This document shows positions 1 through 64,000 of a stretch of DNA of 64,000 bases, piece by piece. The position numbers and the translations under genes are program-made. How positions within the stretch are numbered: the stretch's first letter is position 1; each line of letters opens with the position of its first letter. Source of the DNA: Cyanobacteria bacterium FACHB-63 (lineage in GTDB: Bacteria > Cyanobacteriota > Cyanobacteriia > Leptolyngbyales > Leptolyngbyaceae); NCBI GenBank assembly GCA_014695255.1, contig JACJNX010000099.1, forward strand, positions 1-64,000, given 5' to 3'. The notes beneath the pieces are model-generated. The model made no database searches, was not told where the DNA came from, and saw nothing but the letters and a program-made list of their open reading frames with translations.

Positions 1-2
1 CT

Positions 3-182
3 CTACTACCTGTAAGTGTGCGAGAAATGCGCCGTTGTTTGGGGCAATGGGTGTTCCAGATCAAGCAGAGTTTTGAGCACTTTGTGCACTGGCAACAGTG
101 GCGCAGGATGCATGGCAGCATCGCCCAGTACTATCACTACAAGCGCCGTGCAGTGCGGCTTTCAGACGATCTACAACTGTAG
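3..182 (+). pseudogene. C-terminal fragment of a transposase
   Basis: A frame open from the left edge ends at TAG 180-182. Its last residues are rich in Trp, Arg, His and Tyr, with a WRR...H..IA.YYHYKRR pattern. Such basic, aromatic tails close several DDE transposases found in cyanobacteria. The rest of the gene lies outside the window, so it cannot be told whether the element is whole. No terminal inverted repeat is obvious in the 100 bp after the stop. The family (IS701-like or IS4-like) is a guess. Its place at the head of a run of broken genes fits an insertion-prone region. Confidence 0.45.
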
Positions 183-287
183 TACTATAGAACAACACAA
201 ATAGTTTATGCTCTAAGTAATCGATATTGCTGATCTCTCATCGCTTGCCCAAAGTGAATTAGCGAATGCAAAACTAGCAACATCGAT

Positions 288-1367
288 TCAAGCCGCAGCC
301 AAATATGGATAATCTGTATATCCTTGCGCTCCAGACGAATAGAACTTACTCGGATCGGGAGCATTCAGCGGCGCATTTTGAGCAAAGCGATTCGGCAGAT
401 CAGGATTGGCTAAAAACGAGGTTCCAAAGGCGATCGCATCCAATTGACCCTTGGCGATCACGCCTTCCGCCTCTTCTGCTGTATATCCGGTATTGCCAAC
501 TAAGACACCGTTATAGGCTGCACGAATCGGGGTCAGGACGTCGCCTTGTTGCTCACCCAGAAAATCACCCCGCATCACATGCAGATAGGCAAGGTCGTAA
601 TCGTTGAGGCGAGTCGCTAACCAAGCGAACGTGCCGATCGGATCACTGTCTTTCATGCTGTTGTAGCTATTGAGCGGCGAGAGTCTTAAACCAACGCGAT
701 CGCTGCCCCAAACACTGATGGTCGCCTCCAGTACTTCGAGCATCAAGCGGGCACGATTCTCGACCGACCCGCCATAGGCACCACTCCGTTGATTACTCCC
801 ATCCCGCAGGAATTCATCCAGTAAGTAACCGTTTGCGCCGTGAATTTCGATGCCATCGAATCCAGCGGTTTTCGCCTTTTCAGCAGCAGACTGGAACCCG
901 GCAATAATCGTCGGAATTTCGTCATCCTCTAGCGCACGAGGCGTGACATAAGGAACTTTACCCTGCGGCGTGTGAACCTCATCGTTGGTAATCGGAATTG
1001 CACTGGGAGCGACCGGAATTGCACCGTGATTTAACAAAGGGTGACAAGCTCGACCTCCATGCCAGAGCTGAAGCACAATCCGACCTTCTTTGGCGTGAAC
1101 GGCATCGGTGACTTGTTTCCATCCCACGACCTGAGCATCGCTGTGAATTCCTGGATCAGCGCCAAATGCAGAACAACCTGGCATGACAGCGGTCGCTTCT
1201 GCAATGATCAATCCAGCGCTGGCGCGTTGACTGTAATATTCTGCCATCAATGGAGTGGGAACATGACCTTGATCTGCACGGCAGCGAGTTAGAGGAGCCA
1301 TGAGGATTCGGTTTGGCAGCTTTAGAGCACCGACTTGCAGAGCGGAAAAGAGGTGAGGTAGTGACAT
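288..1367 (-). CDS. Old Yellow Enzyme family alkene reductase
   Basis: The 359-aa protein is a full-length FMN-dependent ene-reductase of the NemA/OYE family, which reduces activated C=C bonds with NAD(P)H in the cytoplasm. Visible motifs are the N-terminal PLTR (25-28), Q100 and H103 in LQLWHGGR, and HGANGYLLDEFL with H176, N179 and Y181, matching the substrate-binding His/Asn and proton-donating Tyr of OYE. These are followed by the YGGSVENR phosphate-binding segment. It lies about 100 bp downstream of hpxZ on the same strand and appears intact although its neighbours are decayed. The physiological substrate cannot be told. There is no clear Shine-Dalgarno before ATG 1367. Confidence 0.9.
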   Translation of the reverse strand: MSLPHLFSALQVGALKLPNRILMAPLTRCRADQGHVPTPLMAEYYSQRASAGLIIAEATAVMPGCSAFGADPGIHSDAQVVGWKQVTDAVHAKEGRIVLQLWHGGRACHPLLNHGAIPVAPSAIPITNDEVHTPQGKVPYVTPRALEDDEIPTIIAGFQSAAEKAKTAGFDGIEIHGANGYLLDEFLRDGSNQRSGAYGGSVENRARLMLEVLEATISVWGSDRVGLRLSPLNSYNSMKDSDPIGTFAWLATRLNDYDLAYLHVMRGDFLGEQQGDVLTPIRAAYNGVLVGNTGYTAEEAEGVIAKGQLDAIAFGTSFLANPDLPNRFAQNAPLNAPDPSKFYSSGAQGYTDYPYLAAA

Positions 1368-1468
1368 GAAACGACAACCAAAGTTGAGGATGCAATTAGT
1401 CTAGCTCATTGCGTCGGTGAGGCAAGATTGGCTAATGTTTCCATTGGGATCGCGCTAGGGGCATGGAC

Positions 1469-1867
1469 TTATTGATTCTGAAAAGGCAACCAGGAAACGT
1501 GAGCAGAAACAATTTTCCAGCCTTCAGGTAGTTTTCGCCAGACCTGAGTTTGTCGCCCTTCTCGTGCAGGCTTGCCAATAATGCCCCCGATGAATTCAAG
1601 GGTGACAATGGCAGTGTCAGTGCCAAATGCAGTCACAGTAAAGTTAGAAAGTTCAGGCTTGAGCTTAACACCGGATCTCGATCGACGAAATGCCTTCACC
1701 GCAGCACTACCGTAGAGGTTTTCCATTAGTCTAAATCGAACAACCTGTGGAGAATCCCAAAATAGAGCATCTAGCTTCTCGATGTCGTTCTCGCATAACG
1801 CTGTCTCATACTGAGCGTAGAGATCAGTAATTTCTGCGATCGTTTTTGGATGATTTATTTCTAGCAT
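1469..1867 (-). CDS. HpxZ/AtzH-like NTF2-fold protein (DUF3225)
   Basis: A 132-aa protein resembling HpxZ, a small SnoaL/NTF2-fold protein of oxalurate and amide catabolism clusters (DUF3225). Characteristic parts are the early ITDLYAQYETAL helix, the FWDSPQVVRF segment and the C-terminal VWRK...GWKIVSAHVSW strand pattern. An ATG at 1906 would add 13 residues that do not match the family. ATG 1867 gives a typical N-terminus and starts 4 bp after the broken permease gene, which suggests the two were once co-transcribed. No amidase or hydantoinase partner is present, so the substrate pathway is unknown. Confidence 0.75.
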   Translation of the reverse strand: MLEINHPKTIAEITDLYAQYETALCENDIEKLDALFWDSPQVVRFRLMENLYGSAAVKAFRRSRSGVKLKPELSNFTVTAFGTDTAIVTLEFIGGIIGKPAREGRQTQVWRKLPEGWKIVSAHVSWLPFQNQ

Positions 1868-1871
1868 CAAT

Positions 1872-2661
1872 CTACCTACCACTCCAATGCACAATGCGCT
1901 TCTCACTGAATCGAAATAGCATATTGAGACAGTAGCCCAGCACTCTAGTCATCAAGACTGAGGCATACATATCCTTCACGTTCAACACTTGCTGAGTTTC
2001 AATAATCCGCTTGCCTAATCCGCTTTCTGTGCCGATAAACATTTCTGCAACGATCACCATGACCAAGGCAATACTAATACCCGTGCGAAGACCAATAAAG
2101 GTTTGAGGCAAGCTTTCCCAAAACAGCACGTTTTTAAAGATATCCCACTAAGATGCTCCCATAACTCTCGCGGCCAGAATGCGAGATTGACGAGCATTCA
2201 TCACACCGTAGGCACTATTGAAAACGATTACTAGAAACCCAGCAAACGCTGGAACAAGCGACTTTGTTCCAGTCGCTTGTTCCCAGAAATAGCAGAAACA
2301 TTGGGATCAGGGCGTTTGCAGGAGTGGAACGAAAGAAGTCAATGAGAAATTCAACGCTGCGATAAAGTCGTTCGTTGCTGCCCAAGATAATTCCGATCGG
2401 GACACCAAACACTGTAGCGATCGCAAATGCCTGAGTGGTTCGCCACACGGTCGTTGTGAAGTCGGTGAATAAACTATCTTCGCTACGAAAGGCAACATTA
2501 AACAGTTCAGTTACAGTATCAACCGGAGTCGGCAACAGCGCTGGATTGATCCCACCTGATTTTGAGGCAAATTCCCACAGTGCTAAGTAGAGAGGTGAAA
2601 TTAAATGTGAAATAGAGCGACAGTTTTTTTCTTGAATCTCAAGATGCCTGCGTCCCTTCAA
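1872..2661 (-). pseudogene. Broken NitT/TauT-type ABC transporter permease
   Basis: Read on the minus strand, the first part (2661-2215) begins like an SsuC/TauC permease, with an LWE..SK.G..NP.LLP.P start and the PTA-type G.PIGI..G.N loop region. The frame is lost near 2240-2250. In the next frame the family sequence continues (AFAGFLVIVFNSAYGVMNAR), then meets a TAG at about 2150 where GAS-stop-WDIF stands in for the usual GASQWDIF. The C-terminal part runs to 1872. One frameshift and one nonsense change therefore inactivate a gene otherwise complete. No ATPase or binding-protein gene is nearby. A perfect 13-bp inverted repeat lies next to the frameshift. Confidence 0.8.
2251..2283. repeat. 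Perfect 13-bp inverted repeat in the broken permease
   Basis: Arms GGAACAAGCGACT (2251-2263) and its exact complement (2271-2283) are separated by 7 bp. The structure lies inside coding sequence of the decayed permease, just upstream in reading order of the lost frame. Perfecting of a near-palindrome by template switching is one way such a structure can arise together with a local frameshift. Confidence 0.7.
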
Positions 2662-2720
2662 ATCACGAATTCAAATCACGAATTGAAGAAAGACTGTGAC
2701 CGATGAGATACTGATAGTGC

Positions 2721-2975
2721 TTATGGTGCAGATGCAGGTGGCGGTTCTACGGGTGCAAGTTCAGGAGTATTGGCGGGAGTAGGTAAGGGCGGCTGAATGG
2801 GTTCTGTTGCTGAAGCAGGTGGTTTTTTCTGTTCTGCTTCGCGTTGCAGGCGTTCTGCTTCTCTGCGTTTTTCTGCGGCTCGTTGGGCTTCTCGTTCAGC
2901 TTGTTGTGCGGCTTCTTCTCGACGACGATCGCTATTTTGACGCTGAAATTCTGATCCTTCCTGTTCGGAAGTCAC
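2721..2975 (-). CDS. Small charged/Pro-rich hypothetical protein
   Basis: An 84-aa frame with a GTG start at 2975. Residues 13-50 are a Lys/Arg/Glu/Gln-rich stretch of probable single helix (REAERLQREAEQKK). The last 30 are Pro/Thr/Ala-rich and probably disordered. The frame stays open upstream for about 17 more codons (reading ...HYEASETGFQRQRIR) to a TGA near 3024 without a standard start. It may therefore be the 3' part of a longer gene that lost its head, in keeping with the decayed surroundings. No function can be assigned. Confidence 0.35.
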   Translation of the reverse strand: MTSEQEGSEFQRQNSDRRREEAAQQAEREAQRAAEKRREAERLQREAEQKKPPASATEPIQPPLPTPANTPELAPVEPPPASAP

Positions 2976-3103
2976 TCGAATCCGTTGTCGTTGAAATCCC
3001 GTTTCTGAGGCTTCATAGTGATAAACGAATCGAACTCATTCGTATTGTTTTAATTTAAGCCATTGCTCCAAAGAGTTCGTTGATGAACTCACCTTGAGCT
3101 ACA

Positions 3104-3358
3104 CTATCCCCCTGACTGACTCCTTTCACCTGCCCTTTGCCGAGCATCGCCATTGCCTCTATCCCTCGCAAGTTGAAAGCTGTGAAATAGGTCACTACCA
3201 CGAGTTGCGCCGCCATCGATTTGAAAGTTGACATCGCCCGAAACTTGCGATCGCTCTCCCACAGGCAAGCTCTGATCCGGCATGACTTGAGCTATAGCAC
3301 GATCGCTCAATCTAACGACGATCGTTAGCCCCAATCCCAACATCCAAAACTGGCTCAT
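3104..3358 (-). pseudogene. TPS (hemagglutinin secretion) domain remnant
   Basis: The first 60 residues have a hydrophobic signal-like N-terminus, then PDQSLPVGERSQV and IDGGATRGSDLFHSF. That is the recognisable start of the two-partner-secretion domain of filamentous-hemagglutinin-like exoproteins, common and very large (over 700 aa) in cyanobacteria. After FHSFQ the similarity stops abruptly and an unrelated tail ends at 3104, so only the leading fragment survives. The region downstream to about 3058 is open in another frame (ending ...FINELFGAMA) but I do not recognise it. Confidence 0.7.
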
Positions 3359-3938
3359 AGTGCATCCTCAATCATGTACTTCAACAGGTCTCTCTACCCT
3401 GACTAGATTAGTGGTTGCTTCACAGTTACGCTCTGCGCTAATCGCGCTCCTACTTGTGGTGATTCAATCAGGTTTGAACGAGATTGACAACACCCCTGTT
3501 TCTCAATGAATTTGAATCTGAGATTTTGTATGAGGTTTATAGATTTTAATGTTTTGGCGGAAACGCCGAGATGATTCAGTAAGCAAACACAAGAATAGAG
3601 GCAAATGATTATCCCTTGTCAGAAAAATCCGTCTATTTCTGTAAGGCTTCACAATAATTCTGCTTAGTCAATCAACGAAAGTTAACTTGATTGCTTTCCT
3701 TCGTTGAATGGCATTGAGACGTTCTTCAGATGTCTCTCTGGAGATGAATCTCTACAATCAAGATAGTTCAGCAAAGAGCTTAGCTGCAAACAGCCCAGAA
3801 AATCTCTCGTGCTAGAACACCCGATGAGTCAGTTTCGATGAACGATAAATCGCCCTCGGCTTTTGTTTTGGCGTAGTGAGAGTAGAAAATCTCGTGTTGC
3901 TGGTCACTAGCAATCTACTAAACAGTAAGGAGATTACG
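3359..3938. other. Gene-free stretch ahead of the metalloprotease
   Basis: About 580 bp with no credible frame on either strand. The only signal I see is AAGGAG at 3927-3932, well spaced before the ATG at 3939 of the metalloprotease pseudogene. No terminator or repeat stands out. Confidence 0.5.
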
Positions 3939-4790
3939 ATGTCAGAAAATACGTTTGACTCAATTAAAGCTTGTATTGATGTCTTCCCAGATGAAGATGC
4001 TCGGGGTGCCGTTATCAAAGACAAAAAGTGGGAACCAGGTCAAACGTTGCGAGTTCGCTTTTTGAATGATGATGCGATCGTTCAGCAAAAGATTGAAGCA
4101 GTCGCACACCAGTGGAGCCAATATATCAATATTCGATTTGCCTTTGGAAATGACCCCAATGCAGAGATTCGCATTTCCTGTCAGCCCGGTGGCTCCTAGT
4201 CTTACATTAGCACGGATGCTTTAAGACAACCCCTCGATCAACCCGCGATGAACTACGGTTGGCTTAAGCCGGATACTTCCGATGAAGACTACTCCAGCGT
4301 GGTGCTGCATGAGTTTGGGCACGCACTCGGTATGATCCATGAACACCAACATCCAGAAGCTGGAATTCCCTAGAACCGGGATGCTGTCTACCGTTACTAC
4401 ATGGGACCACCCAACAACTGGACTAAAGAACAGGTTGACAACAACTTGTTCGCACAATACAGCCGAGATGTCACTCAATTCTCTCAGTTTGACACCCAAT
4501 CAATCATGCTCTATTCTATCTCGAAAGATTTGACCACCAATGGCTTTGAGGTGCGCTGGAATAACCACCTTTCAGAAACAGATAAAGCGTTTATGGGCAC
4601 AGTGTATCCAGGAGGAAACTCTGAGCGAACCTACACAGTACAGCCGGGTGACTTTCTCTCAGCGATTGCCCAAAAATCCTATGGAGATGGGAGTGAAGCA
4701 TTTTGGCGCAAAATTTATGATGCTAATCGGGACACCATTGAACCTGATCCCACAAAACTCACACCAGGAATGGTTCTGGTGATTTCATAG
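3939..4790 (+). pseudogene. Astacin-like zinc metalloprotease with LysM tail, two in-frame TAGs
   Basis: One continuous frame of 284 codons from ATG 3939 (AAGGAG ahead) encodes a Zn-peptidase with HEFGHALGMIHEH (extended HExxHxxGxxH plus Glu-His) in the middle and a C-terminal LysM domain (YTVQPGDFLSAIAQ... to PGMVLVIS, from about 4632). TAG codons at 4197-4199 and 4371-4373 interrupt it. Both sit where relatives usually have Trp (GGSW-SYI and IPW-NRD), so each is one G-to-A change from TGG. The sequence between and after the stops stays family-like, so decay is recent. It probably was a secreted or wall-associated peptidase, although no signal peptide is seen. An unknown protein gene follows after 18 bp. 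Confidence 0.85.
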
Positions 4791-4808
4791 AAAACTGAGG
4801 AAACTGCC

Positions 4809-5774
4809 ATGCTAGACGTTACTGTTCACAACGATCGCATCCGCGTTGGAGATAGGTTCTCGGTGTCATTCCAGCGTACATTGAGAATCCCAGAGGATGG
4901 TAACGTCTATCCCCTTCCCCCAGGGCTTGGAGCATTTCCAATTCACTCAGTCGTTGACTATTGGGATCGGGTACCTCCAAGCTGGCGATCGCAAAACAGT
5001 TATTTCATCTCGATGTATCAGCGGGAAGCATTGTGGTTAGGTTTTGATGGGGCAATGTGGAAACCCAATGCTGTAAAAATTGCGATCGGCAATGTCAATG
5101 CAATTTCTGGACAAACCTGGGACGAAGCCCTTCACACTCAGCCTCAAAACTATATTGTCTGTCCTAACCAACCCTGGCTTGATGGGATCAACACAGGTGA
5201 GAACTGGATTCGTCAATTTGTCGCAATGCCGCTCGGTTCAGGAGTGACGGTTGAGGCACAAGTGAGGGGGACTGAGGAGATTGGAGGAGTCCAAATTTTA
5301 GTTTATGAACCGAAACCCGGACGCTTTCCTGATCAACCCCCTCCTGAGCTTAGCCCTGATTCAAGAGGGGTAGCTGCATCGCTCCCAATAGGTGCTGAGA
5401 TGGGATTAGGAGCAGGCGGAAAGATGCACCAGAAAATCTATTCCGATCCATATGGGGTTGACACTTGGGACTTAGCAAACTGTGGCTCGATCGTGGTGCA
5501 TATCATTAACAGTGAACAGTACCGGGAGCTAACGGGTCTAGAGCCCCTCCCAACCCCCATCACTGCACAAGACTACACGCAGTATGGATTCCCTTGGTTT
5601 GCTCTATATGACGAGGAAAAAGGCGACGTTCCTGTTGCTGAACCGTTGAGTCGAGTGAAACCGATTCAAGAGCAAGAATCTAAATCCGGTGATGTCGATC
5701 GAGAAGGAGATGAAACGATCGACATTCCTGAGTCGCAAATTCAGAAACTACATCCTCCTTCAACCCCCTCTTAA
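4809..5774 (+). CDS. Conserved-looking 321-aa protein of unknown function
   Basis: I do not recognise this protein. It starts 18 bp after the metalloprotease frame with a GAGG motif ahead of ATG 4809. It has no signal peptide or membrane segment. The N-terminal 250 residues alternate short hydrophobic strands with many Trp and Tyr (LPPGLGAFPI, FISMYQREALWLGFDG, QNYIVCPNQPWLDGI), suggesting beta-rich folds. A Gly-rich MGLGAGGKMHQKIYSDPYG segment lies near 200, and the last 50 residues are acidic and disordered. It is the only intact gene between the broken protease and the broken caspase-like gene. Possible roles include a protease substrate, inhibitor or partner, but that is inference from position only. 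Confidence 0.7.
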   Translation: MLDVTVHNDRIRVGDRFSVSFQRTLRIPEDGNVYPLPPGLGAFPIHSVVDYWDRVPPSWRSQNSYFISMYQREALWLGFDGAMWKPNAVKIAIGNVNAISGQTWDEALHTQPQNYIVCPNQPWLDGINTGENWIRQFVAMPLGSGVTVEAQVRGTEEIGGVQILVYEPKPGRFPDQPPPELSPDSRGVAASLPIGAEMGLGAGGKMHQKIYSDPYGVDTWDLANCGSIVVHIINSEQYRELTGLEPLPTPITAQDYTQYGFPWFALYDEEKGDVPVAEPLSRVKPIQEQESKSGDVDREGDETIDIPESQIQKLHPPSTPS

Positions 5775-5935
5775 AACTAGCCAGAATCAAAACTTTTCCC
5801 TATCTAGCCTGGGAAGTACTTGATTGTTACTCAACCTATCAGTGCATTGATCGATCGGATAGTTATAAATCAGCAAAGCTTGAGAGGCATTAATGAGCTT
5901 GCTGACTGATTTTGTATTGTAATAAGCAAGAAACT

Positions 5936-6246
5936 ATGCCAGAGCCAATCCGGACCATTCATGTCTTGTTGATTGGAATTGATAGTTACAAGCCCAATCC
6001 TTGGTATCAAGACCTTAAGGGATGTGTGCGAGATATTGACTTGGTAAGCAGTCATCTTGAGAAAGCATTAAAAGTTTCATCAGAGCAGATTTATAAGCTT
6101 ACGTCACCCCATCGAGAGGATTCAGCACTCTTGGAAGCGAGGTCTGTATTCAAGCCTGGTGTTTTGCCAACTTACGAGAACATTGTTGCTGCGTTTCAAG
6201 AGGTCACTGAGAAGGCTAAGCCCTAAGATATTGTCTATATTCACTA
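5936..6246 (+). pseudogene. Truncated caspase-like (peptidase C14) gene
   Basis: From ATG 5936 the frame reads IHVLLIGIDSYKP, LKGCVRDIDLVSSHLE and Y.LTSPHRED...PTYENI..AFQEV. This is the start of the p20 domain of prokaryotic caspase homologues (metacaspase/orthocaspase). A TAA at 6224-6226 stands where AKPEDIVYIHYS is expected (GAA to TAA). Beyond it the family frame runs on only to IHYS, so the catalytic His of IHYSGHG and the later Cys are missing. The gene is therefore dead at two levels, a nonsense codon and a truncation. Confidence 0.8.
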
Positions 6247-6360
6247 TTCTGCTTGCCGAATCTGTTCAGGAGTGACTTGGCGATGATAGTATATCGTGTC
6301 AAATGGCTTTGCCCAGAAGTGACCCCCGAACAGTTTGCGAAAGCGGTGGTGCGACGCGGT
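6244..6360 (-). pseudogene. Possible IS200/IS605-type TnpA fragment
   Basis: Between two stops the minus strand reads a basic, aromatic peptide (FRKLFGGHFWAKPF...VTPEQIRQAE). It resembles the C-terminal part of Y1 (HUH) transposases, where a (K)HFW(A/G)(K/R)GYF segment is followed by VT.E.I..YI. The fragment is about 38 codons and lacks the HUH and Tyr motifs. It begins where the caspase-like homology stops, so it may mark the insertion that cut that gene. Confidence 0.3.
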
Positions 6361-6591
6361 TTACCATCGACATCCATTAACAGGTAGCTAAGTGATGCAG
6401 AAAACCACTCCCACCCATCTCGTTAGCACTTATCAGTAGACGCATTCAAAAATTAAATGAGGCAGAAAAAAGATGGTAGAACGGAATTTTTACCGCTCAC
6501 CATCGAATGAAAAACTTGTTTCATTTTCTTCTCTAATAGCATCAGGTAAGAGTTTTGTGGATTGCAGAATCCCCACCGAATTTTAGGCTTG
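6361..6591. other. Gene-free stretch after the caspase remnant
   Basis: No plausible frame or RNA is seen. The sequence is AT-rich and ends just beyond the Uma2 gene stop. It belongs to the eroded block that began at the left edge. Confidence 0.4.
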
Positions 6592-7236
6592 TTAAAATTG
6601 CTGCAATAGCCAGCGATTCACGGCTCCGTCATCCTCGATTTGGATACGGCGCAAAGCTTCTTCAATCACTGCAATCGATAAATCGGGAAGAACTGCTGAT
6701 TCTTGAATTTGACGACTGCCGCCATCGGAGATCGCAAAAGCAATCACCGTATCAGCCTCCGCGTTCACGACCCAATATTCTTGGACTCCTAGCCGCTCAT
6801 ACAACAGTCGCTTTTGACCTAAATCATCACTCAGCGTGGTGGATGAGATTTCGATCGCCAGGGTCGGCGTTCCCCACGTCTCCACATCAACAGGCTGGTT
6901 ATTCTTGGTGGGACGTTGGACGTTAGCACTAATGTAATACGTGAGGTCGGGTTGACATTCTCGCTCCCCGGTTTTCCGAAAATTGGTATTGGTAAAAGAC
7001 ACAAAGGCAATATTCTTGAGCGTTCCGTAAAGACTAACGATCGCTGCGAGGATAGAATTGTCTTGACCATGAGCAGAGCCAATTGGCATCGTTTCAATCC
7101 TCATCCAACCGGCATCATAGTAGCATCGCGCCTGCTCGAATTCGGGACGCTCTACCATCGCACTAAAGTCTTCCCAGGTGGCGGCAACCCAGGTATCGGT
7201 TACGAGATTTTGGGGTGCGGGGAGTATGTTGACCAT
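6592..7236 (-). CDS. Uma2 family protein (DUF820, restriction-like fold)
   Basis: A 214-aa member of the Uma2/DUF820 family, small PD-(D/E)XK-fold proteins greatly expanded in cyanobacteria whose substrate is unknown. Family marks are TWVAATWEDF near the start, CQPDLTYYI (the PD site), LAIEISSTTLSDD (the ExS site) and K..LYERLGVQEYWVV. ATG 7257 is possible, but AGGAGG lies about 10 bp before ATG 7236, so the shorter start is chosen. It is one of three Uma2 genes in this window and stands alone with no operon partner. Confidence 0.8.
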   Translation of the reverse strand: MVNILPAPQNLVTDTWVAATWEDFSAMVERPEFEQARCYYDAGWMRIETMPIGSAHGQDNSILAAIVSLYGTLKNIAFVSFTNTNFRKTGERECQPDLTYYISANVQRPTKNNQPVDVETWGTPTLAIEISSTTLSDDLGQKRLLYERLGVQEYWVVNAEADTVIAFAISDGGSRQIQESAVLPDLSIAVIEEALRRIQIEDDGAVNRWLLQQF

Positions 7237-7257
7237 CGCCGTTAAACCTCCTGGCAT

Positions 7258-7580
7258 CCAGTTTACTCGAAAGTTTCAGCGCAAGGGTGTGGGAGAAGGG
7301 TTTGCCTGAGAAGACGATTCATCCGCAATCGCAACAACCAAAATAATACTGGGATTGCGTCCCCGTAAATAAACAATGTAAGTGTTGGTATCGACCTCGA
7401 CACTCACAGAACCTTTGAAAGATTTGCCTGAATTGACTTAGCTGTACATAATATTTATCCCAATGAAGAATACGAACGTACTCACCCTTGTTCAGACAAT
7501 TATCACGTCCAAGTTTCATAGTCAAACCATAGTCAAAAGGTGTCTAAAAGCGTCCAAAATTACCCAATCGATCGCTAAAA
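7258..7580. other. Gene-free stretch between Uma2 and tRNA-Ser
   Basis: A 68-codon minus-strand frame (7525-7319) is rich in Cys, Tyr and His with no recognisable pattern, and an alternative frame nearby (ending ...NPSIILVVAIAD) lacks a start. Both look like decayed or chance coding. No repeats or RNAs are visible before the terminator at 7581. Confidence 0.4.
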
Positions 7581-7608
7581 AAGAACCCCGAAATTTTCGA
7601 GGGTTCTT
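7577..7608 (-). terminator. Rho-independent terminator after tRNA-Ser
   Basis: Inverted repeat AAGAACCCcGAAA / TTTcGAGGGTTCTT (7581-7608) is followed on the minus strand by a T run (A's at 7577-7580). It lies about 30 bp downstream of the tRNA gene. Confidence 0.7.
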
Positions 7609-7638
7609 CAAAAGCTTTGATATGTCTGAGTTTTAGAA

Positions 7639-7725
7639 CGGAGAGAGAGGGATTCGAACCCTCGGATAAGTCACCCCATCACAGCATTTCCAGTGCTGCG
7701 CCTTAAACCACTCGGCCATCTCTCC
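7639..7725 (-). tRNA. tRNA-Ser (GGA)
   Basis: The minus strand folds as an 87-nt type II tRNA. The acceptor stem GGAGAGA pairs with the 3' TCTCTCC, and the D-arm is GGCCGAGTGG. The anticodon loop CTGGAAA gives anticodon GGA (serine codons UCC/UCU). A long variable arm and T-arm GGGTTCGAATCCC follow. The 3' CCA is not encoded, as usual in cyanobacteria; a CCA-adding enzyme gene lies at 40892-42193. Confidence 0.95.
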
Positions 7726-7898
7726 AGATGGGCAGCTTTTTCAAGCTACAGAATTCATAATATAGCAGAACTGAGTACATCCTGATTTTTTTATTGCACG
7801 ATCGCTCAAATTTTCAAAATTCCGTCTTGATTAAGCCGTGCTGACCGGAACGTTTTGCGGTATGAATAGTGAGTTCATGCCCTCAGTTACTGCAATAT

Positions 7899-8894
7899 AT
7901 GAGTTGGAATCGTCGTCACGTTCTCTCGCTGGCTGATTTCTCGCCTGCGGAATATGATACCGTTCTGCAAACGGCGAGCAGTTTTCGAGAAGTCTTAACG
8001 CGCCGCACTAAAAAAGTCCCGACGCTGCAAGGACAAGTGGTGGCAAATTTATTCTTTGAACCTTCAACCCGCACCCGCAGTAGTTTTGAACTTGCGGCAA
8101 AAAGATTATCTGCGGATACGCTGAATTTTGCCGCCAGCACTTCTTCACTGACTAAAGGTGAAACGATTCTGGATACTGCAAAAACATATCTGGCAATGGG
8201 AACGGATATGATGGTGATTCGACATAAAGAGGCTGGAGTCCCCCAGGCGATCGCCGATGAGATGGATCGCTTGAATGTGAAAGTGGGTGTGTTAAATGCA
8301 GGCGACGGACAGCATGAGCATCCTTCGCAGGCGTTGCTAGATTTGTTTACGATTTGCTCACTGATTAATGTGGAGAAGCCTCGATCGGCGTTATTAACCG
8401 GAAAGAAAGTCGCGATCGTGGGAGATATTTTGCATTCGCGAGTGGCGCGATCAAATATTTGGAGTTTGACGGCGAGTGGCGCAGAAGTTCATTTAGCTGC
8501 ACCTCCGACTTTGTTACCGAAAGCGTTTGCGGCGTTTGTGAAAGACAGTAACCCGGAGATTTCGCGTCAGTTGTTCATTCATTGGACGTTAGAACCTGCT
8601 CTGATTGATGCGGATTTTGTCATGACGCTGAGATTGCAGAAAGAAAGGATGACCAGTCACTTGCTGCCGAGTCTGCGGGAGTATCATCAGCAGTTTGGGA
8701 TTACCCGCGATCGCTTGAAGTTGTGTAAACCAGGGGTGAGAGTTTTACATCCAGGTCCCGTAAATCGTGGGGTCGAGATTAGCTCGGACTTGATGGATGA
8801 TCCGGTTTTGAGTTTGATTTCTCAGCAAGTGACAAGTGGAGTCGCCGTACGAATGGCACTTCTCTATCTCATGGGAGGCGGGAAGGTCGGTTAA
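7899..8894 (+). CDS. pyrB: Aspartate carbamoyltransferase catalytic subunit
   Basis: A 331-aa ATCase that condenses carbamoyl phosphate and aspartate in the second step of pyrimidine synthesis. It shows the carbamoyl-phosphate loop [21 protein letters not shown], the [14 protein letters not shown] segment, [13 protein letters not shown] and the C-terminal [15 protein letters not shown] at 7869 would add ten residues. ATG 7899, giving [15 protein letters not shown], fits the family start better. No regulatory subunit gene is adjacent, in keeping with cyanobacterial ATCases. crtH follows after 60 bp on the same strand. Confidence 0.95.
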
Positions 8895-8954
8895 GGTTGC
8901 CGAAGTGTGACCGAATCTGGCTACACTGAGAACTGTTGAGCGATCGCGGGTTTC

Positions 8955-10457
8955 ATGAATTCTACCGACTACGATGTGATTGTAATTGGGTCAGGCATTG
9001 GCGGCTTAGTGACAGCGACCCAGCTTGCGGCGAAAGGAGCGAGTGTCTTAGTTTTAGAGCGGTATTTGATTCCTGGGGGCAGTGCGGGCTATTTCGATCG
9101 CGAGGAAGGCTACCGCTTTGATGTCGGAGCATCAATGATCTTTGGGTTTGGGGATAAGGGAACGACGAATTTACTCACCCGCGCTTTGGATGGAGTGGGG
9201 ATGTCGATCGAAACTATTCCCGATCCGGTTCAGGTTCACTATCACTTGCCGGATGGATTGGATCTGAAAGTTCATCGCGATTACGAGAAGTTTTTGCATG
9301 AATTGATTGCCTATTTTCCCCATGAAGAAAAGGGAATTCGGCAATTCTATGATGAGTGCTGGAAAGTGTTTAATTGCCTGAATGCGATGGAGTTGCTGTC
9401 TCTGGAAGAACCGCGATATTTGACGCGAGTGTTCTTTCAGCATCCATTTGCTTGTTTGGGTTTAGTGAAATATTTGCCGCAGAATGCTGGAGATATTGCC
9501 CGTCGATATATTCGTGATCCGCAATTGCTGAAATTTATTGATGCGGAATGTTATATCTGGTCGGTTGTGCCTGCCGATCGAACTCCGATGATCAATGCGG
9601 GGATGGTGTTTAGCGATCGACATTACGGTGGCATCAACTATCCGAAAGGCGGAGTGGGTCAGATCGCGCAAAAATTAGTTGAAGGATTAGAGAAAGCTGG
9701 AAGTCACATCAAATACAAAGCAAGAGTGACGGAAATCTTAACTGAAAACGATCGCGCAGTTGGAGTTAAGTTAGCCTCTGGAGAAACGCTCCGAGCAAAG
9801 CGGATTGTTTCTAATGCAACGCGCTGGGATACGTTTGAGAAATTACTTTCCGAATCACAAAAGCCAACCTCTGAGAAAAAATGGCAAAAACGCTATCAGC
9901 AATCCCCAAGCTTTTTAAGTTTACATCTTGGAGTCAAAGCGGAGTCATTGCCTGATGGAATCGAATGTCATCACATTTTGCTAGAGAATTGGGATGATAT
10001 GGAGGCAGAACAAGGAACGATCTTTGTCTCGATTCCGACGCTGCTTGATCCGAGTTTGGCACCCGACGGACATCACATTATTCATACCTTTACGCCTAGC
10101 TGGATGCAGGAATGGGAGAACTTGTCTCCGAGCGCATACGCCGAGAAGAAAGAGAAAGCTGCCGATCGCTTAATCGATCGCCTGACGCAGATTATTCCGG
10201 ATCTCGATCGGGGTTTAGATTTTCAGGAAGTCGGGACACCGAGAAGCCATCGCCGCTATCTGGGGCGCGACAATGGTACGTATGGCCCGATTCCCTCGCG
10301 TAAACTGCTGGGATTACTGGGAATGCCGTTTAATCGGACTGCGGTTCCTCACCTCTACTGTGTGGGTGATAGTACCTTTCCCGGACAGGGCTTGAATGCG
10401 GTTGCGTTCTCAGGATTTGCTTGTGCCCATCGGATTGCAGTGGATTTAGGATTGTAG
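8955..10457 (+). CDS. crtH: Prolycopene (carotene) isomerase CrtH
   Basis: The 500-aa flavoprotein has the N-terminal dinucleotide motif [17 protein letters not shown] (residues 9-26) and the [12 protein letters not shown] and [10 protein letters not shown] segments typical of CRTISO/CrtH, and ends with [19 protein letters not shown]. It converts poly-cis prolycopene to all-trans lycopene in the plant-type carotenoid pathway of cyanobacteria and acts at the thylakoid or cytoplasmic membrane face. Length and motifs are normal. It may be co-transcribed with pyrB. The gene downstream is convergent, 4 bp away. Confidence 0.92.
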
Positions 10458-10461
10458 AAGC

Positions 10462-11217
10462 TTACGGGGTAAGACTGAGTGGTTGAGGAACGGGAGCAAA
10501 GACGTTTGTACGATCGCACCCCTCTACTGCAATTCGCACATACGCTGAAATCCATTTGAAGTAGCTTGCCGTTTCTAGAGAAATCGGAACTTTGCTGAAT
10601 AAAATTACGGCAAATAGATTTCCAGACGGCAACATTCCCCCAAATCCTAAAACGGATTGAACTTTGTAGGGGAGTACAAACTGATTTTGTGCGGGAATGT
10701 GCGGGCTACCGACGGCTTCAGGCACATAAAACACGTTAAACGCTTTGTGTGAGGCTTTGGTAATCAAAGTCGGAGCTGGATTAATCACGGAACTGACATC
10801 CAAGCCAAACTGCTGAATCAGTTGTAAAATCATCGGCGCACGATGGACGAAGTCTTCATCAATGAGGGGAATTGCCTGATGCCCGGTGGATTCTTGACGA
10901 GCATTCCAATAGGGTTCATCTCCGGCAGTCGCTAGCAACGTCAAACATTTCGTGGCTCTGAGGATCGATCGACTCTTGAGAATGGTTTTGGCTGCTTCTT
11001 GCAAATCAGGACTGAGATTCCCGTAAGGATGGGTTTTGAAGAATCGAACCAATGCACAAGCATTTTCACCCGTTCGTGGATCGATTAGATTTTCATAAAG
11101 ATAACGGACAATGCGATTTGCGGTTTCTTCCATGCTCTGCGATCGATCCTCCAGGTTGCGGAGTTTGATTGCACAGTGCCGCATATCGTCTTTCGTGAAA
11201 TTCGCTAGATCGTACAT
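10462..11217 (-). CDS. Stand-alone cyanobacterial sensory-module protein
   Basis: A 251-aa soluble protein. It looks like a module I recall from the N-termini of cyanobacterial histidine kinases and cyclases. It opens MYDL..FT..DM..C...LR, then has SMEE.ANRIVRYLYENL, GE.ACALVRFFKTHPYG, KCLTLLATAGDEP.WN.R..S.GH.AIPL, and late NVFYVPEAVGSPHIPAQNQFV and SVLGFGGMLPSGNLFAVI. Here it stands alone with no kinase or output domain, so it may act as a sensor subunit working in trans. The ligand is unknown. The assignment is from memory of the pattern; I know no accepted name for the domain. Confidence 0.6.
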   Translation of the reverse strand: MYDLANFTKDDMRHCAIKLRNLEDRSQSMEETANRIVRYLYENLIDPRTGENACALVRFFKTHPYGNLSPDLQEAAKTILKSRSILRATKCLTLLATAGDEPYWNARQESTGHQAIPLIDEDFVHRAPMILQLIQQFGLDVSSVINPAPTLITKASHKAFNVFYVPEAVGSPHIPAQNQFVLPYKVQSVLGFGGMLPSGNLFAVILFSKVPISLETASYFKWISAYVRIAVEGCDRTNVFAPVPQPLSLTP

Positions 11218-11549
11218 CGGAATTTACTGGCTTAGATCGCTTACGTTGTATTCTTCTACAATCGACCGATTTACGTTGGTGTCAGGATGCTTTTGCGGCA
11301 ATACTTCAATGATTCGTCACAATTGTGTGCAGACTATAAAGCGAGGGCGGCGAAATGGACTTAAACAATCGAGTATGTTCGCTGAGAATAGGAAGAAATC
11401 TCAAAGGGTAGGTTCGCTGCCGTAACAATCGCAATCGAGAATTTGACGAGCGTTGTTGCGCGGATTTCTTTTTCTAGGATGAGACGATCGACGTTAGAAT
11501 CAATTCCATTCCGATTTAAGATCAGAACATCTGATCTGCAAGACCGTGT
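11218..11549. other. Gene-free stretch upstream of the SbcC-like gene
   Basis: 332 bp between divergent genes. It should carry both promoters, but I could not place convincing -35/-10 pairs. The palindrome GATCAGA-aca-TCTGATC at 11520-11536 lies 13 bp before the SbcC-like ATG and could be an operator or a translation-affecting hairpin. A minus-strand frame running in from within the downstream gene ends at 11361 but has no family features. Confidence 0.4.
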
Positions 11550-14312
11550 ATGGAAATTCTCTCGGTTAGTCTTAAAAACTTCAAGTTTCACAGCGATCGC
11601 TCCTTTGCGTTTCAGCCGGGGACGAATGCGATTTGTGGTGAGAATGGTGCAGGCAAGACGAGCATTCTCGAAGCGATCGCGTGGGTATTGTTTGACTATA
11701 CGGGCGCGTACACGAAAGACGATTTGATTCGCAATGGTTCCAATAGTGCTCAAGTGCGGGTGAGCTTTGTTTCGAGTCGAGATCAGCGCACTTATGATGT
11801 GAGTCGCTGTACGCGATCGAGCTATACGATTTATGATCCAGAACTGGGTGAAAAGCTGAACTATACCAAGAAAGAAGATGTGCTTCCTTGGTTGCGAGAG
11901 CATTTAGGAGTGCCAATCGGGACAAATTTATCTGATTTGTTTCGCAATACGATCGGGGTTCCGCAAGGTACATTTACGGTTGATTTTCTCAAGACCGCAG
12001 AAGAGCGCAAGAAGGTCTTTGATCCGATTCTAAAGGTTGAAGAGTACAAGAAAGTCTATAAAGAGTTAGGCGACTTAGAAAAGTTTGCTAAAGCTCAATC
12101 TGAGAAGTTAGAGCGTGATATCCAACAATATGAGGAGTCCCTGCAAGAATGGGATGAACTGAGCCAGCAAAAAGAAGCGCTCAGTCAAACGATCGCTCAA
12201 ATTCAAATTGATCTGAAACATTGGGCGCAACAATACGATCGTCTCAAAGCAGATCAAGAGCAATACAGCGCGATCGCGGCTCAAGTTCAACAACTGACTG
12301 CGAATTTAGAAGCGATCGTCAGTCGAATCCGGGCTGAGGAACTGAACGTTCAGCGACTAAAGCTAGAACTAGAAACGGCAGAAAAATCGGTTGCCATCTG
12401 TACAGAGCGGCGTGAAAGTTATCAAGCTTATACCCAGGCTGATCAAGCTTTGCAAGCATTCGATCAAAGTCGAACTCAGCAAGAGAAACTATTGCGCGAT
12501 CGACAAAAGCGAATTGAATCTCTCAGCACGTATCAATCTAAGTTAGCGGTCTTAACTCAAAAAGGAGAGCGTCGATCGCAAATCGAAGCGGATCTCAAGC
12601 AATTAGAACCATTAATCCGGCAACAATCTGAACTAGAGCAACAGCAAGCACAACTGAATGAGCAACTTCAAACTTGTCAAAGCTGGAAGCAAACGATTCA
12701 GCGCGACGAAAAGCGCCTAGTGCAACTTCAGCAGAGTCAAAAGCAACTGGGCGAAGAGATTGAGCGACTAGAGGGATTAGGCGCGATCGTCAAACAAATC
12801 CCTCAGCTTGAAGAACAACAGCAGCGCTATCAACAGCAACTCAGTCGCATCGAAGCTGCTACCCAATTCGAGGCAGACTTGCGCCAGATTATCTCACAAG
12901 CCCAGAAGCGCGAGAACATTCAAACACAACACATTCAATCGGCAACCGCAACGTTAAAAGAACTGCAACAAGCAGCACCGCTTTGGCAATCTCAGCTTGA
13001 AACAGTGTTAACGACGATCTCTAATAGTTCAAAGCTCAATCACCTTCTGATGCAAGATCTTCAAGGAATCTTAGATGATCTATCTCAGCAGTTAGTGGTC
13101 GATCGCTTAAAACAATTACTCAAAGAAACTCAAACTCAGCTTAAAACAGTTCGTGATCAAGAAGCACAGTATCGCAGTCTAGAAGCGAAGTTTGATCAAG
13201 AAGAAAGACTCGCTGCGGAAGTTGCAGAACTTCGATCGCTGATTGCTGAACATCAATCCCAACTACTCACAGAACCCGAACTCAAAGCAAAACTCACTGA
13301 AATTACAGTACAGCTACAAGCATTAGATAATCCTCGCGATCGTAGTCGTTACTTGACGCGAGATCTAAAAGCCTTAGCAGGCCTGGATGCTGAGCTTGCC
13401 CAACTCCAATCAGAACTGAAAAACGGACAAGACGCAATCACGGCGATCGACCTTGAGTTAAAGACATTTGAGAACTTGGCTGAGCAAATTCAGGAACAGC
13501 AGGATTTACGCGATCGCTACAGAGAAGACTATCAGCTTTATCTAGCTCATCAGCAATCTGCAAACAGCTTTAAAGATCGAAAAGCACAACTAGAAGATGG
13601 GATCGCACAGTTAGAGCAATATCAATCACAACTTCAAACCTTAACCAATCGAAAAGCACAGCTAGAAGAAACCTACGATCCAGAGCAAGTTAAGCAAATT
13701 AATGCTGAGTACGAAGAAGCGAATCGTCAAAAAATCTCACTTAGCACAACATTGCCGATCGAAACCAAACGCCTAGAAGAGTGCGAAACCAGGCTATCTC
13801 GCTTACAAGCCATTCAGCAAAAGCGAACCGAAGCCCAAGCCCAACTCAAGCAAAAACAAAAGACTGAACGATTTATCAAATTTGCGCGAAAATCCTACAA
13901 AGAAGCCGCACCTAGAATTACAGAACGCTACGTGCAAACGATTTCTCATGAAGCCGATCGCTTGTTTAGAGAATTGCTCAATCGTCCGAATGTAGCACTG
14001 CAATGGACACGCGATTATGAAATCATGGTACAAGAAGGCGCACACTCCCGTAGGTTCATCAATCTATCCGGCGGTGAGCAGATGTGTGCCGCTTTAGCCG
14101 TACGTTTAGCACTGTTAAAGGTACTAGCAGACATCGATATTGCTTTCTTTGATGAACCCACCACAAACATGGATCGACCCAGACGAGAAAGCTTAGCGGA
14201 AGCGATCGGTAACATCAAATCCTTCCGTCAACTGTTTGTGATCAGCCACGATGATACCTTCGAGAAAGTCACAGAAAACGTGATTATCGTTGAGCGAGAA
14301 CTTAGCGACTGA
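11550..14312 (+). CDS. SbcC/Rad50-like SMC-type ATPase
   Basis: A 920-aa DNA-repair ATPase. The N-terminal half-site has Walker A GENGAGKTS (30-38). A very long Gln/Glu/Leu-rich coiled coil runs from about 170 to 800. The C-terminal half-site has signature LSGGEQMCAALAVRLAL and Walker B IAFFDEPTTNMD with VISHD after it. Together with an SbcD/Mre11 nuclease such proteins trim DNA ends and hairpins. No CxxC zinc hook exists in the coil: the only Cys residues are isolated. No nuclease gene is adjacent. The 3' end overlaps the convergent rhomboid gene by 11 bp. Confidence 0.88.
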   Translation: MEILSVSLKNFKFHSDRSFAFQPGTNAICGENGAGKTSILEAIAWVLFDYTGAYTKDDLIRNGSNSAQVRVSFVSSRDQRTYDVSRCTRSSYTIYDPELGEKLNYTKKEDVLPWLREHLGVPIGTNLSDLFRNTIGVPQGTFTVDFLKTAEERKKVFDPILKVEEYKKVYKELGDLEKFAKAQSEKLERDIQQYEESLQEWDELSQQKEALSQTIAQIQIDLKHWAQQYDRLKADQEQYSAIAAQVQQLTANLEAIVSRIRAEELNVQRLKLELETAEKSVAICTERRESYQAYTQADQALQAFDQSRTQQEKLLRDRQKRIESLSTYQSKLAVLTQKGERRSQIEADLKQLEPLIRQQSELEQQQAQLNEQLQTCQSWKQTIQRDEKRLVQLQQSQKQLGEEIERLEGLGAIVKQIPQLEEQQQRYQQQLSRIEAATQFEADLRQIISQAQKRENIQTQHIQSATATLKELQQAAPLWQSQLETVLTTISNSSKLNHLLMQDLQGILDDLSQQLVVDRLKQLLKETQTQLKTVRDQEAQYRSLEAKFDQEERLAAEVAELRSLIAEHQSQLLTEPELKAKLTEITVQLQALDNPRDRSRYLTRDLKALAGLDAELAQLQSELKNGQDAITAIDLELKTFENLAEQIQEQQDLRDRYREDYQLYLAHQQSANSFKDRKAQLEDGIAQLEQYQSQLQTLTNRKAQLEETYDPEQVKQINAEYEEANRQKISLSTTLPIETKRLEECETRLSRLQAIQQKRTEAQAQLKQKQKTERFIKFARKSYKEAAPRITERYVQTISHEADRLFRELLNRPNVALQWTRDYEIMVQEGAHSRRFINLSGGEQMCAALAVRLALLKVLADIDIAFFDEPTTNMDRPRRESLAEAIGNIKSFRQLFVISHDDTFEKVTENVIIVERELSD

Positions 14313-15705
14313 GATTGAAAAGACTTGCGAGATAGGCAGCATACGATCGCAAATCCGGTAAGTATCCTGCCACAATCACTCCTGCAATAAAACCAAGAAA
14401 ATGTGCCCACGAATTATCAAACGTTTTGGGTAGAATGCCTTTGATCAATGAACGTTTTCTCAGCAGAATCATCTCTCTGAACCTCACGCCTAGCCAGATG
14501 CGATCAAACAAGATAATCAACAGCAGCGTTCCACCCAACAACAGCGAAGCAGTCAGATTATTCTCAAAGTAGAACAATGATAGTAAAAATCCGATGTAGC
14601 CAAAGATTACTGCACTCGCACCCACATATCCAAATCTCACCGGAAAAGCAGAGAACCAAATCAACGCTCCACTGATTAGCGCGATCGCGATGCTAATCAA
14701 CACAAAGTCATTTGGCTTAACTAACACAAGCAACCCTCCAAAGATCAGAAATCCCAGAGTGTTACCAGAGATATGATTCCAGTTACCATGCAGAAAAGGG
14801 GCTAGCGGAATTCCAATCAATCCGCGTAGCGTCCAAGGACGAATGCCTAAATTGAACCGGAGCGCACCTCTGAGAATTTGGAAATCAACAAATGCAATAA
14901 TCCAGGCTGCTGCAACTAGCTGAAATAAAATTCTTAACCTGCTCAGTAAAGGCGGAACATACCGAGCAATCAAAGGCGGAAGAGTTTGGCGATAGAACCG
15001 CTCATCAATCACAGTTCCAGCAATCATAATGCCAGGAAACTGAGTCGGCACACTCAAAGCTTGCAATAGCGCGATCGACACCGGACGCAAACTCGGCAAA
15101 TAAGCTGCTACAAATGCCCCAACAATAAAGCCAATGAGATGAGCATCCCAAGCAATTCTCATTCGTCTAACAATCTTTCCAGGTAACATCAGCCAGAGCC
15201 GATTGCCAAACAAAAGGATTGTTAACCCCAGCGCGATCGCAGAGGCAATCGTGCGATCAAAATAGAACAGCGCCAAAAGAAAGCCTGCATAACCGAAAAT
15301 TAAATCGCTCATTCCAGTCGATCGAGCGTTAATCAGCCAACCTTGAGGCGTAAATCCAGCAATCCCGCCCAAAAACCAACCCAATATGCCACTCACCAGC
15401 GCGATCACAATCGTGATCACAATAAAATCGATCGGCTGACGCAGTAGCACCAACCCACCTAGCACAAAAAAAGGGATTGTATTTCCCTTCAAATGCCGCC
15501 AATTTACATGGATAAACGGGGCTAAGAAAATCCCGATTAGCCCGGAAAACGACCAAGCTTCTGAGACGGGTAGTCCCTTTCCGGGCGGCTTGTGCCAAAA
15601 CTCAACATCAATCAGCGTCAGTATCCAAGCGATCGCATACCACCCGAAGAGAAATTTGAGGTTAGCCAGAAGGAGCGCTGGAATGGGCATAAAAACCGAT
15701 GCCAT
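14302..15705 (-). CDS. Tandem double rhomboid-like membrane protein
   Basis: A 467-aa polytopic protein made of two rhomboid-like halves (about 15-215 and 255-460). Each half has an H-x-x-G-N motif (H71-N75, H311-N315), a Ser at the rhomboid nucleophile position before an IFGY.GFLL helix (S133 in GMSD, S364 in GASA) and a later catalytic-type His (H189, H435). Both dyads are thus present, though the second Gly of the usual GxSG is replaced in each. Rhomboids cut transmembrane segments in the membrane. A fusion of two units in one chain is unusual. Whether either half is active cannot be told. Confidence 0.8.
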   Translation of the reverse strand: MASVFMPIPALLLANLKFLFGWYAIAWILTLIDVEFWHKPPGKGLPVSEAWSFSGLIGIFLAPFIHVNWRHLKGNTIPFFVLGGLVLLRQPIDFIVITIVIALVSGILGWFLGGIAGFTPQGWLINARSTGMSDLIFGYAGFLLALFYFDRTIASAIALGLTILLFGNRLWLMLPGKIVRRMRIAWDAHLIGFIVGAFVAAYLPSLRPVSIALLQALSVPTQFPGIMIAGTVIDERFYRQTLPPLIARYVPPLLSRLRILFQLVAAAWIIAFVDFQILRGALRFNLGIRPWTLRGLIGIPLAPFLHGNWNHISGNTLGFLIFGGLLVLVKPNDFVLISIAIALISGALIWFSAFPVRFGYVGASAVIFGYIGFLLSLFYFENNLTASLLLGGTLLLIILFDRIWLGVRFREMILLRKRSLIKGILPKTFDNSWAHFLGFIAGVIVAGYLPDLRSYAAYLASLFNLSR

Positions 15706-15853
15706 AGAAAATCATCTCAGCATCGTACCGCCAATGTCGATCGGAGGTGCGAAAAGTTGCAGCATAGAGATAAACAATCCTAAGAGAGAAGCGATCTTGC
15801 ATCGGGCTGCTTACACTAATAGGAGGCTAAGATGCTGATCAGGGACGAACCCT

Positions 15854-16366
15854 ATGAACTGGGAAAGAAGAAAACCAGATTCGTCAAGAGAAACGATCGC
15901 GTCTCTGATGTTCCCGCTTGCTCTGATTTTAGGTCTTGTACTCTTGCTCAGCCTCGATGCAGGACAGACTAGCCCAGAAACGATAGAAAGTAGTCCGTTG
16001 GAGACTTGGCTGAAGTTGATTGTGAGTTACTTAGCCGCCGGAGCGGAAGTCGCGGCAGCAATTGTGATCGGAGCGGCAGTGGTTCGCGGCATTGTGAGCT
16101 ATGTGCGGCAAGCGTTTTCTCGGAGGCAACACTTGGATGCCACCGAAGGGATTCGCCTACAAATGGGGCGAGTTCTGGCGCTGGGATTAGAGTTTGCGGT
16201 GGCAAGCGATATTCTTCGCACTGCGGTTGCTCCAACTCGTCAAGACATTCTAAATTTAGGCGCGATCGTCCTATTGCGAACTCTGTTGAACCATTTCCTA
16301 GAGCGCGAAATCCAGCAAGGCGAACAAAATCGGATGTCTGAGCAATCTGCACAACCGAGGGTGTGA
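15854..16366 (+). CDS. DUF1622 family membrane protein
   Basis: A 170-aa protein with three hydrophobic segments (about 18-37, 52-80 and 112-148). The family-like core is LK.IVSYLAAGAEVAAA and LGLEFAVASDILRTAVAPTRQDILNLGAIVLLRTLLNHFLEREI. The function of DUF1622 is unknown. Its stop overlaps the start of the broken HPP gene (GTGATGA at 16363-16369), so the two formed a translationally coupled pair of membrane proteins. Confidence 0.8.
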   Translation: MNWERRKPDSSRETIASLMFPLALILGLVLLLSLDAGQTSPETIESSPLETWLKLIVSYLAAGAEVAAAIVIGAAVVRGIVSYVRQAFSRRQHLDATEGIRLQMGRVLALGLEFAVASDILRTAVAPTRQDILNLGAIVLLRTLLNHFLEREIQQGEQNRMSEQSAQPRV

Positions 16367-16870
16367 TGAGTCGAAAAAGCTTAAAGCCGATCGAAGGTGC
16401 AAATCGCACAATGCGACGCAGATTAGGAATTAAAGGGGAACTCTTGCTGGCAACGGCTCCCTCGTTGTATTGAGCGTACTCGCTCTGGTTGAAGTGCTGA
16501 GTCGGCAACGATTGCTGTTTGCTTCTTTAGCTGCAAGCGCGTTTTTGATCTATCTCGATCCGCAGCATGGAACAAACTCTGTCCGAACTTTGGTTTCAGC
16601 GCAAATTATGTCAGCCGTAATCGGTTGGCTGACGTTTTCGTAGTTGGGAGCAGGATATTTTGCAGATGGAAGCGCGATGGTTCTGACGATCGTGTTGATG
16701 GTCGTGCTAGATATTGTTCACCCCCTGCGGTTGCCACCTCGCTGAGTTTTGCCCTGAGAGCAGGTGACGAAAATAATCTCGTTTTGTTTGCCTTAGCAGT
16801 CGGGACCACTGCGGTATCAGTGGGGCTAGAGCGTGTTGCGTTGTGGTTGATTGCTCGCTTCGATCGTTAA
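16366..16870 (+). pseudogene. Broken HPP family membrane protein
   Basis: Starting at ATG 16366 the reading begins MSRKSLKPIEGANRT, shifts frame around 16465, and continues LSVLALVEVLSRQRLLFASLAASAFLIYLDP.HGTN.VRTLVSAQ, typical of HPP proteins. It meets TAG at 16641-16643 and shifts again at a C run near 16722, where HPPAVATSLSFALR is recovered. It ends at TAA 16868. Two frameshifts and one nonsense codon inactivate it. The family is a four-helix membrane protein, some members of which transport nitrite in plastids and cyanobacteria. Confidence 0.75.
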
Positions 16871-16985
16871 CAAAAGAGATTTGGTATTAGAAGGACGATC
16901 AGTAGAAAAATTCTTTTGCAATTTTTCTTACAATTCGCATCTATCATGAGGAATAGTTTGCTCTAAACTTAGACGGTGATTCTCC

Positions 16986-17372
16986 ATGATGAATGCTCAA
17001 CGCTTAACTTTTGAAGGAATTTATCAATTTTTTCAAGCCCCGCAGCCGCTCTTTCTCAATCAAGAACTCACAGTTTGCTATTTAATGTCGGTGCTCGTTC
17101 GCTCTGAGTCCTACGGGACAGAACTGGTACAACAGTTACAGCAGGACTACCCAAACTATCGGCTGTCAGACACGATTCTGCAAAATTCGCTGCGCTTTCT
17201 GGAAAAACAAGCCCTGATCACAAGCTACTGGAAAAAAGCAGAAAAGCGGGGTCGTCCGCGTCGAATGTATTACCTGCGCCCGGAAGCTCGGTCTAAAGCA
17301 GAAGATCTGGCAAAACTGTGGTGGGAGCATATGGGACTCGCTTCTGTCGATCGCTCAATCCCAGTAGCTTAA
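16986..17372 (+). CDS. PadR-type winged-helix regulator
   Basis: A 128-aa protein with a PadR-like winged helix: ELTVCYLMSVLVRSESYGTELVQQL (helices 1-2), a recognition helix around LSDTILQNSLRFLEKQALI, and the basic wing KAEKRGRPRRMYYLRPEAR. Cyanobacterial homologues include Pex, which alters circadian period by repressing kaiA, but this copy cannot be assigned to Pex from sequence alone. It is a single gene with its own upstream region of about 115 bp, followed by a strong hairpin. Its target is unknown. Confidence 0.75.
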   Translation: MMNAQRLTFEGIYQFFQAPQPLFLNQELTVCYLMSVLVRSESYGTELVQQLQQDYPNYRLSDTILQNSLRFLEKQALITSYWKKAEKRGRPRRMYYLRPEARSKAEDLAKLWWEHMGLASVDRSIPVA

Positions 17373-17389
17373 GTTTTTCAAACAAAAAT

Positions 17390-17417
17390 TGTCCGCCGAT
17401 CCCAGGATCAGCGGACA
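17390..17417. terminator. Bidirectional terminator hairpin
   Basis: Stem TGTCCGCcGATC / GATCaGCGGACA with a short loop lies between two convergent genes (padR-like and the secreted protein gene). A-rich sequence on the left supplies a T run for the minus strand. Confidence 0.65.
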
Positions 17418-17437
17418 GTCTAATTCACTAAACTCAA

Positions 17438-18124
17438 TTAAAGCGGGTTGAGCGCTAGCGATGAGTTGAGGCGGAGATTTAGGTCGCTCTGAGAATTGAC
17501 CGAGATCACCTGATTGGTGTTGCGTCCGAAGATCAAGCCACCTAATGCACCTGCGCCTGTTCCAATCAAAACTTTGCCCAAAGATACCCGACGGTTTCCA
17601 GTAACAGCGGAAATAATTGCAGCCGCACCAGACCCGATCGCGGCTCCTTTGAGGATGGCATCGCTGTTAACTCCGCGCCGAATCTCTTCAGTCCGGCTGA
17701 TCACATCGGTTTGGGCATCAAGGGCGACTTGAGAGCCGTTGGTCAAGACTAACGTATTAGCGACAAAGCGCGTTCCACCGCTGACGGGCTGGAATTCGCC
17801 TTTAACTTGGCTACCTGCGGGAATGAGCAGCGCTCCATTCGAGGTGCGGACGTTATTAGGAATCGTTAGGGTAATGGGAAGACGCTCATTGGGGGCAACC
17901 AGGATTTTTTCAGCATCGCGGTAAGCTAGGCGCAGAGTCGTATTAGCGGGAATGCGAACGGCTCCCGTAGGGCGGGGCTGTGTGGGGAAAAGTTGAGCAA
18001 TCTGCATGGAAGCAGGGGCAGCAACCGCGTCTTTTGCCAAGACGATCGGGGCGGCTCCGGTTGCTGTCACACCTAATGTCAGGGCAAGTGCAGTCCCGGA
18101 CTGTAGTTTTTTCAGGTTCAACAT
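17438..18124 (-). CDS. Secreted/envelope protein of unknown role
   Basis: A 228-aa protein with an N-terminal signal-like segment (LKKLQSGTALALTLGVTATGAAP). Then come VRIPANTTLRLAYRDAEKI, GALLIPAGSQVKGEFQPVSGGTRFVAN and LDAQTDVISRTEEIRRG. A Gly/Ala-rich hydrophobic stretch follows (DAILKGAAIGSGAAAIISAV...LIGTGAGALGGLIFG). The IPAG.Q..G phrase recalls the beta-barrel part of TrbI/VirB10 proteins, and cyanobacterial relatives are sometimes named that way. No conjugation genes are nearby, so I treat that as a fold hint only. The Gly-rich tail could insert in a membrane. Confidence 0.65.
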   Translation of the reverse strand: MLNLKKLQSGTALALTLGVTATGAAPIVLAKDAVAAPASMQIAQLFPTQPRPTGAVRIPANTTLRLAYRDAEKILVAPNERLPITLTIPNNVRTSNGALLIPAGSQVKGEFQPVSGGTRFVANTLVLTNGSQVALDAQTDVISRTEEIRRGVNSDAILKGAAIGSGAAAIISAVTGNRRVSLGKVLIGTGAGALGGLIFGRNTNQVISVNSQSDLNLRLNSSLALNPL

Positions 18125-18373
18125 GATTTTTGTCCTTCAAGTCTGAATCTAGCGGCGATGTCTTAATTGACTTTGCATCTAGTAGTTAAGTTCCTTAAGT
18201 TGAACATGATTATTTATCATCAAGAAAAAACCTGCCTGAAGCTGGAGATTTGCTCAGGTGAGAAAAATCATTGGCTCAAAGCTTTGACAGAAATCATCGA
18301 TCGAGCAGAACAGTTCTCCCAAACTAATCACGAGGATAAAGCAGGCGTGGATTTTAGCATGAGAGATTCGGTG

Positions 18374-19294
18374 TCATACGGTAGCGGCTCTGGCGACGAT
18401 TCCACGATCGAACACCAATCCATCCGTGCCAATCCCTTCGATCTGTAGGCGATCGGGATAAACTTCAATCGCGCTGAATCCATAGCGAGACACAGCGTAC
18501 TCTGTCGTCTTCGAGCGTCCAACGCGGCGCAGATGTGCGCCACCAATTCCGGTCACTAAGTAAGTCGTGCCGTCGATCGAGGTCGATCGCTCGTAATGGT
18601 GTTCGTGTCCATTGATATAAAGCTGGACTTGATGCTTCTTAAACAGCGGTGCGAACCTCTGAATCATTGCCGGATCAGTGCCGTACACGCCCGACGAATA
18701 AATCGGATGATGCCCATAAACCACTTTCCAGGGTGCAGAACTGCGCCCCAACTCCGCATCGAGCCAAGCAAGCTGGTCTTTCCAATCGGCGTTACCGTTG
18801 GTATCGAGCACAAAGAACTGGACATCTTTTTCGCGGTAAGTATAGTAGCGTCCGTTCATGTTGAAGCCTGCATAACGGACTTGCGGATCGCCGTTTTCGG
18901 TGCGGATGTCATGATTTCCCAAGCAAGCGCGGAAGCGGACGTTTTGCTTCAGAAGCGGGGCGTAAGGTTGCTCGAAGGCAACGCCAATCCGCTCCATTTC
19001 GCCACTGTTATAAATGTTGTCGCCTGCTAGCGTCACCAGCGAGTAGGGATTTTTGCGGTGATAGGCTGCCATTGCATCCGCCGAAGCAAACTGGTTGCGA
19101 TCGCCTGCCCCTGAATCTGCCACAGCAACAAAGCGCAGCATCAGCTCATTACCAGAGGGTTTAGGCGGTTCGGACACGGTTTGAGCCATACCAGAGGACG
19201 GTTCAGGAGAACGGCTCAAGGTTTTTCCGGCAACCACAAGACCGAGGCTACCTAATCCTCCTAAAACTAGAAGTTGACGACGCTTTAGACTCAT
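18374..19294 (-). CDS. Tat-exported metallophosphoesterase (purple acid phosphatase-like)
   Basis: A 306-aa calcineurin-type phosphoesterase. From ATG 19294 the leader is MSLKRRQLLVLGGLGSLGLV, a twin-arginine signal (KRRQLLV). Metal-site motifs in order are VADSGAGDRN, LAGDNIY, CLGNHD, VVYGHHPIYS and NGHEHHYE. This is the five-block pattern of acid phosphatase-like enzymes, predicted to act in the periplasm on phosphate esters. ATG 19348 would hide the Tat motif 18 residues inside, so the later start is preferred. The gene is divergent from 19405 with about 110 bp between. Confidence 0.85.
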   Translation of the reverse strand: MSLKRRQLLVLGGLGSLGLVVAGKTLSRSPEPSSGMAQTVSEPPKPSGNELMLRFVAVADSGAGDRNQFASADAMAAYHRKNPYSLVTLAGDNIYNSGEMERIGVAFEQPYAPLLKQNVRFRACLGNHDIRTENGDPQVRYAGFNMNGRYYTYREKDVQFFVLDTNGNADWKDQLAWLDAELGRSSAPWKVVYGHHPIYSSGVYGTDPAMIQRFAPLFKKHQVQLYINGHEHHYERSTSIDGTTYLVTGIGGAHLRRVGRSKTTEYAVSRYGFSAIEVYPDRLQIEGIGTDGLVFDRGIVARAATV

Positions 19295-19404
19295 ATCGGC
19301 TAGTTCTAAACAACAGTGCGATCGACAGATGATAGATTGAAAGTCCAACTGGTTTTCACTCTACCGGACGCTAACGGATTTTATTTGTCGAGGAGATCAC
19401 ATCT

Positions 19405-20415
19405 ATGTCACAACCAGACGCAAATTCCCCTACAAGCTCACCGACAGAATCCCAGTCCAGTTTGCCACAATCTCAAGTCACCGCCCGCAAGATCCTGACA
19501 ACGCTGAAAATGGGGACGACCAGGACACTTCGATCGACGAGCCGGATTCTAGAGAGCGCTGCCGATCGCGTCGAAGCGGCGAACGAACTCAATCCGCTAC
19601 TGGTGAAAATTGCGACGGGTTTGACGATCGCAGCAGAACGATTCTTGCCCATTTGGAGAAAATTGCTGAGCGTGATTCGCGATCGTCTGCCTGCGAACCT
19701 GAGCGGAAAACTGGGCGATCGAGCGTTAAGCGGCATTGTCGCAGGGGCGATCGTCGTTTTATTTTGGTTCACGTCTTCGCTCTTTGCCTCGAAGCCACCG
19801 CAACCCGTTCAAGTTGCCAGTCGTCCACCTGTAACGATTCCCATTCAGCCAACTCAATTCCCGACCGATCTCACGACTCCCGAAGCGGCTCCTGAGATTG
19901 TTTCGACTCCGGTAGAGGAGATTGAACCTGCTGAAGTTCCTGTTGTAGAGGAGATTGAACCTGCTGAAGTCCCTGTTGCCGAGACTCCAGTAGAACCCTC
20001 GACAATTGAACCGATCGTTGAACCAGTTCCTGAACCAATTGTCGAAGCACCACAGCCTGAACCCGTCGCAGAACCGATTTCAACTCCCCCAGAACCAGAA
20101 CTCACCCCAGAACAAAAACAAGTTGCTGCAATTCAGTCTCAAGTGATGGAAATTAGCGATCGATTCATCGGGGGGTTGGTGATGGGAGTTGAACCACAGA
20201 TCGATCGCGCCCGGATGAAGGTGCGCGTCTCCGAAGATTGGTATCGCTTTAATGCAGAGCAGCAAGATCAATTTGCCAACGAACTTTGGGCACGATCGCA
20301 GACACTCGACTTGCCTAGACTTGAAATTACCGATGCTCAAGGATCTCTACTAGCGCGTCCTCCGATCGTTGGCGAAACAATGATCATTCTGAAACGTAGA
20401 GATGCGCTTTCTTAG
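19405..20415 (+). CDS. Single-pass protein with Pro/Glu-rich linker
   Basis: A 336-aa protein. Residues 1-105 are a charged cytoplasmic region (TLKMGTTRTLRSTSRILESAADR), a single membrane segment ALSGIVAGAIVVLFWFTSSLF follows at about 108-127, and a 110-residue Pro/Glu/Val linker comes next. A compact C-terminal domain of about 100 residues (QSQVMEISDRFI...VKVRVSEDWYRF...QDQFANELWARSQ.LDLPRLEITD) ends it. The linker holds a tandem VEEIEPAEVPV repeat, so its length may vary between strains. It looks like a cyanobacterial conserved protein of unknown function that spans the envelope. Confidence 0.65.
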   Translation: MSQPDANSPTSSPTESQSSLPQSQVTARKILTTLKMGTTRTLRSTSRILESAADRVEAANELNPLLVKIATGLTIAAERFLPIWRKLLSVIRDRLPANLSGKLGDRALSGIVAGAIVVLFWFTSSLFASKPPQPVQVASRPPVTIPIQPTQFPTDLTTPEAAPEIVSTPVEEIEPAEVPVVEEIEPAEVPVAETPVEPSTIEPIVEPVPEPIVEAPQPEPVAEPISTPPEPELTPEQKQVAAIQSQVMEISDRFIGGLVMGVEPQIDRARMKVRVSEDWYRFNAEQQDQFANELWARSQTLDLPRLEITDAQGSLLARPPIVGETMIILKRRDALS

Positions 20416-20606
20416 CTTCCTTAAATGTCACACCCATTTAATGGGTGAACATTGCACAGAATCGCTCGTGGCGGAATTTTTGGTAGCGACGCGAGCGATT
20501 ACATCGCTACAATCATGCTATTTTTTGATCAATAAAAACTAAGAATAACTCTGGGAGACGGGTAAACTCTTAGCAATCGCTTTATCAAATCTGAGGTGCT
20601 GGGGTG

Positions 20607-23600
20607 ATGGCAAAACAGCAACCCGTCCCCTCTGAGCAAGTCTCGCCAGAGGACTGGGAAAAAACACCAGAGTCCGTCAGGCTCATCGTTGAGTCTCTGA
20701 TTGCAGGCGCAACCGTAGCCGGAGGCGAACCTCGTCTAATTCAGTTTCTAGATGCCACACCGATCGGAATTGCTGTGCATAATTCCCTTGGGAAAGTCGT
20801 CTATATCAATCAGGCTGGACGCTCATTGCTAGGGGTGAATTACGCAGCCCAAGTGCAGCCCGATCGACTCTCCGAAACATTTCAACTGTATCACCAAGGA
20901 ACTCAGCAGCTTTACCCAGTAGACGCTTTACCCAATCATCGGGCATTAAAGGGCGAAGTCGTTTGGGTGGATGATATAGAAATTCACCATGCTGACCGTG
21001 TGATTCCTCTGGAAGTTTGGGCAACACCGATGCTGGATCAGCAGGGACAGGTGAGATATGCGATCGCAACGTTTCAAGATATCAGCGAGAGAAAGCGCAG
21101 CGAGGCTGAACGCAAATGCCGCGAACTAGAGCAGCAGGTCGTGGAAAATACACTTTTAGTTAGTGAATACCGCTACCGCCAGTTAGTCCAGGCGCAAACC
21201 GACTTGATTTTACGATCGCTGCCTGATACCACGATTACCTTTGCCAATGATGCTCTCTGTCATTCATTGGGTCGTACTTTAGATGAAATTATTGGGACGA
21301 AGTGGAGTAGCTTTGTTCCCCAACATGACTTAGAAAAACTCCACTGCAAGATTGCTGCGCTTAGCCCGGAGCATCCGATCTTTGAAAGTATTAATCAAGA
21401 CGTTCGTGCGAATGATCAAACAGGCTGGACGCAGTGGCTAGATTTGGGGATTTTTAATCAGCACGGACAACTGATCGAGATTCAATCGGTAGGACGCGAC
21501 GTTACCGCACTGCAAGAAAAAATTCTCCGCGAACAGGCATTAAACCGAGTCTTTCAGGCGATCCGCAACTCGTTAGACTTAGACACCATTTTCGCGACTG
21601 CCACTAAAGAAACCGCTCGGCTTTTGAAGAATCTGGATTGCTTTGTGGTGCAATACCTACCGGAGCAAGGAATTTGGAAGCATATTGCGGAATTTCGTCA
21701 TGATCCGATCGCCTCAACCACGATCGGGTTAGAAATTGCCGATGCCGGAAATCCGTTTGCAGAGCAACTCAAGCAGTTGCAGCAAGTCCGAGTTGAAGAT
21801 ACATCCTGTCTGGAGGATGCGATTAACCAGGAAAATGCTCGACGCTTGCCCGGAGGATGGTTACTGATTCCCCTAGTGATTGACGGAAAAATTTGGGGTA
21901 GTTTTACGATCGCGACCACGCAACAACCCCTCGTCGGGCACGACGATCAGCTTAAACTCGCTCAGTCCGTTGCCAACCAGCTAGAAGTTGCGATTCAGCA
22001 AGCTAATCTTTATCAGCAGGTACAACAGGAACTAGAAGAGCGCCGCCGCATAGAAACAGCACTGCGGGAAAGTGAAAGTCGATTTCAAAAAATGGCAGAC
22101 AACGTGCCTGGAATCCTCTATGGCTATTGTCTCCGACCGGATGGTTCTGATCAATTTACTTACATTAGTTCTGGCTTTCGCGATGTCTATGGCTTTGAAT
22201 TTGATGAAGCCCTACAAGATCCAACGGTTGTGTGGGGGCTGACGCATCCTGATGATGTAGAACAACTACACGCCTCCGTTGCAGCATCTTACGAAACCCT
22301 GCAAACGTGGCAGTGTCAATATCGCGTGATCACGCCTGCTGGAACATTGAAATGGTTACAGGGAGTTGCACGCCCAACTCGACAACCGAATGGTGACGTG
22401 CTTTGGGATGGCTTGATTGTTGATATCAGCGATCGCAAACTAGCAGAGGAGGCATTGCGAGAGAGCGAAACCCGCTATCGGTTATTAGCCGAGAATATGA
22501 ACGATTTGGTTTGTCTTCACGACTTGCAGGGAAGATACTGCTATGTAAGTCCGTCCTGCGAAGGGCTTTTAGGGTATCGATATGACGAAATGCTGGGGAA
22601 AGATCCCTATTCATTTTTTCATCCTGACGATCGCGATTACGTCTACAAACAAGCTCACCTAACGGCAGTGCGTGGAAAACCGTTGCCCGTTACCTATCGA
22701 ATTCGTCATAAATCTGGTCACTACATCTGGTTTGAGACCCTGACAAAGCCGATTGTGAACGCGAAAGGGGAAATTGTTCAGCTTCAGACGACTTCTCGCG
22801 ATGTCACGGAGCGCGTTCAAGTTCAAAGTCAGCTAAAACATGATGCTTTGCATGATGCACTGACAGGATTACCCAATCGCCATTTTCTAATGGAGCGGTT
22901 AGAACTGGCGATGAATCGAGCGAGATGTTTAGAGAATCATCAGTTTGCTGTGCTGTTTCTGGATCTCGATCGCTTTAAGGTGATTAACGATAGTTTGGGG
23001 CATTTGGCAGGCGACCAATTGCTAATTGCGATCGCCCAAAAATTGCAAACAACAGTCCGCCGCATTGATCTAGTCGCTCGATTAGGGGGGGATGAATTTG
23101 TCATCTTGCTCGATGAGATTCAGGACATGCAAGAAGCGATTCACGTAGCAGAGCGAATTTTCTTCACGCTCCAGACCCCGCTCCTGATTGAAGCACGAGA
23201 GGTTTATACCTCAGCAAGCATCGGCATTGTGCTAGGCACGAAAGCGTATGCTGAAGCTTCTGACCTATTGCGCGATGCTGATATTGCGATGTACCGGGCA
23301 AAAACCAACGGCAAGGGACGGTATGAAATTTTTGACGCAGCCATGCACACCCAAGCGCTGAAGCATCTGCATTTAGAAAACGACCTGCGCCGAGCGATCG
23401 ACAATCAGGAATTTGTGCTGCATTATCAGCCGATCGTTGCGCTGGATACAGGCTGTCTGATCGGATTTGAAGCGCTGATTCGTTGGCAGCATCCGACTCA
23501 AGGCTTGAAACCTCCTGGAGATTTTATTGCAGTTGCGGAAGAAACAGGACTGATTACCCGGCTAGACTACTGGGCACTTTGGACGGCTTGCGATCAGCTT

Positions 23601-24158
23601 GCTAGATGGCAGTCAACCTTTCCTGAGGTTTCTGGGGTGAAGATGAGCGTGAATCTTTCGGCTCTCGATTTGCGCCGATCAGATCTGCTTGAAGAGATCG
23701 ATCGTGTTCTTGCTCAAACCCGACTGCAAGGCGATTCTCTGACTTTAGAGATTACCGAAAGTATGTTGATTGAGGATACTGAGTCTACCATTCAGTTGCT
23801 CGACCAGATAAAAGAACGAGGGATTCAAATTAGTATTGATGACTTTGGCACAGGGTACTCATCGTTAAGCTATCTCCACCGTTTACCGATCGATAACCTC
23901 AAGGTTGATCGCTGTTTTGTGCATCAGATTCAGTCCGGTAAACGCAATCGTCAAATTGTTGAAACAATTGCGGCTTTGAGCAATCAGTTAGAACTGAATA
24001 CGATCGCGGAGGGCATCGAAACCCAGCAGCAACTCGAAAGGCTCCGAGAGCTAGGCTACAAATTCGGTCAAGGACGATTACTTTCAAAAGCCTTAAGCCA
24101 AGAAGCGATCACTACACTCTTATCAAGCCAGCACTTCTATAGAACTGATCTGGCATAG
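20607..24158 (+). CDS. PAS/GAF sensor with GGDEF and EAL domains
   Basis: An 1183-aa c-di-GMP enzyme. Domains in order are PAS (about 35-155), PAS (185-305), GAF (320-475), PAS (490-620), PAS (625-745), GGDEF (755-910) and EAL (930-1170). GGDEF shows ARLGGDEFVILLD, so diguanylate cyclase activity is likely. EAL shows FEALIRWQHP, LEITESMLIED and IDDFGTGYSSLSYL, so phosphodiesterase residues also look complete. Whether it makes or breaks c-di-GMP is unclear. There is no membrane segment, so it is a cytoplasmic sensor. GTG 20604 directly precedes ATG 20607 and either could be used. Confidence 0.92.
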   Translation: MAKQQPVPSEQVSPEDWEKTPESVRLIVESLIAGATVAGGEPRLIQFLDATPIGIAVHNSLGKVVYINQAGRSLLGVNYAAQVQPDRLSETFQLYHQGTQQLYPVDALPNHRALKGEVVWVDDIEIHHADRVIPLEVWATPMLDQQGQVRYAIATFQDISERKRSEAERKCRELEQQVVENTLLVSEYRYRQLVQAQTDLILRSLPDTTITFANDALCHSLGRTLDEIIGTKWSSFVPQHDLEKLHCKIAALSPEHPIFESINQDVRANDQTGWTQWLDLGIFNQHGQLIEIQSVGRDVTALQEKILREQALNRVFQAIRNSLDLDTIFATATKETARLLKNLDCFVVQYLPEQGIWKHIAEFRHDPIASTTIGLEIADAGNPFAEQLKQLQQVRVEDTSCLEDAINQENARRLPGGWLLIPLVIDGKIWGSFTIATTQQPLVGHDDQLKLAQSVANQLEVAIQQANLYQQVQQELEERRRIETALRESESRFQKMADNVPGILYGYCLRPDGSDQFTYISSGFRDVYGFEFDEALQDPTVVWGLTHPDDVEQLHASVAASYETLQTWQCQYRVITPAGTLKWLQGVARPTRQPNGDVLWDGLIVDISDRKLAEEALRESETRYRLLAENMNDLVCLHDLQGRYCYVSPSCEGLLGYRYDEMLGKDPYSFFHPDDRDYVYKQAHLTAVRGKPLPVTYRIRHKSGHYIWFETLTKPIVNAKGEIVQLQTTSRDVTERVQVQSQLKHDALHDALTGLPNRHFLMERLELAMNRARCLENHQFAVLFLDLDRFKVINDSLGHLAGDQLLIAIAQKLQTTVRRIDLVARLGGDEFVILLDEIQDMQEAIHVAERIFFTLQTPLLIEAREVYTSASIGIVLGTKAYAEASDLLRDADIAMYRAKTNGKGRYEIFDAAMHTQALKHLHLENDLRRAIDNQEFVLHYQPIVALDTGCLIGFEALIRWQHPTQGLKPPGDFIAVAEETGLITRLDYWALWTACDQLARWQSTFPEVSGVKMSVNLSALDLRRSDLLEEIDRVLAQTRLQGDSLTLEITESMLIEDTESTIQLLDQIKERGIQISIDDFGTGYSSLSYLHRLPIDNLKVDRCFVHQIQSGKRNRQIVETIAALSNQLELNTIAEGIETQQQLERLRELGYKFGQGRLLSKALSQEAITTLLSSQHFYRTDLA

Positions 24159-24183
24159 ACGTGAGAGGATGTCCAGAATAAGC

Positions 24184-24217
24184 AAAAAAATAAGGAGCAA
24201 AGCGTAGTCTTGCTCCT
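24184..24217 (-). terminator. Rho-independent terminator of the VOC gene
   Basis: On the minus strand, AGGAGCAA (24217-24210) pairs with TTGCTCCT (24200-24193) and is followed by a run of T's (A's at 24184-24191). It sits 20 bp after the stop of the VOC-family gene. Confidence 0.75.
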
Positions 24218-24238
24218 CGCCTCTGGAAAAACTAAACT

Positions 24239-24757
24239 CTAATTCACGACTTCTGCAAGCTCTACCACTTGTCCAGAGTAATCTTTTACCAAAAAATTCA
24301 GCGGTTTTTCGCGACGAATCTTGTGTTTAATGCCGCGAGATTGAACACGCAACAGAATTTGATCGAGGCAATCACGATCGAAGCACACATGCCGCTGACG
24401 ATCTTTCTCGCCCAGCGTTGCGCCCGAAATCACATGAAGCTGTGTATTTTTCTTCAACTGATACCACAATCCATCATTACCATTTCCGCGTGCAGTTGTG
24501 CTACCCATCGAACCTGATAAATACATCGGATTAATCCCTGCCGTTCCTAGCGACTGTTCGTAGTTGTAGTAGTAGTGCAGCGGAACCTCAGCCACCGCCA
24601 GTTTCAACATTCCGCCATAAAAATCGCGGGCACTTTCAAGATCGGAAACCATGACCGTGTGAACCTTGGGTGCGCTCGTCAGGAAAAGCCACATTGCAAC
24701 GGCATATGCACCGAGCAACATGATCATGATGCCTTGAGTAGAAAACAAGCTATCCAT
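24239..24757 (-). CDS. Membrane-anchored VOC (glyoxalase-like) protein
   Basis: A 172-aa protein with an N-terminal hydrophobic segment (GIMIMLLGAYAVAMWLFLT, about 9-27). A glyoxalase/bleomycin-resistance domain follows: VHTVMVSDLESARDFYGGMLKL, then GLWYQLKKNTQLHVISG, RHVCFDRDCLDQILLRVQSRGI and FLVKDYSGQVVELAEV. His and Glu residues at strand ends (H in RQRHV, E in VVELAE) fit a metal site. The substrate is unknown. It is divergent from the sigma-like gene at 24935. Confidence 0.8.
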   Translation of the reverse strand: MDSLFSTQGIMIMLLGAYAVAMWLFLTSAPKVHTVMVSDLESARDFYGGMLKLAVAEVPLHYYYNYEQSLGTAGINPMYLSGSMGSTTARGNGNDGLWYQLKKNTQLHVISGATLGEKDRQRHVCFDRDCLDQILLRVQSRGIKHKIRREKPLNFLVKDYSGQVVELAEVVN

Positions 24758-24934
24758 AGATTAATGACTAGAGCAACGGGCTGCCTAAAACGTTCCATTT
24801 ATTCTATCAATACTAAAGCGGAGGCATCCGTAAGCTTTAGGAAAACACAACGAATCTGGGGATGGACGACAAAAAAAATGTGCCGTTTTCGTCATTGCCT
24901 GTATATAGTAGTTAACTCGATTCAGGCAGGATCT

Positions 24935-25627
24935 ATGAAGGCCGTCACAATTCCAACTTTTTCAGAGGCAAATCATCCGATCGTGAAAGCACTGTTTCAT
25001 CACAGCGATCAAGAACTGCTGACGCTGTTTCAGCGCTATCCAGATTCAGGGCAGTTTTTTACGGCGCTGTTTTGTCGCTACAGTCCGCTGGTGTATTCGC
25101 TGATTACGCGATCGGCGCGATCGCCTGTTCAAGCAGAATATTTGCTGGCACTGATTTGGCGGCACGTCTTTCATGAACTGGCTGGAGTCGATTTACGCGC
25201 CTTTAGTCAGGGTGCAACGTTTCAAACTTGGCTCTTAGCCGTGACTGCATCGGGCATTAATGAAGCGGAACTGCCCGCAGTCGAAGAAATCCATTACGAT
25301 ATTCGCGCTTGCTCACCGCCGTTTTGGTGTTATCTCGATCGGGCACTAGAACAGATGTCGCCTGCGCTGCGATTAATGGTTGTCATGGCGCAAACGTTTC
25401 ACTGGAGCGAAACCCGAATTGCGGCATATTTGCAAGCAGAAGGCGAAGAAATTAGTCCGGAAGAAGTAAAAGTACAACTGCAAGAAGGCTACCAAGCGTT
25501 AGAAAAACTTTTACCCGACGATATTAGAACGATTTATCTAGGTGGGAATGCTAGAGAGCAAGAGTCAGTTTCCGAGTCGGAGGCTGATTCGCTCGATCAA
25601 AGCCTAGAAGAACTCGAATTTTTCTAA
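24935..25627 (+). CDS. Sigma-70-like regulator (ECF-like)
   Basis: A 230-aa protein starting at ATG 24935 behind AGGCAGG. It reads like a divergent ECF sigma factor: SDQELLTLFQRYPD.GQFFTALFCRYSPLVYSLI (region 2.1-like), then AEYLLALIWRHVFHELAGVDLR. A region-4-like part follows, MSPALRLMVVMAQTFHWSETRIAAYLQAEGEEISPEEVKVQLQEGYQALEKLLP. The tail is acidic. Its TAA overlaps the ATG of the next gene (TAATG), so a TPR protein is translationally coupled to it, perhaps as its regulator. No anti-sigma factor gene is evident. Confidence 0.65.
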   Translation: MKAVTIPTFSEANHPIVKALFHHSDQELLTLFQRYPDSGQFFTALFCRYSPLVYSLITRSARSPVQAEYLLALIWRHVFHELAGVDLRAFSQGATFQTWLLAVTASGINEAELPAVEEIHYDIRACSPPFWCYLDRALEQMSPALRLMVVMAQTFHWSETRIAAYLQAEGEEISPEEVKVQLQEGYQALEKLLPDDIRTIYLGGNAREQESVSESEADSLDQSLEELEFF

Positions 25628-26658
25628 TGTTGAATCTCAAACTCGTTTGCTCACTTGCGCTCAATTTGGTGATTAGCGGAGCGTTAATTGCGCCCAGCTT
25701 CGCCTCAGACCTAACTCGCCAACTGAATCCTGCGTTCGGCACTCAGGGCACAGCCCGACAAACCGCCGATCGTTTGGTTCAGTCCGGCATTCAAGCGCAG
25801 CAAGCTGGAGCACTAGAGCAGGCGCTCTCCAACTGGCGGCAAGCGATCGAGCTTTATCACCAAGCGGGTGAAGTGCCGTCGCAGGGGCGCGTTTACGATT
25901 TGCTCGGCATGACTTACATCAGTTTAGGGCGGCTGGATGAAGCGGAGAATGCGTTTCGTCGCAGCTTAGCAACGGCACGAGATGAGGGGAACACCATTCG
26001 TCAGATTCACGGCTACAACAATGTGGGGCAAGTGATTCTTCGACGCGGACAAACCCGTGAGGCGGCACGATCGTTCTCTGAAGGGTTGAGACTAGCGCAA
26101 ACGATTAAACATCGACCCGGACAGGGCTTATCGCTCAGTAATCTGGGATTAGCCACTTACGCTCAGGGAAATTATCGCGGCGCGATCGCCTTCCTTGAGC
26201 AAGCGCGAGAATTCCGCGATCAGGCAAAAGACCCGATCGGAGCCGCGAACACGCTGAATCATTTAGGTGAAGCTTATTTGGCGATTGGCGATGCGCGATC
26301 GGCATTTAGCGCTCACGATCGAGCCATGACCCTAGCGCGAGAAACCGGAGATTTACCGTCTCAATTTCGAGCATTTGACGGACTAATGTTGGCATATCGC
26401 GGCATGGGACAAGAAACTCGCTTCGTCGAAATGCTCAATCAGCGTCTGGCAATGGCATCCGAGCGAAACGACAACTGGCAGATGCTCGCTTCCCTGAAAA
26501 TGATGGCTCAGCATCAGCGGCAAACAGGCAAGTTATCAACCGCAGAAACCTACTATCAGCAGGCATTTTCGATCGCGCAGAGGCTCAATGCTGCTGAAGA
26601 GCAAAGAGAATTAGGCGAGCAACTGAGACAATTGCGATCGCGCAAATTCAAATGGTAA
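25627..26658 (+). CDS. Secreted TPR-repeat protein coupled to the sigma-like gene
   Basis: A 343-aa protein with an N-terminal signal-like stretch (LVCSLALNLVISGALIAPSFAS). About six tetratricopeptide repeats follow between 45 and 335 (GALEQALSNWRQAIELYHQAG, GRLDEAENAFRRSLATARDEG, GQTREAARSFSEGLRLAQ, GNYRGAIAFLEQAREF, GDARSAFSAHDRAMTLA, GKLSTAETYYQQAFSIAQ). It is probably exported and mediates protein contacts. The start codon shares its A with the stop of the sigma-like gene, so they form a two-gene operon. Confidence 0.8.
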   Translation: MLNLKLVCSLALNLVISGALIAPSFASDLTRQLNPAFGTQGTARQTADRLVQSGIQAQQAGALEQALSNWRQAIELYHQAGEVPSQGRVYDLLGMTYISLGRLDEAENAFRRSLATARDEGNTIRQIHGYNNVGQVILRRGQTREAARSFSEGLRLAQTIKHRPGQGLSLSNLGLATYAQGNYRGAIAFLEQAREFRDQAKDPIGAANTLNHLGEAYLAIGDARSAFSAHDRAMTLARETGDLPSQFRAFDGLMLAYRGMGQETRFVEMLNQRLAMASERNDNWQMLASLKMMAQHQRQTGKLSTAETYYQQAFSIAQRLNAAEEQRELGEQLRQLRSRKFKW

Positions 26659-26730
26659 CGAGCTTAAAATTCTGAACTGACTGTAATAGAGTGCTTCACT
26701 CCGCTTTAGGGAGCGGCTTAGATTTGGCAC

Positions 26731-26753
26731 TGGAGCGAACAGAGTTCGCTCCA
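26731..26753. terminator. Hairpin between convergent TPR and frr genes
   Basis: A perfect 10-bp stem TGGAGCGAAC / GTTCGCTCCA with loop AGA. There is no T run on either side, so its role as a terminator is only likely from position. A smaller stem (CCGCT...AGCGG) is at 26701-26716. Confidence 0.5.
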
Positions 26754-26760
26754 CGTCGGG

Positions 26761-27309
26761 TTAGACGGTCATAATGTCTTTTTCTTTCTCAGCTAAGACT
26801 TTTTCCACCTCAGCGATATATTTATCCGTCAGCTTCTGAATCTTCTCCTGCGTGTCGCGAGACTGGTCTTCAGAAACCTCCTTGTCTTTTTCCTGCTTCT
26901 TCACCGCATCCACGCCATCCCGCCGGATGTTACGGATCGAAACTTTTCCGGCTTCTGCATACTTCGCTGCCAGCTTGACCAGTTCTTTGCGTCGATCGCT
27001 CGTCAGCGGTGGGATGTTCAACCGGATCGATTGACCGTCGTTATTCGGCGTTAAACCGATGTCTGAGAGCGAAATCGCCTTTTCGATCGCGCTCATGCTG
27101 CTGCGATCGTAGGGCTGAATTTGAATCGTGGTTGAATCCGGTGTAGAAATATTCGCCAACTGTTTCAGCGGCGTTTCCGTCCCGTAGTATTCGACGGTAA
27201 TTTTGTCGAGCAAACTCGAATTCGCACGACCCGTGCGAATCGTATTGAAATCGCGGCGAACAGCCTCGATCGCCTTTTTCATATGGTCTTCAACGTCAGC
27301 AAACTTCAC
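26761..27309 (-). CDS. frr: Ribosome recycling factor
   Basis: A 182-aa RRF that splits post-termination ribosomes with EF-G. It reads [42 protein letters not shown] at the start, [18 protein letters not shown] in the middle, and NIRRDG and [17 protein letters not shown] at the end. The frame is open further upstream, but GTG 27309, preceded by GGAGG at 5 bp, gives the correct family start. It overlaps the end of pyrH by 14 bp, a classic pyrH-frr operon. Confidence 0.95.
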
Positions 27310-28024
27310 AAAAACCTCCGACAATGGTTCCGATAGATTCTCCTGTGACTGCCCGCTTAATATTTCCGCGCACAGACAAGTCAAATACGATAATGGGGAT
27401 ATCGTTATCTTTACACAATGCGATCGCGGTGCTGTCCATGACCTGCAAATCCTGCATTAAGACGTGCGAGTAGGTTAAGCTCTGGTATCGTTTGGCAGCG
27501 GGATTTTTAACCGGATCAGAGTCGTAGACTCCATCTACTTTTGTCGCTTTAAACAGCACTTCTGCGTTGATTTCGGCGGCTCTCAAGGCGGCGGTGGTGT
27601 CGGTTGTGAAGAACGGATTGCCGGAACCCGCTCCAAAAACGACGACTCTTCCTTTTTCCAAATGCCGGATGGCGCGGCGACGGATATACGGTTCCGCTAC
27701 TTCTTGCATTGCGATCGCGGTTTGGACTCGGGTTTGAATGCCGATCTGCTCTAGCGCATCTTGCAGCGTCATGGCGTTCATGACCGTAGCGATCATACCG
27801 ATATAGTCAGCGGTGGCGCGTTCCATGCCTGCGGCTGCACCCTTCATTCCCCGGAAAATATTTCCGCCACCGACGACGATCGCGACTTGAATTCCTTCTT
27901 GGACGAGTTCTGCCACTTCTTCGGCAATGCCATGAACGACGGCAGGATCAATCCCGTAGGAAAGCTCTCCCATTAGAGCTTCACCGCTAAGTTTCAGCAA
28001 AATCCGCCGATACGTGACTCCCAT
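27296..28024 (-). CDS. pyrH: Uridylate kinase
   Basis: A 242-aa bacterial UMP kinase that makes UDP from UMP. It shows [23 protein letters not shown] (nucleotide and UMP loops), [48 protein letters not shown] and KVDGVYD.DP. It is thought to be hexameric and allosteric. TTG at 28051 is an alternative start, but ATG 28024 gives the normal length. It is the first gene of the pyrH-frr operon. Confidence 0.95.
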
Positions 28025-28225
28025 GTATTTTTTTGTCGATAGTTGTTCCAACTAAAGATAGCAGTTGATCGGAATTTTGTGACCCTATTTGGCGATCGAG
28101 TCCCAATTTTTGACGCGCTAAACTGAGGCAAAAACTAGGTTGTTCAGGGGGTGGCTCAAACTCTAGCAGTTCCAGATCATAGTGACGGATGCAATGTGTT
28201 GCAACTTTTACAGCGTTTGAAAGTT

Positions 28226-29116
28226 TTATGGAAGCGTTGAAAACTCAAGAATACGTTTTGCGGTGAGTTCGGGTTTTTCGAGGTGGGGAACATGACCGCA
28301 TTGTTCGATCCAGATGAGTTTGCTGTTGGCGATCGCGCTTTCAAATCGAGTTGCGTCTTTCGTGCCTAAAATCTGATCCGAATCGCCCCAAAGAATTAAA
28401 GTTGGGCAATTAATCTGAGAAATTTTATTGCTCAAGAAGTTATAGCCACCGCTCTTTGTAAACGCAATTAGGGCTTCATTCCAACGAGAAAGCTTCAAAT
28501 GCAGAGCAGCACAAAGTTCGGTATCTGTGGTGACAAAGGCTGGATCGTAATAAGCTTTCAGACTGACACTGCGCCGCACATTCGGTCGTCTGAGAAATTC
28601 GGTGGCAAGATAGCCGAGTGGAGGAATGAGGAATTTACCGATCGCAGGTCCCGCCGCAAATCCTGCACTGTCGAGTAGAACTAATTTCGCAACCGCATCG
28701 GGATAAGTCAGAGCGAAGTCGATCGCCGCTGCTCCTCCCATTGATGCGCCTACTAAAATCACAGGCTGATCAATCTTCGCTTTCCAAAAGTCATAGAGAT
28801 GCGTTTTGATTGCTTCTGGGCTGAAGGGCGTATTAACGGGGCGATCGGTAAATCCAAATCCGAGCAGATCGACTATCCAAGTGTCATGATGTGCAGTCAG
28901 TTCCGGTAACAATCGGCGGAATTCAAACACGGAACTATCAAAGCCATGCAGCAAGAGAATCGGAACACCACCTTCGCCTTGATGCACGTATGCGGTTTCG
29001 ATCGGTTCTAAGCTGATTGAGGTGGAAATAGGCGATCGCTGAATTTGACGAGCGAGTGCGATCGAGGTTTCTTCGGTGAGTTGGGCGACTTCGGACGGTA
29101 GAAAGCTTTCAAACAT
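28226..29116 (-). CDS. Alpha/beta hydrolase
   Basis: A 296-aa protein of the alpha/beta hydrolase fold. It has the oxyanion segment ILLLHGFDSSVFEFRRL, nucleophile elbow GASMGG, acid in ILWGDSDQIL and His in IEQCGHVPHLEKP. There is no signal peptide. Similar cyanobacterial and plastid proteins are esterases or lipases of unclear substrate. It stands alone, with a repeat-rich gene-free region upstream. Confidence 0.85.
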   Translation of the reverse strand: MFESFLPSEVAQLTEETSIALARQIQRSPISTSISLEPIETAYVHQGEGGVPILLLHGFDSSVFEFRRLLPELTAHHDTWIVDLLGFGFTDRPVNTPFSPEAIKTHLYDFWKAKIDQPVILVGASMGGAAAIDFALTYPDAVAKLVLLDSAGFAAGPAIGKFLIPPLGYLATEFLRRPNVRRSVSLKAYYDPAFVTTDTELCAALHLKLSRWNEALIAFTKSGGYNFLSNKISQINCPTLILWGDSDQILGTKDATRFESAIANSKLIWIEQCGHVPHLEKPELTAKRILEFSTLP

Positions 29117-29626
29117 TGATCAATACAAGAGTTGCAGTCTGATTCATTGTAGAACGAGCGTTGCAGCCTTATATCATCAGACTGAATCGGCTTTCTGCAT
29201 GGTTGCTTTTTGCCTCACACGAACTCAGGTATTTGTGCAGAACGATCAGATTGCAGTATTTTCCGAAGCGATGGGGCGACAGCGAGTAGGTTTACTGAGA
29301 AAATTACGGCGTTTGTGGCGAATGTTGTACTGTTCGTGGCGAATGTCATAAGATTTGTGGCGAATGTTGTAACGTTCGTGGCGAATGCTGCGGTTTTCAC
29401 CAAGAACGGTTTAACGATCGTCACGACAAGTTAAACCGATACGATGACAAGCAAAGCAGATACGGCGACAAGCTGAATCGATGCGACGACAAGCAGGTGA
29501 GGTCTGCATCAGCTTGGCTTAATCTTATCTCATCTGATAGAGGAGCAAGACTCGATCGCTTTCTAAGATGGTTCGGCTAGATCAATCAATTGCTTCAAAT
29601 TGCAATTTAATTACAGGGAAATCAGG
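29117..29626. other. Gene-free region holding a 21-bp repeat array
   Basis: 510 bp between the divergent alpha/beta hydrolase and aldo/keto reductase genes. The centre (29304-29493) is a 21-bp periodic array. The flanks should hold both promoters; I see no convincing -35/-10 pairs. Frames on both strands across the array encode heptad repeats but look like by-products of the period. Confidence 0.5.
29304..29493. repeat. Degenerate 21-bp tandem array A (9 units)
   Basis: Nine consecutive units begin at 29304, 29325, 29346, 29367, 29388, 29409, 29431, 29452 and 29473. All are 21 bp except the sixth (22 bp). The first four end in TT(T/C)GTGGCGAATG. The last three share a core GATACG(A/G)(T/C)GACAAG, so the sequence drifts along the array while the period is held. 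There are no unique spacers. On the minus strand the first half reads as a TTFATNV heptad. Confidence 0.85.
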
Positions 29627-30586
29627 ATGAAATATCGCAAGTTAGGAAACAGTGATCTCAACGCTTCAGAGATTATTTTAGGTTCTTGGTTAACTTATAG
29701 CGGCGGTGTAGAACGACAAAAAGCGGAAGCTTGTATTCATAAAGCGTTTGATGTCGGCATTAACTTTATTGATACTGCAAACGTCTATGGACGCGGTGCC
29801 GCAGAATCGCTATTAGGGGAAGTGTTGCAGGGGGTCGATCGTTCCTCCTACATTCTGGCAACGAAGGTTTACTTTCCGATGTCTGATGTCGATCGAGGAT
29901 TATCTGCTGCTCAAATTCACAAACAGATTGATGCTTCGCTGCAACGCCTCAAAACTGATTACGTCGATTTGTATCAATGCCATCGCTATGATACAGAGAC
30001 TCCGCTAGAGGAAACAATGGAAGCCTTAACGGAAGTCGTTCGGCAAGGAAAAGCGCGATACATTGGCTTTAGTGAGTGGAATCCATCGCAGATTCAAGCG
30101 GCGTTGAACCTTCCGAATGTTGAAAAGTTTGTGTCGAGTCAACCGCAGTATTCGATGTTGTGGCGCAAACCAGAAGCGGAAGTGTTTCCGTTGTGTGCGG
30201 CGAATGGAATTGGTCAGATTGTTTGGTCTCCGATCGCTCAAGGAGTGCTTACCGGCAAGTACAAACCGGGTGAAGCAATTCCTGAAGATTCGCGGGCAGC
30301 AAACGATAAGATGAACGGGTTTATGAGTGATTTGCTCAGCGATCGCGTCTTGAGTGCCGTGCAGAACTTAAAGCCGATCGCACAACAGCTAAACATTTCA
30401 ATGGCACAACTAGCTTTAGCCTGGGTGTTGCGTGATCAGCGAGTTACGAGTGCAATTATCGGTGCAAGTCGTCCAGAGCAGGTCGTCGATAACGCGGCGG
30501 CAGTTGATGTGAACTTAACCGATGACGTGCTGAAAGAGATCGATCGCATTCTGGAGCCAGCTTTGCCTCAAACTGCGGCGCGATAA
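29627..30586 (+). CDS. Aldo/keto reductase
   Basis: A 319-aa NADPH-dependent reductase of the AKR family, close to the potassium-channel-beta/YghZ-like group. It shows FIDTANVYGRGAAESLLGEVL (catalytic Asp and Tyr), ILATKVYFP (Lys), YVDLYQCHRYD (His), QPQYSMLWR and the C-terminal IIGASRPEQVVDN cofactor site. AGGATG overlaps ATG 29627, making that start better than 29600. A hairpin follows the stop. The substrate is unknown. Confidence 0.9.
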   Translation: MKYRKLGNSDLNASEIILGSWLTYSGGVERQKAEACIHKAFDVGINFIDTANVYGRGAAESLLGEVLQGVDRSSYILATKVYFPMSDVDRGLSAAQIHKQIDASLQRLKTDYVDLYQCHRYDTETPLEETMEALTEVVRQGKARYIGFSEWNPSQIQAALNLPNVEKFVSSQPQYSMLWRKPEAEVFPLCAANGIGQIVWSPIAQGVLTGKYKPGEAIPEDSRAANDKMNGFMSDLLSDRVLSAVQNLKPIAQQLNISMAQLALAWVLRDQRVTSAIIGASRPEQVVDNAAAVDVNLTDDVLKEIDRILEPALPQTAAR

Positions 30587-30598
30587 TTGAACAATGCT

Positions 30599-30625
30599 GG
30601 GATTCGTCGAATTGGGGCGAATCCC
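30599..30625. terminator. Hairpin after the aldo/keto reductase
   Basis: GGGATTCG (30599-30606) pairs exactly with CGAATCCC (30618-30625). There is no T run, so it is a weak or factor-aided terminator at best. Confidence 0.45.
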
Positions 30626-30735
30626 TCAACAGTTCAGTGGGTCAATCACGCAAGAAGTTTACTTTCTCAATGCTTTGCGCCCACATTTCCTTGTCAGAAT
30701 TGTATAAATTATTTATCTATGCACGATTGCACATT

Positions 30736-30945
30736 ATGACTGAAATCGTATTTCTTATCGAAGATGCACCCGAAGGCGGTTATACTGCTCGCGCCTTGAG
30801 CGAATCAATCTTTACCGAAGCTGATGACATCGATCGCCTACGTGAAGAAATCCGCGATGCCGTTAGATGCCACTTTCCAGACGAACAAGCTCGTCCTAAA
30901 CTCATTCGTCTACATTTCGTGCGAGATGAGGTTATCGCCTCGTGA
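30736..30945 (+). CDS. HicB-like antitoxin
   Basis: A 69-aa acidic protein, MTEIVFLIEDAPEGGYTARAL followed by SIFTEADDIDRLREEIRDAVRCHF. It resembles the HicB-type partial RNase-H fold found before hicA genes in cyanobacteria, often misnamed 2-oxoisovalerate dehydrogenase. Upstream codons to 30637 do not fit, so ATG 30736 is chosen. It overlaps the next gene by 4 bp (GTGA), as expected for a toxin-antitoxin pair. Unlike classical HicB it lacks a C-terminal DNA-binding domain. Confidence 0.75.
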   Translation: MTEIVFLIEDAPEGGYTARALSESIFTEADDIDRLREEIRDAVRCHFPDEQARPKLIRLHFVRDEVIAS

Positions 30946-31187
30946 AACTTCCGCGAGACCTTTCTGGTTCAGAACTTGCCAAGCGGCTCAAACGGTTTGA
31001 ATACGTCATTGATCATCAAACAGGCAGCCATATCCGCTTAACGACACAACAAAACGGAGAACATCACATTACAATTCCTGCCCACGATCCGCTCAAGGTT
31101 GGAACTCTTTCCGCAATTCTGAGGGATATTGCTGAGCATTTAGATTTAAGCCGTGATGATCTGATTGCTGAACTATTTCAGAAATAG
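30942..31187 (+). CDS. HicA-type mRNA interferase toxin
   Basis: An 81-aa HicA/YcfA protein with a double-stranded-RNA-binding-like fold. It has DLSGSELAKRLKRFEYVIDHQTGSHIRLT, with the catalytic-type GSH, then HHITIPAHDPLKVGTLSAILRDIAEHL. GTG 30942 overlaps the stop of the HicB-like gene. It is predicted to cleave mRNA in trans unless bound by its partner. This is one of two HicAB pairs in the window (see 52110-52519). Confidence 0.85.
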   Translation: MKLPRDLSGSELAKRLKRFEYVIDHQTGSHIRLTTQQNGEHHITIPAHDPLKVGTLSAILRDIAEHLDLSRDDLIAELFQK

Positions 31188-31207
31188 CGAGACCAAATCC
31201 TAAATGC

Positions 31208-32845
31208 TCACTCTAATCCGTGACTCTTCCCAATGACCCAATGCCGCTTGAAGAATCGCGCCAGACTAGATTCTTCAAGCGATAGATAGATCGGGCGACC
31301 GTGTGGACAAGTGCGTGGATTGCGGGTTTTCTGCCAGCGATCAAGCAAAGATTGCATTTCTTCGATCGACAATGGCACTCCATTGCGAATTGCACTCCGA
31401 CAAGCGACCGCGACCTGAGCCGCCTGCAAATCTCCGCCTAAACTGAGTTCGATCAATGCAGCGGTACAGTCTTCGCGTTGAATCAGTAGCTCAGGAGCCG
31501 ATCGTACTGCCCAAAGTTGCTCTCCGAATGGGTCAACTTCAATGCCAATTCGTTGTAACTGTTCGATCTGAGACATAGAGAGTTGATTGAGAACGATCGC
31601 AGGTTCAAGCGGAATCAGTTGCCAGCGATCGCTAATCTCTTCAAACAAAACGCGCTCATGGGCGATGTGCTGCTCAATTAACCACATTCCTGAAGGATGC
31701 TCTGCCAGAATGTAGCGGTTGTGAACTTGGGTCAGTGCTTTGAGTGGAAATAAAGCCGAAGGTTCAGCCGGAATCTCACGCGAGACATGATAGCCTGCAT
31801 CCGATTCAGCCGCTTTGATCAGTTGGCTCACTTGTGAAGTGTAGAGGCTATCGGGAACAGCTTCGGGATTGATGCGGAGCGCTTGAGCGATCGCGCCCTT
31901 TACCCGCTCTTTCCAATCATCGAGATTGTGTAAGTACACTTCAGCTTTGGCAGGATGGCGATTCCAGTCGATGTGTTCGGGGTTGAGTTGCAGATGAACC
32001 AAACAAATCGGATGTCGATCGCGGGGTAATGTTCTGCGAAATGCGCCTAAGATGGTTTGCTCTAGCTCTGGAAATTGCACAAATCGACCATTAATCGCAA
32101 CTCTCACCCAATCGGGACGATGCCGTGAGGTGCGATCGGGGAGTCCTAACACTAAAGAAAGTGCAGCAGACCGAAGCTCAGTTAAATCATCAATTCGCAC
32201 ATCTTTTAATAGTTGCGGTAACAAGTCCTTTGCAGAGTTACCTGCCCAAAGATTGAACCATAATCGATCGTTTTGATAGACCTGCCAAGTAATGTGTGGA
32301 TGAGCTAAAGCAATTTGATAAATCGTTTGTTGAACTGCTTTTAACTGTTGTGAGGTAGAGGGTAATCCTTCGCGTCTGGCTTCCCAGGTTTCAAACAAGC
32401 GATCGACAATCACAATCGTTCCGGGTGCGATCGCAACGGATTCGACTTGATCGACTGCTCCTTCAGTCGTGTAAGCCACACGCCAGCCTGCATCATCAGG
32501 GGTACGACTCAGAATTTCTAGCTTTGAGAGTTGAGCTAGACTGTGCAAAGCTTCACCCCGAAATCCTAAGCTTTGAATCTGCCATAAATCGGCGCGATCG
32601 CGAATTTTGCTGGTACTGTGTGGCTGTGCCGCTTGGCGTAAATTCTCTAAATTCATGCCTGCACCATTATCCGCGACTCGTACCCGCCATTGGTCAGCCC
32701 AAATTGAAACAGTAAGGCGTGTGGCTCCGGCATCGATCGCATTTTCAACGAGTTCGCGCACGACTGCGGCAAGAGAATCGATCACTTCTCCGGCAGCAAT
32801 GAGGTGAACGACTTCGATCGGTAGTGGTTGAATCTGATGTCCCAT
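31208..32845 (-). CDS. mutL: DNA mismatch repair protein MutL
   Basis: A 545-aa MutL. The N-terminal GHKL ATPase has IAAGEVI, VVRELVENAIDAGA (E31, N35), VADNGAGM (D59) and SLGFRGEALHSL. The transducer has INGRFVQFP and RHPAK.EV. The C-terminal endonuclease domain shows EQHIAHERVLFE (391-402) in place of the canonical DQHAX2EX4E, with ACRSAIRNG and CPHGRP also present. The metal site is therefore largely kept, but the first Asp is Glu. It couples mismatch recognition by MutS to strand removal. Confidence 0.93.
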   Translation of the reverse strand: MGHQIQPLPIEVVHLIAAGEVIDSLAAVVRELVENAIDAGATRLTVSIWADQWRVRVADNGAGMNLENLRQAAQPHSTSKIRDRADLWQIQSLGFRGEALHSLAQLSKLEILSRTPDDAGWRVAYTTEGAVDQVESVAIAPGTIVIVDRLFETWEARREGLPSTSQQLKAVQQTIYQIALAHPHITWQVYQNDRLWFNLWAGNSAKDLLPQLLKDVRIDDLTELRSAALSLVLGLPDRTSRHRPDWVRVAINGRFVQFPELEQTILGAFRRTLPRDRHPICLVHLQLNPEHIDWNRHPAKAEVYLHNLDDWKERVKGAIAQALRINPEAVPDSLYTSQVSQLIKAAESDAGYHVSREIPAEPSALFPLKALTQVHNRYILAEHPSGMWLIEQHIAHERVLFEEISDRWQLIPLEPAIVLNQLSMSQIEQLQRIGIEVDPFGEQLWAVRSAPELLIQREDCTAALIELSLGGDLQAAQVAVACRSAIRNGVPLSIEEMQSLLDRWQKTRNPRTCPHGRPIYLSLEESSLARFFKRHWVIGKSHGLE

Positions 32846-32866
32846 TTCTTCAGTTTACAAAAATGA

Positions 32867-33139
32867 AGTCGGGCTTGAAGTCGTAAGTCTCGTGAATGAG
32901 TTAAAAATACTCGTGGTCGAGTTTCAAATACTGGCGCTTGAGTTTCAAAGACTCGTGAGTGAGTCCTAAACACTCGTGAACGAGACAAAAATACTCGTTG
33001 TTGAGTTCTAAACACTCGCGAATGAGATAAAAATACTCGTGCTTGAGTTCTAAAGTCTCGCCACCGAATCCTAAATACTCACCGTTGAGTTCTGAATACT
33101 CGCCATCGAGTTAAAAAGGCTCGTCATCGTATCACAGCG
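32867..33139. repeat. 21-bp tandem array B (13 units, strict register)
   Basis: Thirteen contiguous units of exactly 21 bp begin at 32867 and every 21 bp to 33119. Each is roughly (A/T)CTCG, then five variable bases, GAGT, then a T/C/A-rich tail ending AAA(T/C/G). ACTCG and GAGT form a small inverted repeat inside each unit, so the array could fold as a row of hairpins or bind a dimeric protein. The conserved bases hold while the centre varies. The array fills most of the mutL-NACHT gene gap. On the minus strand it reads as an RVF.THS heptad. Confidence 0.93.
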
Positions 33140-33216
33140 CTTCTGTAATTTCTTTGAATAATCCGTGTTGGAATGCGATCGCAGTGTATCAATGAGAAAA
33201 GTTTCCTTCAATTGAT

Positions 33217-35388
33217 ATGACGATCGATCCCATTTCACAGGCAGTCATTACAAATCTGATCAAACTTGCGATCGAGTTCGGTTGGAAACAAGCCGGAAAC
33301 CAAATCGATAAGAAACTCCATCAGCAAGTTGGCAACGCGATGGAGGAGTATGTCAGAACTTATGAAAAACGCCACTGTACGCTGAAATATGATTGCCTGC
33401 GAATGGATAATTCGCTGACATTAGAGGATATTTATACGGATGTCCAAGTCTTGAATACTCGCGAGAGCCGCCGTTTTGAATCTCCCGAAGCGCTGAAGGA
33501 ACTGTTTCTAGAAACGGGGCGAGGATTTGTCTTCGAGAAAACGACTCGTCAAGAAGGCATCGCAGTGGCGAATCTTGAACCTCGGCTGATGGTGTTAGGC
33601 AGTCCGGGAATTGGAAAATCGACGTTTTTGAGAAAGGTTGGACTCGAAGCGCTCAAGTGGCAGACCGCAAGGTTTCGACACGAATTGATTCCCGTGTTTA
33701 TTGAATTGAAGCAATTTGGCGATCGACACTCCGATATCGAGAAATTGATCGTAGAAGAGTTTGAAACCTGTGGGTTTCCGAATGCGGAAACATTCACGCA
33801 GAATCTTTTGCAGGCAGGAAAGCTGTTGATTTTGTTGGATGGGTTGGATGAAGTGCCAACGGCGCATGTCGATCGAGCGATCGAGCAGATTGGGAAGCTG
33901 GTCGATCGATATGACAAAAATCGCTTTATTGCCTCCTGTCGAATTGCAGCGTATAAAGGTGGATTTCTGCGATTCAAAGATGTGACGATGGCGGACTTTA
34001 GCGATTCGCAAATCGAAACGTTTGTGCGGCAGTGGTTCAGACGAGAGCCAAAGATAGCCGATCAATACTGGGAATTGCTCAACAGTTCAGACTACAAAGC
34101 GGTCAAGGAATTAGGACAAACGCCGTTACTCTTAACCTTACTTTGTGCGGTTTACGATGAATCGCAGAGCTTACCCAAGCAAAGAGCCGCGTTATATGGG
34201 GAGGCATTGGAAGTTTGGTTAAAGAAATGGGCAGCAGAACGACGAGTTCACCGTGATCCGATTTATCAAGAATTGAACCTTCAGCTAGAACAAGTCTTAC
34301 TGTCTGAGATTGCTTACCAAAGTTTTGCAGAAGATCAGCTATTTTTCTCAAAGCGGGAACTAACTGACCAAATCCGAGCCTTTCTAGTCAATAATCTCAA
34401 TGCACCGAAACATCTAGATGCGGAAGCTGCGCTCTATGCCATCCAAGTGCAACAAGGAATTTTAGTCGAACGTGCCAGAGATACTTTTTCGTTCTCGCAT
34501 CTAACATTTCAGGAATATCTAACGGCTCAGTATATTGTTGATGAACAGCAAATAGAAACGCTAGTAGCCAATCATTTAACTGATTCCCGTTGGCGTGAGG
34601 TTTTCTTCCTTATCTCTGGTCTAATGCGAAACGCTGACGCACTTCTAACTCTGATGGAGTCTGAAGCACAAAAGCTAATCCATACAGAGAAACTAAAAGC
34701 ATTGCTCAAATGGACAAGTGATGTGACTACTGGATCATTAGATGATTTCAAGCCAGCAGCTAAAAGGGTTGTTGCACCCTTCTACGCCCGCTCATCAGAT
34801 GATTTTAAGCCAGCAGCTAAAAGGACTGTTGCACTCTTCTACGCCTGCGCCCGCGCCTACGTCCTCGACCACGTCCTCGACCGCACCTACGACCGCACCC
34901 GTGTCCTCGACCGCGCCTACGACCGCGCCCGCGTCCTCACCCGCGTTCTCGACCGCGATTGTGCCCGTGACTTTGCCCTCGCCCTCGACCGTGCCCTTGC
35001 CCTCGCCCGCACCCTCGCCTGCGGGCGCAACCTTACCCGCGCCCTTGCCCTCGCCTGCGTCCGCGCTCACGACCTCGCCGAAATCTTCACCTCTGTTGAT
35101 TGCCAAGCTTTAGTTAATCAACTTGAAGCAATGAGAGAGCCAGGGCTAAGCAATGATGCACCGTTAGAAGAGCAGCGAGCTTTTGCCGATCGGCTCCAAC
35201 AGACTTGGCACAACGCTCTCCACCTGGATTCAGAATGGCTTGAACTATCAAAGGAAGAAGCAGACACGATCGAAAACTATCTCTATGCCAATGAACTCAT
35301 GGTTCGCTGCAAAGAAGCTGCCTTGCGAGTGTCGCCGCAGGTGTGGAACGCGATCGAATCCCGAATGCTCACCGTTCAGGATGAATAG
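33217..35388 (+). CDS. NACHT-domain NTPase with repeat-rich C-terminus
   Basis: A 723-aa STAND NTPase. Residues 1-115 are a helical N-terminal domain (ISQAVITNLIKLAIEFGWKQAG). The NACHT core follows with Walker A LGSPGIGKSTFL (about 127-138), LIPVFIEL, Walker B LLILLDGLDE and later FSHLTFQEYLTAQYI. After about 505 comes a 19-residue unit twice in tandem, then about 75 residues of Arg/Asp/Ala/Leu repeats (e.g. LDRAYDRARVL) and a helical end. Bacterial NACHT proteins include anti-phage sensors. Here the effector, if any, is not recognisable, and two PIN toxin pairs lie just downstream. Confidence 0.85.
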   Translation: MTIDPISQAVITNLIKLAIEFGWKQAGNQIDKKLHQQVGNAMEEYVRTYEKRHCTLKYDCLRMDNSLTLEDIYTDVQVLNTRESRRFESPEALKELFLETGRGFVFEKTTRQEGIAVANLEPRLMVLGSPGIGKSTFLRKVGLEALKWQTARFRHELIPVFIELKQFGDRHSDIEKLIVEEFETCGFPNAETFTQNLLQAGKLLILLDGLDEVPTAHVDRAIEQIGKLVDRYDKNRFIASCRIAAYKGGFLRFKDVTMADFSDSQIETFVRQWFRREPKIADQYWELLNSSDYKAVKELGQTPLLLTLLCAVYDESQSLPKQRAALYGEALEVWLKKWAAERRVHRDPIYQELNLQLEQVLLSEIAYQSFAEDQLFFSKRELTDQIRAFLVNNLNAPKHLDAEAALYAIQVQQGILVERARDTFSFSHLTFQEYLTAQYIVDEQQIETLVANHLTDSRWREVFFLISGLMRNADALLTLMESEAQKLIHTEKLKALLKWTSDVTTGSLDDFKPAAKRVVAPFYARSSDDFKPAAKRTVALFYACARAYVLDHVLDRTYDRTRVLDRAYDRARVLTRVLDRDCARDFALALDRALALARTLACGRNLTRALALACVRAHDLAEIFTSVDCQALVNQLEAMREPGLSNDAPLEEQRAFADRLQQTWHNALHLDSEWLELSKEEADTIENYLYANELMVRCKEAALRVSPQVWNAIESRMLTVQDE
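34741..34854 (+). repeat. 57-bp tandem duplication inside the NACHT gene
   Basis: Units 34741-34797 and 34798-34854 encode DDFKPAAKRVVAPFYARSS and DDFKPAAKRTVALFYACAR. The duplication is in frame and recent (few differences). It precedes the Arg/Ala/Leu-rich repeat tract. Confidence 0.9.
34855..35088 (+). repeat. GC-rich 6-bp-period tract in the NACHT gene
   Basis: Dominated by dipeptide-coding hexamers such as CTCGAC, CGCGCC and GCCCTC, encoding alternating Leu/Arg/Ala/Asp. It is far richer in G+C than the rest of the gene. Long but meaningless frames appear on both strands here. The tract is expected to be length-unstable. Confidence 0.8.
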
Positions 35389-35397
35389 TGCGATCGT
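35355..35397 (+). repeat. 43-bp direct repeat, copy 1 (NACHT gene 3' end)
   Basis: Identical to 36109-36151. This copy holds the last codons and stop of the NACHT gene plus 9 bp. Weaker similarity continues about 50 bp further (both copies reach a CTTGCCAAA...ATATAAG segment). Confidence 0.95.
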
Positions 35398-35465
35398 TTG
35401 CTTCAAGACTTGCCAAACTTATATAAGTAACTGATTGATAAAAGCGCGATCGCACCCCCAACTCA

Positions 35466-35663
35466 ATGAAAGGCTACATCAAAAACAAAACAATCATCCT
35501 AATCGATCCCCTTCCTGACAACCTACAGGACGGGGATGAAGTCGAAGTGTCTGTTACCCCTGCTCCGAAGCAAGCGCTTCCTTTCCCGACCTTCAACTTC
35601 GGCATCAAAGACGAATATCTTGAGCGCGATCGCATCTATGAGCAAGACTCGAATTCTATTTGA
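35466..35663 (+). CDS. Antitoxin of a PIN toxin pair
   Basis: A 65-aa protein, MKGYIKNKTIILIDPLPDNLQDGDEVEVSV..., like the short beta-strand antitoxins that precede PIN genes in cyanobacteria. It has an N-terminal GYI.NKTIIL.D.LP strand pattern with an acidic DGDEVEV turn, and a C-terminal toxin-binding tail. It overlaps the PIN gene start by 26 bp. The pair lies between the two 43-bp direct repeats. Confidence 0.65.
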   Translation: MKGYIKNKTIILIDPLPDNLQDGDEVEVSVTPAPKQALPFPTFNFGIKDEYLERDRIYEQDSNSI

Positions 35664-36108
35664 CACGAACGTTTTAGTTTACGCTCATGATGCTGCCTCT
35701 CGTTATCACAATGATTCCGCCGCTTTATTACTCCAAGCCTTCCAGCAGAATATACAGGGAGTCTTAGCCGAACAGAACATCATTGAGCTTTACCGAATTC
35801 TTACCAATCCAGTCGCCATGACCGGAAATGCGCTCACGCCTCAACAAGCACAAACATTAATCAAGTCAACCTATCTCAATGGAAACTTTGAAGTTATTTA
35901 CCCTAATTTCTCGACTATCGATCGCCTCTTAGACTTAGCCGTAATTCGCAATATCACTTCAGCCAAGATTTTCGATCTGCGGCTCGCTGCTCTGGTTCTA
36001 GAGTCACAAATCGATCATTTCGCAACGTACAACCTTCGAGACTTTCAACAAATTAACGACCTAAACGCGATCGATCCCCCATCACTTCTCGCCCTGCTTG
36101 GTTTATAA
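35638..36108 (+). CDS. PIN-domain ribonuclease toxin (VapC-like)
   Basis: A 156-aa PIN protein. MSKTRILFDTNVLVYAHD has the first acidic residue, the middle has LAEQNIIELYRILTNP (Glu), and ARIF-like SAKIFDLRLAALVLESQIDHFATYNLRDFQ supplies the last Asp residues. The frame is open to 35536, but ATG 35638 starts at the family's first strand. Stop TAA 36106-36108 is followed at once by the second 43-bp repeat. It is predicted to cut tRNA or other RNA when freed from its antitoxin. Confidence 0.85.
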   Translation: MSKTRILFDTNVLVYAHDAASRYHNDSAALLLQAFQQNIQGVLAEQNIIELYRILTNPVAMTGNALTPQQAQTLIKSTYLNGNFEVIYPNFSTIDRLLDLAVIRNITSAKIFDLRLAALVLESQIDHFATYNLRDFQQINDLNAIDPPSLLALLGL

Positions 36109-36151
36109 CGAATCCCGAATGCTCACCGTTCAGGATGAATAGTGCGATCGT
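36109..36151 (+). repeat. 43-bp direct repeat, copy 2
   Basis: Exact copy of 35355-35397, beginning at the base after the PIN stop codon. Here it is non-coding. With copy 1 it brackets the antitoxin/PIN pair. Confidence 0.95.
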
Positions 36152-36230
36152 CATCATTTAACGAATTTCTTGCCAAAATCATATAAGCAGCCTCTCAAAA
36201 GTGACTGCGCCTGTATCCTTGTAAAAAACA

Positions 36231-36515
36231 ATGCAAATTACGATCGAGATTCCTGACACATTAGCCCATCAGCTACAAATCAACCCAGAGGATTTAGAGC
36301 GAAAAATGCTCGAACTGTGCGTGATTGAAGCCTATCGAACCGCACGAATTAGTTCAGGCAAAGCCAGAGAATTGCTTGGATTTGAAACTCAGCTTGAACT
36401 CGATGTGTTTTTCAAAGAACGATCGATCGATCTCAACTATGATTTGTCCGACTTACAACAGGATCTAGAGACGCTAGAAACCCTTCAACAAGAAGAGAAT
36501 TTAGCGCAGACATGA
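36231..36515 (+). CDS. UPF0175 family antitoxin
   Basis: A 94-aa protein, MQITIEIPDTLAHQL followed by ERKMLELCVIEAYRTARISSGKARELLGFETQLELDVFFKER, the standard UPF0175 pattern (a short strand, then helices with a GKARELLG turn). These are small antitoxins paired with DUF3368 PIN proteins. The stop overlaps the next start by 4 bp (ATGA at 36512-36515). Confidence 0.85.
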   Translation: MQITIEIPDTLAHQLQINPEDLERKMLELCVIEAYRTARISSGKARELLGFETQLELDVFFKERSIDLNYDLSDLQQDLETLETLQQEENLAQT

Positions 36516-36991
36516 TCGTTATCTCTGATACTTCTCCCCTCTGCTACCTGCTGCTGATCGATCTAATCGACTTGTTACCGGAGTTATACAATCGCGTCAT
36601 CATTCCTGAAACCATTCGAGATGAATTAGCTGCATCAAAATCGCCCCTGATCGTTCAAGCTTGGATTGCTCAACCTCCGAAGTGGTTAGAAATTAGAGCA
36701 GTAACCACCGCAACCAATCTTTTCGTGGATGAACTCGACTCAGGAGAGCGAGACGCAATCTCATTAGCAGAAGAATTGCAAGCTGATCTCATTCTTCTCG
36801 ACGATCAAGCCGCAAGAAATATTGCCTCTAAACGAGGACTTGCGATCGTCGGTGTTTTAGGAATTTTGGTCAAAGCAGGGCAGCAACAAAAGATTGATTT
36901 TCCCTCTGCAATTGCTCGACTAAAACAAACATCCTTTCGCGCTTCTGCCAGTTTGATTCAAGCATTACTCGACCAATTTGCACAGACTTAG
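36512..36991 (+). CDS. DUF3368 PIN-domain toxin
   Basis: A 159-aa PIN protein starting MIVISDTSPLCYLLLIDLIDLLPELY, with the acid in SDTSPL. It continues VIIPETIRDEL, LDSGERDAISLAEEL.ADLILLDDQAARNIA (Glu/Asp cluster) and ends with helix LIQALLDQFA. It is the toxin partner of the UPF0175 protein and the second PIN pair after the NACHT gene. Confidence 0.88.
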   Translation: MIVISDTSPLCYLLLIDLIDLLPELYNRVIIPETIRDELAASKSPLIVQAWIAQPPKWLEIRAVTTATNLFVDELDSGERDAISLAEELQADLILLDDQAARNIASKRGLAIVGVLGILVKAGQQQKIDFPSAIARLKQTSFRASASLIQALLDQFAQT

Positions 36992-37170
36992 ACCTTGCGA
37001 TCACTCACCGTAGAGCGATAGTGAAACCAACGTGTAGAGCGCGATCGCCGCACTTGTTCTTTTCATAGGTTTCTAATTCTGTAACTGCTCCTCTAATCTT
37101 CTTACCCTTCCGCCAGAATTGGGACACTCGGATCACTCCGATCTCACCCTCTCAATCTAGGACAAATGCA

Positions 37171-38001
37171 ATGAAAACCCTACTGCAACGATACTCAGCA
37201 GCCCTGTTATCGGGAACAGTTTTATTTAGTGCAGCCTTACCTCAAGCTTCAATCAGCGCCAAACCTCCAGCACAGATTCAAGCAACCGCAGACAAAGAAA
37301 CTGCAAATTCTTCTGACGTACTGCCTGCTGCGGTAGCGCGACGAGTGAAGCGCGAGATCGCCAGAACCTTTAGAGTCCCAGCTTCACAACTGAAGATTTC
37401 AGCCGCACAATCCCGCACCTGGAATGGATGCTTGGGACTGCCTGCGCCCAACGCCTTATGTACCATGATTGCGCTTCCCGGTTGGCAAGTCATTGTCACA
37501 GGACAACAACGCAGTTGGGTCTACCACACGAATCAAAACGGCTCCCAATTGCGACTGAATCAGACCGCAAGTCTAACAAATCCGTCACCAAGCCTTCAGA
37601 TAGGCTTCATCACCCCAGAAGATGGGACGAGCAACCCTGAAGAACAAGTCGTGTTCCAATCTGTCTCTGAAGGAGGCATTGCCAATATCACCACGATTAC
37701 AAAGCTCAACACCGAAGGCATTGTGACTCGGCAAACGATCGCCCCGAACATCCGATCAACTCCGGTCATCATTAAACGCTTGACTCGTGAACAGGTGAAC
37801 ACCTTTCTAGAGCAAGTGCGCCAACAGCGATTCGATCACCTGAATCGGCTGCGTTATTTTTCCGATCGTGGAGCCGACTTTGACACAATCAAGCTCACTG
37901 GCGGGAATACAGCGATCGAGTATGCAAATCCATTGCAGAACGAACTGCCTGCTCAACTGAAAGAAGTGATTGAACTCTGGCAGAGACTTTTGCAGGCTTA
38001 A
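37171..38001 (+). CDS. Secreted cyanobacterial protein of unknown function
   Basis: A 276-aa protein with a signal peptide (LLQRYSAALLSGTVLFSAALPQASISA). Then come LPAAVARRVKREIARTFRVPASQLKI, a Cys-containing core (TWNGCLGLPAPNALCTMIALPGWQVIVTGQQRSWVYHTN) and a second domain with REQVNTFLEQVRQQRFDHLNRL. The GCLGL...C..IA.PGW.V.V.G....W.YH pattern seems to recur in cyanobacterial secreted proteins as I remember them. The two Cys could form a disulfide. No enzymatic motif is visible. Confidence 0.7.
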   Translation: MKTLLQRYSAALLSGTVLFSAALPQASISAKPPAQIQATADKETANSSDVLPAAVARRVKREIARTFRVPASQLKISAAQSRTWNGCLGLPAPNALCTMIALPGWQVIVTGQQRSWVYHTNQNGSQLRLNQTASLTNPSPSLQIGFITPEDGTSNPEEQVVFQSVSEGGIANITTITKLNTEGIVTRQTIAPNIRSTPVIIKRLTREQVNTFLEQVRQQRFDHLNRLRYFSDRGADFDTIKLTGGNTAIEYANPLQNELPAQLKEVIELWQRLLQA

Positions 38002-38169
38002 CGGCTCTTTCCAACTGTCAGTGAGTTGAAAGCAATCTTCGAGCGATCCACAACGCCCCTGATCAGGTTGTGCCCCCGGAGCGGGAGATTTTGCCGGAGT
38101 TCGATATGACTATGAAGCAAGCCCGCTCTGTATGCCCTAAATCAGAACTTTGAATGTGCCACTTCTGAT

Positions 38170-38613
38170 TTATTGCCGCACTCGCTCGATCGCGAATCGC
38201 ACCGACCGCAAAAGCTGCTGAATCGTAATCTCGTCTTTGCTGAGATAGTCCTGCACACCCGCTCGGATCGATGCGATCGCCAAATCTTCATCACGAACTC
38301 CAGTAATGACGACGACGGGAATATCAGGCACTGCTCGGCGGAATTTGACAACGGTTTCTAGACCACACGAATCGGGAAGCCGTAGATCCAGCAAAATCAC
38401 ATCAAAGTTTTTCCCGGTCTGAGAGTGATATTCTTTGCAGATAGAGATCGCTTCGTCCAGCCGTTCAACCTGTGCCAGCTTCCAATCATCTCTCCCCGCT
38501 CGAAGAAACGTACGGCGAATGAGAACTGCGTCGTCAGGGTTGTTTTCGACTAGCAGAATATGGATCGGAATAGCGGCTGAATTAAGAGAACCGGGAGAAG
38601 CAACCATATCCAA
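38170..38613 (-). CDS. Single-domain response regulator (REC)
   Basis: A 147-aa CheY-like protein: IHILLVENNPDDAVLIRRTF, phosphoacceptor in VILLDLRLPD, VVVITG and DYLSKDEI (Lys). There is no output domain. The first acidic pair is E-N rather than D-D, as in the Rcp1-type regulators that partner cyanobacterial phytochromes, which it resembles. No kinase gene is next to it. Confidence 0.88.
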   Translation of the reverse strand: MDMVASPGSLNSAAIPIHILLVENNPDDAVLIRRTFLRAGRDDWKLAQVERLDEAISICKEYHSQTGKNFDVILLDLRLPDSCGLETVVKFRRAVPDIPVVVITGVRDEDLAIASIRAGVQDYLSKDEITIQQLLRSVRFAIERVRQ

Positions 38614-38799
38614 ACTTTCCCTATTAACTCCTTGGGGTGGCTAAGTTCATAATTTAGTTAAAAGTCATGAATATCCTACCAAACTTGGGTCGAAAGGATT
38701 CGTTACAAAAAATTCCTCTCGAAAACTTCAAAAACAGCGCTCCTGTCTAAGGTTGAAAGTGCAAAAATGAAGAAGTCTGTCTATTCATCTTGAAATCTT

Positions 38800-39111
38800 A
38801 TGCCTCCTCGCTGGTCTCGCGTTCCCGATCGCAAAGATGCCGATTATCGTCAACTCGACGATCGTATGACCTTTGCAACCCATGTTGCTCTATTTGCTGC
38901 GGCTAATTCGGGAATTTGGTTTTTCCGAACGCTTCAGCAGGTGGATTGGGATTGGTCAATTTGGGTTACGAGCGGCTGGCTTGCCGTGTTGGTAGCCCAT
39001 GCGATTTATGTTTTTGCGATCGCAGACTATTCTGATACACCGATTCCTGCAACTTCTAAAGCAACCGGATTTAAACCGAAAGAAAAACCATCAAAATCAA
39101 CCAAGAGGTAG
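38800..39111 (+). CDS. Two-TM (2TM) domain protein
   Basis: A 103-aa protein with RKDADYRQLDDRMTFATHVALFAAANSGIWFFRTL, then WSIWVTSGWLAVLVAHAIYVFAI, two membrane helices, and a basic Lys-rich tail. This is the small 2TM domain that elsewhere is fused to histidine kinases. Here it is free-standing. Its function is unknown. A CCTTAACC/GGTTAAGG hairpin follows. Confidence 0.75.
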   Translation: MPPRWSRVPDRKDADYRQLDDRMTFATHVALFAAANSGIWFFRTLQQVDWDWSIWVTSGWLAVLVAHAIYVFAIADYSDTPIPATSKATGFKPKEKPSKSTKR

Positions 39112-39124
39112 GAGATTTCGGCAT

Positions 39125-39146
39125 CCTTAACCTAGTACGGTTAAGG
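39125..39146. terminator. 8-bp hairpin between the 2TM and DUF3181 genes
   Basis: CCTTAACC and GGTTAAGG with loop TAGTAC, 14 bp after the 2TM stop. No T run follows, so it may slow transcription or stabilise the mRNA end rather than terminate. Confidence 0.4.
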
Positions 39147-39168
39147 AATTGAACCCGATTATAAACAT

Positions 39169-39480
39169 ATGGCTACCCCTAGTACCTCAGAAGCGATCGA
39201 GGCATTAGCTGCCGAGATTGGTGAATCTGTCTATATCGATGTTGCGAAATGGCATCTTTATCTCAACGATGCTCATTTACATACCCTTTTAGCAGAGCGG
39301 CTTTTCCCACTGGTTTCAGGTGGAAAGGCAATTCAAGAAGATGAAGTCCTCAAGATCGTTCAAAACATTCCGGTGAAGTTGGGCGGCGGGAAGCGAGAGG
39401 TTCCTCTGCTCGATCTGCTGCCGATGCAGTGTCAGGTGAATTTGATCGATACTCTGGAAGAGTTTCAGCGCAACTTGTAG
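39169..39480 (+). CDS. DUF3181 family protein
   Basis: A 103-aa cyanobacteria-specific protein: SEAIEALAAEIGESVYIDVAKWHLYLNDAHLHTLLAERLFPL, then VLKIVQNIPVKLGGGKREVPLLDLLP. It matches DUF3181 in length and pattern. It is soluble, and its role is unknown. It is followed by a clear hairpin. Confidence 0.85.
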   Translation: MATPSTSEAIEALAAEIGESVYIDVAKWHLYLNDAHLHTLLAERLFPLVSGGKAIQEDEVLKIVQNIPVKLGGGKREVPLLDLLPMQCQVNLIDTLEEFQRNL

Positions 39481-39493
39481 ATGATACAACAAC

Positions 39494-39522
39494 GTAGAGA
39501 CGGTTCGCTGAACTGTCTCTAC
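39494..39522. terminator. Hairpin terminator after the DUF3181 gene
   Basis: GTAGAGACgGTTC and GAACtGTCTCTAC pair with loop GCT. It lies 13 bp after the stop and between convergent genes. Confidence 0.6.
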
Positions 39523-39597
39523 AGAATTCCTGAGATCGCCCGATGAGTAGCAAATCGAATTCGGGCGATCGTCATTTTTAGGGGATGCTGCAAACGA

Positions 39598-40296
39598 CTA
39601 AGCTAAATCAAACACTAGGATTTCAGCATCCTTTTGTCCGATTAGCTCTAACGTCGGTTCCGCTTCGATCGCGACTGCGTCTCCATTCGTCAGAACTTCA
39701 CCGTTAACGATCGCAGATCCCCGTGCAATTTGCACCCAAAGATGGCGATCAGGCGCGATCGAATGCGTCAATTTCTCGCCGCTGCGTAAGACCGTTGCAT
39801 ACAAATTTAGGTCTTGATGCACAGTCACAGAACTATCCCGCCCATCCTGGGAAGCGATTAGCCGAAGTTGTCCGCGCTTTTCTTCAGGAGCATAGAACTT
39901 CTGCTCATATCCTGGGGTTAAGCTCGATCGTTCCGGTAACACCCAGATTTGCAAAAGATGAACCGGCTCGGTTTTAGAAGCGTTGTATTCGCTATGAGTT
40001 ACGCCTGTTCCCGCGGTCATGCGCTGCACTTCACCCGGACGAATGACCTCGCGATTCCCCATGCTGTCCTGGTGTTCTAATGCACCTTCCAGCACATAGG
40101 TAATAATTTCCATATCGCGGTGAGAGTGTGGAGCAAACCCACCTCCTCCTGCAACCCAGTCTTCATTAATCACCCGCAGTTTGCGAAATCCCATATGGGA
40201 TGGATCGTAATAGTTCGCAAATGAGAAAGTGTGGTACGAATCCAGCCAGCCATGATTGGCATGTCCACGATCGTTCGATTTGCGAAGTGTCAGCAT
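39598..40296 (-). CDS. Pirin family protein (YhhW-like)
   Basis: A 232-aa bicupin of the pirin family. The N-terminal cupin holds the metal-site pattern FAPHSHRDMEIITYVLEG plus VQRMTAGTGVTHSE (two His, Glu/His), and the C-terminal cupin covers VHQDLNLYATVL. YhhW-type pirins can act as quercetin dioxygenases, but the natural substrate is unclear. GGAGG five bases before ATG 40296 selects this start over 40308. The promoter is flanked by two matching palindromes, so it is probably under a dedicated repressor and induced by a small molecule or stress. Confidence 0.9.
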   Translation of the reverse strand: MLTLRKSNDRGHANHGWLDSYHTFSFANYYDPSHMGFRKLRVINEDWVAGGGGFAPHSHRDMEIITYVLEGALEHQDSMGNREVIRPGEVQRMTAGTGVTHSEYNASKTEPVHLLQIWVLPERSSLTPGYEQKFYAPEEKRGQLRLIASQDGRDSSVTVHQDLNLYATVLRSGEKLTHSIAPDRHLWVQIARGSAIVNGEVLTNGDAVAIEAEPTLELIGQKDAEILVFDLA

Positions 40297-40327
40297 AGAG
40301 ACCTCCAAGATTTATTTCACCTAAATT

Positions 40328-40341
40328 GTTTGGATTCAAAC
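40328..40341. promoter_or_regulatory. Palindromic operator O1 upstream of the pirin gene
   Basis: GTTTGGATTCAAAC, a near-perfect palindrome of form GTTTGNATNCAAAC, lying downstream of the predicted -10 in the 5' leader. It matches the second copy in pattern. Confidence 0.65.
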
Positions 40342-40352
40342 TGTATGAATTT

Positions 40353-40381
40353 AGGATAGCACGTGGATTGTTTGAATGCAA
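40353..40381 (-). promoter_or_regulatory. Predicted promoter of the pirin gene
   Basis: On the minus strand, TTGCAT (40381-40376), a 17-bp spacer and TATCCT (40358-40353). The -35 box lies inside palindrome O2, and O1 lies just downstream of the -10, so a bound repressor would block polymerase. Confidence 0.5.
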
Positions 40382-40383
40382 AC
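40370..40383. promoter_or_regulatory. Palindromic operator O2 over the pirin -35
   Basis: GTTTGAATGCAAAC, the second GTTTGNATNCAAAC site, 42 bp from O1 (four helical turns), so both face the same side of the DNA. Confidence 0.65.
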
Positions 40384-40453
40384 AGTCAAGCTGGAATCGA
40401 CCTGGAAAGCTTTATCCCGAACCTCTAAACGCTCGCTACAAAACTTCTCACAG

Positions 40454-40485
40454 CAAAAATCCCTCAACTGCCTGAGTCGAGGGAT
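40454..40485 (-). terminator. Rho-independent terminator of the small basic-protein gene
   Basis: On the minus strand, ATCCCTC...GAGGGAT (40485-40459) is followed by TTTTT (40458-40454). It lies about 75 bp after the stop at 40559. Confidence 0.7.
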
Positions 40486-40558
40486 ACCGTCGTGAACTTA
40501 TTCATAAGCTAATGCGAACAGTTGTCGATCGACGCTACAGACGAAGCCTCATACAAGC

Positions 40559-40744
40559 CTAGACATCCGCAGCGCCTTCAGCAACCCGATTTTCACCTTG
40601 ATCGCCTTCAGACTCATCGCGGTTGCCATCAAATCGTCTGCCACGATTGCCAAAACGTCCCGTATTCGTGCGCTTACGGAACTTACGTGCATATGCTTGG
40701 TTACGCAGAGCTTTTTCTTTTTTCTGGTTGCGGCGTTTAGCCAT
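40559..40744 (-). CDS. Small Lys/Arg-rich protein (61 aa)
   Basis: MAKRRNQKKEKALRNQAYARKFRKR opens a very basic 61-aa protein with a Gly/Arg/Asp-rich tail ending in an acidic stretch. AAGGGG lies just ahead of ATG 40744 and a proper terminator follows, so it looks like a real short gene. The composition fits a nucleic-acid or ribosome-binding protein. I recall similar short proteins in other cyanobacteria but know no function. Confidence 0.65.
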   Translation of the reverse strand: MAKRRNQKKEKALRNQAYARKFRKRTNTGRFGNRGRRFDGNRDESEGDQGENRVAEGAADV

Positions 40745-40891
40745 TGTTTACCCCTTACTTTGTCACAGTCTTTGCTGAATTTAGACACAGTAGACGATTA
40801 TATTCCATAACTGAGAAGTTTTTCCAGCTTATTGGTTTTATCAAATCCAGACTACAGCTTAACCTGAAAGCCCGATTGCAGAAGTTAAATT

Positions 40892-42193
40892 TCAAATCAG
40901 TGACCGCGCTAGTTCCATCGCTTCTTCGCGGCTAGAAATCTTGCCTTCGGCTCGTGCAAGTTGCAGTGCTGCCAAAAGCCTTCCGATTTTTGGACTCGGC
41001 GGAATTTGGAGTGCACTGATTAAATCCTGTCCGGTTAAAATCGGACTCGGATGCGCCACGGGATCAGCGGAATTAAGGAACCGATCGATCAGCATAGCCA
41101 CACCTTCCACTGGAAGCTGAATCGCAAACCCAAGCAGCGCGATCGCAGGAAACACCGCACCGACGCTTTGAAAGAATTGATACTGCTGCGCCAGAGACCA
41201 ATCAGAAATTACCGCTCCCGATTTCAACTGCGGCAGCGCTTTCAAAACAGTACACACCGCTTGAATTTCTGCACGACTGTATTTCAGCCGCCACAACTGC
41301 GCCTCAGCCGCTTCGGGATCATCGGGCAAAAGACTCGCAAGCTTCGCGATCGTGACCCAAGTTCGGACTGATCCTTTCGCTTCGGATGCTTTGGGAGTGC
41401 CGCGCACCGTCCGACTCAGTTCTGACCAAAACTCTGTCCAAGTTTCCTGCAAATGCACGGTAACATGATCGATCGCAGCAATTTGTGCGAGACGATCCGA
41501 TGTTGCACTCGGAAACCAGTCCTGCAATACCCCATCTTTCCAGGCAGTCTTGATCCAGCTTGTGCCCCGTGCTGTTCCTAAAAGATAGTTCAGCTCAGAT
41601 TGCACTCGTTCAGCCGCAATTCTACTCAGATTTGATGCAAGCTGACAGATCGCGGCTTGGGTTTCGGACTCTAGCGCAAATCCAAGCTGAGCCGCTTGGC
41701 GGTAAGCTCTTAGCAGGCGGAGCGGATCTTCTGATAAGTTCTCAACCGACACCATTCTGAGCCGCTTTTGCTGCAAATCCTCGTATCCCTGTAGCGGATC
41801 GAGCAAGTCTTTGGTGTGGGGATTGTAGGCGATCGCATTCACGGTAAAATCCCGTCGCCGTAAGTCGTCTTCTAGCGTTTCTCCCACCTGAAGCGCAAAA
41901 TCCGCCGTCCCTTGTGGAAATACAACGCGGGCGATTTGGCGCTCGGCATCCAACACCACAAATCCAGCGCGATAATGCCGAGCGATCGCTTGTGCCGTTT
42001 CAACAGCATCGTTCGGCAAGACAAAATCGAGATCGAGATATTCGGAATGACGATCCAGCAGTGCATCTCGTACCGTACCGCCGACTAGACACGCAGATTT
42101 AGGCAGCCACTTTAGACTGAAGGGCCATGTTTCCGGAGAGAGAGCCGACGAAACCAATGCCACGTTGCGATAATGTTCTAACTGCAAATTCAC
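40892..42193 (-). CDS. CCA tRNA nucleotidyltransferase
   Basis: A 433-aa class II nucleotidyltransferase of the CCA-adding/poly(A) polymerase family. It has CLVGGTVRDALLDR, LDLDFVLP (catalytic Asp pair), RRRDFTVNAIAYNPHTKDLLDPLQGYEDL, and SEDPLRLLRAYRQAAQLGF with the helical neck. It adds or repairs the 3' CCA of tRNAs, needed here because tRNA-Ser at 7639-7725 lacks an encoded CCA. In some cyanobacteria the task is split between CC- and A-adding enzymes, so this copy could do only part. Confidence 0.88.
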   Translation of the reverse strand: MNLQLEHYRNVALVSSALSPETWPFSLKWLPKSACLVGGTVRDALLDRHSEYLDLDFVLPNDAVETAQAIARHYRAGFVVLDAERQIARVVFPQGTADFALQVGETLEDDLRRRDFTVNAIAYNPHTKDLLDPLQGYEDLQQKRLRMVSVENLSEDPLRLLRAYRQAAQLGFALESETQAAICQLASNLSRIAAERVQSELNYLLGTARGTSWIKTAWKDGVLQDWFPSATSDRLAQIAAIDHVTVHLQETWTEFWSELSRTVRGTPKASEAKGSVRTWVTIAKLASLLPDDPEAAEAQLWRLKYSRAEIQAVCTVLKALPQLKSGAVISDWSLAQQYQFFQSVGAVFPAIALLGFAIQLPVEGVAMLIDRFLNSADPVAHPSPILTGQDLISALQIPPSPKIGRLLAALQLARAEGKISSREEAMELARSLI

Positions 42194-42375
42194 GCGGAGC
42201 TAACCTAGATCGAAGTCGTACTTTAACAAAAAAATCGAGTCGGAGAAAAGCTTTCAACCGTTCGAGCGCAACATAAATCAACCTATTTGGGGTGATCAAT
42301 TGAATGCGCCTGAGCTAGAGTAACAGAAAAGCAAGCAACCCACCCCTCTATTGTGATGCAGAGGAACCGGAAACC

Positions 42376-42624
42376 ATGTGTATTTGCGTAAATTGCCATT
42401 ATGTCGATCGCTGCACTACCTACAATGCGGTCGAAACTCAGCACGAACAGCCTCATTTGACCGAAACCCCTGATTTTGAAGCGGTTGAACCAACGATCAA
42501 TGTGAATATTCGCGATCGTGGGGATCATATCGAAATGGAGTGGGATGTCGTCGGTTGCCTCAGCTTCAAAGAAGAGAAAGGAAAGTGGGCGAAGCTCAGA
42601 CCCGGAGAATTAATCCCAACTTAA
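42376..42624 (+). CDS. ycf34: Ycf34 family protein
   Basis: An 82-aa protein. MCICVNCHYVDRCTTYNAVE begins with the Cys-rich cluster (C2, C4, C7, C13) typical of Ycf34, a cyanobacterial and algal-plastid protein thought to bind an Fe-S cluster. It continues ETPDFEAVEPTINVNIR and EMEWDVVGCLSFKEEKGKWAKLRPGELIP. It is a single gene, and the length is normal. Confidence 0.92.
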   Translation: MCICVNCHYVDRCTTYNAVETQHEQPHLTETPDFEAVEPTINVNIRDRGDHIEMEWDVVGCLSFKEEKGKWAKLRPGELIPT

Positions 42625-42663
42625 CAAAACGCATCCGTAAATTCCGATTACGCTGTGTAATTT

Positions 42664-42719
42664 GAGACCTGCTTCCGGGGAACGCTAGGGAAAACCTTAC
42701 TCCGCGAGAAGCAGGTTTC
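42664..42719 (+). promoter_or_regulatory. Leader hairpin just before the TPR gene start
   Basis: GAGACCTGCTTC (42664-42675) pairs with GAAGCAGGTTTC (42708-42719), 12 bp with one G-U. The only Shine-Dalgarno-like AGG is inside the 3' arm, 4 bp before ATG 42724. Folding should therefore hide the ribosome site. No T run follows, so it is not a simple terminator. Confidence 0.5.
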
Positions 42720-42723
42720 AATT

Positions 42724-44139
42724 ATGCGTTTTATTCGTCGTTCTTCGTGTCATCTCACCGCCGCAATTGCCGCGATCGGGCTTGCCGCCGCTCCTGCATT
42801 GGCTCAAGATGCCAAACCTGATGTGCCAAAGCCGACTCCGGAGGCAGCAGAGCGAATTCAGCAGGCAAAAAACTTTTTCAGCCAGGGCGAAGATCGTACC
42901 CGCGATGCCAAATATCGTGATGCGCTGGAGTCTTACAATCAGGCAATTCGACTGAATCCAAGCTGGAGCAGTCCTTATGTGAGTCGGGGGGCAGTGCGAT
43001 CGCAGCTTGGCGATCATCAAGGCGCAATCCAAGACCTCGACCAAGCCGCGCAAATGAATCCCACCGATGCGCTGATCTACGCACATCGGGGCAGTGCGCG
43101 ATTCAGTTTGGGAGAAACCGACGCTGCACTCGCGGATTTAAATCAAGCCATTCAGCTAAATCCCAACTTAGCCAGTGCTTACGTGAATCGCGGGTATATT
43201 CGGACTCAACTGCAAAGTTGGGATGAAGCGATCGCGGATTTTGACCAGGCGTTACGAGTTGCGCCGAAGTTTGCGCCTGCTTTGGTGAATCGGGGTTTTG
43301 TCAAGTTACGCCAGGGCGATCGTCAGGCGGCACTGATTGATCTAAACGAAGCGATTAAGTTGCAGCCGAATTCTGCTGAAGCCTTTGTTGCCCGTGGCAC
43401 GATTCAACATGAAATCGGAGAATCAGACAGCGCGATCGCGGACTTTTCTCAAGCGATCCGACTCAAGCCGGTGTTAGCCGATGCCTACTATAACCGCGCT
43501 CAAGTGAATGCAAAACTTGGTTTTCTGGAAGCGGCTGAGGCGGATTTAACCAAACTCACTACGCTCAACCCGAACCAAGCAGCTTTCTTTCATCAACGCG
43601 GCATGATTCGCGCTGCACTCAACAATCCAGAAGGTGCGATCGCAGACTACAACCAAGCGTTAAAACTCGATCCGAATTTTGCACCTGCAATCAAGAGTCG
43701 GGGAGATTTGCGGGCGGTGAGCGGTGACAAACAAGGCGCGATCGCAGATTATTCTCAAGCAGTGCAAATTCAGCCGAATTTTGCAGCAGCGCTATCTCAA
43801 CGAGCGGAGTTGAGGGCGAAACTGGGCGATCGATCTGGAGCAACTCAGGATTTTAGTGCTGCTGTAGAGGCAGATAGCAGCAATCCGGATGCTTACGAAA
43901 ATCGTGGCGAAGCGAGAATGAAAAGTGGAGATTTGCAGGGTGCGATCGCGGATTTTAGCCAAGCGATTAGCCTGGATTCGAGTCGAGCGCAGGCGCTTTA
44001 TCACCGAGGCGTTTTGCTCAAGCGGATGGGTAATCGGCAGAGCGCGATCGCGGATCTGCAACGGGCAGCCGATCTATATTTGCAAAAAGGCGATGCGGAA
44101 GGCTACCGAAACACGCTGGCACAGATTAATCAAAGGTAG
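42724..44139 (+). CDS. Exported protein of about 11 TPR repeats
   Basis: A 471-aa protein with signal peptide MRFIRRSSCHLTAAIAAIG...ALAQ and about 11 regular 34-residue tetratricopeptide repeats from residue 45 to the end. Each has Y.NRG..R..LGD..GAIADF.QAI.L.P. A scaffold role in the periplasm or at the thylakoid lumen is likely. The near-identical repeats carry several HIP1-like GCGATCGC copies at the same place. The start is preceded by a hairpin that may control translation. Confidence 0.88.
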   Translation: MRFIRRSSCHLTAAIAAIGLAAAPALAQDAKPDVPKPTPEAAERIQQAKNFFSQGEDRTRDAKYRDALESYNQAIRLNPSWSSPYVSRGAVRSQLGDHQGAIQDLDQAAQMNPTDALIYAHRGSARFSLGETDAALADLNQAIQLNPNLASAYVNRGYIRTQLQSWDEAIADFDQALRVAPKFAPALVNRGFVKLRQGDRQAALIDLNEAIKLQPNSAEAFVARGTIQHEIGESDSAIADFSQAIRLKPVLADAYYNRAQVNAKLGFLEAAEADLTKLTTLNPNQAAFFHQRGMIRAALNNPEGAIADYNQALKLDPNFAPAIKSRGDLRAVSGDKQGAIADYSQAVQIQPNFAAALSQRAELRAKLGDRSGATQDFSAAVEADSSNPDAYENRGEARMKSGDLQGAIADFSQAISLDSSRAQALYHRGVLLKRMGNRQSAIADLQRAADLYLQKGDAEGYRNTLAQINQR

Positions 44140-44216
44140 TGGTTGAATCAATCTGAAGCTCCTTGATTCAATGTGAGTTCGACATAAGTTCTTAGCTACG
44201 TTTGCAGCGATAGGAA

Positions 44217-44321
44217 GCCCCCTAAATCCCCCATTCTGCGGGACTTAGAGAACAGCAATTCCCCAATTTGAAGAAGTTTCTTATCCTTCAAAGTCCCCCA
44301 CTCATGGGGGATTTAGGGGGC
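44217..44321. repeat. Inverted-repeat intergenic element (MITE-like)
   Basis: Arms of 17 bp, GCCCCCTAAATCCCCCA (44217-44233) and its exact complement (44305-44321), with 71 bp between. The CCCCCTAAATCCCCCA terminus is a dispersed repeat I recall from many cyanobacterial genomes. There is no frame inside. Confidence 0.7.
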
Positions 44322-44369
44322 AGAAGACGACTAAAACGAAGCGAAAAAACTCGTCGAACTGACGTTAAT

Positions 44370-45197
44370 TCAGGATTTTTTAGAGCCAAGTAATTGTGAT
44401 CGCACCGCTTCGATCGTTGAATTTTTTTCTTGTTGTTCCAATCCATCTAACAATGCGAGTAGTTTTGCTGTAAGCGGCACTCCAAGCTTCAGCGATTCAA
44501 GTTTTTCTACTTCAGCAAACACAGCTTCGGGTACTCCCTCAAGCGCTAACGTCCCTCGATCGAGAACAATTACCCAGTCTGCCCAGCGATACACCCACTC
44601 TAGATCGTGAGTTGCCATGACGATCGTGGTTCCTGCTGCGTGTATGTTGTCTAAGCTTTGAGCAAGGGCACGAGTGTGGAGCGGATCGAGATAAGCGGTT
44701 GGCTCATCGAGCAGCAGCAATTCAGGCTGCAAAACCATCACGCCTGCAAGAGAAACGCGCTTCTTTTGTCCTAAGCTTAGCTGGTGAATTGGACGATTTG
44801 CTAACTCAGTTAAACCGAATTCATTGAGCACTGGAGCGATCGCGCTTTCAATTTGTGAATCTTTCCAGCCTAGATTACATAAACCATAGGAAATATCTTC
44901 GATTACGGTTGAGGCGATGACTTGCTGTTCGGGATTTTGGAAGACTAAGCCAACTTTTTGCCGCAAATTAATTAGCGATCGACGATCGTATTTCAGTCGT
45001 TCACCTTGCCAGTAAATTTCGCCATTCTGCGGTTGATATAGCCCGTTTGCTAGTAGAAATAAAGTCGTTTTACCACAGCCATTTTGACCGATTAAAGCAA
45101 TCCGTTTTGCGCTCGGAATTTGCAGCGTTAAGTCTCGAATTGCAGGTTCTGTTACACCTGAATAAGTATAATTAACCTCGTGAAATTCTAAAAGCAT
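44370..45197 (-). CDS. cbiO: ECF/CbiO-type transporter ATPase
   Basis: A 275-aa ABC ATPase of the energy-coupling-factor class: Walker A IGQNGCGKTT, Q-loop VFQNPEQQ, signature LSLGQKKRVSLAG, Walker B LLLLDEPTAYLD and H-loop ATHDLEW. ATG 45197 gives MLLEFHEVNYTYSG, the normal start; 45278 would add 27 residues overlapping cbiQ more. It overlaps cbiQ by 10 bp. It is likely to drive cobalt, nickel or vitamin uptake, but no substrate-binding subunit (CbiM/NikM) is nearby. Confidence 0.88.
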   Translation of the reverse strand: MLLEFHEVNYTYSGVTEPAIRDLTLQIPSAKRIALIGQNGCGKTTLFLLANGLYQPQNGEIYWQGERLKYDRRSLINLRQKVGLVFQNPEQQVIASTVIEDISYGLCNLGWKDSQIESAIAPVLNEFGLTELANRPIHQLSLGQKKRVSLAGVMVLQPELLLLDEPTAYLDPLHTRALAQSLDNIHAAGTTIVMATHDLEWVYRWADWVIVLDRGTLALEGVPEAVFAEVEKLESLKLGVPLTAKLLALLDGLEQQEKNSTIEAVRSQLLGSKKS

Positions 45198-45973
45198 AGG
45201 CTCAGTAAAAGCAGAAAACAGCCGAGAATGGCTTCGATCGTATATCGTCGTGAGGGCTGATATTGCTGCGGTGACCAAACTCGAAATGTCCCATTAAAGC
45301 CCCTTGAAGCCGTTGATAAAACAAATTGCCGATAGTTTTCCATTGTTTTACGGAAAAGTTGACTGACTAAAAGACTCAAACTATAGTACCAGCGTTGATA
45401 AGTGCGGTATCCATTTCGCGAATGTTGAGCCGTCCAAAGTTCACTTGCAGTAGACAGCAAAATAAAAATAAATCGATACATTAATAGCAATAGTTCAGCT
45501 AATATCTCCGGGCATCGTACTTGTCGCATTACCTGCAATATTTCTGAAAATGGAGTTGTTAATAATAGGAAATAGAGAGATGAAACTGTCGCGATCGTGC
45601 GCGTAAAAATCAATCCTGCTTGTAACACTCCCTGCTGACTAAGATACAGGTAATGTGTACCCATTGAGAAACCCGATAACACATCTGTCTGAATTCTTGA
45701 TCGTTCAGACAATGCAACTCCAGCAATCAATAATGCAGGAATACTTGTAAACCAAAATGCGATCGCAACACTCAACATTCGCCCGTAAACCTTGCTCGGA
45801 ATTCCTGCATAATTCACAATCCAAATGCTCATCCACAGCGCGATCGCACACTGCACGATCGGACGAGTAATTAACGCAAAAACTAGTACAATCCCCGCAA
45901 ACAGTACCTTCTGTTGCGGGGGCAATCTCCGTAATCGATTGCGATAAGAAAACGTATCAATCCAAAGCTGCAT
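45188..45973 (-). CDS. cbiQ: ECF transporter transmembrane subunit (CbiQ-like)
   Basis: A 261-aa membrane protein with about five helices and the coupling motifs of T components, in MYRFIFILLSTASELWTAQHSRNG and later QFVLSTASRGFNG (the A-R-G pattern). It begins 3 bp after the methyltransferase stop and overlaps cbiO, so the three genes form one operon. The metal or vitamin specificity cannot be read from this subunit. Confidence 0.82.
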   Translation of the reverse strand: MQLWIDTFSYRNRLRRLPPQQKVLFAGIVLVFALITRPIVQCAIALWMSIWIVNYAGIPSKVYGRMLSVAIAFWFTSIPALLIAGVALSERSRIQTDVLSGFSMGTHYLYLSQQGVLQAGLIFTRTIATVSSLYFLLLTTPFSEILQVMRQVRCPEILAELLLLMYRFIFILLSTASELWTAQHSRNGYRTYQRWYYSLSLLVSQLFRKTMENYRQFVLSTASRGFNGTFRVWSPQQYQPSRRYTIEAILGCFLLLLSLCF

Positions 45974-45976
45974 CGG

Positions 45977-46891
45977 TTAACACGCTTGAGCGATCAAAGT
46001 ACGATGACGCGGAGAATTGCAAGTGAGTGACGGTTGAGCAAATCCTGCCTGAACGATCGCCCCTTCCAAATCCAACGCAAAATACTGATCCAAATACGGC
46101 TCTGTACTTTTTAGCAATGTCAGGATGTACGGCGGCATTTTTGCATAAACCTGAGAGCGCGGATTCATATCCATAATTGCGAGATGACCACCCGGACGCA
46201 GCAATCTTCTTGCTTCTTGAAGAATCGCGATCGCCGCATCCTGGGGCAATTCATGAAACAGCAAGCAAGCCGAAACTAAATCATACGAACCTGTAGGTAA
46301 ATTCGTTGATTCAGCCGCAGCATGTTGCCAATGAATATCCGGACGACTTCCGACGCGATACTCAGCTACTGCTAAAAAATGGGGTGAAAGATCTACTCCT
46401 GTCACCGTTGAGCCAGGAAACGTTTCTTGCAGCGCAACGGTACTCATTCCCACACTGCACCCGAAATCAACAATATCCTTGGGTGCAGTTGAAATTTGAG
46501 CTTTCAAAACATCGTGATAACTTTGCCGCAATCGGCGATCTCCATCTTTACCTGCATCTTGCCAAATTCGAGCATGAACCGCATACGCTGCGACTTCCAC
46601 TTCCGTTGCAGGTTCCCAACCTAAATTCCCGGCTTCATACGCATGAAACGGACGCAAATAGTACTCGGGATATTCCAGCTTAGGATTATTAACTTTTTCA
46701 AATTCTCCTGACCAATCTCGCGCCTGTAAATCGGCAACAATTTTTGTCCAGGGAACCCCGATCGATTCTGCGCGTTTCATCATCATATTTCGAGCGCGAA
46801 CCCTCGCCAAATTAAACACAGGCGGAATCGATAAAATACCGTTAACAATCCGGGAAGTCAAACTAGGCTTAGTTTCGCGAGCAGCTGTCAT
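45977..46891 (-). CDS. Class I SAM-dependent methyltransferase
   Basis: A 304-aa protein. The Rossmann methyltransferase core begins at about 150 with DIVDFGCSVGMSTVAL (motif I), GVDLSPHFLAVAE, SYDLVSACLLFHEL and ARRLLRPGGHLAIMD. The N-terminal 130 residues are basic and helical. ATG 46891 is preferred; the frame is open to 47026 but that would run across both LexA-like boxes. It heads the operon with cbiQ and cbiO. The substrate is unknown. Confidence 0.82.
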   Translation of the reverse strand: MTAARETKPSLTSRIVNGILSIPPVFNLARVRARNMMMKRAESIGVPWTKIVADLQARDWSGEFEKVNNPKLEYPEYYLRPFHAYEAGNLGWEPATEVEVAAYAVHARIWQDAGKDGDRRLRQSYHDVLKAQISTAPKDIVDFGCSVGMSTVALQETFPGSTVTGVDLSPHFLAVAEYRVGSRPDIHWQHAAAESTNLPTGSYDLVSACLLFHELPQDAAIAILQEARRLLRPGGHLAIMDMNPRSQVYAKMPPYILTLLKSTEPYLDQYFALDLEGAIVQAGFAQPSLTCNSPRHRTLIAQAC

Positions 46892-46963
46892 ATCTAAATT
46901 TAGGATTTCATTAACGTTCCTAATTCTACAATCAGCGATCGCTCGACAAATGACAGAATTAAA

Positions 46964-46977
46964 GATACAAATGTTCT
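46964..46977. promoter_or_regulatory. LexA-like box 1
   Basis: GATACAAATGTTCT matches the cyanobacterial LexA consensus RGTACNNNDGTWCB except for one base. It overlaps the palindrome TGTTCTTAGAACA. It lies 73 bp before the methyltransferase ATG. Confidence 0.5.
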
Positions 46978-47019
46978 TAGAACAATAAACAAATTTACTA
47001 GACGACTGTACAAATTCGT

Positions 47020-47033
47020 GATACAAGTGTTCT
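47020..47033. promoter_or_regulatory. LexA-like box 2
   Basis: GATACAAGTGTTCT, 13 of 14 bases identical to box 1 and 56 bp away. It lies just upstream of a TAAAAT -10-like hexamer and 37 bp before the lexA ATG, so autoregulation is likely. Confidence 0.55.
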
Positions 47034-47070
47034 AAAATACTTTAGTTATTCGTCATCTCTGTAGGAGTTT

Positions 47071-47691
47071 ATGGAACCCCTTACCGAAGCCCAACAACAA
47101 CTTTACGACTGGCTGGTCGAATATATCCGCGACCACCAACACGCTCCATCGATTCGGCAAATGATGACCGCGATGAATCTCAAGTCTCCGGCTCCGGTTC
47201 AAAGCCGCTTAGAGCATCTCCGCAACAAGGGCTACATCGGTTGGACAGAGGGGCAGGCGCGGACAATTCGGATTCTTAATCCGTTACCGCAAGGAGTCCC
47301 GATTCGGGGTGCGATCGCGGCAACGAGCTTGGTTGAAACGTTCCCAGATGTCGAAGTTGAGTATCTTGACCTGTCGAACTTGCTGCTGAAACCGAATCAT
47401 TTCGCTCTGAAAGTGCGCGGTCACAGCATGATCGATGCGCTGATTGATGACGGCGATATTGTGATTTTGCAGCCTGTAAACGACCCGAAAACGCTCAAAA
47501 ATGAAACGATCGTCGCTGCCCATCATCAAGGTAAGTCCACGCTGAAATATTTTGAGCGCAAAGGCAATAAAGTCATTCTCAAACCCGGCAATCCCAATCG
47601 TGAACTGTATCCAATGACCGAGGTTCCTGCTTCGGAAGTTGAGATTCAAGGAGTTCTAGTTGGGGTTTGGCGCGGCTACGGAAAGATCTAA
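47071..47691 (+). CDS. lexA: LexA-family repressor
   Basis: A 206-aa LexA. The N-terminal winged helix is LTEAQQQLYDWLVEYIRDHQHAPSIRQMMTAMNLKSPAPVQSRLEHL. The C-terminal S24 protease-like domain holds S119 (VRGHSMID) and K159 (STLKYF). The self-cleavage dipeptide, normally Ala-Gly, is Ala84-Thr85 in GAIAATS. AGGAG precedes ATG 47071. Cyanobacterial LexA proteins vary in SOS function, some controlling carbon or redox genes. Two box-like sites lie upstream. Confidence 0.93.
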   Translation: MEPLTEAQQQLYDWLVEYIRDHQHAPSIRQMMTAMNLKSPAPVQSRLEHLRNKGYIGWTEGQARTIRILNPLPQGVPIRGAIAATSLVETFPDVEVEYLDLSNLLLKPNHFALKVRGHSMIDALIDDGDIVILQPVNDPKTLKNETIVAAHHQGKSTLKYFERKGNKVILKPGNPNRELYPMTEVPASEVEIQGVLVGVWRGYGKI

Positions 47692-47775
47692 GTTGAGTCG
47701 AATTCTAGAATGAACAAATAAATGGGACGTTGCTATTGGATGTTCCCGTTTCTTCAATTTTGCAGATTACAGGTG

Positions 47776-47831
47776 ATTGCACTAATGCCGTTGAGACAAA
47801 CTTAATTGCGTCTCAACGGCATTAGTGCAAT
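47776..47831. repeat. Perfect 22-bp stem hairpin after lexA
   Basis: Arms 47776-47797 and 47810-47831 are exact complements, with a 12-bp loop. No T run is present on either strand (TATCG follows). It lies in the 262-bp lexA-ampG gap. It may be an intergenic repeat, an RNA processing signal or a small mobile element end. Confidence 0.85.
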
Positions 47832-47953
47832 ATCGTTACATCGGTTCCACAAACATTAACTGCGGAACAATCTTGGGGATTGTGCGATCGAAAATTCAAA
47901 TCGCGCTGTCTGTGCGATGATGGCTAACGTTCTCGATTCGGCGCTTCATCCCC

Positions 47954-49294
47954 GTGAATATTCAACCCTATCTCAGAGTCTTTCAGAGCCGAAAAATGGC
48001 GGCTCTGATTTTATTGGGCTTCTCATCTGGTTTGCCGTTTTACTTAACTGGAAAAGATCCGCTTCAAGCTTGGTTAAGTAAGGAAGGAGTCGATTTGAAG
48101 GTGATTGCAGCCTTTAGTGTGGCAGCGATTCCCTATTCGCTCAAATTCTTGTGGTCGCCCTTTCTCGATCGCTTTGTGCCCCCGCTGCTTGGACGCAGAC
48201 GCGGTTGGCTGATTGTGAGCCAGATTATTTTGCTACTTGCGATCGGCTGGATGGCATTTCAAGACACTAGCCAGCTTCAACAAGTCGCGGTTAATTCGGT
48301 GGATGTCTGTCGAAATGAAACGGTATTCAAAGGCTTTTGTGAGTTTTGGCAGACAATACGATCGCTTTCAGTTAGCCCGTTTTTCTTAGCTGCCTTGGTG
48401 GTGGCATTTTTTAGCGCGAGTCAAGATATTGTCGCCGATGCCTATCGAACCGAGGTTTTACAAGAATACGAACGGGGTGCGGGAGCTTCAGTGTTTTTGC
48501 TCGGCTATCGGTTAGCGATTTTAGTCGCGGGGGCAGTCACGTTTTATCTAGCGGGAGTCATGCCTTGGCGATGGGTGTATGTGATTATGGCGCTGTTGAT
48601 GTCGATCGGTGTGATTAGTTCACTCATTGCACCAGAGCCGACGACGCAAGTTCGACCGCCTGAGACGCTAAGAGAATCGGTTGTTTTGCCGTTTCAGGAC
48701 TTTATTGGGCGAAATGGAGCCGGACGAGCGATCGCAATCCTCGCGTTTATTGTGGTATATCGGCTAGGCGACTCTTTGTTGCGAAATGTGGCAACGCCGT
48801 TTTTATTAGATAAAGGACTGAAATTTAGTCCCGAAGATTTAGCCACACCGAGAGCCTTGAGTATTGCGGCGGTAATTGTGGGAACGCTCGCAGGTGGGGC
48901 AATCATGACACGGGTTGGGATAAACCGATCGCTCTGGTTTTTTGCAGTGCTGCAAGCAAGTGGAAATTTGCTTTATGTTCTGCTTGCCGAAGTTGGAAAG
49001 AGTTTTCCCTTGATGGTTCTAGCAATTAATTTAGAAAACTTTTGTGCGGGGCTAGAATCGGCAGCGTTTGTGGCGTTTTTGATGAGTTTGTGTAATCCCG
49101 GATTGTCGGCAACTCAGTACGCATTGTTATCTAGCTTAGCTGCATTTAGTCGTGATATTTTGGTTGCCCCTTCAGGACAGTGGGCACAGGCAATGGGCTG
49201 GACAGCGTTCTTTCTGCTGACGGCGGTTCTGGCGCTACCCGGATTATTCCTGCTGCCCTTGTTTGCACCGTGGAAGGAGAAAAAGGCGGATTAA
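47954..49294 (+). CDS. MFS transporter, AmpG-like
   Basis: A 446-aa polytopic protein with about 12 helices. It begins FQSRKMAALILLGFSSGLPFYLTGKDPLQAWLSKEGVDLK and has SLKFLWSPFLDR.....LGRRRGWL and SASQDIVADAYRTEVL, the marks of AmpG permeases that import anhydro-muropeptides for wall recycling. The start is GTG 47954. The stop overlaps the convergent Uma2 gene by 4 bp. Confidence 0.85.
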   Translation: MNIQPYLRVFQSRKMAALILLGFSSGLPFYLTGKDPLQAWLSKEGVDLKVIAAFSVAAIPYSLKFLWSPFLDRFVPPLLGRRRGWLIVSQIILLLAIGWMAFQDTSQLQQVAVNSVDVCRNETVFKGFCEFWQTIRSLSVSPFFLAALVVAFFSASQDIVADAYRTEVLQEYERGAGASVFLLGYRLAILVAGAVTFYLAGVMPWRWVYVIMALLMSIGVISSLIAPEPTTQVRPPETLRESVVLPFQDFIGRNGAGRAIAILAFIVVYRLGDSLLRNVATPFLLDKGLKFSPEDLATPRALSIAAVIVGTLAGGAIMTRVGINRSLWFFAVLQASGNLLYVLLAEVGKSFPLMVLAINLENFCAGLESAAFVAFLMSLCNPGLSATQYALLSSLAAFSRDILVAPSGQWAQAMGWTAFFLLTAVLALPGLFLLPLFAPWKEKKAD

Positions 49295-49866
49295 CTTGCG
49301 GATTCAAGCGTTACGCCTTCGTAAAGGTCTGCGATCGCGGCTTCAATTCCAAACGATCTCAGCGAAATTGATTCCGCATCGGCTCCATACTCGCGTAACA
49401 ACCAGCCCTCAGAAGTCTTGGTATAGTGTTCGATTTCAATTTGATATTGATCAATCAACACATACTCCCGAAACTGAGGAACCGATCGATACATCTTGAA
49501 TTTGTCCGAGCAATCGTACCCCTGCGTTGATTTCGATAACACTTCCACAATCAGGCTGGGGTTTGTCACCGTATCCTTGCGATCGTCGAGAAAGATTGGC
49601 GCTCCTTCAATCACCATCACATCTGGATAGGTATACAGTTGATAGTCAGGAATCCAGAGCCTTAAATCACTGAAAAAAGGCTCAGCCCCCTTTCCCCTTA
49701 ACGCATACTTTAGGAACGCATAAACATTGCCAGCAATTCGATTGTGATCAATCGTTCCTCCGGTCATCGGAATAATTTCTCCATTGCGGTACTCGCTGCG
49801 AAACTCGGCTTTGCGCTCAAGTTCTAGATATTCTTCCGGGGACACTCGCTTCACTTGCGTTTGCAT
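49291..49866 (-). CDS. Uma2 family protein (second copy)
   Basis: A 191-aa Uma2/DUF820 protein: VSPEEYLELERKAEFRSEYRNGEIIPMTGGT, H-N-RIAGNVYAFLK, SDLRLWIP, TYPDVMVIEG (PD site), LIVEVLSKSTQGYD (ExS) and K..MYRSVPQFREYVLID. It differs from the two other Uma2 copies in subfamily (SPEEYLELE type). ATG 49866 matches the family start; 49899 is less likely. Confidence 0.85.
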   Translation of the reverse strand: MQTQVKRVSPEEYLELERKAEFRSEYRNGEIIPMTGGTIDHNRIAGNVYAFLKYALRGKGAEPFFSDLRLWIPDYQLYTYPDVMVIEGAPIFLDDRKDTVTNPSLIVEVLSKSTQGYDCSDKFKMYRSVPQFREYVLIDQYQIEIEHYTKTSEGWLLREYGADAESISLRSFGIEAAIADLYEGVTLESAS

Positions 49867-49980
49867 GGGGCGCTCCTGATTTAGCGATCGGATCTTCAAC
49901 TTAACATCCTGTTCGATTCTTCACGCGGCTGAACCTTTTAGAATAAGAAAGTGAATAAAAACCAGCCATAGGATCGATTC

Positions 49981-50544
49981 ATGGACATTGTTGAGTTTTT
50001 TGAACAAAGCGCGGGAAAATGGTCGTCGATGCGAACCAGCCACCACCTTGCGTTCAAACAGCAGGAGGGTGGAAAATCCACGATCGAGATCGAACTTTTA
50101 GATAAAGCTGATCCAGCAGTCTTGGCGCTTTGCCAGATGTATGAAGTTGATCCAGCGACGGCATTATGCGGAGCGCGAGTGACTTGGGACGGCACGATGG
50201 AATGGGATGAAGAAAAGCACTCTGGCTCGACCGTTCTTGTGCCGATCGCTGATCCAGAGAACCCCATGCAAGGCAAATTGCTGAGAGAAATGGGATATGC
50301 GGAGAAAGCTCCAGTTGCGGGACGCTATGAAATGGCTGAAAACAACGAATTAACGCTAATCACGGAATACGACACGATGTATTCCAAAGAGCGGCTGTGG
50401 TTTGAAAGCCCAAATGTACGGTTACGTCACAGTATTTTGAAGCGGTTTGGTGGGTTTAGCATGGCATCATTCTGTTCTGAAGTGAGAATGGGTGGTGCGA
50501 AGCCTGATCCACAAACGGCAGATGCCGCAACCGCAAATAGTTAG
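49981..50544 (+). CDS. cpcS: Phycobiliprotein lyase CpcS/CpeS family
   Basis: A 187-aa protein of the CpcS lipocalin-like lyase family, which attaches phycocyanobilin to Cys-84-type sites of phycobiliproteins. It has [75 protein letters not shown] and [21 protein letters not shown]. It points to a phycobilisome-bearing host. It has a strong terminator. Confidence 0.93.
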
Positions 50545-50552
50545 TGAAATTG

Positions 50553-50586
50553 CCCTCGAAATTCTAAATTTCGAGGGTTTCTTTTT
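50553..50586 (+). terminator. Rho-independent terminator after cpcS
   Basis: CCCTCGAAATT and AATTTCGAGGG with loop CTA, followed by TTTCTTTTT. It ends at the stop of the convergent kinase gene and may serve both. Confidence 0.88.
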
Positions 50587-52024
50587 AATACTCGGCCACT
50601 TTGTTGAGAGATTTACGACCTGATTTCTGACTCAAGAGATTTTGAGCAATTCGATGCCATTCACTCCGGAGTTGCTGATCCGCTTGACCTTGGCTCAGGG
50701 GTTTACCGCGTCGATCGGGATACTTGCGATAGAATTGCTCGTTCACTTGAGCCACGAACTCATTGTAATCAATGCCAAGCTTTTGACATTCCGCTTCGTA
50801 GTCGATCGCCTGCACTGTTTTCGGTTTTGGCATGACTTGATCAAGCCGGGGAACTGATTTTGCGACATGGGGAAACACTTGCGGCACAAGCCAAATCAGG
50901 CTAAACAGCGCGAGGATCCAAAACAACAGCTTCAAAATAAACTTGAAGATGCCAAACACTGTAAAACGCACAATGCCAAACATCAGGCGAAACACCGCCC
51001 TAAGCGCTCTGTAGGTAAATTTGATCAGAGCTAACGGTAAATCAAAAGCAGCCTCAAACCAAGGGCGAGGATAATCTCCGGCTGTGGCGATCGCCGATCG
51101 GCGTGGATGTCTGCCTGCAAGCGCAACCGTTCCTTGATGCGTTGATCGAGTCGGTTGCGGCAATGCGGCAGGAATTGGGACACCTGGAGAAACCATCGAC
51201 AGCGCATCTAGAACTTCACGAGCGGAATGATAGCGATCGCTCGGTCGATTGCTCAACATCCGATCGATCACTTGGGCGAACAGTACAGAGGTATTCGCAT
51301 ACTGTTTCCATTGGCAAGTGAGGTCACGTGGATCAAACAGAGATTGGGCATCTCGTCCAGTGAGGAGAACCACGATCGTCACTGCTAACGCATAAAGATC
51401 GCTGCTTGGTTCGGCGCTGCCTTTATGAAGTTGTTCGATCGGGGCATATCCCGGTTTTCCGACGAGCGTTTGAGACGAATGCACGGCTTGAGTTGCCGCC
51501 GCTTTCACCACACCAAAATCAATCAAGACAGGCTTTTGATCCCACTGTCTCAAGATAATGTTATCGGGTGAGATATCGCGATGCACAATGCCTGCTTGAT
51601 GAATGTATTCCAAAACCGGCAAAAGCTGTTGCAGCAGTTGAACGGCTTCTAGTTCGCTGAAGATGAGATGTTGTTTGCGGCGATCGTTGAGCAGTTCTTC
51701 GTAAGTCTTCCCTTCCACATAGTCTTGCACCAAGAACAATAGCTCTCGATTCTGCGTTTTCACCTGGAACAACTCGCGAAACTGCGGGATCTGCGGGTGA
51801 TGAAGTTGATGCAGAACTTTGGCTTCGCGGGTGAACAGTTCTTCAGCTTTTTGAGCGTACTTTGAACCTTGTGATTGTGGCTCGAATTCTTTCAGAACGC
51901 AGATTTCGTTAAACCGATTCGTGTCTTGTGCGAGATAAGTCCTTCCAAAACCGCCTTGCCCCAAGACTCGAAGAATCCGGTAGCGATTTTGAACGATCGT
52001 GCCATCAGGAAGCGGTAAGCTCAT
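50585..52024 (-). CDS. Serine/threonine protein kinase with one TM region
   Basis: A 479-aa Hanks-type kinase: GQGGFGRTY (P-loop), K45 in VLKEFEP, HRDISPDNIIL (catalytic loop), DFGVVK and GYAPIEQL. After the kinase domain (about 15-275) lies a linker, a hydrophobic stretch (about 340-390, VRFTVFGIFKFILKLLFWILALFSLIWLV) and a C-terminal domain of about 80 residues (DYEAECQKLGIDYNEFVAQVNEQFYRKYP). It is membrane-anchored, with an intracellular kinase. The target is unknown. Confidence 0.92.
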   Translation of the reverse strand: MSLPLPDGTIVQNRYRILRVLGQGGFGRTYLAQDTNRFNEICVLKEFEPQSQGSKYAQKAEELFTREAKVLHQLHHPQIPQFRELFQVKTQNRELLFLVQDYVEGKTYEELLNDRRKQHLIFSELEAVQLLQQLLPVLEYIHQAGIVHRDISPDNIILRQWDQKPVLIDFGVVKAAATQAVHSSQTLVGKPGYAPIEQLHKGSAEPSSDLYALAVTIVVLLTGRDAQSLFDPRDLTCQWKQYANTSVLFAQVIDRMLSNRPSDRYHSAREVLDALSMVSPGVPIPAALPQPTRSTHQGTVALAGRHPRRSAIATAGDYPRPWFEAAFDLPLALIKFTYRALRAVFRLMFGIVRFTVFGIFKFILKLLFWILALFSLIWLVPQVFPHVAKSVPRLDQVMPKPKTVQAIDYEAECQKLGIDYNEFVAQVNEQFYRKYPDRRGKPLSQGQADQQLRSEWHRIAQNLLSQKSGRKSLNKVAEY

Positions 52025-52109
52025 AGCTCGGTAAGGAAATGATGCTAATCAACTGTATCACTGGTTTTCTACTTGAGCAGATTTACGCAGACGCTTTTTC
52101 GACAGTCTC

Positions 52110-52319
52110 CTAAAGTAGATCTTCTTCAGAAAGTTGAGCAACTTTCATCAGAGCTTTTAGCGTTCCGATCTTTAGATCCTGATTGCGGTGAACTGGAATC
52201 GACAAGATTTGTTCGCTTTCTGGATTTTCGTAGATGTGATGACTGCCCTTTACTCTCTGTAGAATCCAGCCTCTCTGTTCTACAATTTTACAGGGCTGTT
52301 TTCCTGAGACGGACTTCAT
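52110..52319 (-). CDS. HicA-type toxin (second HicAB pair)
   Basis: A 69-aa HicA: KSVSGKQPCKIVEQRGWILQRVKGSHHIYENPES (GSHH catalytic segment), then SIPVHRNQDLKIGTLKALMKVAQLSEEDLL. It is translated after its antitoxin with a 4-bp overlap (ATGA). It is an mRNA interferase-type toxin by family. Confidence 0.9.
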   Translation of the reverse strand: MKSVSGKQPCKIVEQRGWILQRVKGSHHIYENPESEQILSIPVHRNQDLKIGTLKALMKVAQLSEEDLL

Positions 52320-52519
52320 ACCGCAATTTCAACCACTTGCGCTGATGCTGCGATTCCCGAACGACTATTTGCAACTTCAAGCCATCCCTCGATCGCGTCT
52401 TTTAAGTTATCGATCACTTCTTCCATTGTCTCTCCTTCAGTAATACAGCCCGGAAGCGCGGGAACCTCTGTCCAATAGCCGCCCTCTTCTGCTGGATGGA
52501 CGATCGCTTTAATCTTCAT
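52316..52519 (-). CDS. HicB-type antitoxin (second HicAB pair)
   Basis: A 67-aa HicB: MKIKAIVHPAEEGGYWTEVPALPGCITEGETMEEVIDNLKDAIEGWLE, the standard partial RNase-H-like fold. It has no C-terminal DNA-binding part. It precedes hicA, the order common in cyanobacteria, and is unrelated in sequence to the HicB-like protein at 30736. Confidence 0.9.
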   Translation of the reverse strand: MKIKAIVHPAEEGGYWTEVPALPGCITEGETMEEVIDNLKDAIEGWLEVANSRSGIAASAQVVEIAV

Positions 52520-52587
52520 CGTTCTTCCTTTTTGCGTTTTTCATGATTTTATAAAGGTTAGAACACTTTCATCATCACTAAAATTTC

Positions 52588-53622
52588 GTGAACCGTCGAG
52601 AACTTCTGAAACTATTGGGGCAGACATCAGGTGGCTTGATTGCAGCAAGTGTTTTGGGTGGCTGCCAAGCGAAATCGATGGATCTTTTATTTTCGATCGA
52701 TCCCACTGCGCCGCTCCCTGATCATCTGATTACGCCGCTTGGCGAGTTTTATGTGCAATCCTACGCGCTGGCATCTCAGGTCAACGCAGAAAAATGGCAG
52801 TTAAAGATTACAGGAGAAGTCGATCGACCGATCACGCTAACGATGCAAGATATTCTGAATGCACCGCAGGAAGAGTTTTACCTGACGATGGAATGTATCG
52901 GCAATCCGACGGGTGGGAATTTGATCGGAAATGCACGCTGGACAGGAACGTCGATCTTACCGTTTCTGAAACGATCGGGGGTGAAGTCAAGCGCGATCGA
53001 GTTTGCGATGAAGGGTGCGGATTGGTACGAAACAACGCTACCTGTGGCAGAAGTGATGCGCCCAGAGGTGCGATTGGTGCATCTGATGAACGGGGAACCG
53101 TTGACCGCGGCTCATGGCTATCCGGTGAGAATTTTGATTCCGGGGCATTTTGGGCAGAAGCAACCGAAATGGATTGTTGGGATTGAGGCGATCGCGAAAA
53201 CCAAAACCGGATTTTGGGAGAACCAAGGCTGGTCGAATACGGCTGAGATTCCAACTCATTCGCTGATGCGTCAGGTGCAAGAGTCGAGAGTGTGGAATAA
53301 GCGCCATCAGGTGACATTGAGCCGCGATAACTGGGAGAAAGGCGTAATGCTTGCGGGAGTGGCATTGGATCGATCAACTCCGATTCGATCGATTCAAATC
53401 AGCACTGATAATGGTTCCACCTGGCAAACTGCGGAGCAAAATCGCCCAGAATCGCCGCATGAGTGGACATTGTGGCGCTATTTATGGAAGCCTGCTCAAG
53501 CTGGAAAATATACCCTGTTAGCGCGAGCGGCTTCGGAGCGACAACAGCAAGCGATCGAGGACTCTAATGGAAAAGACGGTAGTTCTGGAATTCTGCGAAT
53601 TCAAACTACGCTGGAAGCCTAG
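52588..53622 (+). CDS. Sulfite-oxidase-like molybdopterin protein
   Basis: A 344-aa member of the SUOX family. The N-terminus MNRRELLKLLGQTSGGLIAASVLGGC combines a twin-arginine motif with a lipobox (Cys26), so it is probably a Tat-exported lipoprotein. The molybdopterin domain has FYLTMECIGNPTGG (Cys as Mo ligand), HGYPVRILIPGHFGQK and WIVGIEAI. A C-terminal dimerisation-type domain has RSIQISTDNGSTWQTAE and TLWRYLWKP. It is a periplasmic oxidoreductase of unknown substrate. The start is GTG 52588. Confidence 0.9.
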   Translation: MNRRELLKLLGQTSGGLIAASVLGGCQAKSMDLLFSIDPTAPLPDHLITPLGEFYVQSYALASQVNAEKWQLKITGEVDRPITLTMQDILNAPQEEFYLTMECIGNPTGGNLIGNARWTGTSILPFLKRSGVKSSAIEFAMKGADWYETTLPVAEVMRPEVRLVHLMNGEPLTAAHGYPVRILIPGHFGQKQPKWIVGIEAIAKTKTGFWENQGWSNTAEIPTHSLMRQVQESRVWNKRHQVTLSRDNWEKGVMLAGVALDRSTPIRSIQISTDNGSTWQTAEQNRPESPHEWTLWRYLWKPAQAGKYTLLARAASERQQQAIEDSNGKDGSSGILRIQTTLEA

Positions 53623-53628
53623 ACGGCA

Positions 53629-54393
53629 TCACGAGTTATTCGCCATGCGAGTCGTTCTAAACGTCACGTTTGAGCCTTCTTGCGTTTGCTCTAATACAAG
53701 CAGTGGCGTGGGTTTAGCATTTTGATCCCAGCGCATATTGGCAATTCTGCCTTGTACCGCAGGCTGCCAAGTTTCATTCTCATGCGTTGGACTGAGAAAG
53801 GTTTCAAAGCAGTCAATAATCTGATTAATCGTGACTGAAGTAGGTTGAGTTGGAAGCTTCAGAATCTTGATTTGAATGCGGAACAAAACTCTAGTCGATT
53901 GTGCTGTTTCACCTGTTTTGTACAGCACATCAAAGATTTCATCGATTTGGCGACCTGTGCTAGCAATGCCGATTTCTCCTTGGTTGGCTTGGGTCGGACG
54001 TAGGGCGACAGTGATTTTATCTTTGACGCGGATTTTAATTTGATTGACGATCGCAAAGTGAAACACTTCTTCCGCCATTCGCATCCGGAGATAATCGAGG
54101 TTAAATTCGCGAGAGTGAATCAGATCGGGGTTGCGCTCCATTTTGCCGATCGTTTCTACCGCGTATTTCAATTTCTTCTGATACTCGCGATTTTTGAGTA
54201 TCTCAAACTTCACTTGTTTTTTCAGCTTGCTAGCTTGAACTGTGGACAAGATTCCTAACACAACGAGCATCAAAAACAGCGCCCCCGAAGTTGTCATCCA
54301 AATGTTTGTCCCAGTTTGAATTTGTGGCTTAGGTGCGGGCTGAGTTTTGACAGCAGCTTGAGCAAGCAGGGGATAAGCGATCTGAGGTGACAT
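53629..54393 (-). CDS. Single-pass protein of unknown function
   Basis: A 254-aa protein with one membrane segment (IWMTTSGALFLMLVVLGILSTVQA, about 31-54), then a Lys-rich helix (KLKKQVKFEILKNREYQKKLKY). The large C-terminal domain includes FNLDYLRMRMAEEVFHFAIVNQIKIRVKDKITVALRPTQ and QVKIL-type strands ending NVTFRTTRMA. It looks cyanobacteria-specific. I see no catalytic motif. It is convergent with the sulfite-oxidase-like gene. Confidence 0.65.
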   Translation of the reverse strand: MSPQIAYPLLAQAAVKTQPAPKPQIQTGTNIWMTTSGALFLMLVVLGILSTVQASKLKKQVKFEILKNREYQKKLKYAVETIGKMERNPDLIHSREFNLDYLRMRMAEEVFHFAIVNQIKIRVKDKITVALRPTQANQGEIGIASTGRQIDEIFDVLYKTGETAQSTRVLFRIQIKILKLPTQPTSVTINQIIDCFETFLSPTHENETWQPAVQGRIANMRWDQNAKPTPLLVLEQTQEGSNVTFRTTRMANNS

Positions 54394-54505
54394 AGGACTT
54401 TTTCAGGGCGAGAATTGTCGGTTTCAGGGTGCCCAGAAAACAGAGTGAATATTTCAGTGTTTCTACAACATGGTTTCTACAACATGAAAGAATTAAGGAG
54501 TTAGT

Positions 54506-55276
54506 GTGAGGCAGTTAACGATGATTCCGCTGAGTAGCGCTCCTGATTTGCAGTCGATTCAATTCATTGCAACTGATATGGATGGAACGTTAACCATCAA
54601 TCAAAAATTTACGCCTCAACTGTTACAAGTCTTCGATCGACTGAATCAAGCTGGAATTGCGGTGCTGATTGTAACTGGGCGATCGGCGGGCTGGGTGAAT
54701 GGTTTAGTGAATTACCTACCGATCGTCGGGGCGATCGCCGAAAATGGCGGATTGTTTTACCAAGGTGAAACACAAGAATTGTTAGTCCCGATCGCGGATT
54801 TAAAGGCGCATCGTCAGAAGTTGGCAGGAATGTTTTTGGAACTACAATCGCAGTTTCCGCAAATTCAAGAATCCGGTGATAATGCGTTTCGTCTCACTGA
54901 TTGGACATTTGATGTTGCTGGATTGTCACTTTCGGATCTCAATCAATTAAATGCGCTTTGTCAAAGGAACGGCTTCGGGTTCACTTATAGCAATGTTCAG
55001 TGCCACATCAAATTACTGCAACAAGACAAAGCACAGGGATTATTGAAAGTTTTACGCGATCGATTTCCTCAGTACAACCTGAAGCAAATTGCAACCGTCG
55101 GCGATAGTCCAAACGATGAAAGCTTATTCGATTCGGCTCAATTTCCGATGTCGATCGGTGTTGCCAACATTCAGCACTATCAAACGCAGCTAAAGCACTT
55201 ACCAACCTACATTACAACGCAATCCGAAGGAATGGGATTTTGTGAATTCGCCGACGCAGTAATCTCGGTACACTGA
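54506..55276 (+). CDS. HAD-family (Cof-type) phosphatase
   Basis: A 256-aa HAD hydrolase: FIATDMDGTLT (motif I), VLIVTGR (II), the Cof-type cap (FQ.ENGG region), K in QQDKAQGL and VGDSPNDESLF (IV). AGGAG five bases before GTG 54506 supports that start; ATG 54521 is also possible. It is 29 bp upstream of the thioredoxin gene and may be co-transcribed. The substrate is a sugar phosphate or similar. Confidence 0.88.
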   Translation: MRQLTMIPLSSAPDLQSIQFIATDMDGTLTINQKFTPQLLQVFDRLNQAGIAVLIVTGRSAGWVNGLVNYLPIVGAIAENGGLFYQGETQELLVPIADLKAHRQKLAGMFLELQSQFPQIQESGDNAFRLTDWTFDVAGLSLSDLNQLNALCQRNGFGFTYSNVQCHIKLLQQDKAQGLLKVLRDRFPQYNLKQIATVGDSPNDESLFDSAQFPMSIGVANIQHYQTQLKHLPTYITTQSEGMGFCEFADAVISVH

Positions 55277-55305
55277 AAGAAGCAAGATAGGAACTCACAA
55301 ACGCT

Positions 55306-55866
55306 ATGGAATCTTCAACCCCGATCGCGGCTCGTGTCCGCAATTTTCTGATTGTGATTAGTGCGATCGTGCTTACTGTTGCGATGGTGCTTGGACTCCG
55401 CACCCAAACGACGGGCGTTTCGCTGAATGAAATGTCTGCTGCTGCTACACCTTTAGAGGTTGCCTTAGCCAACGGCAAACCCACGCTGATGGAGTTTTAC
55501 GCCAATTGGTGTACAAGCTGTCAGGCAATGGCTCCAGAACTAAAATCACTCAAAGATAGCTATGGTGATCGAGTGAATTTCGTGATGCTGAATGTGGATA
55601 ACGACAAGTGGCTCCCCGAAATTCTGCATTATCGCGTCGATGGTATTCCGCACTTTGTTTATATGGATCAAACAGGCAATGCGATCGCTCAAGCCATCGG
55701 TGAACAACCGAGATCGATCGTAGAAGAGAATTTGATTGCGTTATCGACGGGGACTGAACTTCCCCACGCCCAAAGTATCGGACAAACCTCGGCGTTTTCC
55801 TCATCTGTCAGCCCCACGCCGAGCGATCCACGCGGACACGGCGCTCAAGTAGTCGAGAAGTCCTAA
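55306..55866 (+). CDS. txlA: TxlA/HCF164-like membrane thioredoxin
   Basis: A 186-aa protein with an N-terminal membrane anchor (NFLIVISAIVLTVAMVLGL) and a thioredoxin domain with LMEFYANWCTSCQAMAPELK (active-site C-T-S-C) and VDGIPHFVYMD (cis-Pro). It matches TxlA/HCF164, which carries reducing power across the thylakoid membrane for cytochrome b6f and photosystem assembly. Its stop overlaps the convergent gene by 4 bp. Confidence 0.9.
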   Translation: MESSTPIAARVRNFLIVISAIVLTVAMVLGLRTQTTGVSLNEMSAAATPLEVALANGKPTLMEFYANWCTSCQAMAPELKSLKDSYGDRVNFVMLNVDNDKWLPEILHYRVDGIPHFVYMDQTGNAIAQAIGEQPRSIVEENLIALSTGTELPHAQSIGQTSAFSSSVSPTPSDPRGHGAQVVEKS

Positions 55867-56399
55867 CGCCATTTGACCGAACAACCAACTGGATCAGTCG
55901 AAGTGGGCGCGATCGTTTGCTCAGCTAATAGAGCAGCGATCGCGTTTTTTAAGTACGTTGTTTTTACCGCGCTTGGATTTTGAGCATTGTCATCGATCGC
56001 GCCAGCATACCGGATAATTCCTTGGCGATCGAGGAGAAAAACATGCGGGGTTTTGGTTGCATTAAATGCGTGTGCCACATCTTGATTCATGTCCCGCAGG
56101 TACAAAAAGTTCAATTTCTGCTCAACAGCAAAAGTCTTCATTTGATCGAAGCTGTCTTCGGGAAATTGCTGTTCATCGTTTGGATTGATGCCGATTAGCG
56201 TAACTCCTTCAGATTCGATTTCAGCTTGCAGCGTTTTTAGACGATCGAGATAGAGTTTCACATATGGACAGTGATTGCACATGAATACAACGATAATTGC
56301 TGAGGTGCGATCGAGATAGCGGGCTAAATGATGAACGGCTCCGTCTGTACCAGGAAGCTCAAAGTCTGGTGCATATTGACCGATAAGTGAACTATTCAT
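55863..56399 (-). CDS. Thioredoxin-fold (AhpC/TSA-type) protein
   Basis: A 178-aa protein: GQYAPDFELPGTDGAVHHLARYLD, IIVVFMCNHCPYVKLYLDRL, GINPNDEQQFPEDSFDQMKTF and TPHVFLLDRQGIIRYAGAIDD. It is the cytosolic thiol-redoxin family with a C-N-H-C active site (two Cys). It is probably a thiol-disulfide or peroxide-reducing enzyme, and is tail-to-tail with txlA. Confidence 0.85.
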   Translation of the reverse strand: MNSSLIGQYAPDFELPGTDGAVHHLARYLDRTSAIIVVFMCNHCPYVKLYLDRLKTLQAEIESEGVTLIGINPNDEQQFPEDSFDQMKTFAVEQKLNFLYLRDMNQDVAHAFNATKTPHVFLLDRQGIIRYAGAIDDNAQNPSAVKTTYLKNAIAALLAEQTIAPTSTDPVGCSVKWR

Positions 56400-56506
56400 A
56401 AAGCATTGAGCAAATTAAGCGTTTTATCTTTCAAGTTATAGACCAGCCTTGCCGAAAACTAACACTCTGAGTAGAGAGACGCTCTAAATAGAACGTCCCC
56501 CGATGA

Positions 56507-56908
56507 TTAATTATTTACGATCGCAACACAATCAATTTCAACCAGCAAATCTTTAGGCAACCGTGCGACTTCCACACAAATTCGAGCAGGCGCACTTTCT
56601 TCCTCAAAATACTTGGCATACACCGCATTCATTGCTGCAAAATCATTGATATCTTTCAAAAACACGGTCGTCTTCACCACATTTGCCATCGACGAACCCG
56701 CTGCTTCGAGAATTGCCTTCATGCTGGTGAGCGCTCGATCGGTTTGCGCCACAATATCACCTGCACCGACAATCTCACCCGTTCTAGGATCAAGCGAGAT
56801 TTGCCCCGCGATAAAGACTAATCCTTGAGCGACGATCGCTTGATTGTAAGGCCCGACCGGAGCCGGAGCCGCATCAGTCTGAATTACTTTCTTCACTGGT
56901 TTGTTCAT
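56507..56908 (-). CDS. ridA: RidA (YjgF) enamine/imine deaminase
   Basis: A 133-aa Rid[88 protein letters not shown] (Arg105-type and Glu site present). It hydrolyses reactive enamine/imine intermediates of amino acid metabolism. It overlaps the upstream Nudix gene by 4 bp (ATGA). Confidence 0.95.
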
Positions 56909-57336
56909 AGGGGCTTTGGGCGCATTCCATAATTTCTGTACTGTAAATAATCGTGCAAAATGCGATCGTGATCAAAACATAAATTTGGTGGAATCTCCCA
57001 AATGTTGATTACGCGCACGTTTTTCGCATCGTCTCCTGCTTTGGGATCGCCTTTAGCAGTCGCAATATAAGCAACGCTCATCGTATGTTGGCGCTCGTCA
57101 CGATCGGGATCAGAATACACACCCAGCAGATCCACCAGTTCGATTTCGAGTCCGGTTTCCTCGATCGCTTCGTGGTGTGCCGTCGTTTCAGCCGAATTGC
57201 CGTAATCGATAAATCCACCTGGAATTGCCCAACCATGCGGGGGATTAAGGCGTTCGATCAGGACGATCGGGCGATGAGGACGATCAATTAATTCGATGAT
57301 GATGTCCACGGTGGGAGCGGGATTGCGATGAGCCAT
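56905..57336 (-). CDS. Nudix hydrolase
   Basis: A 143-aa Nudix protein: [27 protein letters not shown], then [54 protein letters not shown]. The Nudix box G-x5-E-x7-R-E-U-x-E-E-x-G-U is altered: Asn replaces the first Glu and His replaces Arg, though the metal-binding E..EE is kept. It may be an ADP-ribose or similar pyrophosphatase. It is coupled to ridA. Its 3' region has a damaged paralogue at 59763-59830. Confidence 0.88.
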
Positions 57337-57401
57337 AGAAAGTTTACGTTTTCCGAATAAATCTTGATTCTTCTTTCGGCAGAGATTGCGCTTTTCGCTC
57401 T

Positions 57402-58958
57402 ATGTTACAGTTCCAACAGCCTTTTCCTCGCGTTGATTTTATGTCTTTGAAACGATCGAGCGGCGTTTTGCTGCATCCCACCTGCTTCCCTGGTCGATTT
57501 GGTATTGGTGAGCTTGGAGCTGAAGCCCATCGCTTTATTGAATTCTTGGTGCAGAGCGGTCAGCAGTATTGGCAAGTATTGCCACTTGGACCGACAGGCT
57601 ATGGAAATTCACCGTATGCGTCGTATTCATCAATGGCGGGAAATCCGTTGTTGATTAGCCTAGAAGCGCTGCGCGATCGTGGATTATTAGAAGAATCAGA
57701 CTTTGCCAATCTGCCGGAGTTCTGGGAGAACGGGACAGATTACGATCGCGTCTATGCGACGAAAGCTCCCTTGTGGCGTAAGGCTTGTGAAGCATTCAAG
57801 CATCGTGAATCTGAGCAGCGAGAGTTTGCAGAGTTCTGTACTCGAAAAGCCTACTGGCTCGAAGATTATGCGCTGTTTATGGCGCTGAAAGAAGAAAGCG
57901 GTGGGAAAAGCTGGTACGAGTGGGAACCGGAACTGATGCGGTTTAAACCGGAAGCGATCGGACACGCTCAAGAACGCTTACAAGGCGAGATTTTCTACCA
58001 AAAATACCTCCAGTTCGAGTTTTTCCGGCAGTGGATTAAGCTCAAACAACATGCGAATGACAATGGAATTCAGATCATTGGAGATATTCCCATCTATGTC
58101 GCGCATGATAGTGCGGATGTGTGGGCAAACTCACAAAACTTCAGGCTTGATCCTGAAACGGGTCATCCTGAGCTGATGGCGGGTGTTCCACCGGACTACT
58201 TTAGTGCGACTGGACAGCTTTGGGGCAATCCTATCTATGATTGGGAGTACCTTGAAAAGACTGACTTCAAGTGGTGGGTGCAGCGCTTTGAAGCCATGTT
58301 AGATTTAGTCGATTGGATTCGGATTGATCATTTCCGCGGCTTTCAAGCTTACTGGGCAGTGCCGCAAGGTGAAGAAACCGCAATGAATGGAAACTGGGTT
58401 GAAGCACCCGGAGAGTTGTTTTTTCAGATGCTCGATCGCAAGTTAGGGAAGCTGCCCATCTTAGCTGAAGACCTGGGTGTGATCACTCACGAAGTCGAAG
58501 AACTGAGAGATAAGTTTGAGTTTCCAGGCATGAAGATCCTTCACTTTGCCTTTGGATCTGAGTCGGATAATCCCTATCTGCCGTTTAACTATCCGCATAA
58601 CTGTCTTGTTTACACGGGAACGCACGATAACGATACAACGATCGGGTGGTATGAACAGCTTGCAGACTATGAGCGCGATAACTTATTGAACTATCTTGGC
58701 TGCATTAGTCATCAAGGCATTCACTGGGATTTGATTCGCGTGGCAATGAGTTCAGTTGCCGTACTCTCTATCATTCCACTGCAAGATCTGATGGGCTTAG
58801 GAACGGATGCCCGGATGAATGCACCCGGAAAGGCAGAAGGCAATTGGGGCTGGCGGTATCGATCGGAGATGCTGAGCAATGAGATTCGCGATCGATTTGC
58901 AAGCTTGACGCATCTATTGGGACGCGCTCCACAGAGGCACAAGGATCAATTCGATTGA
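57402..58958 (+). CDS. malQ: 4-alpha-glucanotransferase (amylomaltase)
   Basis: A 518-aa GH77 enzyme that transfers alpha-1,4-glucan chains in glycogen metabolism. It has SSGVLLHPTCFPGRFGIGELG, QVLPLGPTGYGNSPYASYSS, IIGDIPIYV, IRIDHFRGF (nucleophile Asp), LAEDLGVI (acid/base Glu) and YTGTHDNDTTIGW (third Asp). ATG 57441 is an alternative start giving MSLKRSSG. The 3' end overlaps the convergent Uma2 gene by 13 bp. Confidence 0.95.
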   Translation: MLQFQQPFPRVDFMSLKRSSGVLLHPTCFPGRFGIGELGAEAHRFIEFLVQSGQQYWQVLPLGPTGYGNSPYASYSSMAGNPLLISLEALRDRGLLEESDFANLPEFWENGTDYDRVYATKAPLWRKACEAFKHRESEQREFAEFCTRKAYWLEDYALFMALKEESGGKSWYEWEPELMRFKPEAIGHAQERLQGEIFYQKYLQFEFFRQWIKLKQHANDNGIQIIGDIPIYVAHDSADVWANSQNFRLDPETGHPELMAGVPPDYFSATGQLWGNPIYDWEYLEKTDFKWWVQRFEAMLDLVDWIRIDHFRGFQAYWAVPQGEETAMNGNWVEAPGELFFQMLDRKLGKLPILAEDLGVITHEVEELRDKFEFPGMKILHFAFGSESDNPYLPFNYPHNCLVYTGTHDNDTTIGWYEQLADYERDNLLNYLGCISHQGIHWDLIRVAMSSVAVLSIIPLQDLMGLGTDARMNAPGKAEGNWGWRYRSEMLSNEIRDRFASLTHLLGRAPQRHKDQFD

Positions 58959-59593
58959 AATTGTTTGAGCAACCACGTACTGACTTTGCCGTGATTCATT
59001 TCGCGACTCAATCGAAACGCTTCTTCTAACACCGCAATCTCGAGCCCTGCTAGCACTTGAGATTGCGTGATTTTGTAGCTGCCTTGATTTGCGATCGCAA
59101 ACGCTAACACGCTCATTTTCTGCACATCCACAATCCAATACTCTCGAACTCCTAAAGCCTCATACAACAACCGCTTATCCCCTTTATCATCAGACAGCGA
59201 AGAATCCGCTACTTCAATTACTAAATCCGGTGGCGGATAGATATCTAAATCAATAATCTTCGCTTCCCAAGGAATTGCATCGACATTTGCACCGACATAA
59301 AAAGAAGCATCTGGCTGAACTTCGAGAGAGCCAGTCTTACGATAGGTACAGTTATCATGGACATCGATATCAAGTTCTAGCACTCCAGCAACGAGAAAAA
59401 TGAATCCAATAACAACACCATGATCACGTGAATGTGGGTTTCCGAGTGCTGCCATTGATTCAATCCTCATTTGTCCATTGTGATAGTAAGCCTTGACTTG
59501 TCCATTGCTTGGATCATTCGAGGCTTGGACAAATTCTTCCCAGGTCGCAGAAATCCAGGTATCGGCGGGCACTGGCGTTTTTAGCTGGCTCAT
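58946..59593 (-). CDS. Uma2 family protein (third copy)
   Basis: A 215-aa Uma2/DUF820 protein: TWISATWEEFVQASNDP, HNGQMRIESMAALGNPHSRDHG, VQPDASFYVGANV (PD), LVIEVADSSLSDDKGDKRLLYEALGVREYWIVDV. It is clearly of the same subfamily as the copy at 6592 (shared TW.(S/A)ATWE(D/E)F and SLSDD..(D/Q)KRLLYE.LGV(R/Q)EYW), so the two are paralogues about 52 kb apart. Confidence 0.85.
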   Translation of the reverse strand: MSQLKTPVPADTWISATWEEFVQASNDPSNGQVKAYYHNGQMRIESMAALGNPHSRDHGVVIGFIFLVAGVLELDIDVHDNCTYRKTGSLEVQPDASFYVGANVDAIPWEAKIIDLDIYPPPDLVIEVADSSLSDDKGDKRLLYEALGVREYWIVDVQKMSVLAFAIANQGSYKITQSQVLAGLEIAVLEEAFRLSREMNHGKVSTWLLKQFQSN

Positions 59594-59762
59594 AAACGGT
59601 TCACGATCTCGATGCTGTTATTGTAGTTCAGAGGCTTGATTGGTTGATTGCACTTTTCTGCACGACCTAACTTCGAGAACGATCGGGCAAATCCCAACGA
59701 GCACCAAGATTGGATCATTTCTGGCAACCCTCTCACACCAATGTATTACTAATGGATTACTG

Positions 59763-59830
59763 TTGAGCACCGGGACATTCTTCACATCGTCTCCCGCTTT
59801 GGGTCGCCTGTAGCCGCCGCAATGTAATAG
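59763..59830 (-). pseudogene. Nudix gene remnant fused to the gdhA 3' end
   Basis: The segment matches the part of the Nudix gene around 57005-57072 base for base over most of its length, with one base missing. Read in the Nudix frame it would give [19 protein letters not shown], close to [19 protein letters not shown] of the intact gene. The single-base loss shifts the frame, so the glutamate dehydrogenase frame reads IAAATGDPK and then ends RETM-stop. The two loci are about 2.7 kb apart. Confidence 0.8.
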
Positions 59831-61095
59831 TTGCGAGTCCCTTTGGCATCGAGGGCTTCTCCCAGTCGTCGCAGTGCATGAACATAAGCAGCCGTACGGA
59901 CGGGAATCGATAGTTCCTGCGCGATCGACCAAATGCGCTCTGTTTCCTCAACCATCTTGCGCTGAAGCGTTTGATTCACTTCGCCTAATGTCCAATACAA
60001 GCCATTACGGTTCTGTACCCATTCAAAATAGCTGACAGTTACACCGCCCGCATTGACTAGAATATCTGGAAACACATAAATTCCCTTCTGCTCTAAAATG
60101 GCATCGGCAGCAGAGGTAGTCGGGCCATTCGCAAGCTCAAAGATTAGCTTTGCTTTGATGCGGTTAGCATTTGCTTCAGTGATTTGATTTTCTAACGCAG
60201 CAGGCAACAGCACATCGACATCTAGTTCAAGGAGTTCCTCGTTGGTGATGCGATCGTGTTCAGTCACTGTGCAGACGCTACCTTCACAGTACACCGCTTG
60301 CAGAGCGCGAGTTTCATTTTTATGTTGACGAACACTTGGGATGTCTAGCCCAGCTTCGGAATAAATTGCACCTTTAGAATCGCTGACTGCAACCACTTTA
60401 TATCCAGACCGATGCAGTAATTCTGCGATCGTCGCTCCCGCATTCCCAAATCCTTGCACTGCGATCGTGGTGTCCTGGGGCTTTCTGTCAAACTTGGGTA
60501 ACATTGCCTCGATCACAAACAACGCTCCCATTGCCGTTGCTGTATCTCGTCCCAAGCTGCCTCCCATCGCGATCGGCTTTCCAGTGACAACGCCCGGAGT
60601 ATTCTGCCGCCGAATGATGCTGTACTGATCCATCATCCAGCCCATTATCATTGCATTCGTGTAAACATCGGGAGCCAGAATATCTACATCCGGCCCAATA
60701 AAGTCGGCGATCGCGTCAATATATCCCCGGCTCAAGCGCTCTAGCTCAAGCCGCGATAAGGCTTTTGGATTAACCGTAATGCCACCCTTCGCCCCGCCAA
60801 ACGGCAAATTGAGCACCGCGCATTTGAACGTCATCCAAAACGCCAGCGATTGCACCTCATCCAGCGTCACATTCGGGTGATACCGCACCCCTCCTTTACC
60901 CGCGCCCCGTGAATCGTCATACCGCACCCGATAGCCCTGAAACACTTTCAGCGAACCGTCATCCATTCGCACCGGGATCGACACTGAAAGCGATGCCTTT
61001 GCGGATTTCAAAGACTCGATCGCATCCTCTGAAAGCGAGGTGTACTTTAATGCCTGCTGTAATCGTTGTGAAGCGTCTGATAAAAGGGAAGACAT
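59782..61095 (-). CDS. gdhA: Glutamate dehydrogenase with an altered C-terminus
   Basis: A 437-aa Glu/Leu/Phe/Val dehydrogenase: RVRYDDSRGAGKGGVRYHP, FGGAKGGI (catalytic Lys), APDVYTNAMIMGWMMDQYS, VAVQGFGNAGATIA (NAD(P) site), LLPAALENQI, ELANGPTT and VNAGGVTVSYFEWVQN. It interconverts glutamate and 2-oxoglutarate plus ammonia. The body is complete to ALDAKGTRNYY. The last 14 or so residues come from the fused Nudix remnant and replace the native end, which is usually variable, so activity may be unaffected. Confidence 0.9.
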   Translation of the reverse strand: MSSLLSDASQRLQQALKYTSLSEDAIESLKSAKASLSVSIPVRMDDGSLKVFQGYRVRYDDSRGAGKGGVRYHPNVTLDEVQSLAFWMTFKCAVLNLPFGGAKGGITVNPKALSRLELERLSRGYIDAIADFIGPDVDILAPDVYTNAMIMGWMMDQYSIIRRQNTPGVVTGKPIAMGGSLGRDTATAMGALFVIEAMLPKFDRKPQDTTIAVQGFGNAGATIAELLHRSGYKVVAVSDSKGAIYSEAGLDIPSVRQHKNETRALQAVYCEGSVCTVTEHDRITNEELLELDVDVLLPAALENQITEANANRIKAKLIFELANGPTTSAADAILEQKGIYVFPDILVNAGGVTVSYFEWVQNRNGLYWTLGEVNQTLQRKMVEETERIWSIAQELSIPVRTAAYVHALRRLGEALDAKGTRNYYIAAATGDPKRETM

Positions 61096-61222
61096 AACCC
61101 ATTTCGATGAAAGGCTGTTGTCACCCTATCAAGCTTTGGTATTCCTCAAAACAGTTTCTACGCAGAAATTAACCATGCAGCCTAACATCGCAGGGGATCA
61201 TCCTATTACACCGTTGGAATGC

Positions 61223-61921
61223 TTAGAGACGCTGTAGCAAACTTAGTCCGTGAGTATCTGTTCCGCAAGAACTCAGCAAATCAAACTGAGTCTTGAGCAG
61301 CGTTACCCGCTCTGTCTCCTTAGGGCTAGACTTCCAAGGCTTCGGATTGTTATAGGCGTAAAACGTTTCTACCCCATCAATCCCCACCATTGCTGCGGCT
61401 GGAATTAATTCATCTACCGATCGACGATATCGCGCTGGATGCGCCAACACTGCAATTCCGCCTGCTTGATGAATGGCGCTTACCACTTGTGCCGCTTGAG
61501 CGCGTTCTCCTTGCGGTGCGCTGCCTTGTAGATAAGATGCGATCGCGCCATGCCCTGGATTGAACGCGAATCCTAGAATGTGTACCTCAGTTTCAAGCAA
61601 TCTAGAGGTGATCTCAGTTCCCGTCCATAGATGCGGAATTGTGGCATCGCTTCGATGTGCTTCTAGATAGCGCTGTGCCGTTTTATACCCGCTGATTTGG
61701 TGGTGATCTGTGATGGCAAATCCTTTGAGCGATAGATCGATCGCCTGTTGTGCTAGCACTTCGGGATGTAGCTGTCCATCCGAGTGCGTCGTGTGCATGT
61801 GGAAGTTGTAGGTGAGCGGGCAACTTTCAGCCGTTAGCGATGCGAAAACCTCTCGTAGCGCTACCGCATCTTGTACGGCTGGTGTCGCGACCCTCGAACT
61901 GGAAGCAAGATTAGCAGCCAT
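61223..61921 (-). CDS. PHP-domain phosphoesterase
   Basis: A 232-aa PHP protein. It shows YNFHMHTTHSDGQLHPEVLAQQAIDLSLKGFAITDHHQI, WTGTEIT, VHILGFAFNPGH, GGIAVLAHPARY and SSCGTDTHG, all metal-site motifs of the family. It is probably a soluble phosphoesterase, for example on 3'-5' nucleotides or histidinol phosphate-like substrates; specificity is unknown. Confidence 0.88.
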   Translation of the reverse strand: MAANLASSSRVATPAVQDAVALREVFASLTAESCPLTYNFHMHTTHSDGQLHPEVLAQQAIDLSLKGFAITDHHQISGYKTAQRYLEAHRSDATIPHLWTGTEITSRLLETEVHILGFAFNPGHGAIASYLQGSAPQGERAQAAQVVSAIHQAGGIAVLAHPARYRRSVDELIPAAAMVGIDGVETFYAYNNPKPWKSSPKETERVTLLKTQFDLLSSCGTDTHGLSLLQRL

Positions 61922-62292
61922 AAATCGCCTCGAACGTTACTGGCATTTCACGAGTCCATCTCTACTGTAATGTACCGCTTAAAAAAACGTTTCAGTATTT
62001 AACACTTAAGACATTGAGTATAGCTGATGTCGATCATCAGGTGTATTGACTGTTCTTGAGAGAAAACTGGCACATTCAGAGTATTCAACCTTGTATTTAA
62101 TGATAAATTGTGATACCAAGCCCCAAATGCATGAATCGTTAAGTTCCTTGCTAGTAGAAGTGTTTTTTGAACGGGTTGCAGAAATGTCGTGCAAGCCGCT
62201 GAACACTCTGGAATGGTGCGTTGATGTTGCCCCTTGCTCAATCGCTCTCGCAGCAGCAATCGGCTAATTTTGATTGAGTTCCTGAAACGTAA
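61922..62292. other. Gene-free stretch before the histidine kinase
   Basis: 371 bp between divergent genes. Frames on both strands (for example 62046-62267) have no recognisable motifs. It should contain promoters for both genes, but I could not place boxes with confidence. Confidence 0.4.
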
Positions 62293-63132
62293 ATGATTTC
62301 TAGTATGAATAACGGCGAGTTTGCCCAGCAGATCGAAGCGATTCGGCAAACTCTCGCCTCAATTCGCGATCGCTTATTGACGCAAACGGCGCTAAACCCC
62401 ACTTTTCAAATCGAAATTGAGCAAGAGTTACAGTCAGCAATTCAAGGTTTGCACGCGGCGCGATCGCGGATTCAGGCAGAAAGACCTGCGATCGACCAGT
62501 TGCAAGCGACAGTGCAGCAAAAAGAGATGCTGCTGCGGGAAATTCACCACCGCATTAAGAACAATTTGCAGATTATTGCCAGTTTGATCGATCTGCAAGT
62601 GCTGCGATCGCAAGATACCGCTATTCAATCCTTGCTGCGAAACTACCAGACTCGCATCCGGTTGGTGGCACTGGTGCATGAAAGATTATCTGAATCCAGT
62701 GATGCGACAACCATTCGCCTCGGTGAATATGTGCAGGAGTTGACTCTGTTATTGGCGCAAACCTATGCGATCGAGCCAGAGCGAATCACGCTGCAAACGA
62801 TCATCCGTGGGGAGATCGAACTGGCTTCAAATCAAGCCGTTTCCGTTGGGTTAATTCTGAACGAACTGATTTCAAATGCGCTGAAACACGGACTTTCTGA
62901 TCAAGCTGGAGAAATCGCAGTATCGCTCCGGATCGAAGATTCGCAAATTGCTCTTACCGTTAGCGACACGGGCGATCGTTTACCCGCGAATTTTGATCTG
63001 AGCAGCCCTCAAACTTTAGGCTTCCAGATCATCAATTCGCTGGTGTATCAGCTAAACGCAAACTTGACGATCGATCGCAGCCCCCACACTGCTATCACGA
63101 TCCGGTTTGACGTTGCTGATTGGGAGTCATAA
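62293..63132 (+). CDS. HisKA_2-type histidine kinase
   Basis: A 279-aa soluble kinase. The N-terminal coiled coil is followed by LLREIHHRIKNNLQIIASLIDLQ (phosphoacceptor His, HisKA_2 type), then SVGLILNELISNALKHG (N box) and the HATPase end (TVSDTGDRLP..F, LGFQIINSLVYQL). There is no sensor or membrane region, so it may be an accessory kinase driven by another protein. Its 3' end overlaps the convergent response regulator by 38 bp. ATG 62305 is an alternative start. Confidence 0.88.
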   Translation: MISSMNNGEFAQQIEAIRQTLASIRDRLLTQTALNPTFQIEIEQELQSAIQGLHAARSRIQAERPAIDQLQATVQQKEMLLREIHHRIKNNLQIIASLIDLQVLRSQDTAIQSLLRNYQTRIRLVALVHERLSESSDATTIRLGEYVQELTLLLAQTYAIEPERITLQTIIRGEIELASNQAVSVGLILNELISNALKHGLSDQAGEIAVSLRIEDSQIALTVSDTGDRLPANFDLSSPQTLGFQIINSLVYQLNANLTIDRSPHTAITIRFDVADWES

Positions 63133-63811
63133 GTCCGTGTTCTAAGGCAAATCTGACTAGCTCAGTGCGGCTATTGGTGCCCGTCTTGCTAAACAGGCGA
63201 CTGACGTATTTTTCGACGTTGCGGACGCTCGTATCAAGCCGACGAGCAATCTCTTTGTTCATCAACCCATCCACGACTAAATCAAGAACGCTTTGTTCTC
63301 TAGGAGTGAAGTCGAGCTTCATTGGACTGGTCTTTTGAGCGATCGCGCCCCGTCCTTTGAGTTCGGCTTGAATTTCGGCGATCTGGCGCGAAAGTGCTGC
63401 AAGATTGACATCGCTATCGCCGCCTGTCGATTTGATATCCGCTCTTTGCTGAAGCAGTCGTCCAACGATCGCTACAAGTTCTTCTGGATCAAACGGCTTG
63501 GGTAGATAGGCATCGCAGCCTGCATCGTAGCCCTGGATGCGATCGCTTTTCATGCCGCGTGCGGTGAGAAAGATCACGGGTAGCGTTTTGAAGCGGGGAT
63601 CGTCGCGCAGTTGTTTGAGGAATTCGTAGCCGCTGACTTGGGGCATCATCACATCAGTGATCACGAGATCGGGCAGGACGCGCTGCACGGTTTCCCACCC
63701 CTCCTGTCCGTTGGTCGCCGTGTGTACCGTATAGCCGCTGTCTTCGAGATAGGCTTGTACCGCTTCCCGGAGTCCAGGTTCGTCATCGACTAATAGAAGT
63801 TGCTCCGGCAT
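63095..63811 (-). CDS. REC-LuxR response regulator (Ycf29-like)
   Basis: A 238-aa response regulator. The receiver has LLLVDDEPGL, LVITDVMMPQVSGYEFL (Asp), VIFLTA and AYLPKPFDPEEL (Lys). A linker helix and a LuxR helix-turn-helix follow: DFTPREQSVLDLVVDGLMNKEIARRLDTSVRNVEKYVSRLFSKTGTNSRTELVRFALEHGL. It resembles the cyanobacterial/plastid Ycf29 type. It is convergent with the kinase at 62293, a possible partner. There is no identified target. Confidence 0.9.
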   Translation of the reverse strand: MPEQLLLVDDEPGLREAVQAYLEDSGYTVHTATNGQEGWETVQRVLPDLVITDVMMPQVSGYEFLKQLRDDPRFKTLPVIFLTARGMKSDRIQGYDAGCDAYLPKPFDPEELVAIVGRLLQQRADIKSTGGDSDVNLAALSRQIAEIQAELKGRGAIAQKTSPMKLDFTPREQSVLDLVVDGLMNKEIARRLDTSVRNVEKYVSRLFSKTGTNSRTELVRFALEHGLMTPNQQRQTGS

Positions 63812-64000
63812 GATCGATTCCTCTAACGCATAGGTTTGATGGGAGTTCAGTTGGGTTTCGTTTCAGTCAGCTTCAGCACTTAAATTCTCCTAGTCGTGGA
63901 AGATTTAGGAAATTTCAAGTCTATAACCGAAGCGAAACGTCTCGCTGAACCCACGCATTTACTCAAATTTAGCGAATTTTGCATCAATTAAGTTTGGTAA

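Follow-up and report, generated by a model that had tools for sequence, protein, structure and literature searches.

STRR sequences are tandem repeats of heptamers that occur in cyanobacteria and other organisms. Iterons and ParR/omega partition sites comprise approximately 10 tandem sites of 7 to 21 bp, to which dimers bind in phase; they are single sites beside the gene of their own protein and are mostly plasmid borne. Small dispersed repeats of Nostoc, i.e., very small repeats in cyanobacterial genomes, were reportedly described by Elhai et al. in 2008. In the passages available from the relevant reports, TAACTGA heptamer arrays are dispersed and mostly intergenic, change by whole-unit copies, have a patchy distribution in Cyanobacteria and some Bacteroidetes, and reach up to 43 copies (PMC4679880); GGGNATC heptamer repeats form dispersed tandem arrays (PMC4692102); and REPs occur as singlets or inverted doublets of 20 to 40 bp (PMC3733652, PMC3116915). 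The available part of PMC4907049 deals with repeats other than 21-bp dyad arrays, and a full-text literature search, in which subscription journals were mostly not covered, returned no description of such arrays.

The window (i.e., the whole stretch of 64,000 nucleotides that was analyzed) carries a row of 21-bp units flanked by the following features.

31208 to 32845, minus strand: mutL, flanking gene
32852 to 32862, no strand assigned: mutL-side anchor (reverse complement of TTTTGTAAACT), found directly ahead of mutL in relatives too
32867 to 33139, no strand assigned: 21-bp array read in register, 13 units, the outer two decayed
32888 to 33111, no strand assigned: array core, 11 units of ACTC-N6-GAGT with 0 to 2 arm mismatches
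33174 to 33192, no strand assigned: NACHT-side anchor (reverse complement of TTGATACACTGCGATCGCA)
33217 to 35388, plus strand: gene of a NACHT-NCH2 protein, flanking gene

The preliminary description had placed 13 units in exact 21-bp register at 32867 to 33139, between mutL and the NACHT gene. Both statements hold: the two divergent genes bracket the array, and self-identity over 32880 to 33130 peaks at lags 21, 42, and 63 (0.65 to 0.67), with no other lag between 5 and 69 exceeding 0.4. The arms had been given as ACTCG and GAGT around a variable center; the variable center is real, but the invariant arms are ACTC and GAGT and the center has 6 bases. Spacers of 7 bp, mostly A-rich (e.g., TTCAAAT), separate the arm pairs, and the outer units at 32867 and 33119 have three mismatches each over the eight arm positions. 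The register is kept even though approximately 35% of positions differ between units. TRF scores of the array reach 241, and the same scan that returned 59 tandem repeat rows from 1.40 Mb of the own genome returned none after block shuffling. The internal dyads of the preliminary description were also recovered, in units set at a spacing of two helical turns. Judged from sequence, the arrays show what an array of dimeric operator sites would require, namely constrained symmetric half-sites in a fixed helical phase, but the whole-unit dyad score of the window array is weak (p = 0.13, not significant).

A genome-wide motif search, proposed in the preliminary description, found similar arrays scattered across the own genome. 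We compared eight genomes of the genus (G000 to G007, of which G000 is the own genome). Contigs of the own genome carry phycobilisome and CAAD-domain genes, which mark it as cyanobacterial. With a two-unit motif at up to three mismatches, the own genome gave 94 forward and 87 reverse matches, while the reversed control gave 1 and 5. The corresponding forward/reverse counts, with those of the reversed control in parentheses, were 45/38 (0/1) for G004, 7/11 (2/0) for G007, 9/5 (3/2) for G003, 11/3 (3/2) for G005, 5/5 (3/2) for G002, 4/2 (5/6) for G001, and 1/3 (2/1) for G006. Eleven arrays in 10 loci of the own genome, the window array included, were read in register (contigs C101, C115, C138, C30, C89, C165, C102, C179, and, with three arrays, C68); they span 8 to 14 units, the search itself having advanced by multiples of 21. 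The window array thus has many counterparts, and a fast-changing repeat family held to a two-turn spacing describes it better than a special switch of a neighboring gene. Two of the loci (L034:8746-8976 on C30, which holds a type I restriction specificity gene, and L037:8863-9114 on C89) resemble each other; the array occupies the same position in both, with units that have diverged.

Across the phylum, the exact two-unit motif was present in 8 of 386 sampled genomes; seven of these belong to a single other family, and the eighth is the own genome. A large named collection contained the motif in at least 108 stretches, from which taxon counts are lower bounds. Among the matches listed, 73 of 80 titles were cyanobacterial, and the taxa included Nostoc, Scytonema, Fischerella, Westiellopsis, Brasilonema, Microseira, and Tildeniella. 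The arrays are thus found mainly in filamentous cyanobacteria. The other seven of the 80 titles listed were non-cyanobacterial, and three of them hold arrays of 9 to 11 units, as follows.

L088, Bacteroidetes MAG: ACTC-type 21-bp array
L112, Aquimarina: ACTC-type 21-bp array
L076, Verrucomicrobia MAG: ACTC-type 21-bp array

The units of the Verrucomicrobia MAG are almost identical to those of Microseira, for which transfer, mis-binning, and convergence are all possible explanations. The Bacteroidetes array has a 1-bp register shift close to its end. Eight stretches of viral contigs had one motif match each.

The family has a consistent anatomy, although arrays were picked by their arms and by chains stepping in multiples of 21, which biases the description of arms and register and, to a smaller degree, the ortholog comparison given below. 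In 104 de-duplicated arrays, the 762 units with perfect arms use 117 of the 2,080 possible centers. The center ATTCAC/GTGAAT is present in 44 of these arrays, and the commonest spacer (ATCAAAG/CTTTGAT) is present in 59. A column-wise consensus on both strands lengthens the dyad to ACTCGT-NN-ACGAGT. Array length is most often 13 units, the shortest arrays having 5 and the longest 17 (94 array rows from 108 loci, with a preset floor of 5 units, a few rows being overlapping duplicates or truncated at a locus end). In a set of 101 arrays, 983 steps were of 21, 42, or 63 bp, compared with 6 strong units off register, which were sought only within an array or up to 63 bp from it; 3,152 of 22,701 positions diverged from the consensus of the array to which they belong. 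This set leaves out seven loci with non-cyanobacterial titles (three of them with arrays, L088 included) and counts in three G004 orthologs of G000 loci; the titles of L141 to L168 were not displayed, and the set may hold a few other organisms.

Of the 101 arrays, 21 were locus-edge cases and 17 were flagged inside open reading frames, of which only those of L038 and L063 were accepted. For the 67 intergenic arrays with both neighbors seen, 22 gaps were convergent, 32 tandem, and 13 divergent, compared with 23, 98, and 50 of 171 control gaps that measured 250 bp or more and came from these loci (genes being greedy, uncurated open reading frames of at least 90 amino acids). Convergent gaps are therefore enriched for arrays (22/67 versus 23/171; p = 0.0014), and divergent gaps are not (13/67 versus 50/171; p = 0.14). 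Identified neighbors include mutL, NACHT, Uma2, a transketolase-like gene, valS, RNB, and hsdS.

The majority of arrays are intergenic; at least three are in frame within genes (two histidine kinases and one alpha-mannosidase; the kinase array of G003 lies beyond the 101-array set). The genes with in-frame repeats are as follows.

L038:8347-8598; L270, L272, L288:9208-9452: histidine kinases with in-frame 7-residue repeats
L063:6646-6995: GH38 alpha-mannosidase of a Tildeniella MAG, approximately 17 heptad units, in frame, separating the N-terminal domain from the middle domain

The L038 array belongs to the own genome and lies in the ATPase domain of a giant hybrid histidine kinase, between the N and G1 boxes. 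At the equivalent position, kinases of G007 and G005 carry 7-residue repeat inserts that differ in sequence, and a G003 homolog has no heptad insert. A different histidine kinase of G003 contains an ACTC-type insert in another frame, by eye in the linker between the ATPase and receiver domains. At L125, an array lies in frame ahead of an MFS gene, where its translation is uncertain.

These in-frame cases would suit a coding origin, active or remnant, in which each 21-bp unit amounts to seven codons and would specify one heptapeptide of a repeat; for most of the 94 array rows, one or more reading frames are open. The window array, however, has stops in six of six frames, the open frames of most arrays stop within a few tens of codons beyond the array, and a look-alike family in two genomes has a period of 20 bp; we consider this origin the least credible of those weighed here. 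The class of coding heptad repeats was accordingly rejected for the window array, given stops in all frames, and describes L038, L063, and the G003 kinase.

The arrays might instead be a neutral or selfish minisatellite. Slippage, unequal exchange, and gene conversion would then drive both the spread and the turnover of its units, which would serve no function in the host; the arms would persist because they favor hairpin-mediated slippage or are recognized by the copying machinery. In its favor are the scatter of the arrays, the preference for convergent gaps, where insertion does least harm, the location of in-gene arrays in loops and linkers, and motif counts near those of the control in several members of the genus. 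We regard this explanation as a substantial possibility, if one of less than even probability.

The preliminary description had suggested a regulatory or protein-binding element just upstream of the NACHT gene, and an operator array in cis to the divergent mutL/NACHT promoters would fit the position between divergent genes. In the own genome, arrays stand beside two NACHT paralogs (C179 and C115), a coincidence that would favor such regulation; the array upstream of the second paralog is common to G000 (C115) and G004 (C22). However, none of 20 further NACHT-match regions of the genus (two of them contigs of 4.5 and 5.2 kb) has an ACTC-type array, the other repeats there being a weak 21-bp repeat outside genes (L294:2387) and a 63-bp repeat within a gene (L296). 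NACHT is also not enriched among genes of at least 700 amino acids (3 of 16 array neighbors versus 5 of 23 non-neighbor genes from the array loci). Shorter genes were compared by Pfam (117 immediate neighbors of <700 amino acids versus 117 other genes of the same loci, after 33 of 150 controls, i.e., 24 window rows and 9 others including the G004 NACHT gene at the mutL site, had been left out). NACHT is absent from the 25 families displayed per tally, one short neighbor (L032) matching it. There is a hint of Uma2 near arrays (9 neighbors versus 2 controls; Fisher p = 0.059). PADLOC tallies were similar for the two sets (150 and 155 families), giving no clear pointer to defense islands.

The mutL site in relatives also speaks against the operator. 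The anchors lie 311 bp apart in G000 and 223 bp apart in G007; in G002, where NACHT adjoins mutL without an array, 33 bp separate them. G007 has a 21-bp array whose sequence is unrelated to that of G000, and the nearby NACHT match is only a 28-residue remnant; at deeper divergence, even the unit family differs at this one site. In G004, two extra short open reading frames lie between the array and the NACHT gene. Within 32600 to 33400 of the window, no sigma-70-like promoter was found, and one terminator-like site compares with 0.9 expected. Arrays scattered across the genome, with copies within genes, were the refuting result named in the preliminary description, and by that criterion a regulatory reading specific to NACHT fails; the convergent preference, the lack of enrichment in divergent gaps, and the lack of NACHT enrichment point in the same direction, and regulation of these promoters is very unlikely. 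Side observations at this locus are coding low-complexity repeats (57, 30 to 42, and 18 bp) between the NACHT and NCH2 domains (34735 to 35019) and, on either side of the mutL/NACHT block (30637 to 31187 and 35536 to 36991), small paired open reading frames that by eye resemble toxin-antitoxin pairs.

The units might instead act as a row of small hairpins within a transcript. The plus strand of the window array folds better than shuffles (z = -2.89), and, in 40 arrays in tandem context, units capable of G·U pairing are in the sense orientation in 21 and antisense in 12, with 7 ties. This strand bias is not significant (p = 0.16), the minus strand folds as well (z = -1.61), and folding on both strands is expected of any palindromic array. 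No Rfam family reached its curated threshold in 28 to 38 kb, the single sub-threshold row being a snoRNA (E = 0.14) at 37.9 kb. An RNA role thus appears improbable, much like promoter regulation.

Evidence on constraint comes from four orthologous ACTC-type arrays compared between G000 and G004, whose flanking matches are 89 to 94% identical. The arms changed at 31 of 360 positions (8.6%), the centers at 78 of 270 (28.9%), and the spacers at 85 of 315 (27.0%), in a tally whose G004 C11 unit list takes in two flank units; the sparing of the arms is significant relative to centers and spacers (Fisher p = 3e-11 and 2e-10, respectively). Gaps within the aligned arrays were 42 bp at C115 and 21 bp in the array at 29.3 kb, no internal gap was present at C138 or mutL, and the right edge of the C101 array did not align cleanly. 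Sites therefore persist while units are rewritten, with arms and spacing spared. The data directly support constraint on the symmetric arms, constraint on the two-turn spacing, and rapid change of units at stable sites. Fast rewriting, like the occurrence of different unit families at one and the same site, suits a neutral minisatellite. Against neutrality, centers and spacers change three times as often as arms between these sister genomes, the register of the window array is intact despite its unit differences, and length stays within the range given above in the rows examined.

The two-turn period extends beyond the ACTC family. The arrays concerned are as follows.

29310 to 29498, no strand assigned: second non-coding 21-bp array of the window, with other units (a TTCGTGGCGAA half and a CGACAAGC half)
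L035:273-567 (G000 C68) and L287:1783-2123 (G004): array with a 20-bp period, approximately 10 or more units

The preliminary description had likened the window array to the one at 29.3 kb; the period is common to both, but the unit sequence differs. The G004 ortholog of the latter (L041:15940-16250) is partly homogenized to another unit. Repeats of CGACAAGC or a close variant, spaced near 21 or 62 bp, were also seen in G000 and G002 (L241:3374-3500, L246:200-330, L218:16640-16810, and 29415 to 29498 of the window). In 60 loci not selected for an array (1.19 Mb), 10 merged tandem repeats outside genes had periods of 10 to 70, and the period was a multiple of 21 in 4 of them, against a baseline of 3 in 61 possible periods; this count (L202 to L268 rows) takes in L204, which is doubtful as non-coding. 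With array-selected loci included, the proportion was 15 of 23, most of them in loci chosen for arrays. A dyad common to all two-turn families was considered and rejected, being significant in some and absent in others (p = 0.999 for the second half of the 29.3-kb array; p = 0.15 and 0.31 for the 20-bp family). The period is therefore more general than the dyad.

The window array is, in the reading that we favor at roughly even confidence, one of the sites held by a family of tandem-dyad minisatellites that is scattered throughout the genome and whose arms and two-turn spacing are constrained, most simply through a dimeric protein. Binding of dimers along one face of the DNA would be the most economical single cause of constraint on both. 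Each site would typically hold about a dozen units of exactly 21 bp, i.e., two helical turns, and could last long, while its units would change fast by substitution and by whole-unit gain, loss, and exchange; the ACTC/GAGT arms and the spacing would outlast this turnover. Each unit would be the site of a putative dimeric DNA-binding protein, so that approximately 12 dimers may line one DNA face. The putative binder may be a host architectural protein or a part of the machinery that amplifies the arrays. The anatomy and dispersal of the arrays, their register, the sparing of arms between the two sister genomes, the persistence of sites, the copies within genes, and the absence of NACHT enrichment were observed directly. 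We infer both the protein binding and the turnover mechanism, and arm conservation could stem from needs of an amplification step instead of a host function, which would look alike. A protein-recognized minisatellite is the most likely of the explanations, with something like a one-in-two chance; a neutral or selfish one follows as the next, and specific regulation of NACHT or mutL is unlikely. A more far-reaching idea, which we offer as speculative and rather improbable, is that filamentous cyanobacteria possess satellite-like arrays that inherit their place and a two-turn ruler (20 to 21 bp, about a dozen units), exchange one family of unit sequence for another in the manner of satellite DNA in eukaryotes, and are coated by dedicated dimeric proteins as a system of chromosome architecture.

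The usual explanations of repeat arrays in bacteria are slippage or an operator function for a single gene. Here, the same chromosomal sites keep the two-turn period and the symmetric arms while the remainder of the unit is rewritten. If a protein is responsible, this would represent an unrecognized system that binds at many places on the cyanobacterial chromosome; if not, the arrays would be a clean natural experiment on the means by which the period of a minisatellite is maintained. In either case, gene calls and regulatory predictions near such arrays should be treated with care.

As the preliminary description had proposed, the repeat family matched no described class so far, and we could not match it to any of the described kinds, the nearest candidates being compared by description or partial passages. 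CRISPR arrays differ in that the window spacers are 7 bp long and recurring, and the flanks are mutL and NACHT rather than cas genes. Iterons and partition sites stand alone beside a rep or par gene, whereas there are at least 11 sites here, next to unrelated genes. The dispersed Nostoc repeats reportedly described by Elhai et al. are likewise very small and cyanobacterial. With REP, BIME, and REPIN elements, as far as the available passages describe them, the arrays share short palindromes, an extragenic location, and many copies per genome; the 21-bp units, however, are direct and head to tail in one register and not isolated palindromes or inverted doublets. Of the described kinds that we found, the heptamer arrays of cyanobacteria and Bacteroidetes come closest, going by the available parts of the reports (PMC4679880, PMC4692102). 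The 21-bp arrays are also dispersed and mostly intergenic, change length unit by unit, and have an odd Cyanobacteria/Bacteroidetes distribution. They reach at most 17 units in the rows examined, compared with the 43 copies given for TAACTGA in the passages seen (PMC4679880), and the self-identity lags of the window array contain no sub-period of 7 or 14. Their unit, in contrast to the 7-bp unit of the heptamer repeats in those passages, has 21 bp and is a dyad with a variable center.
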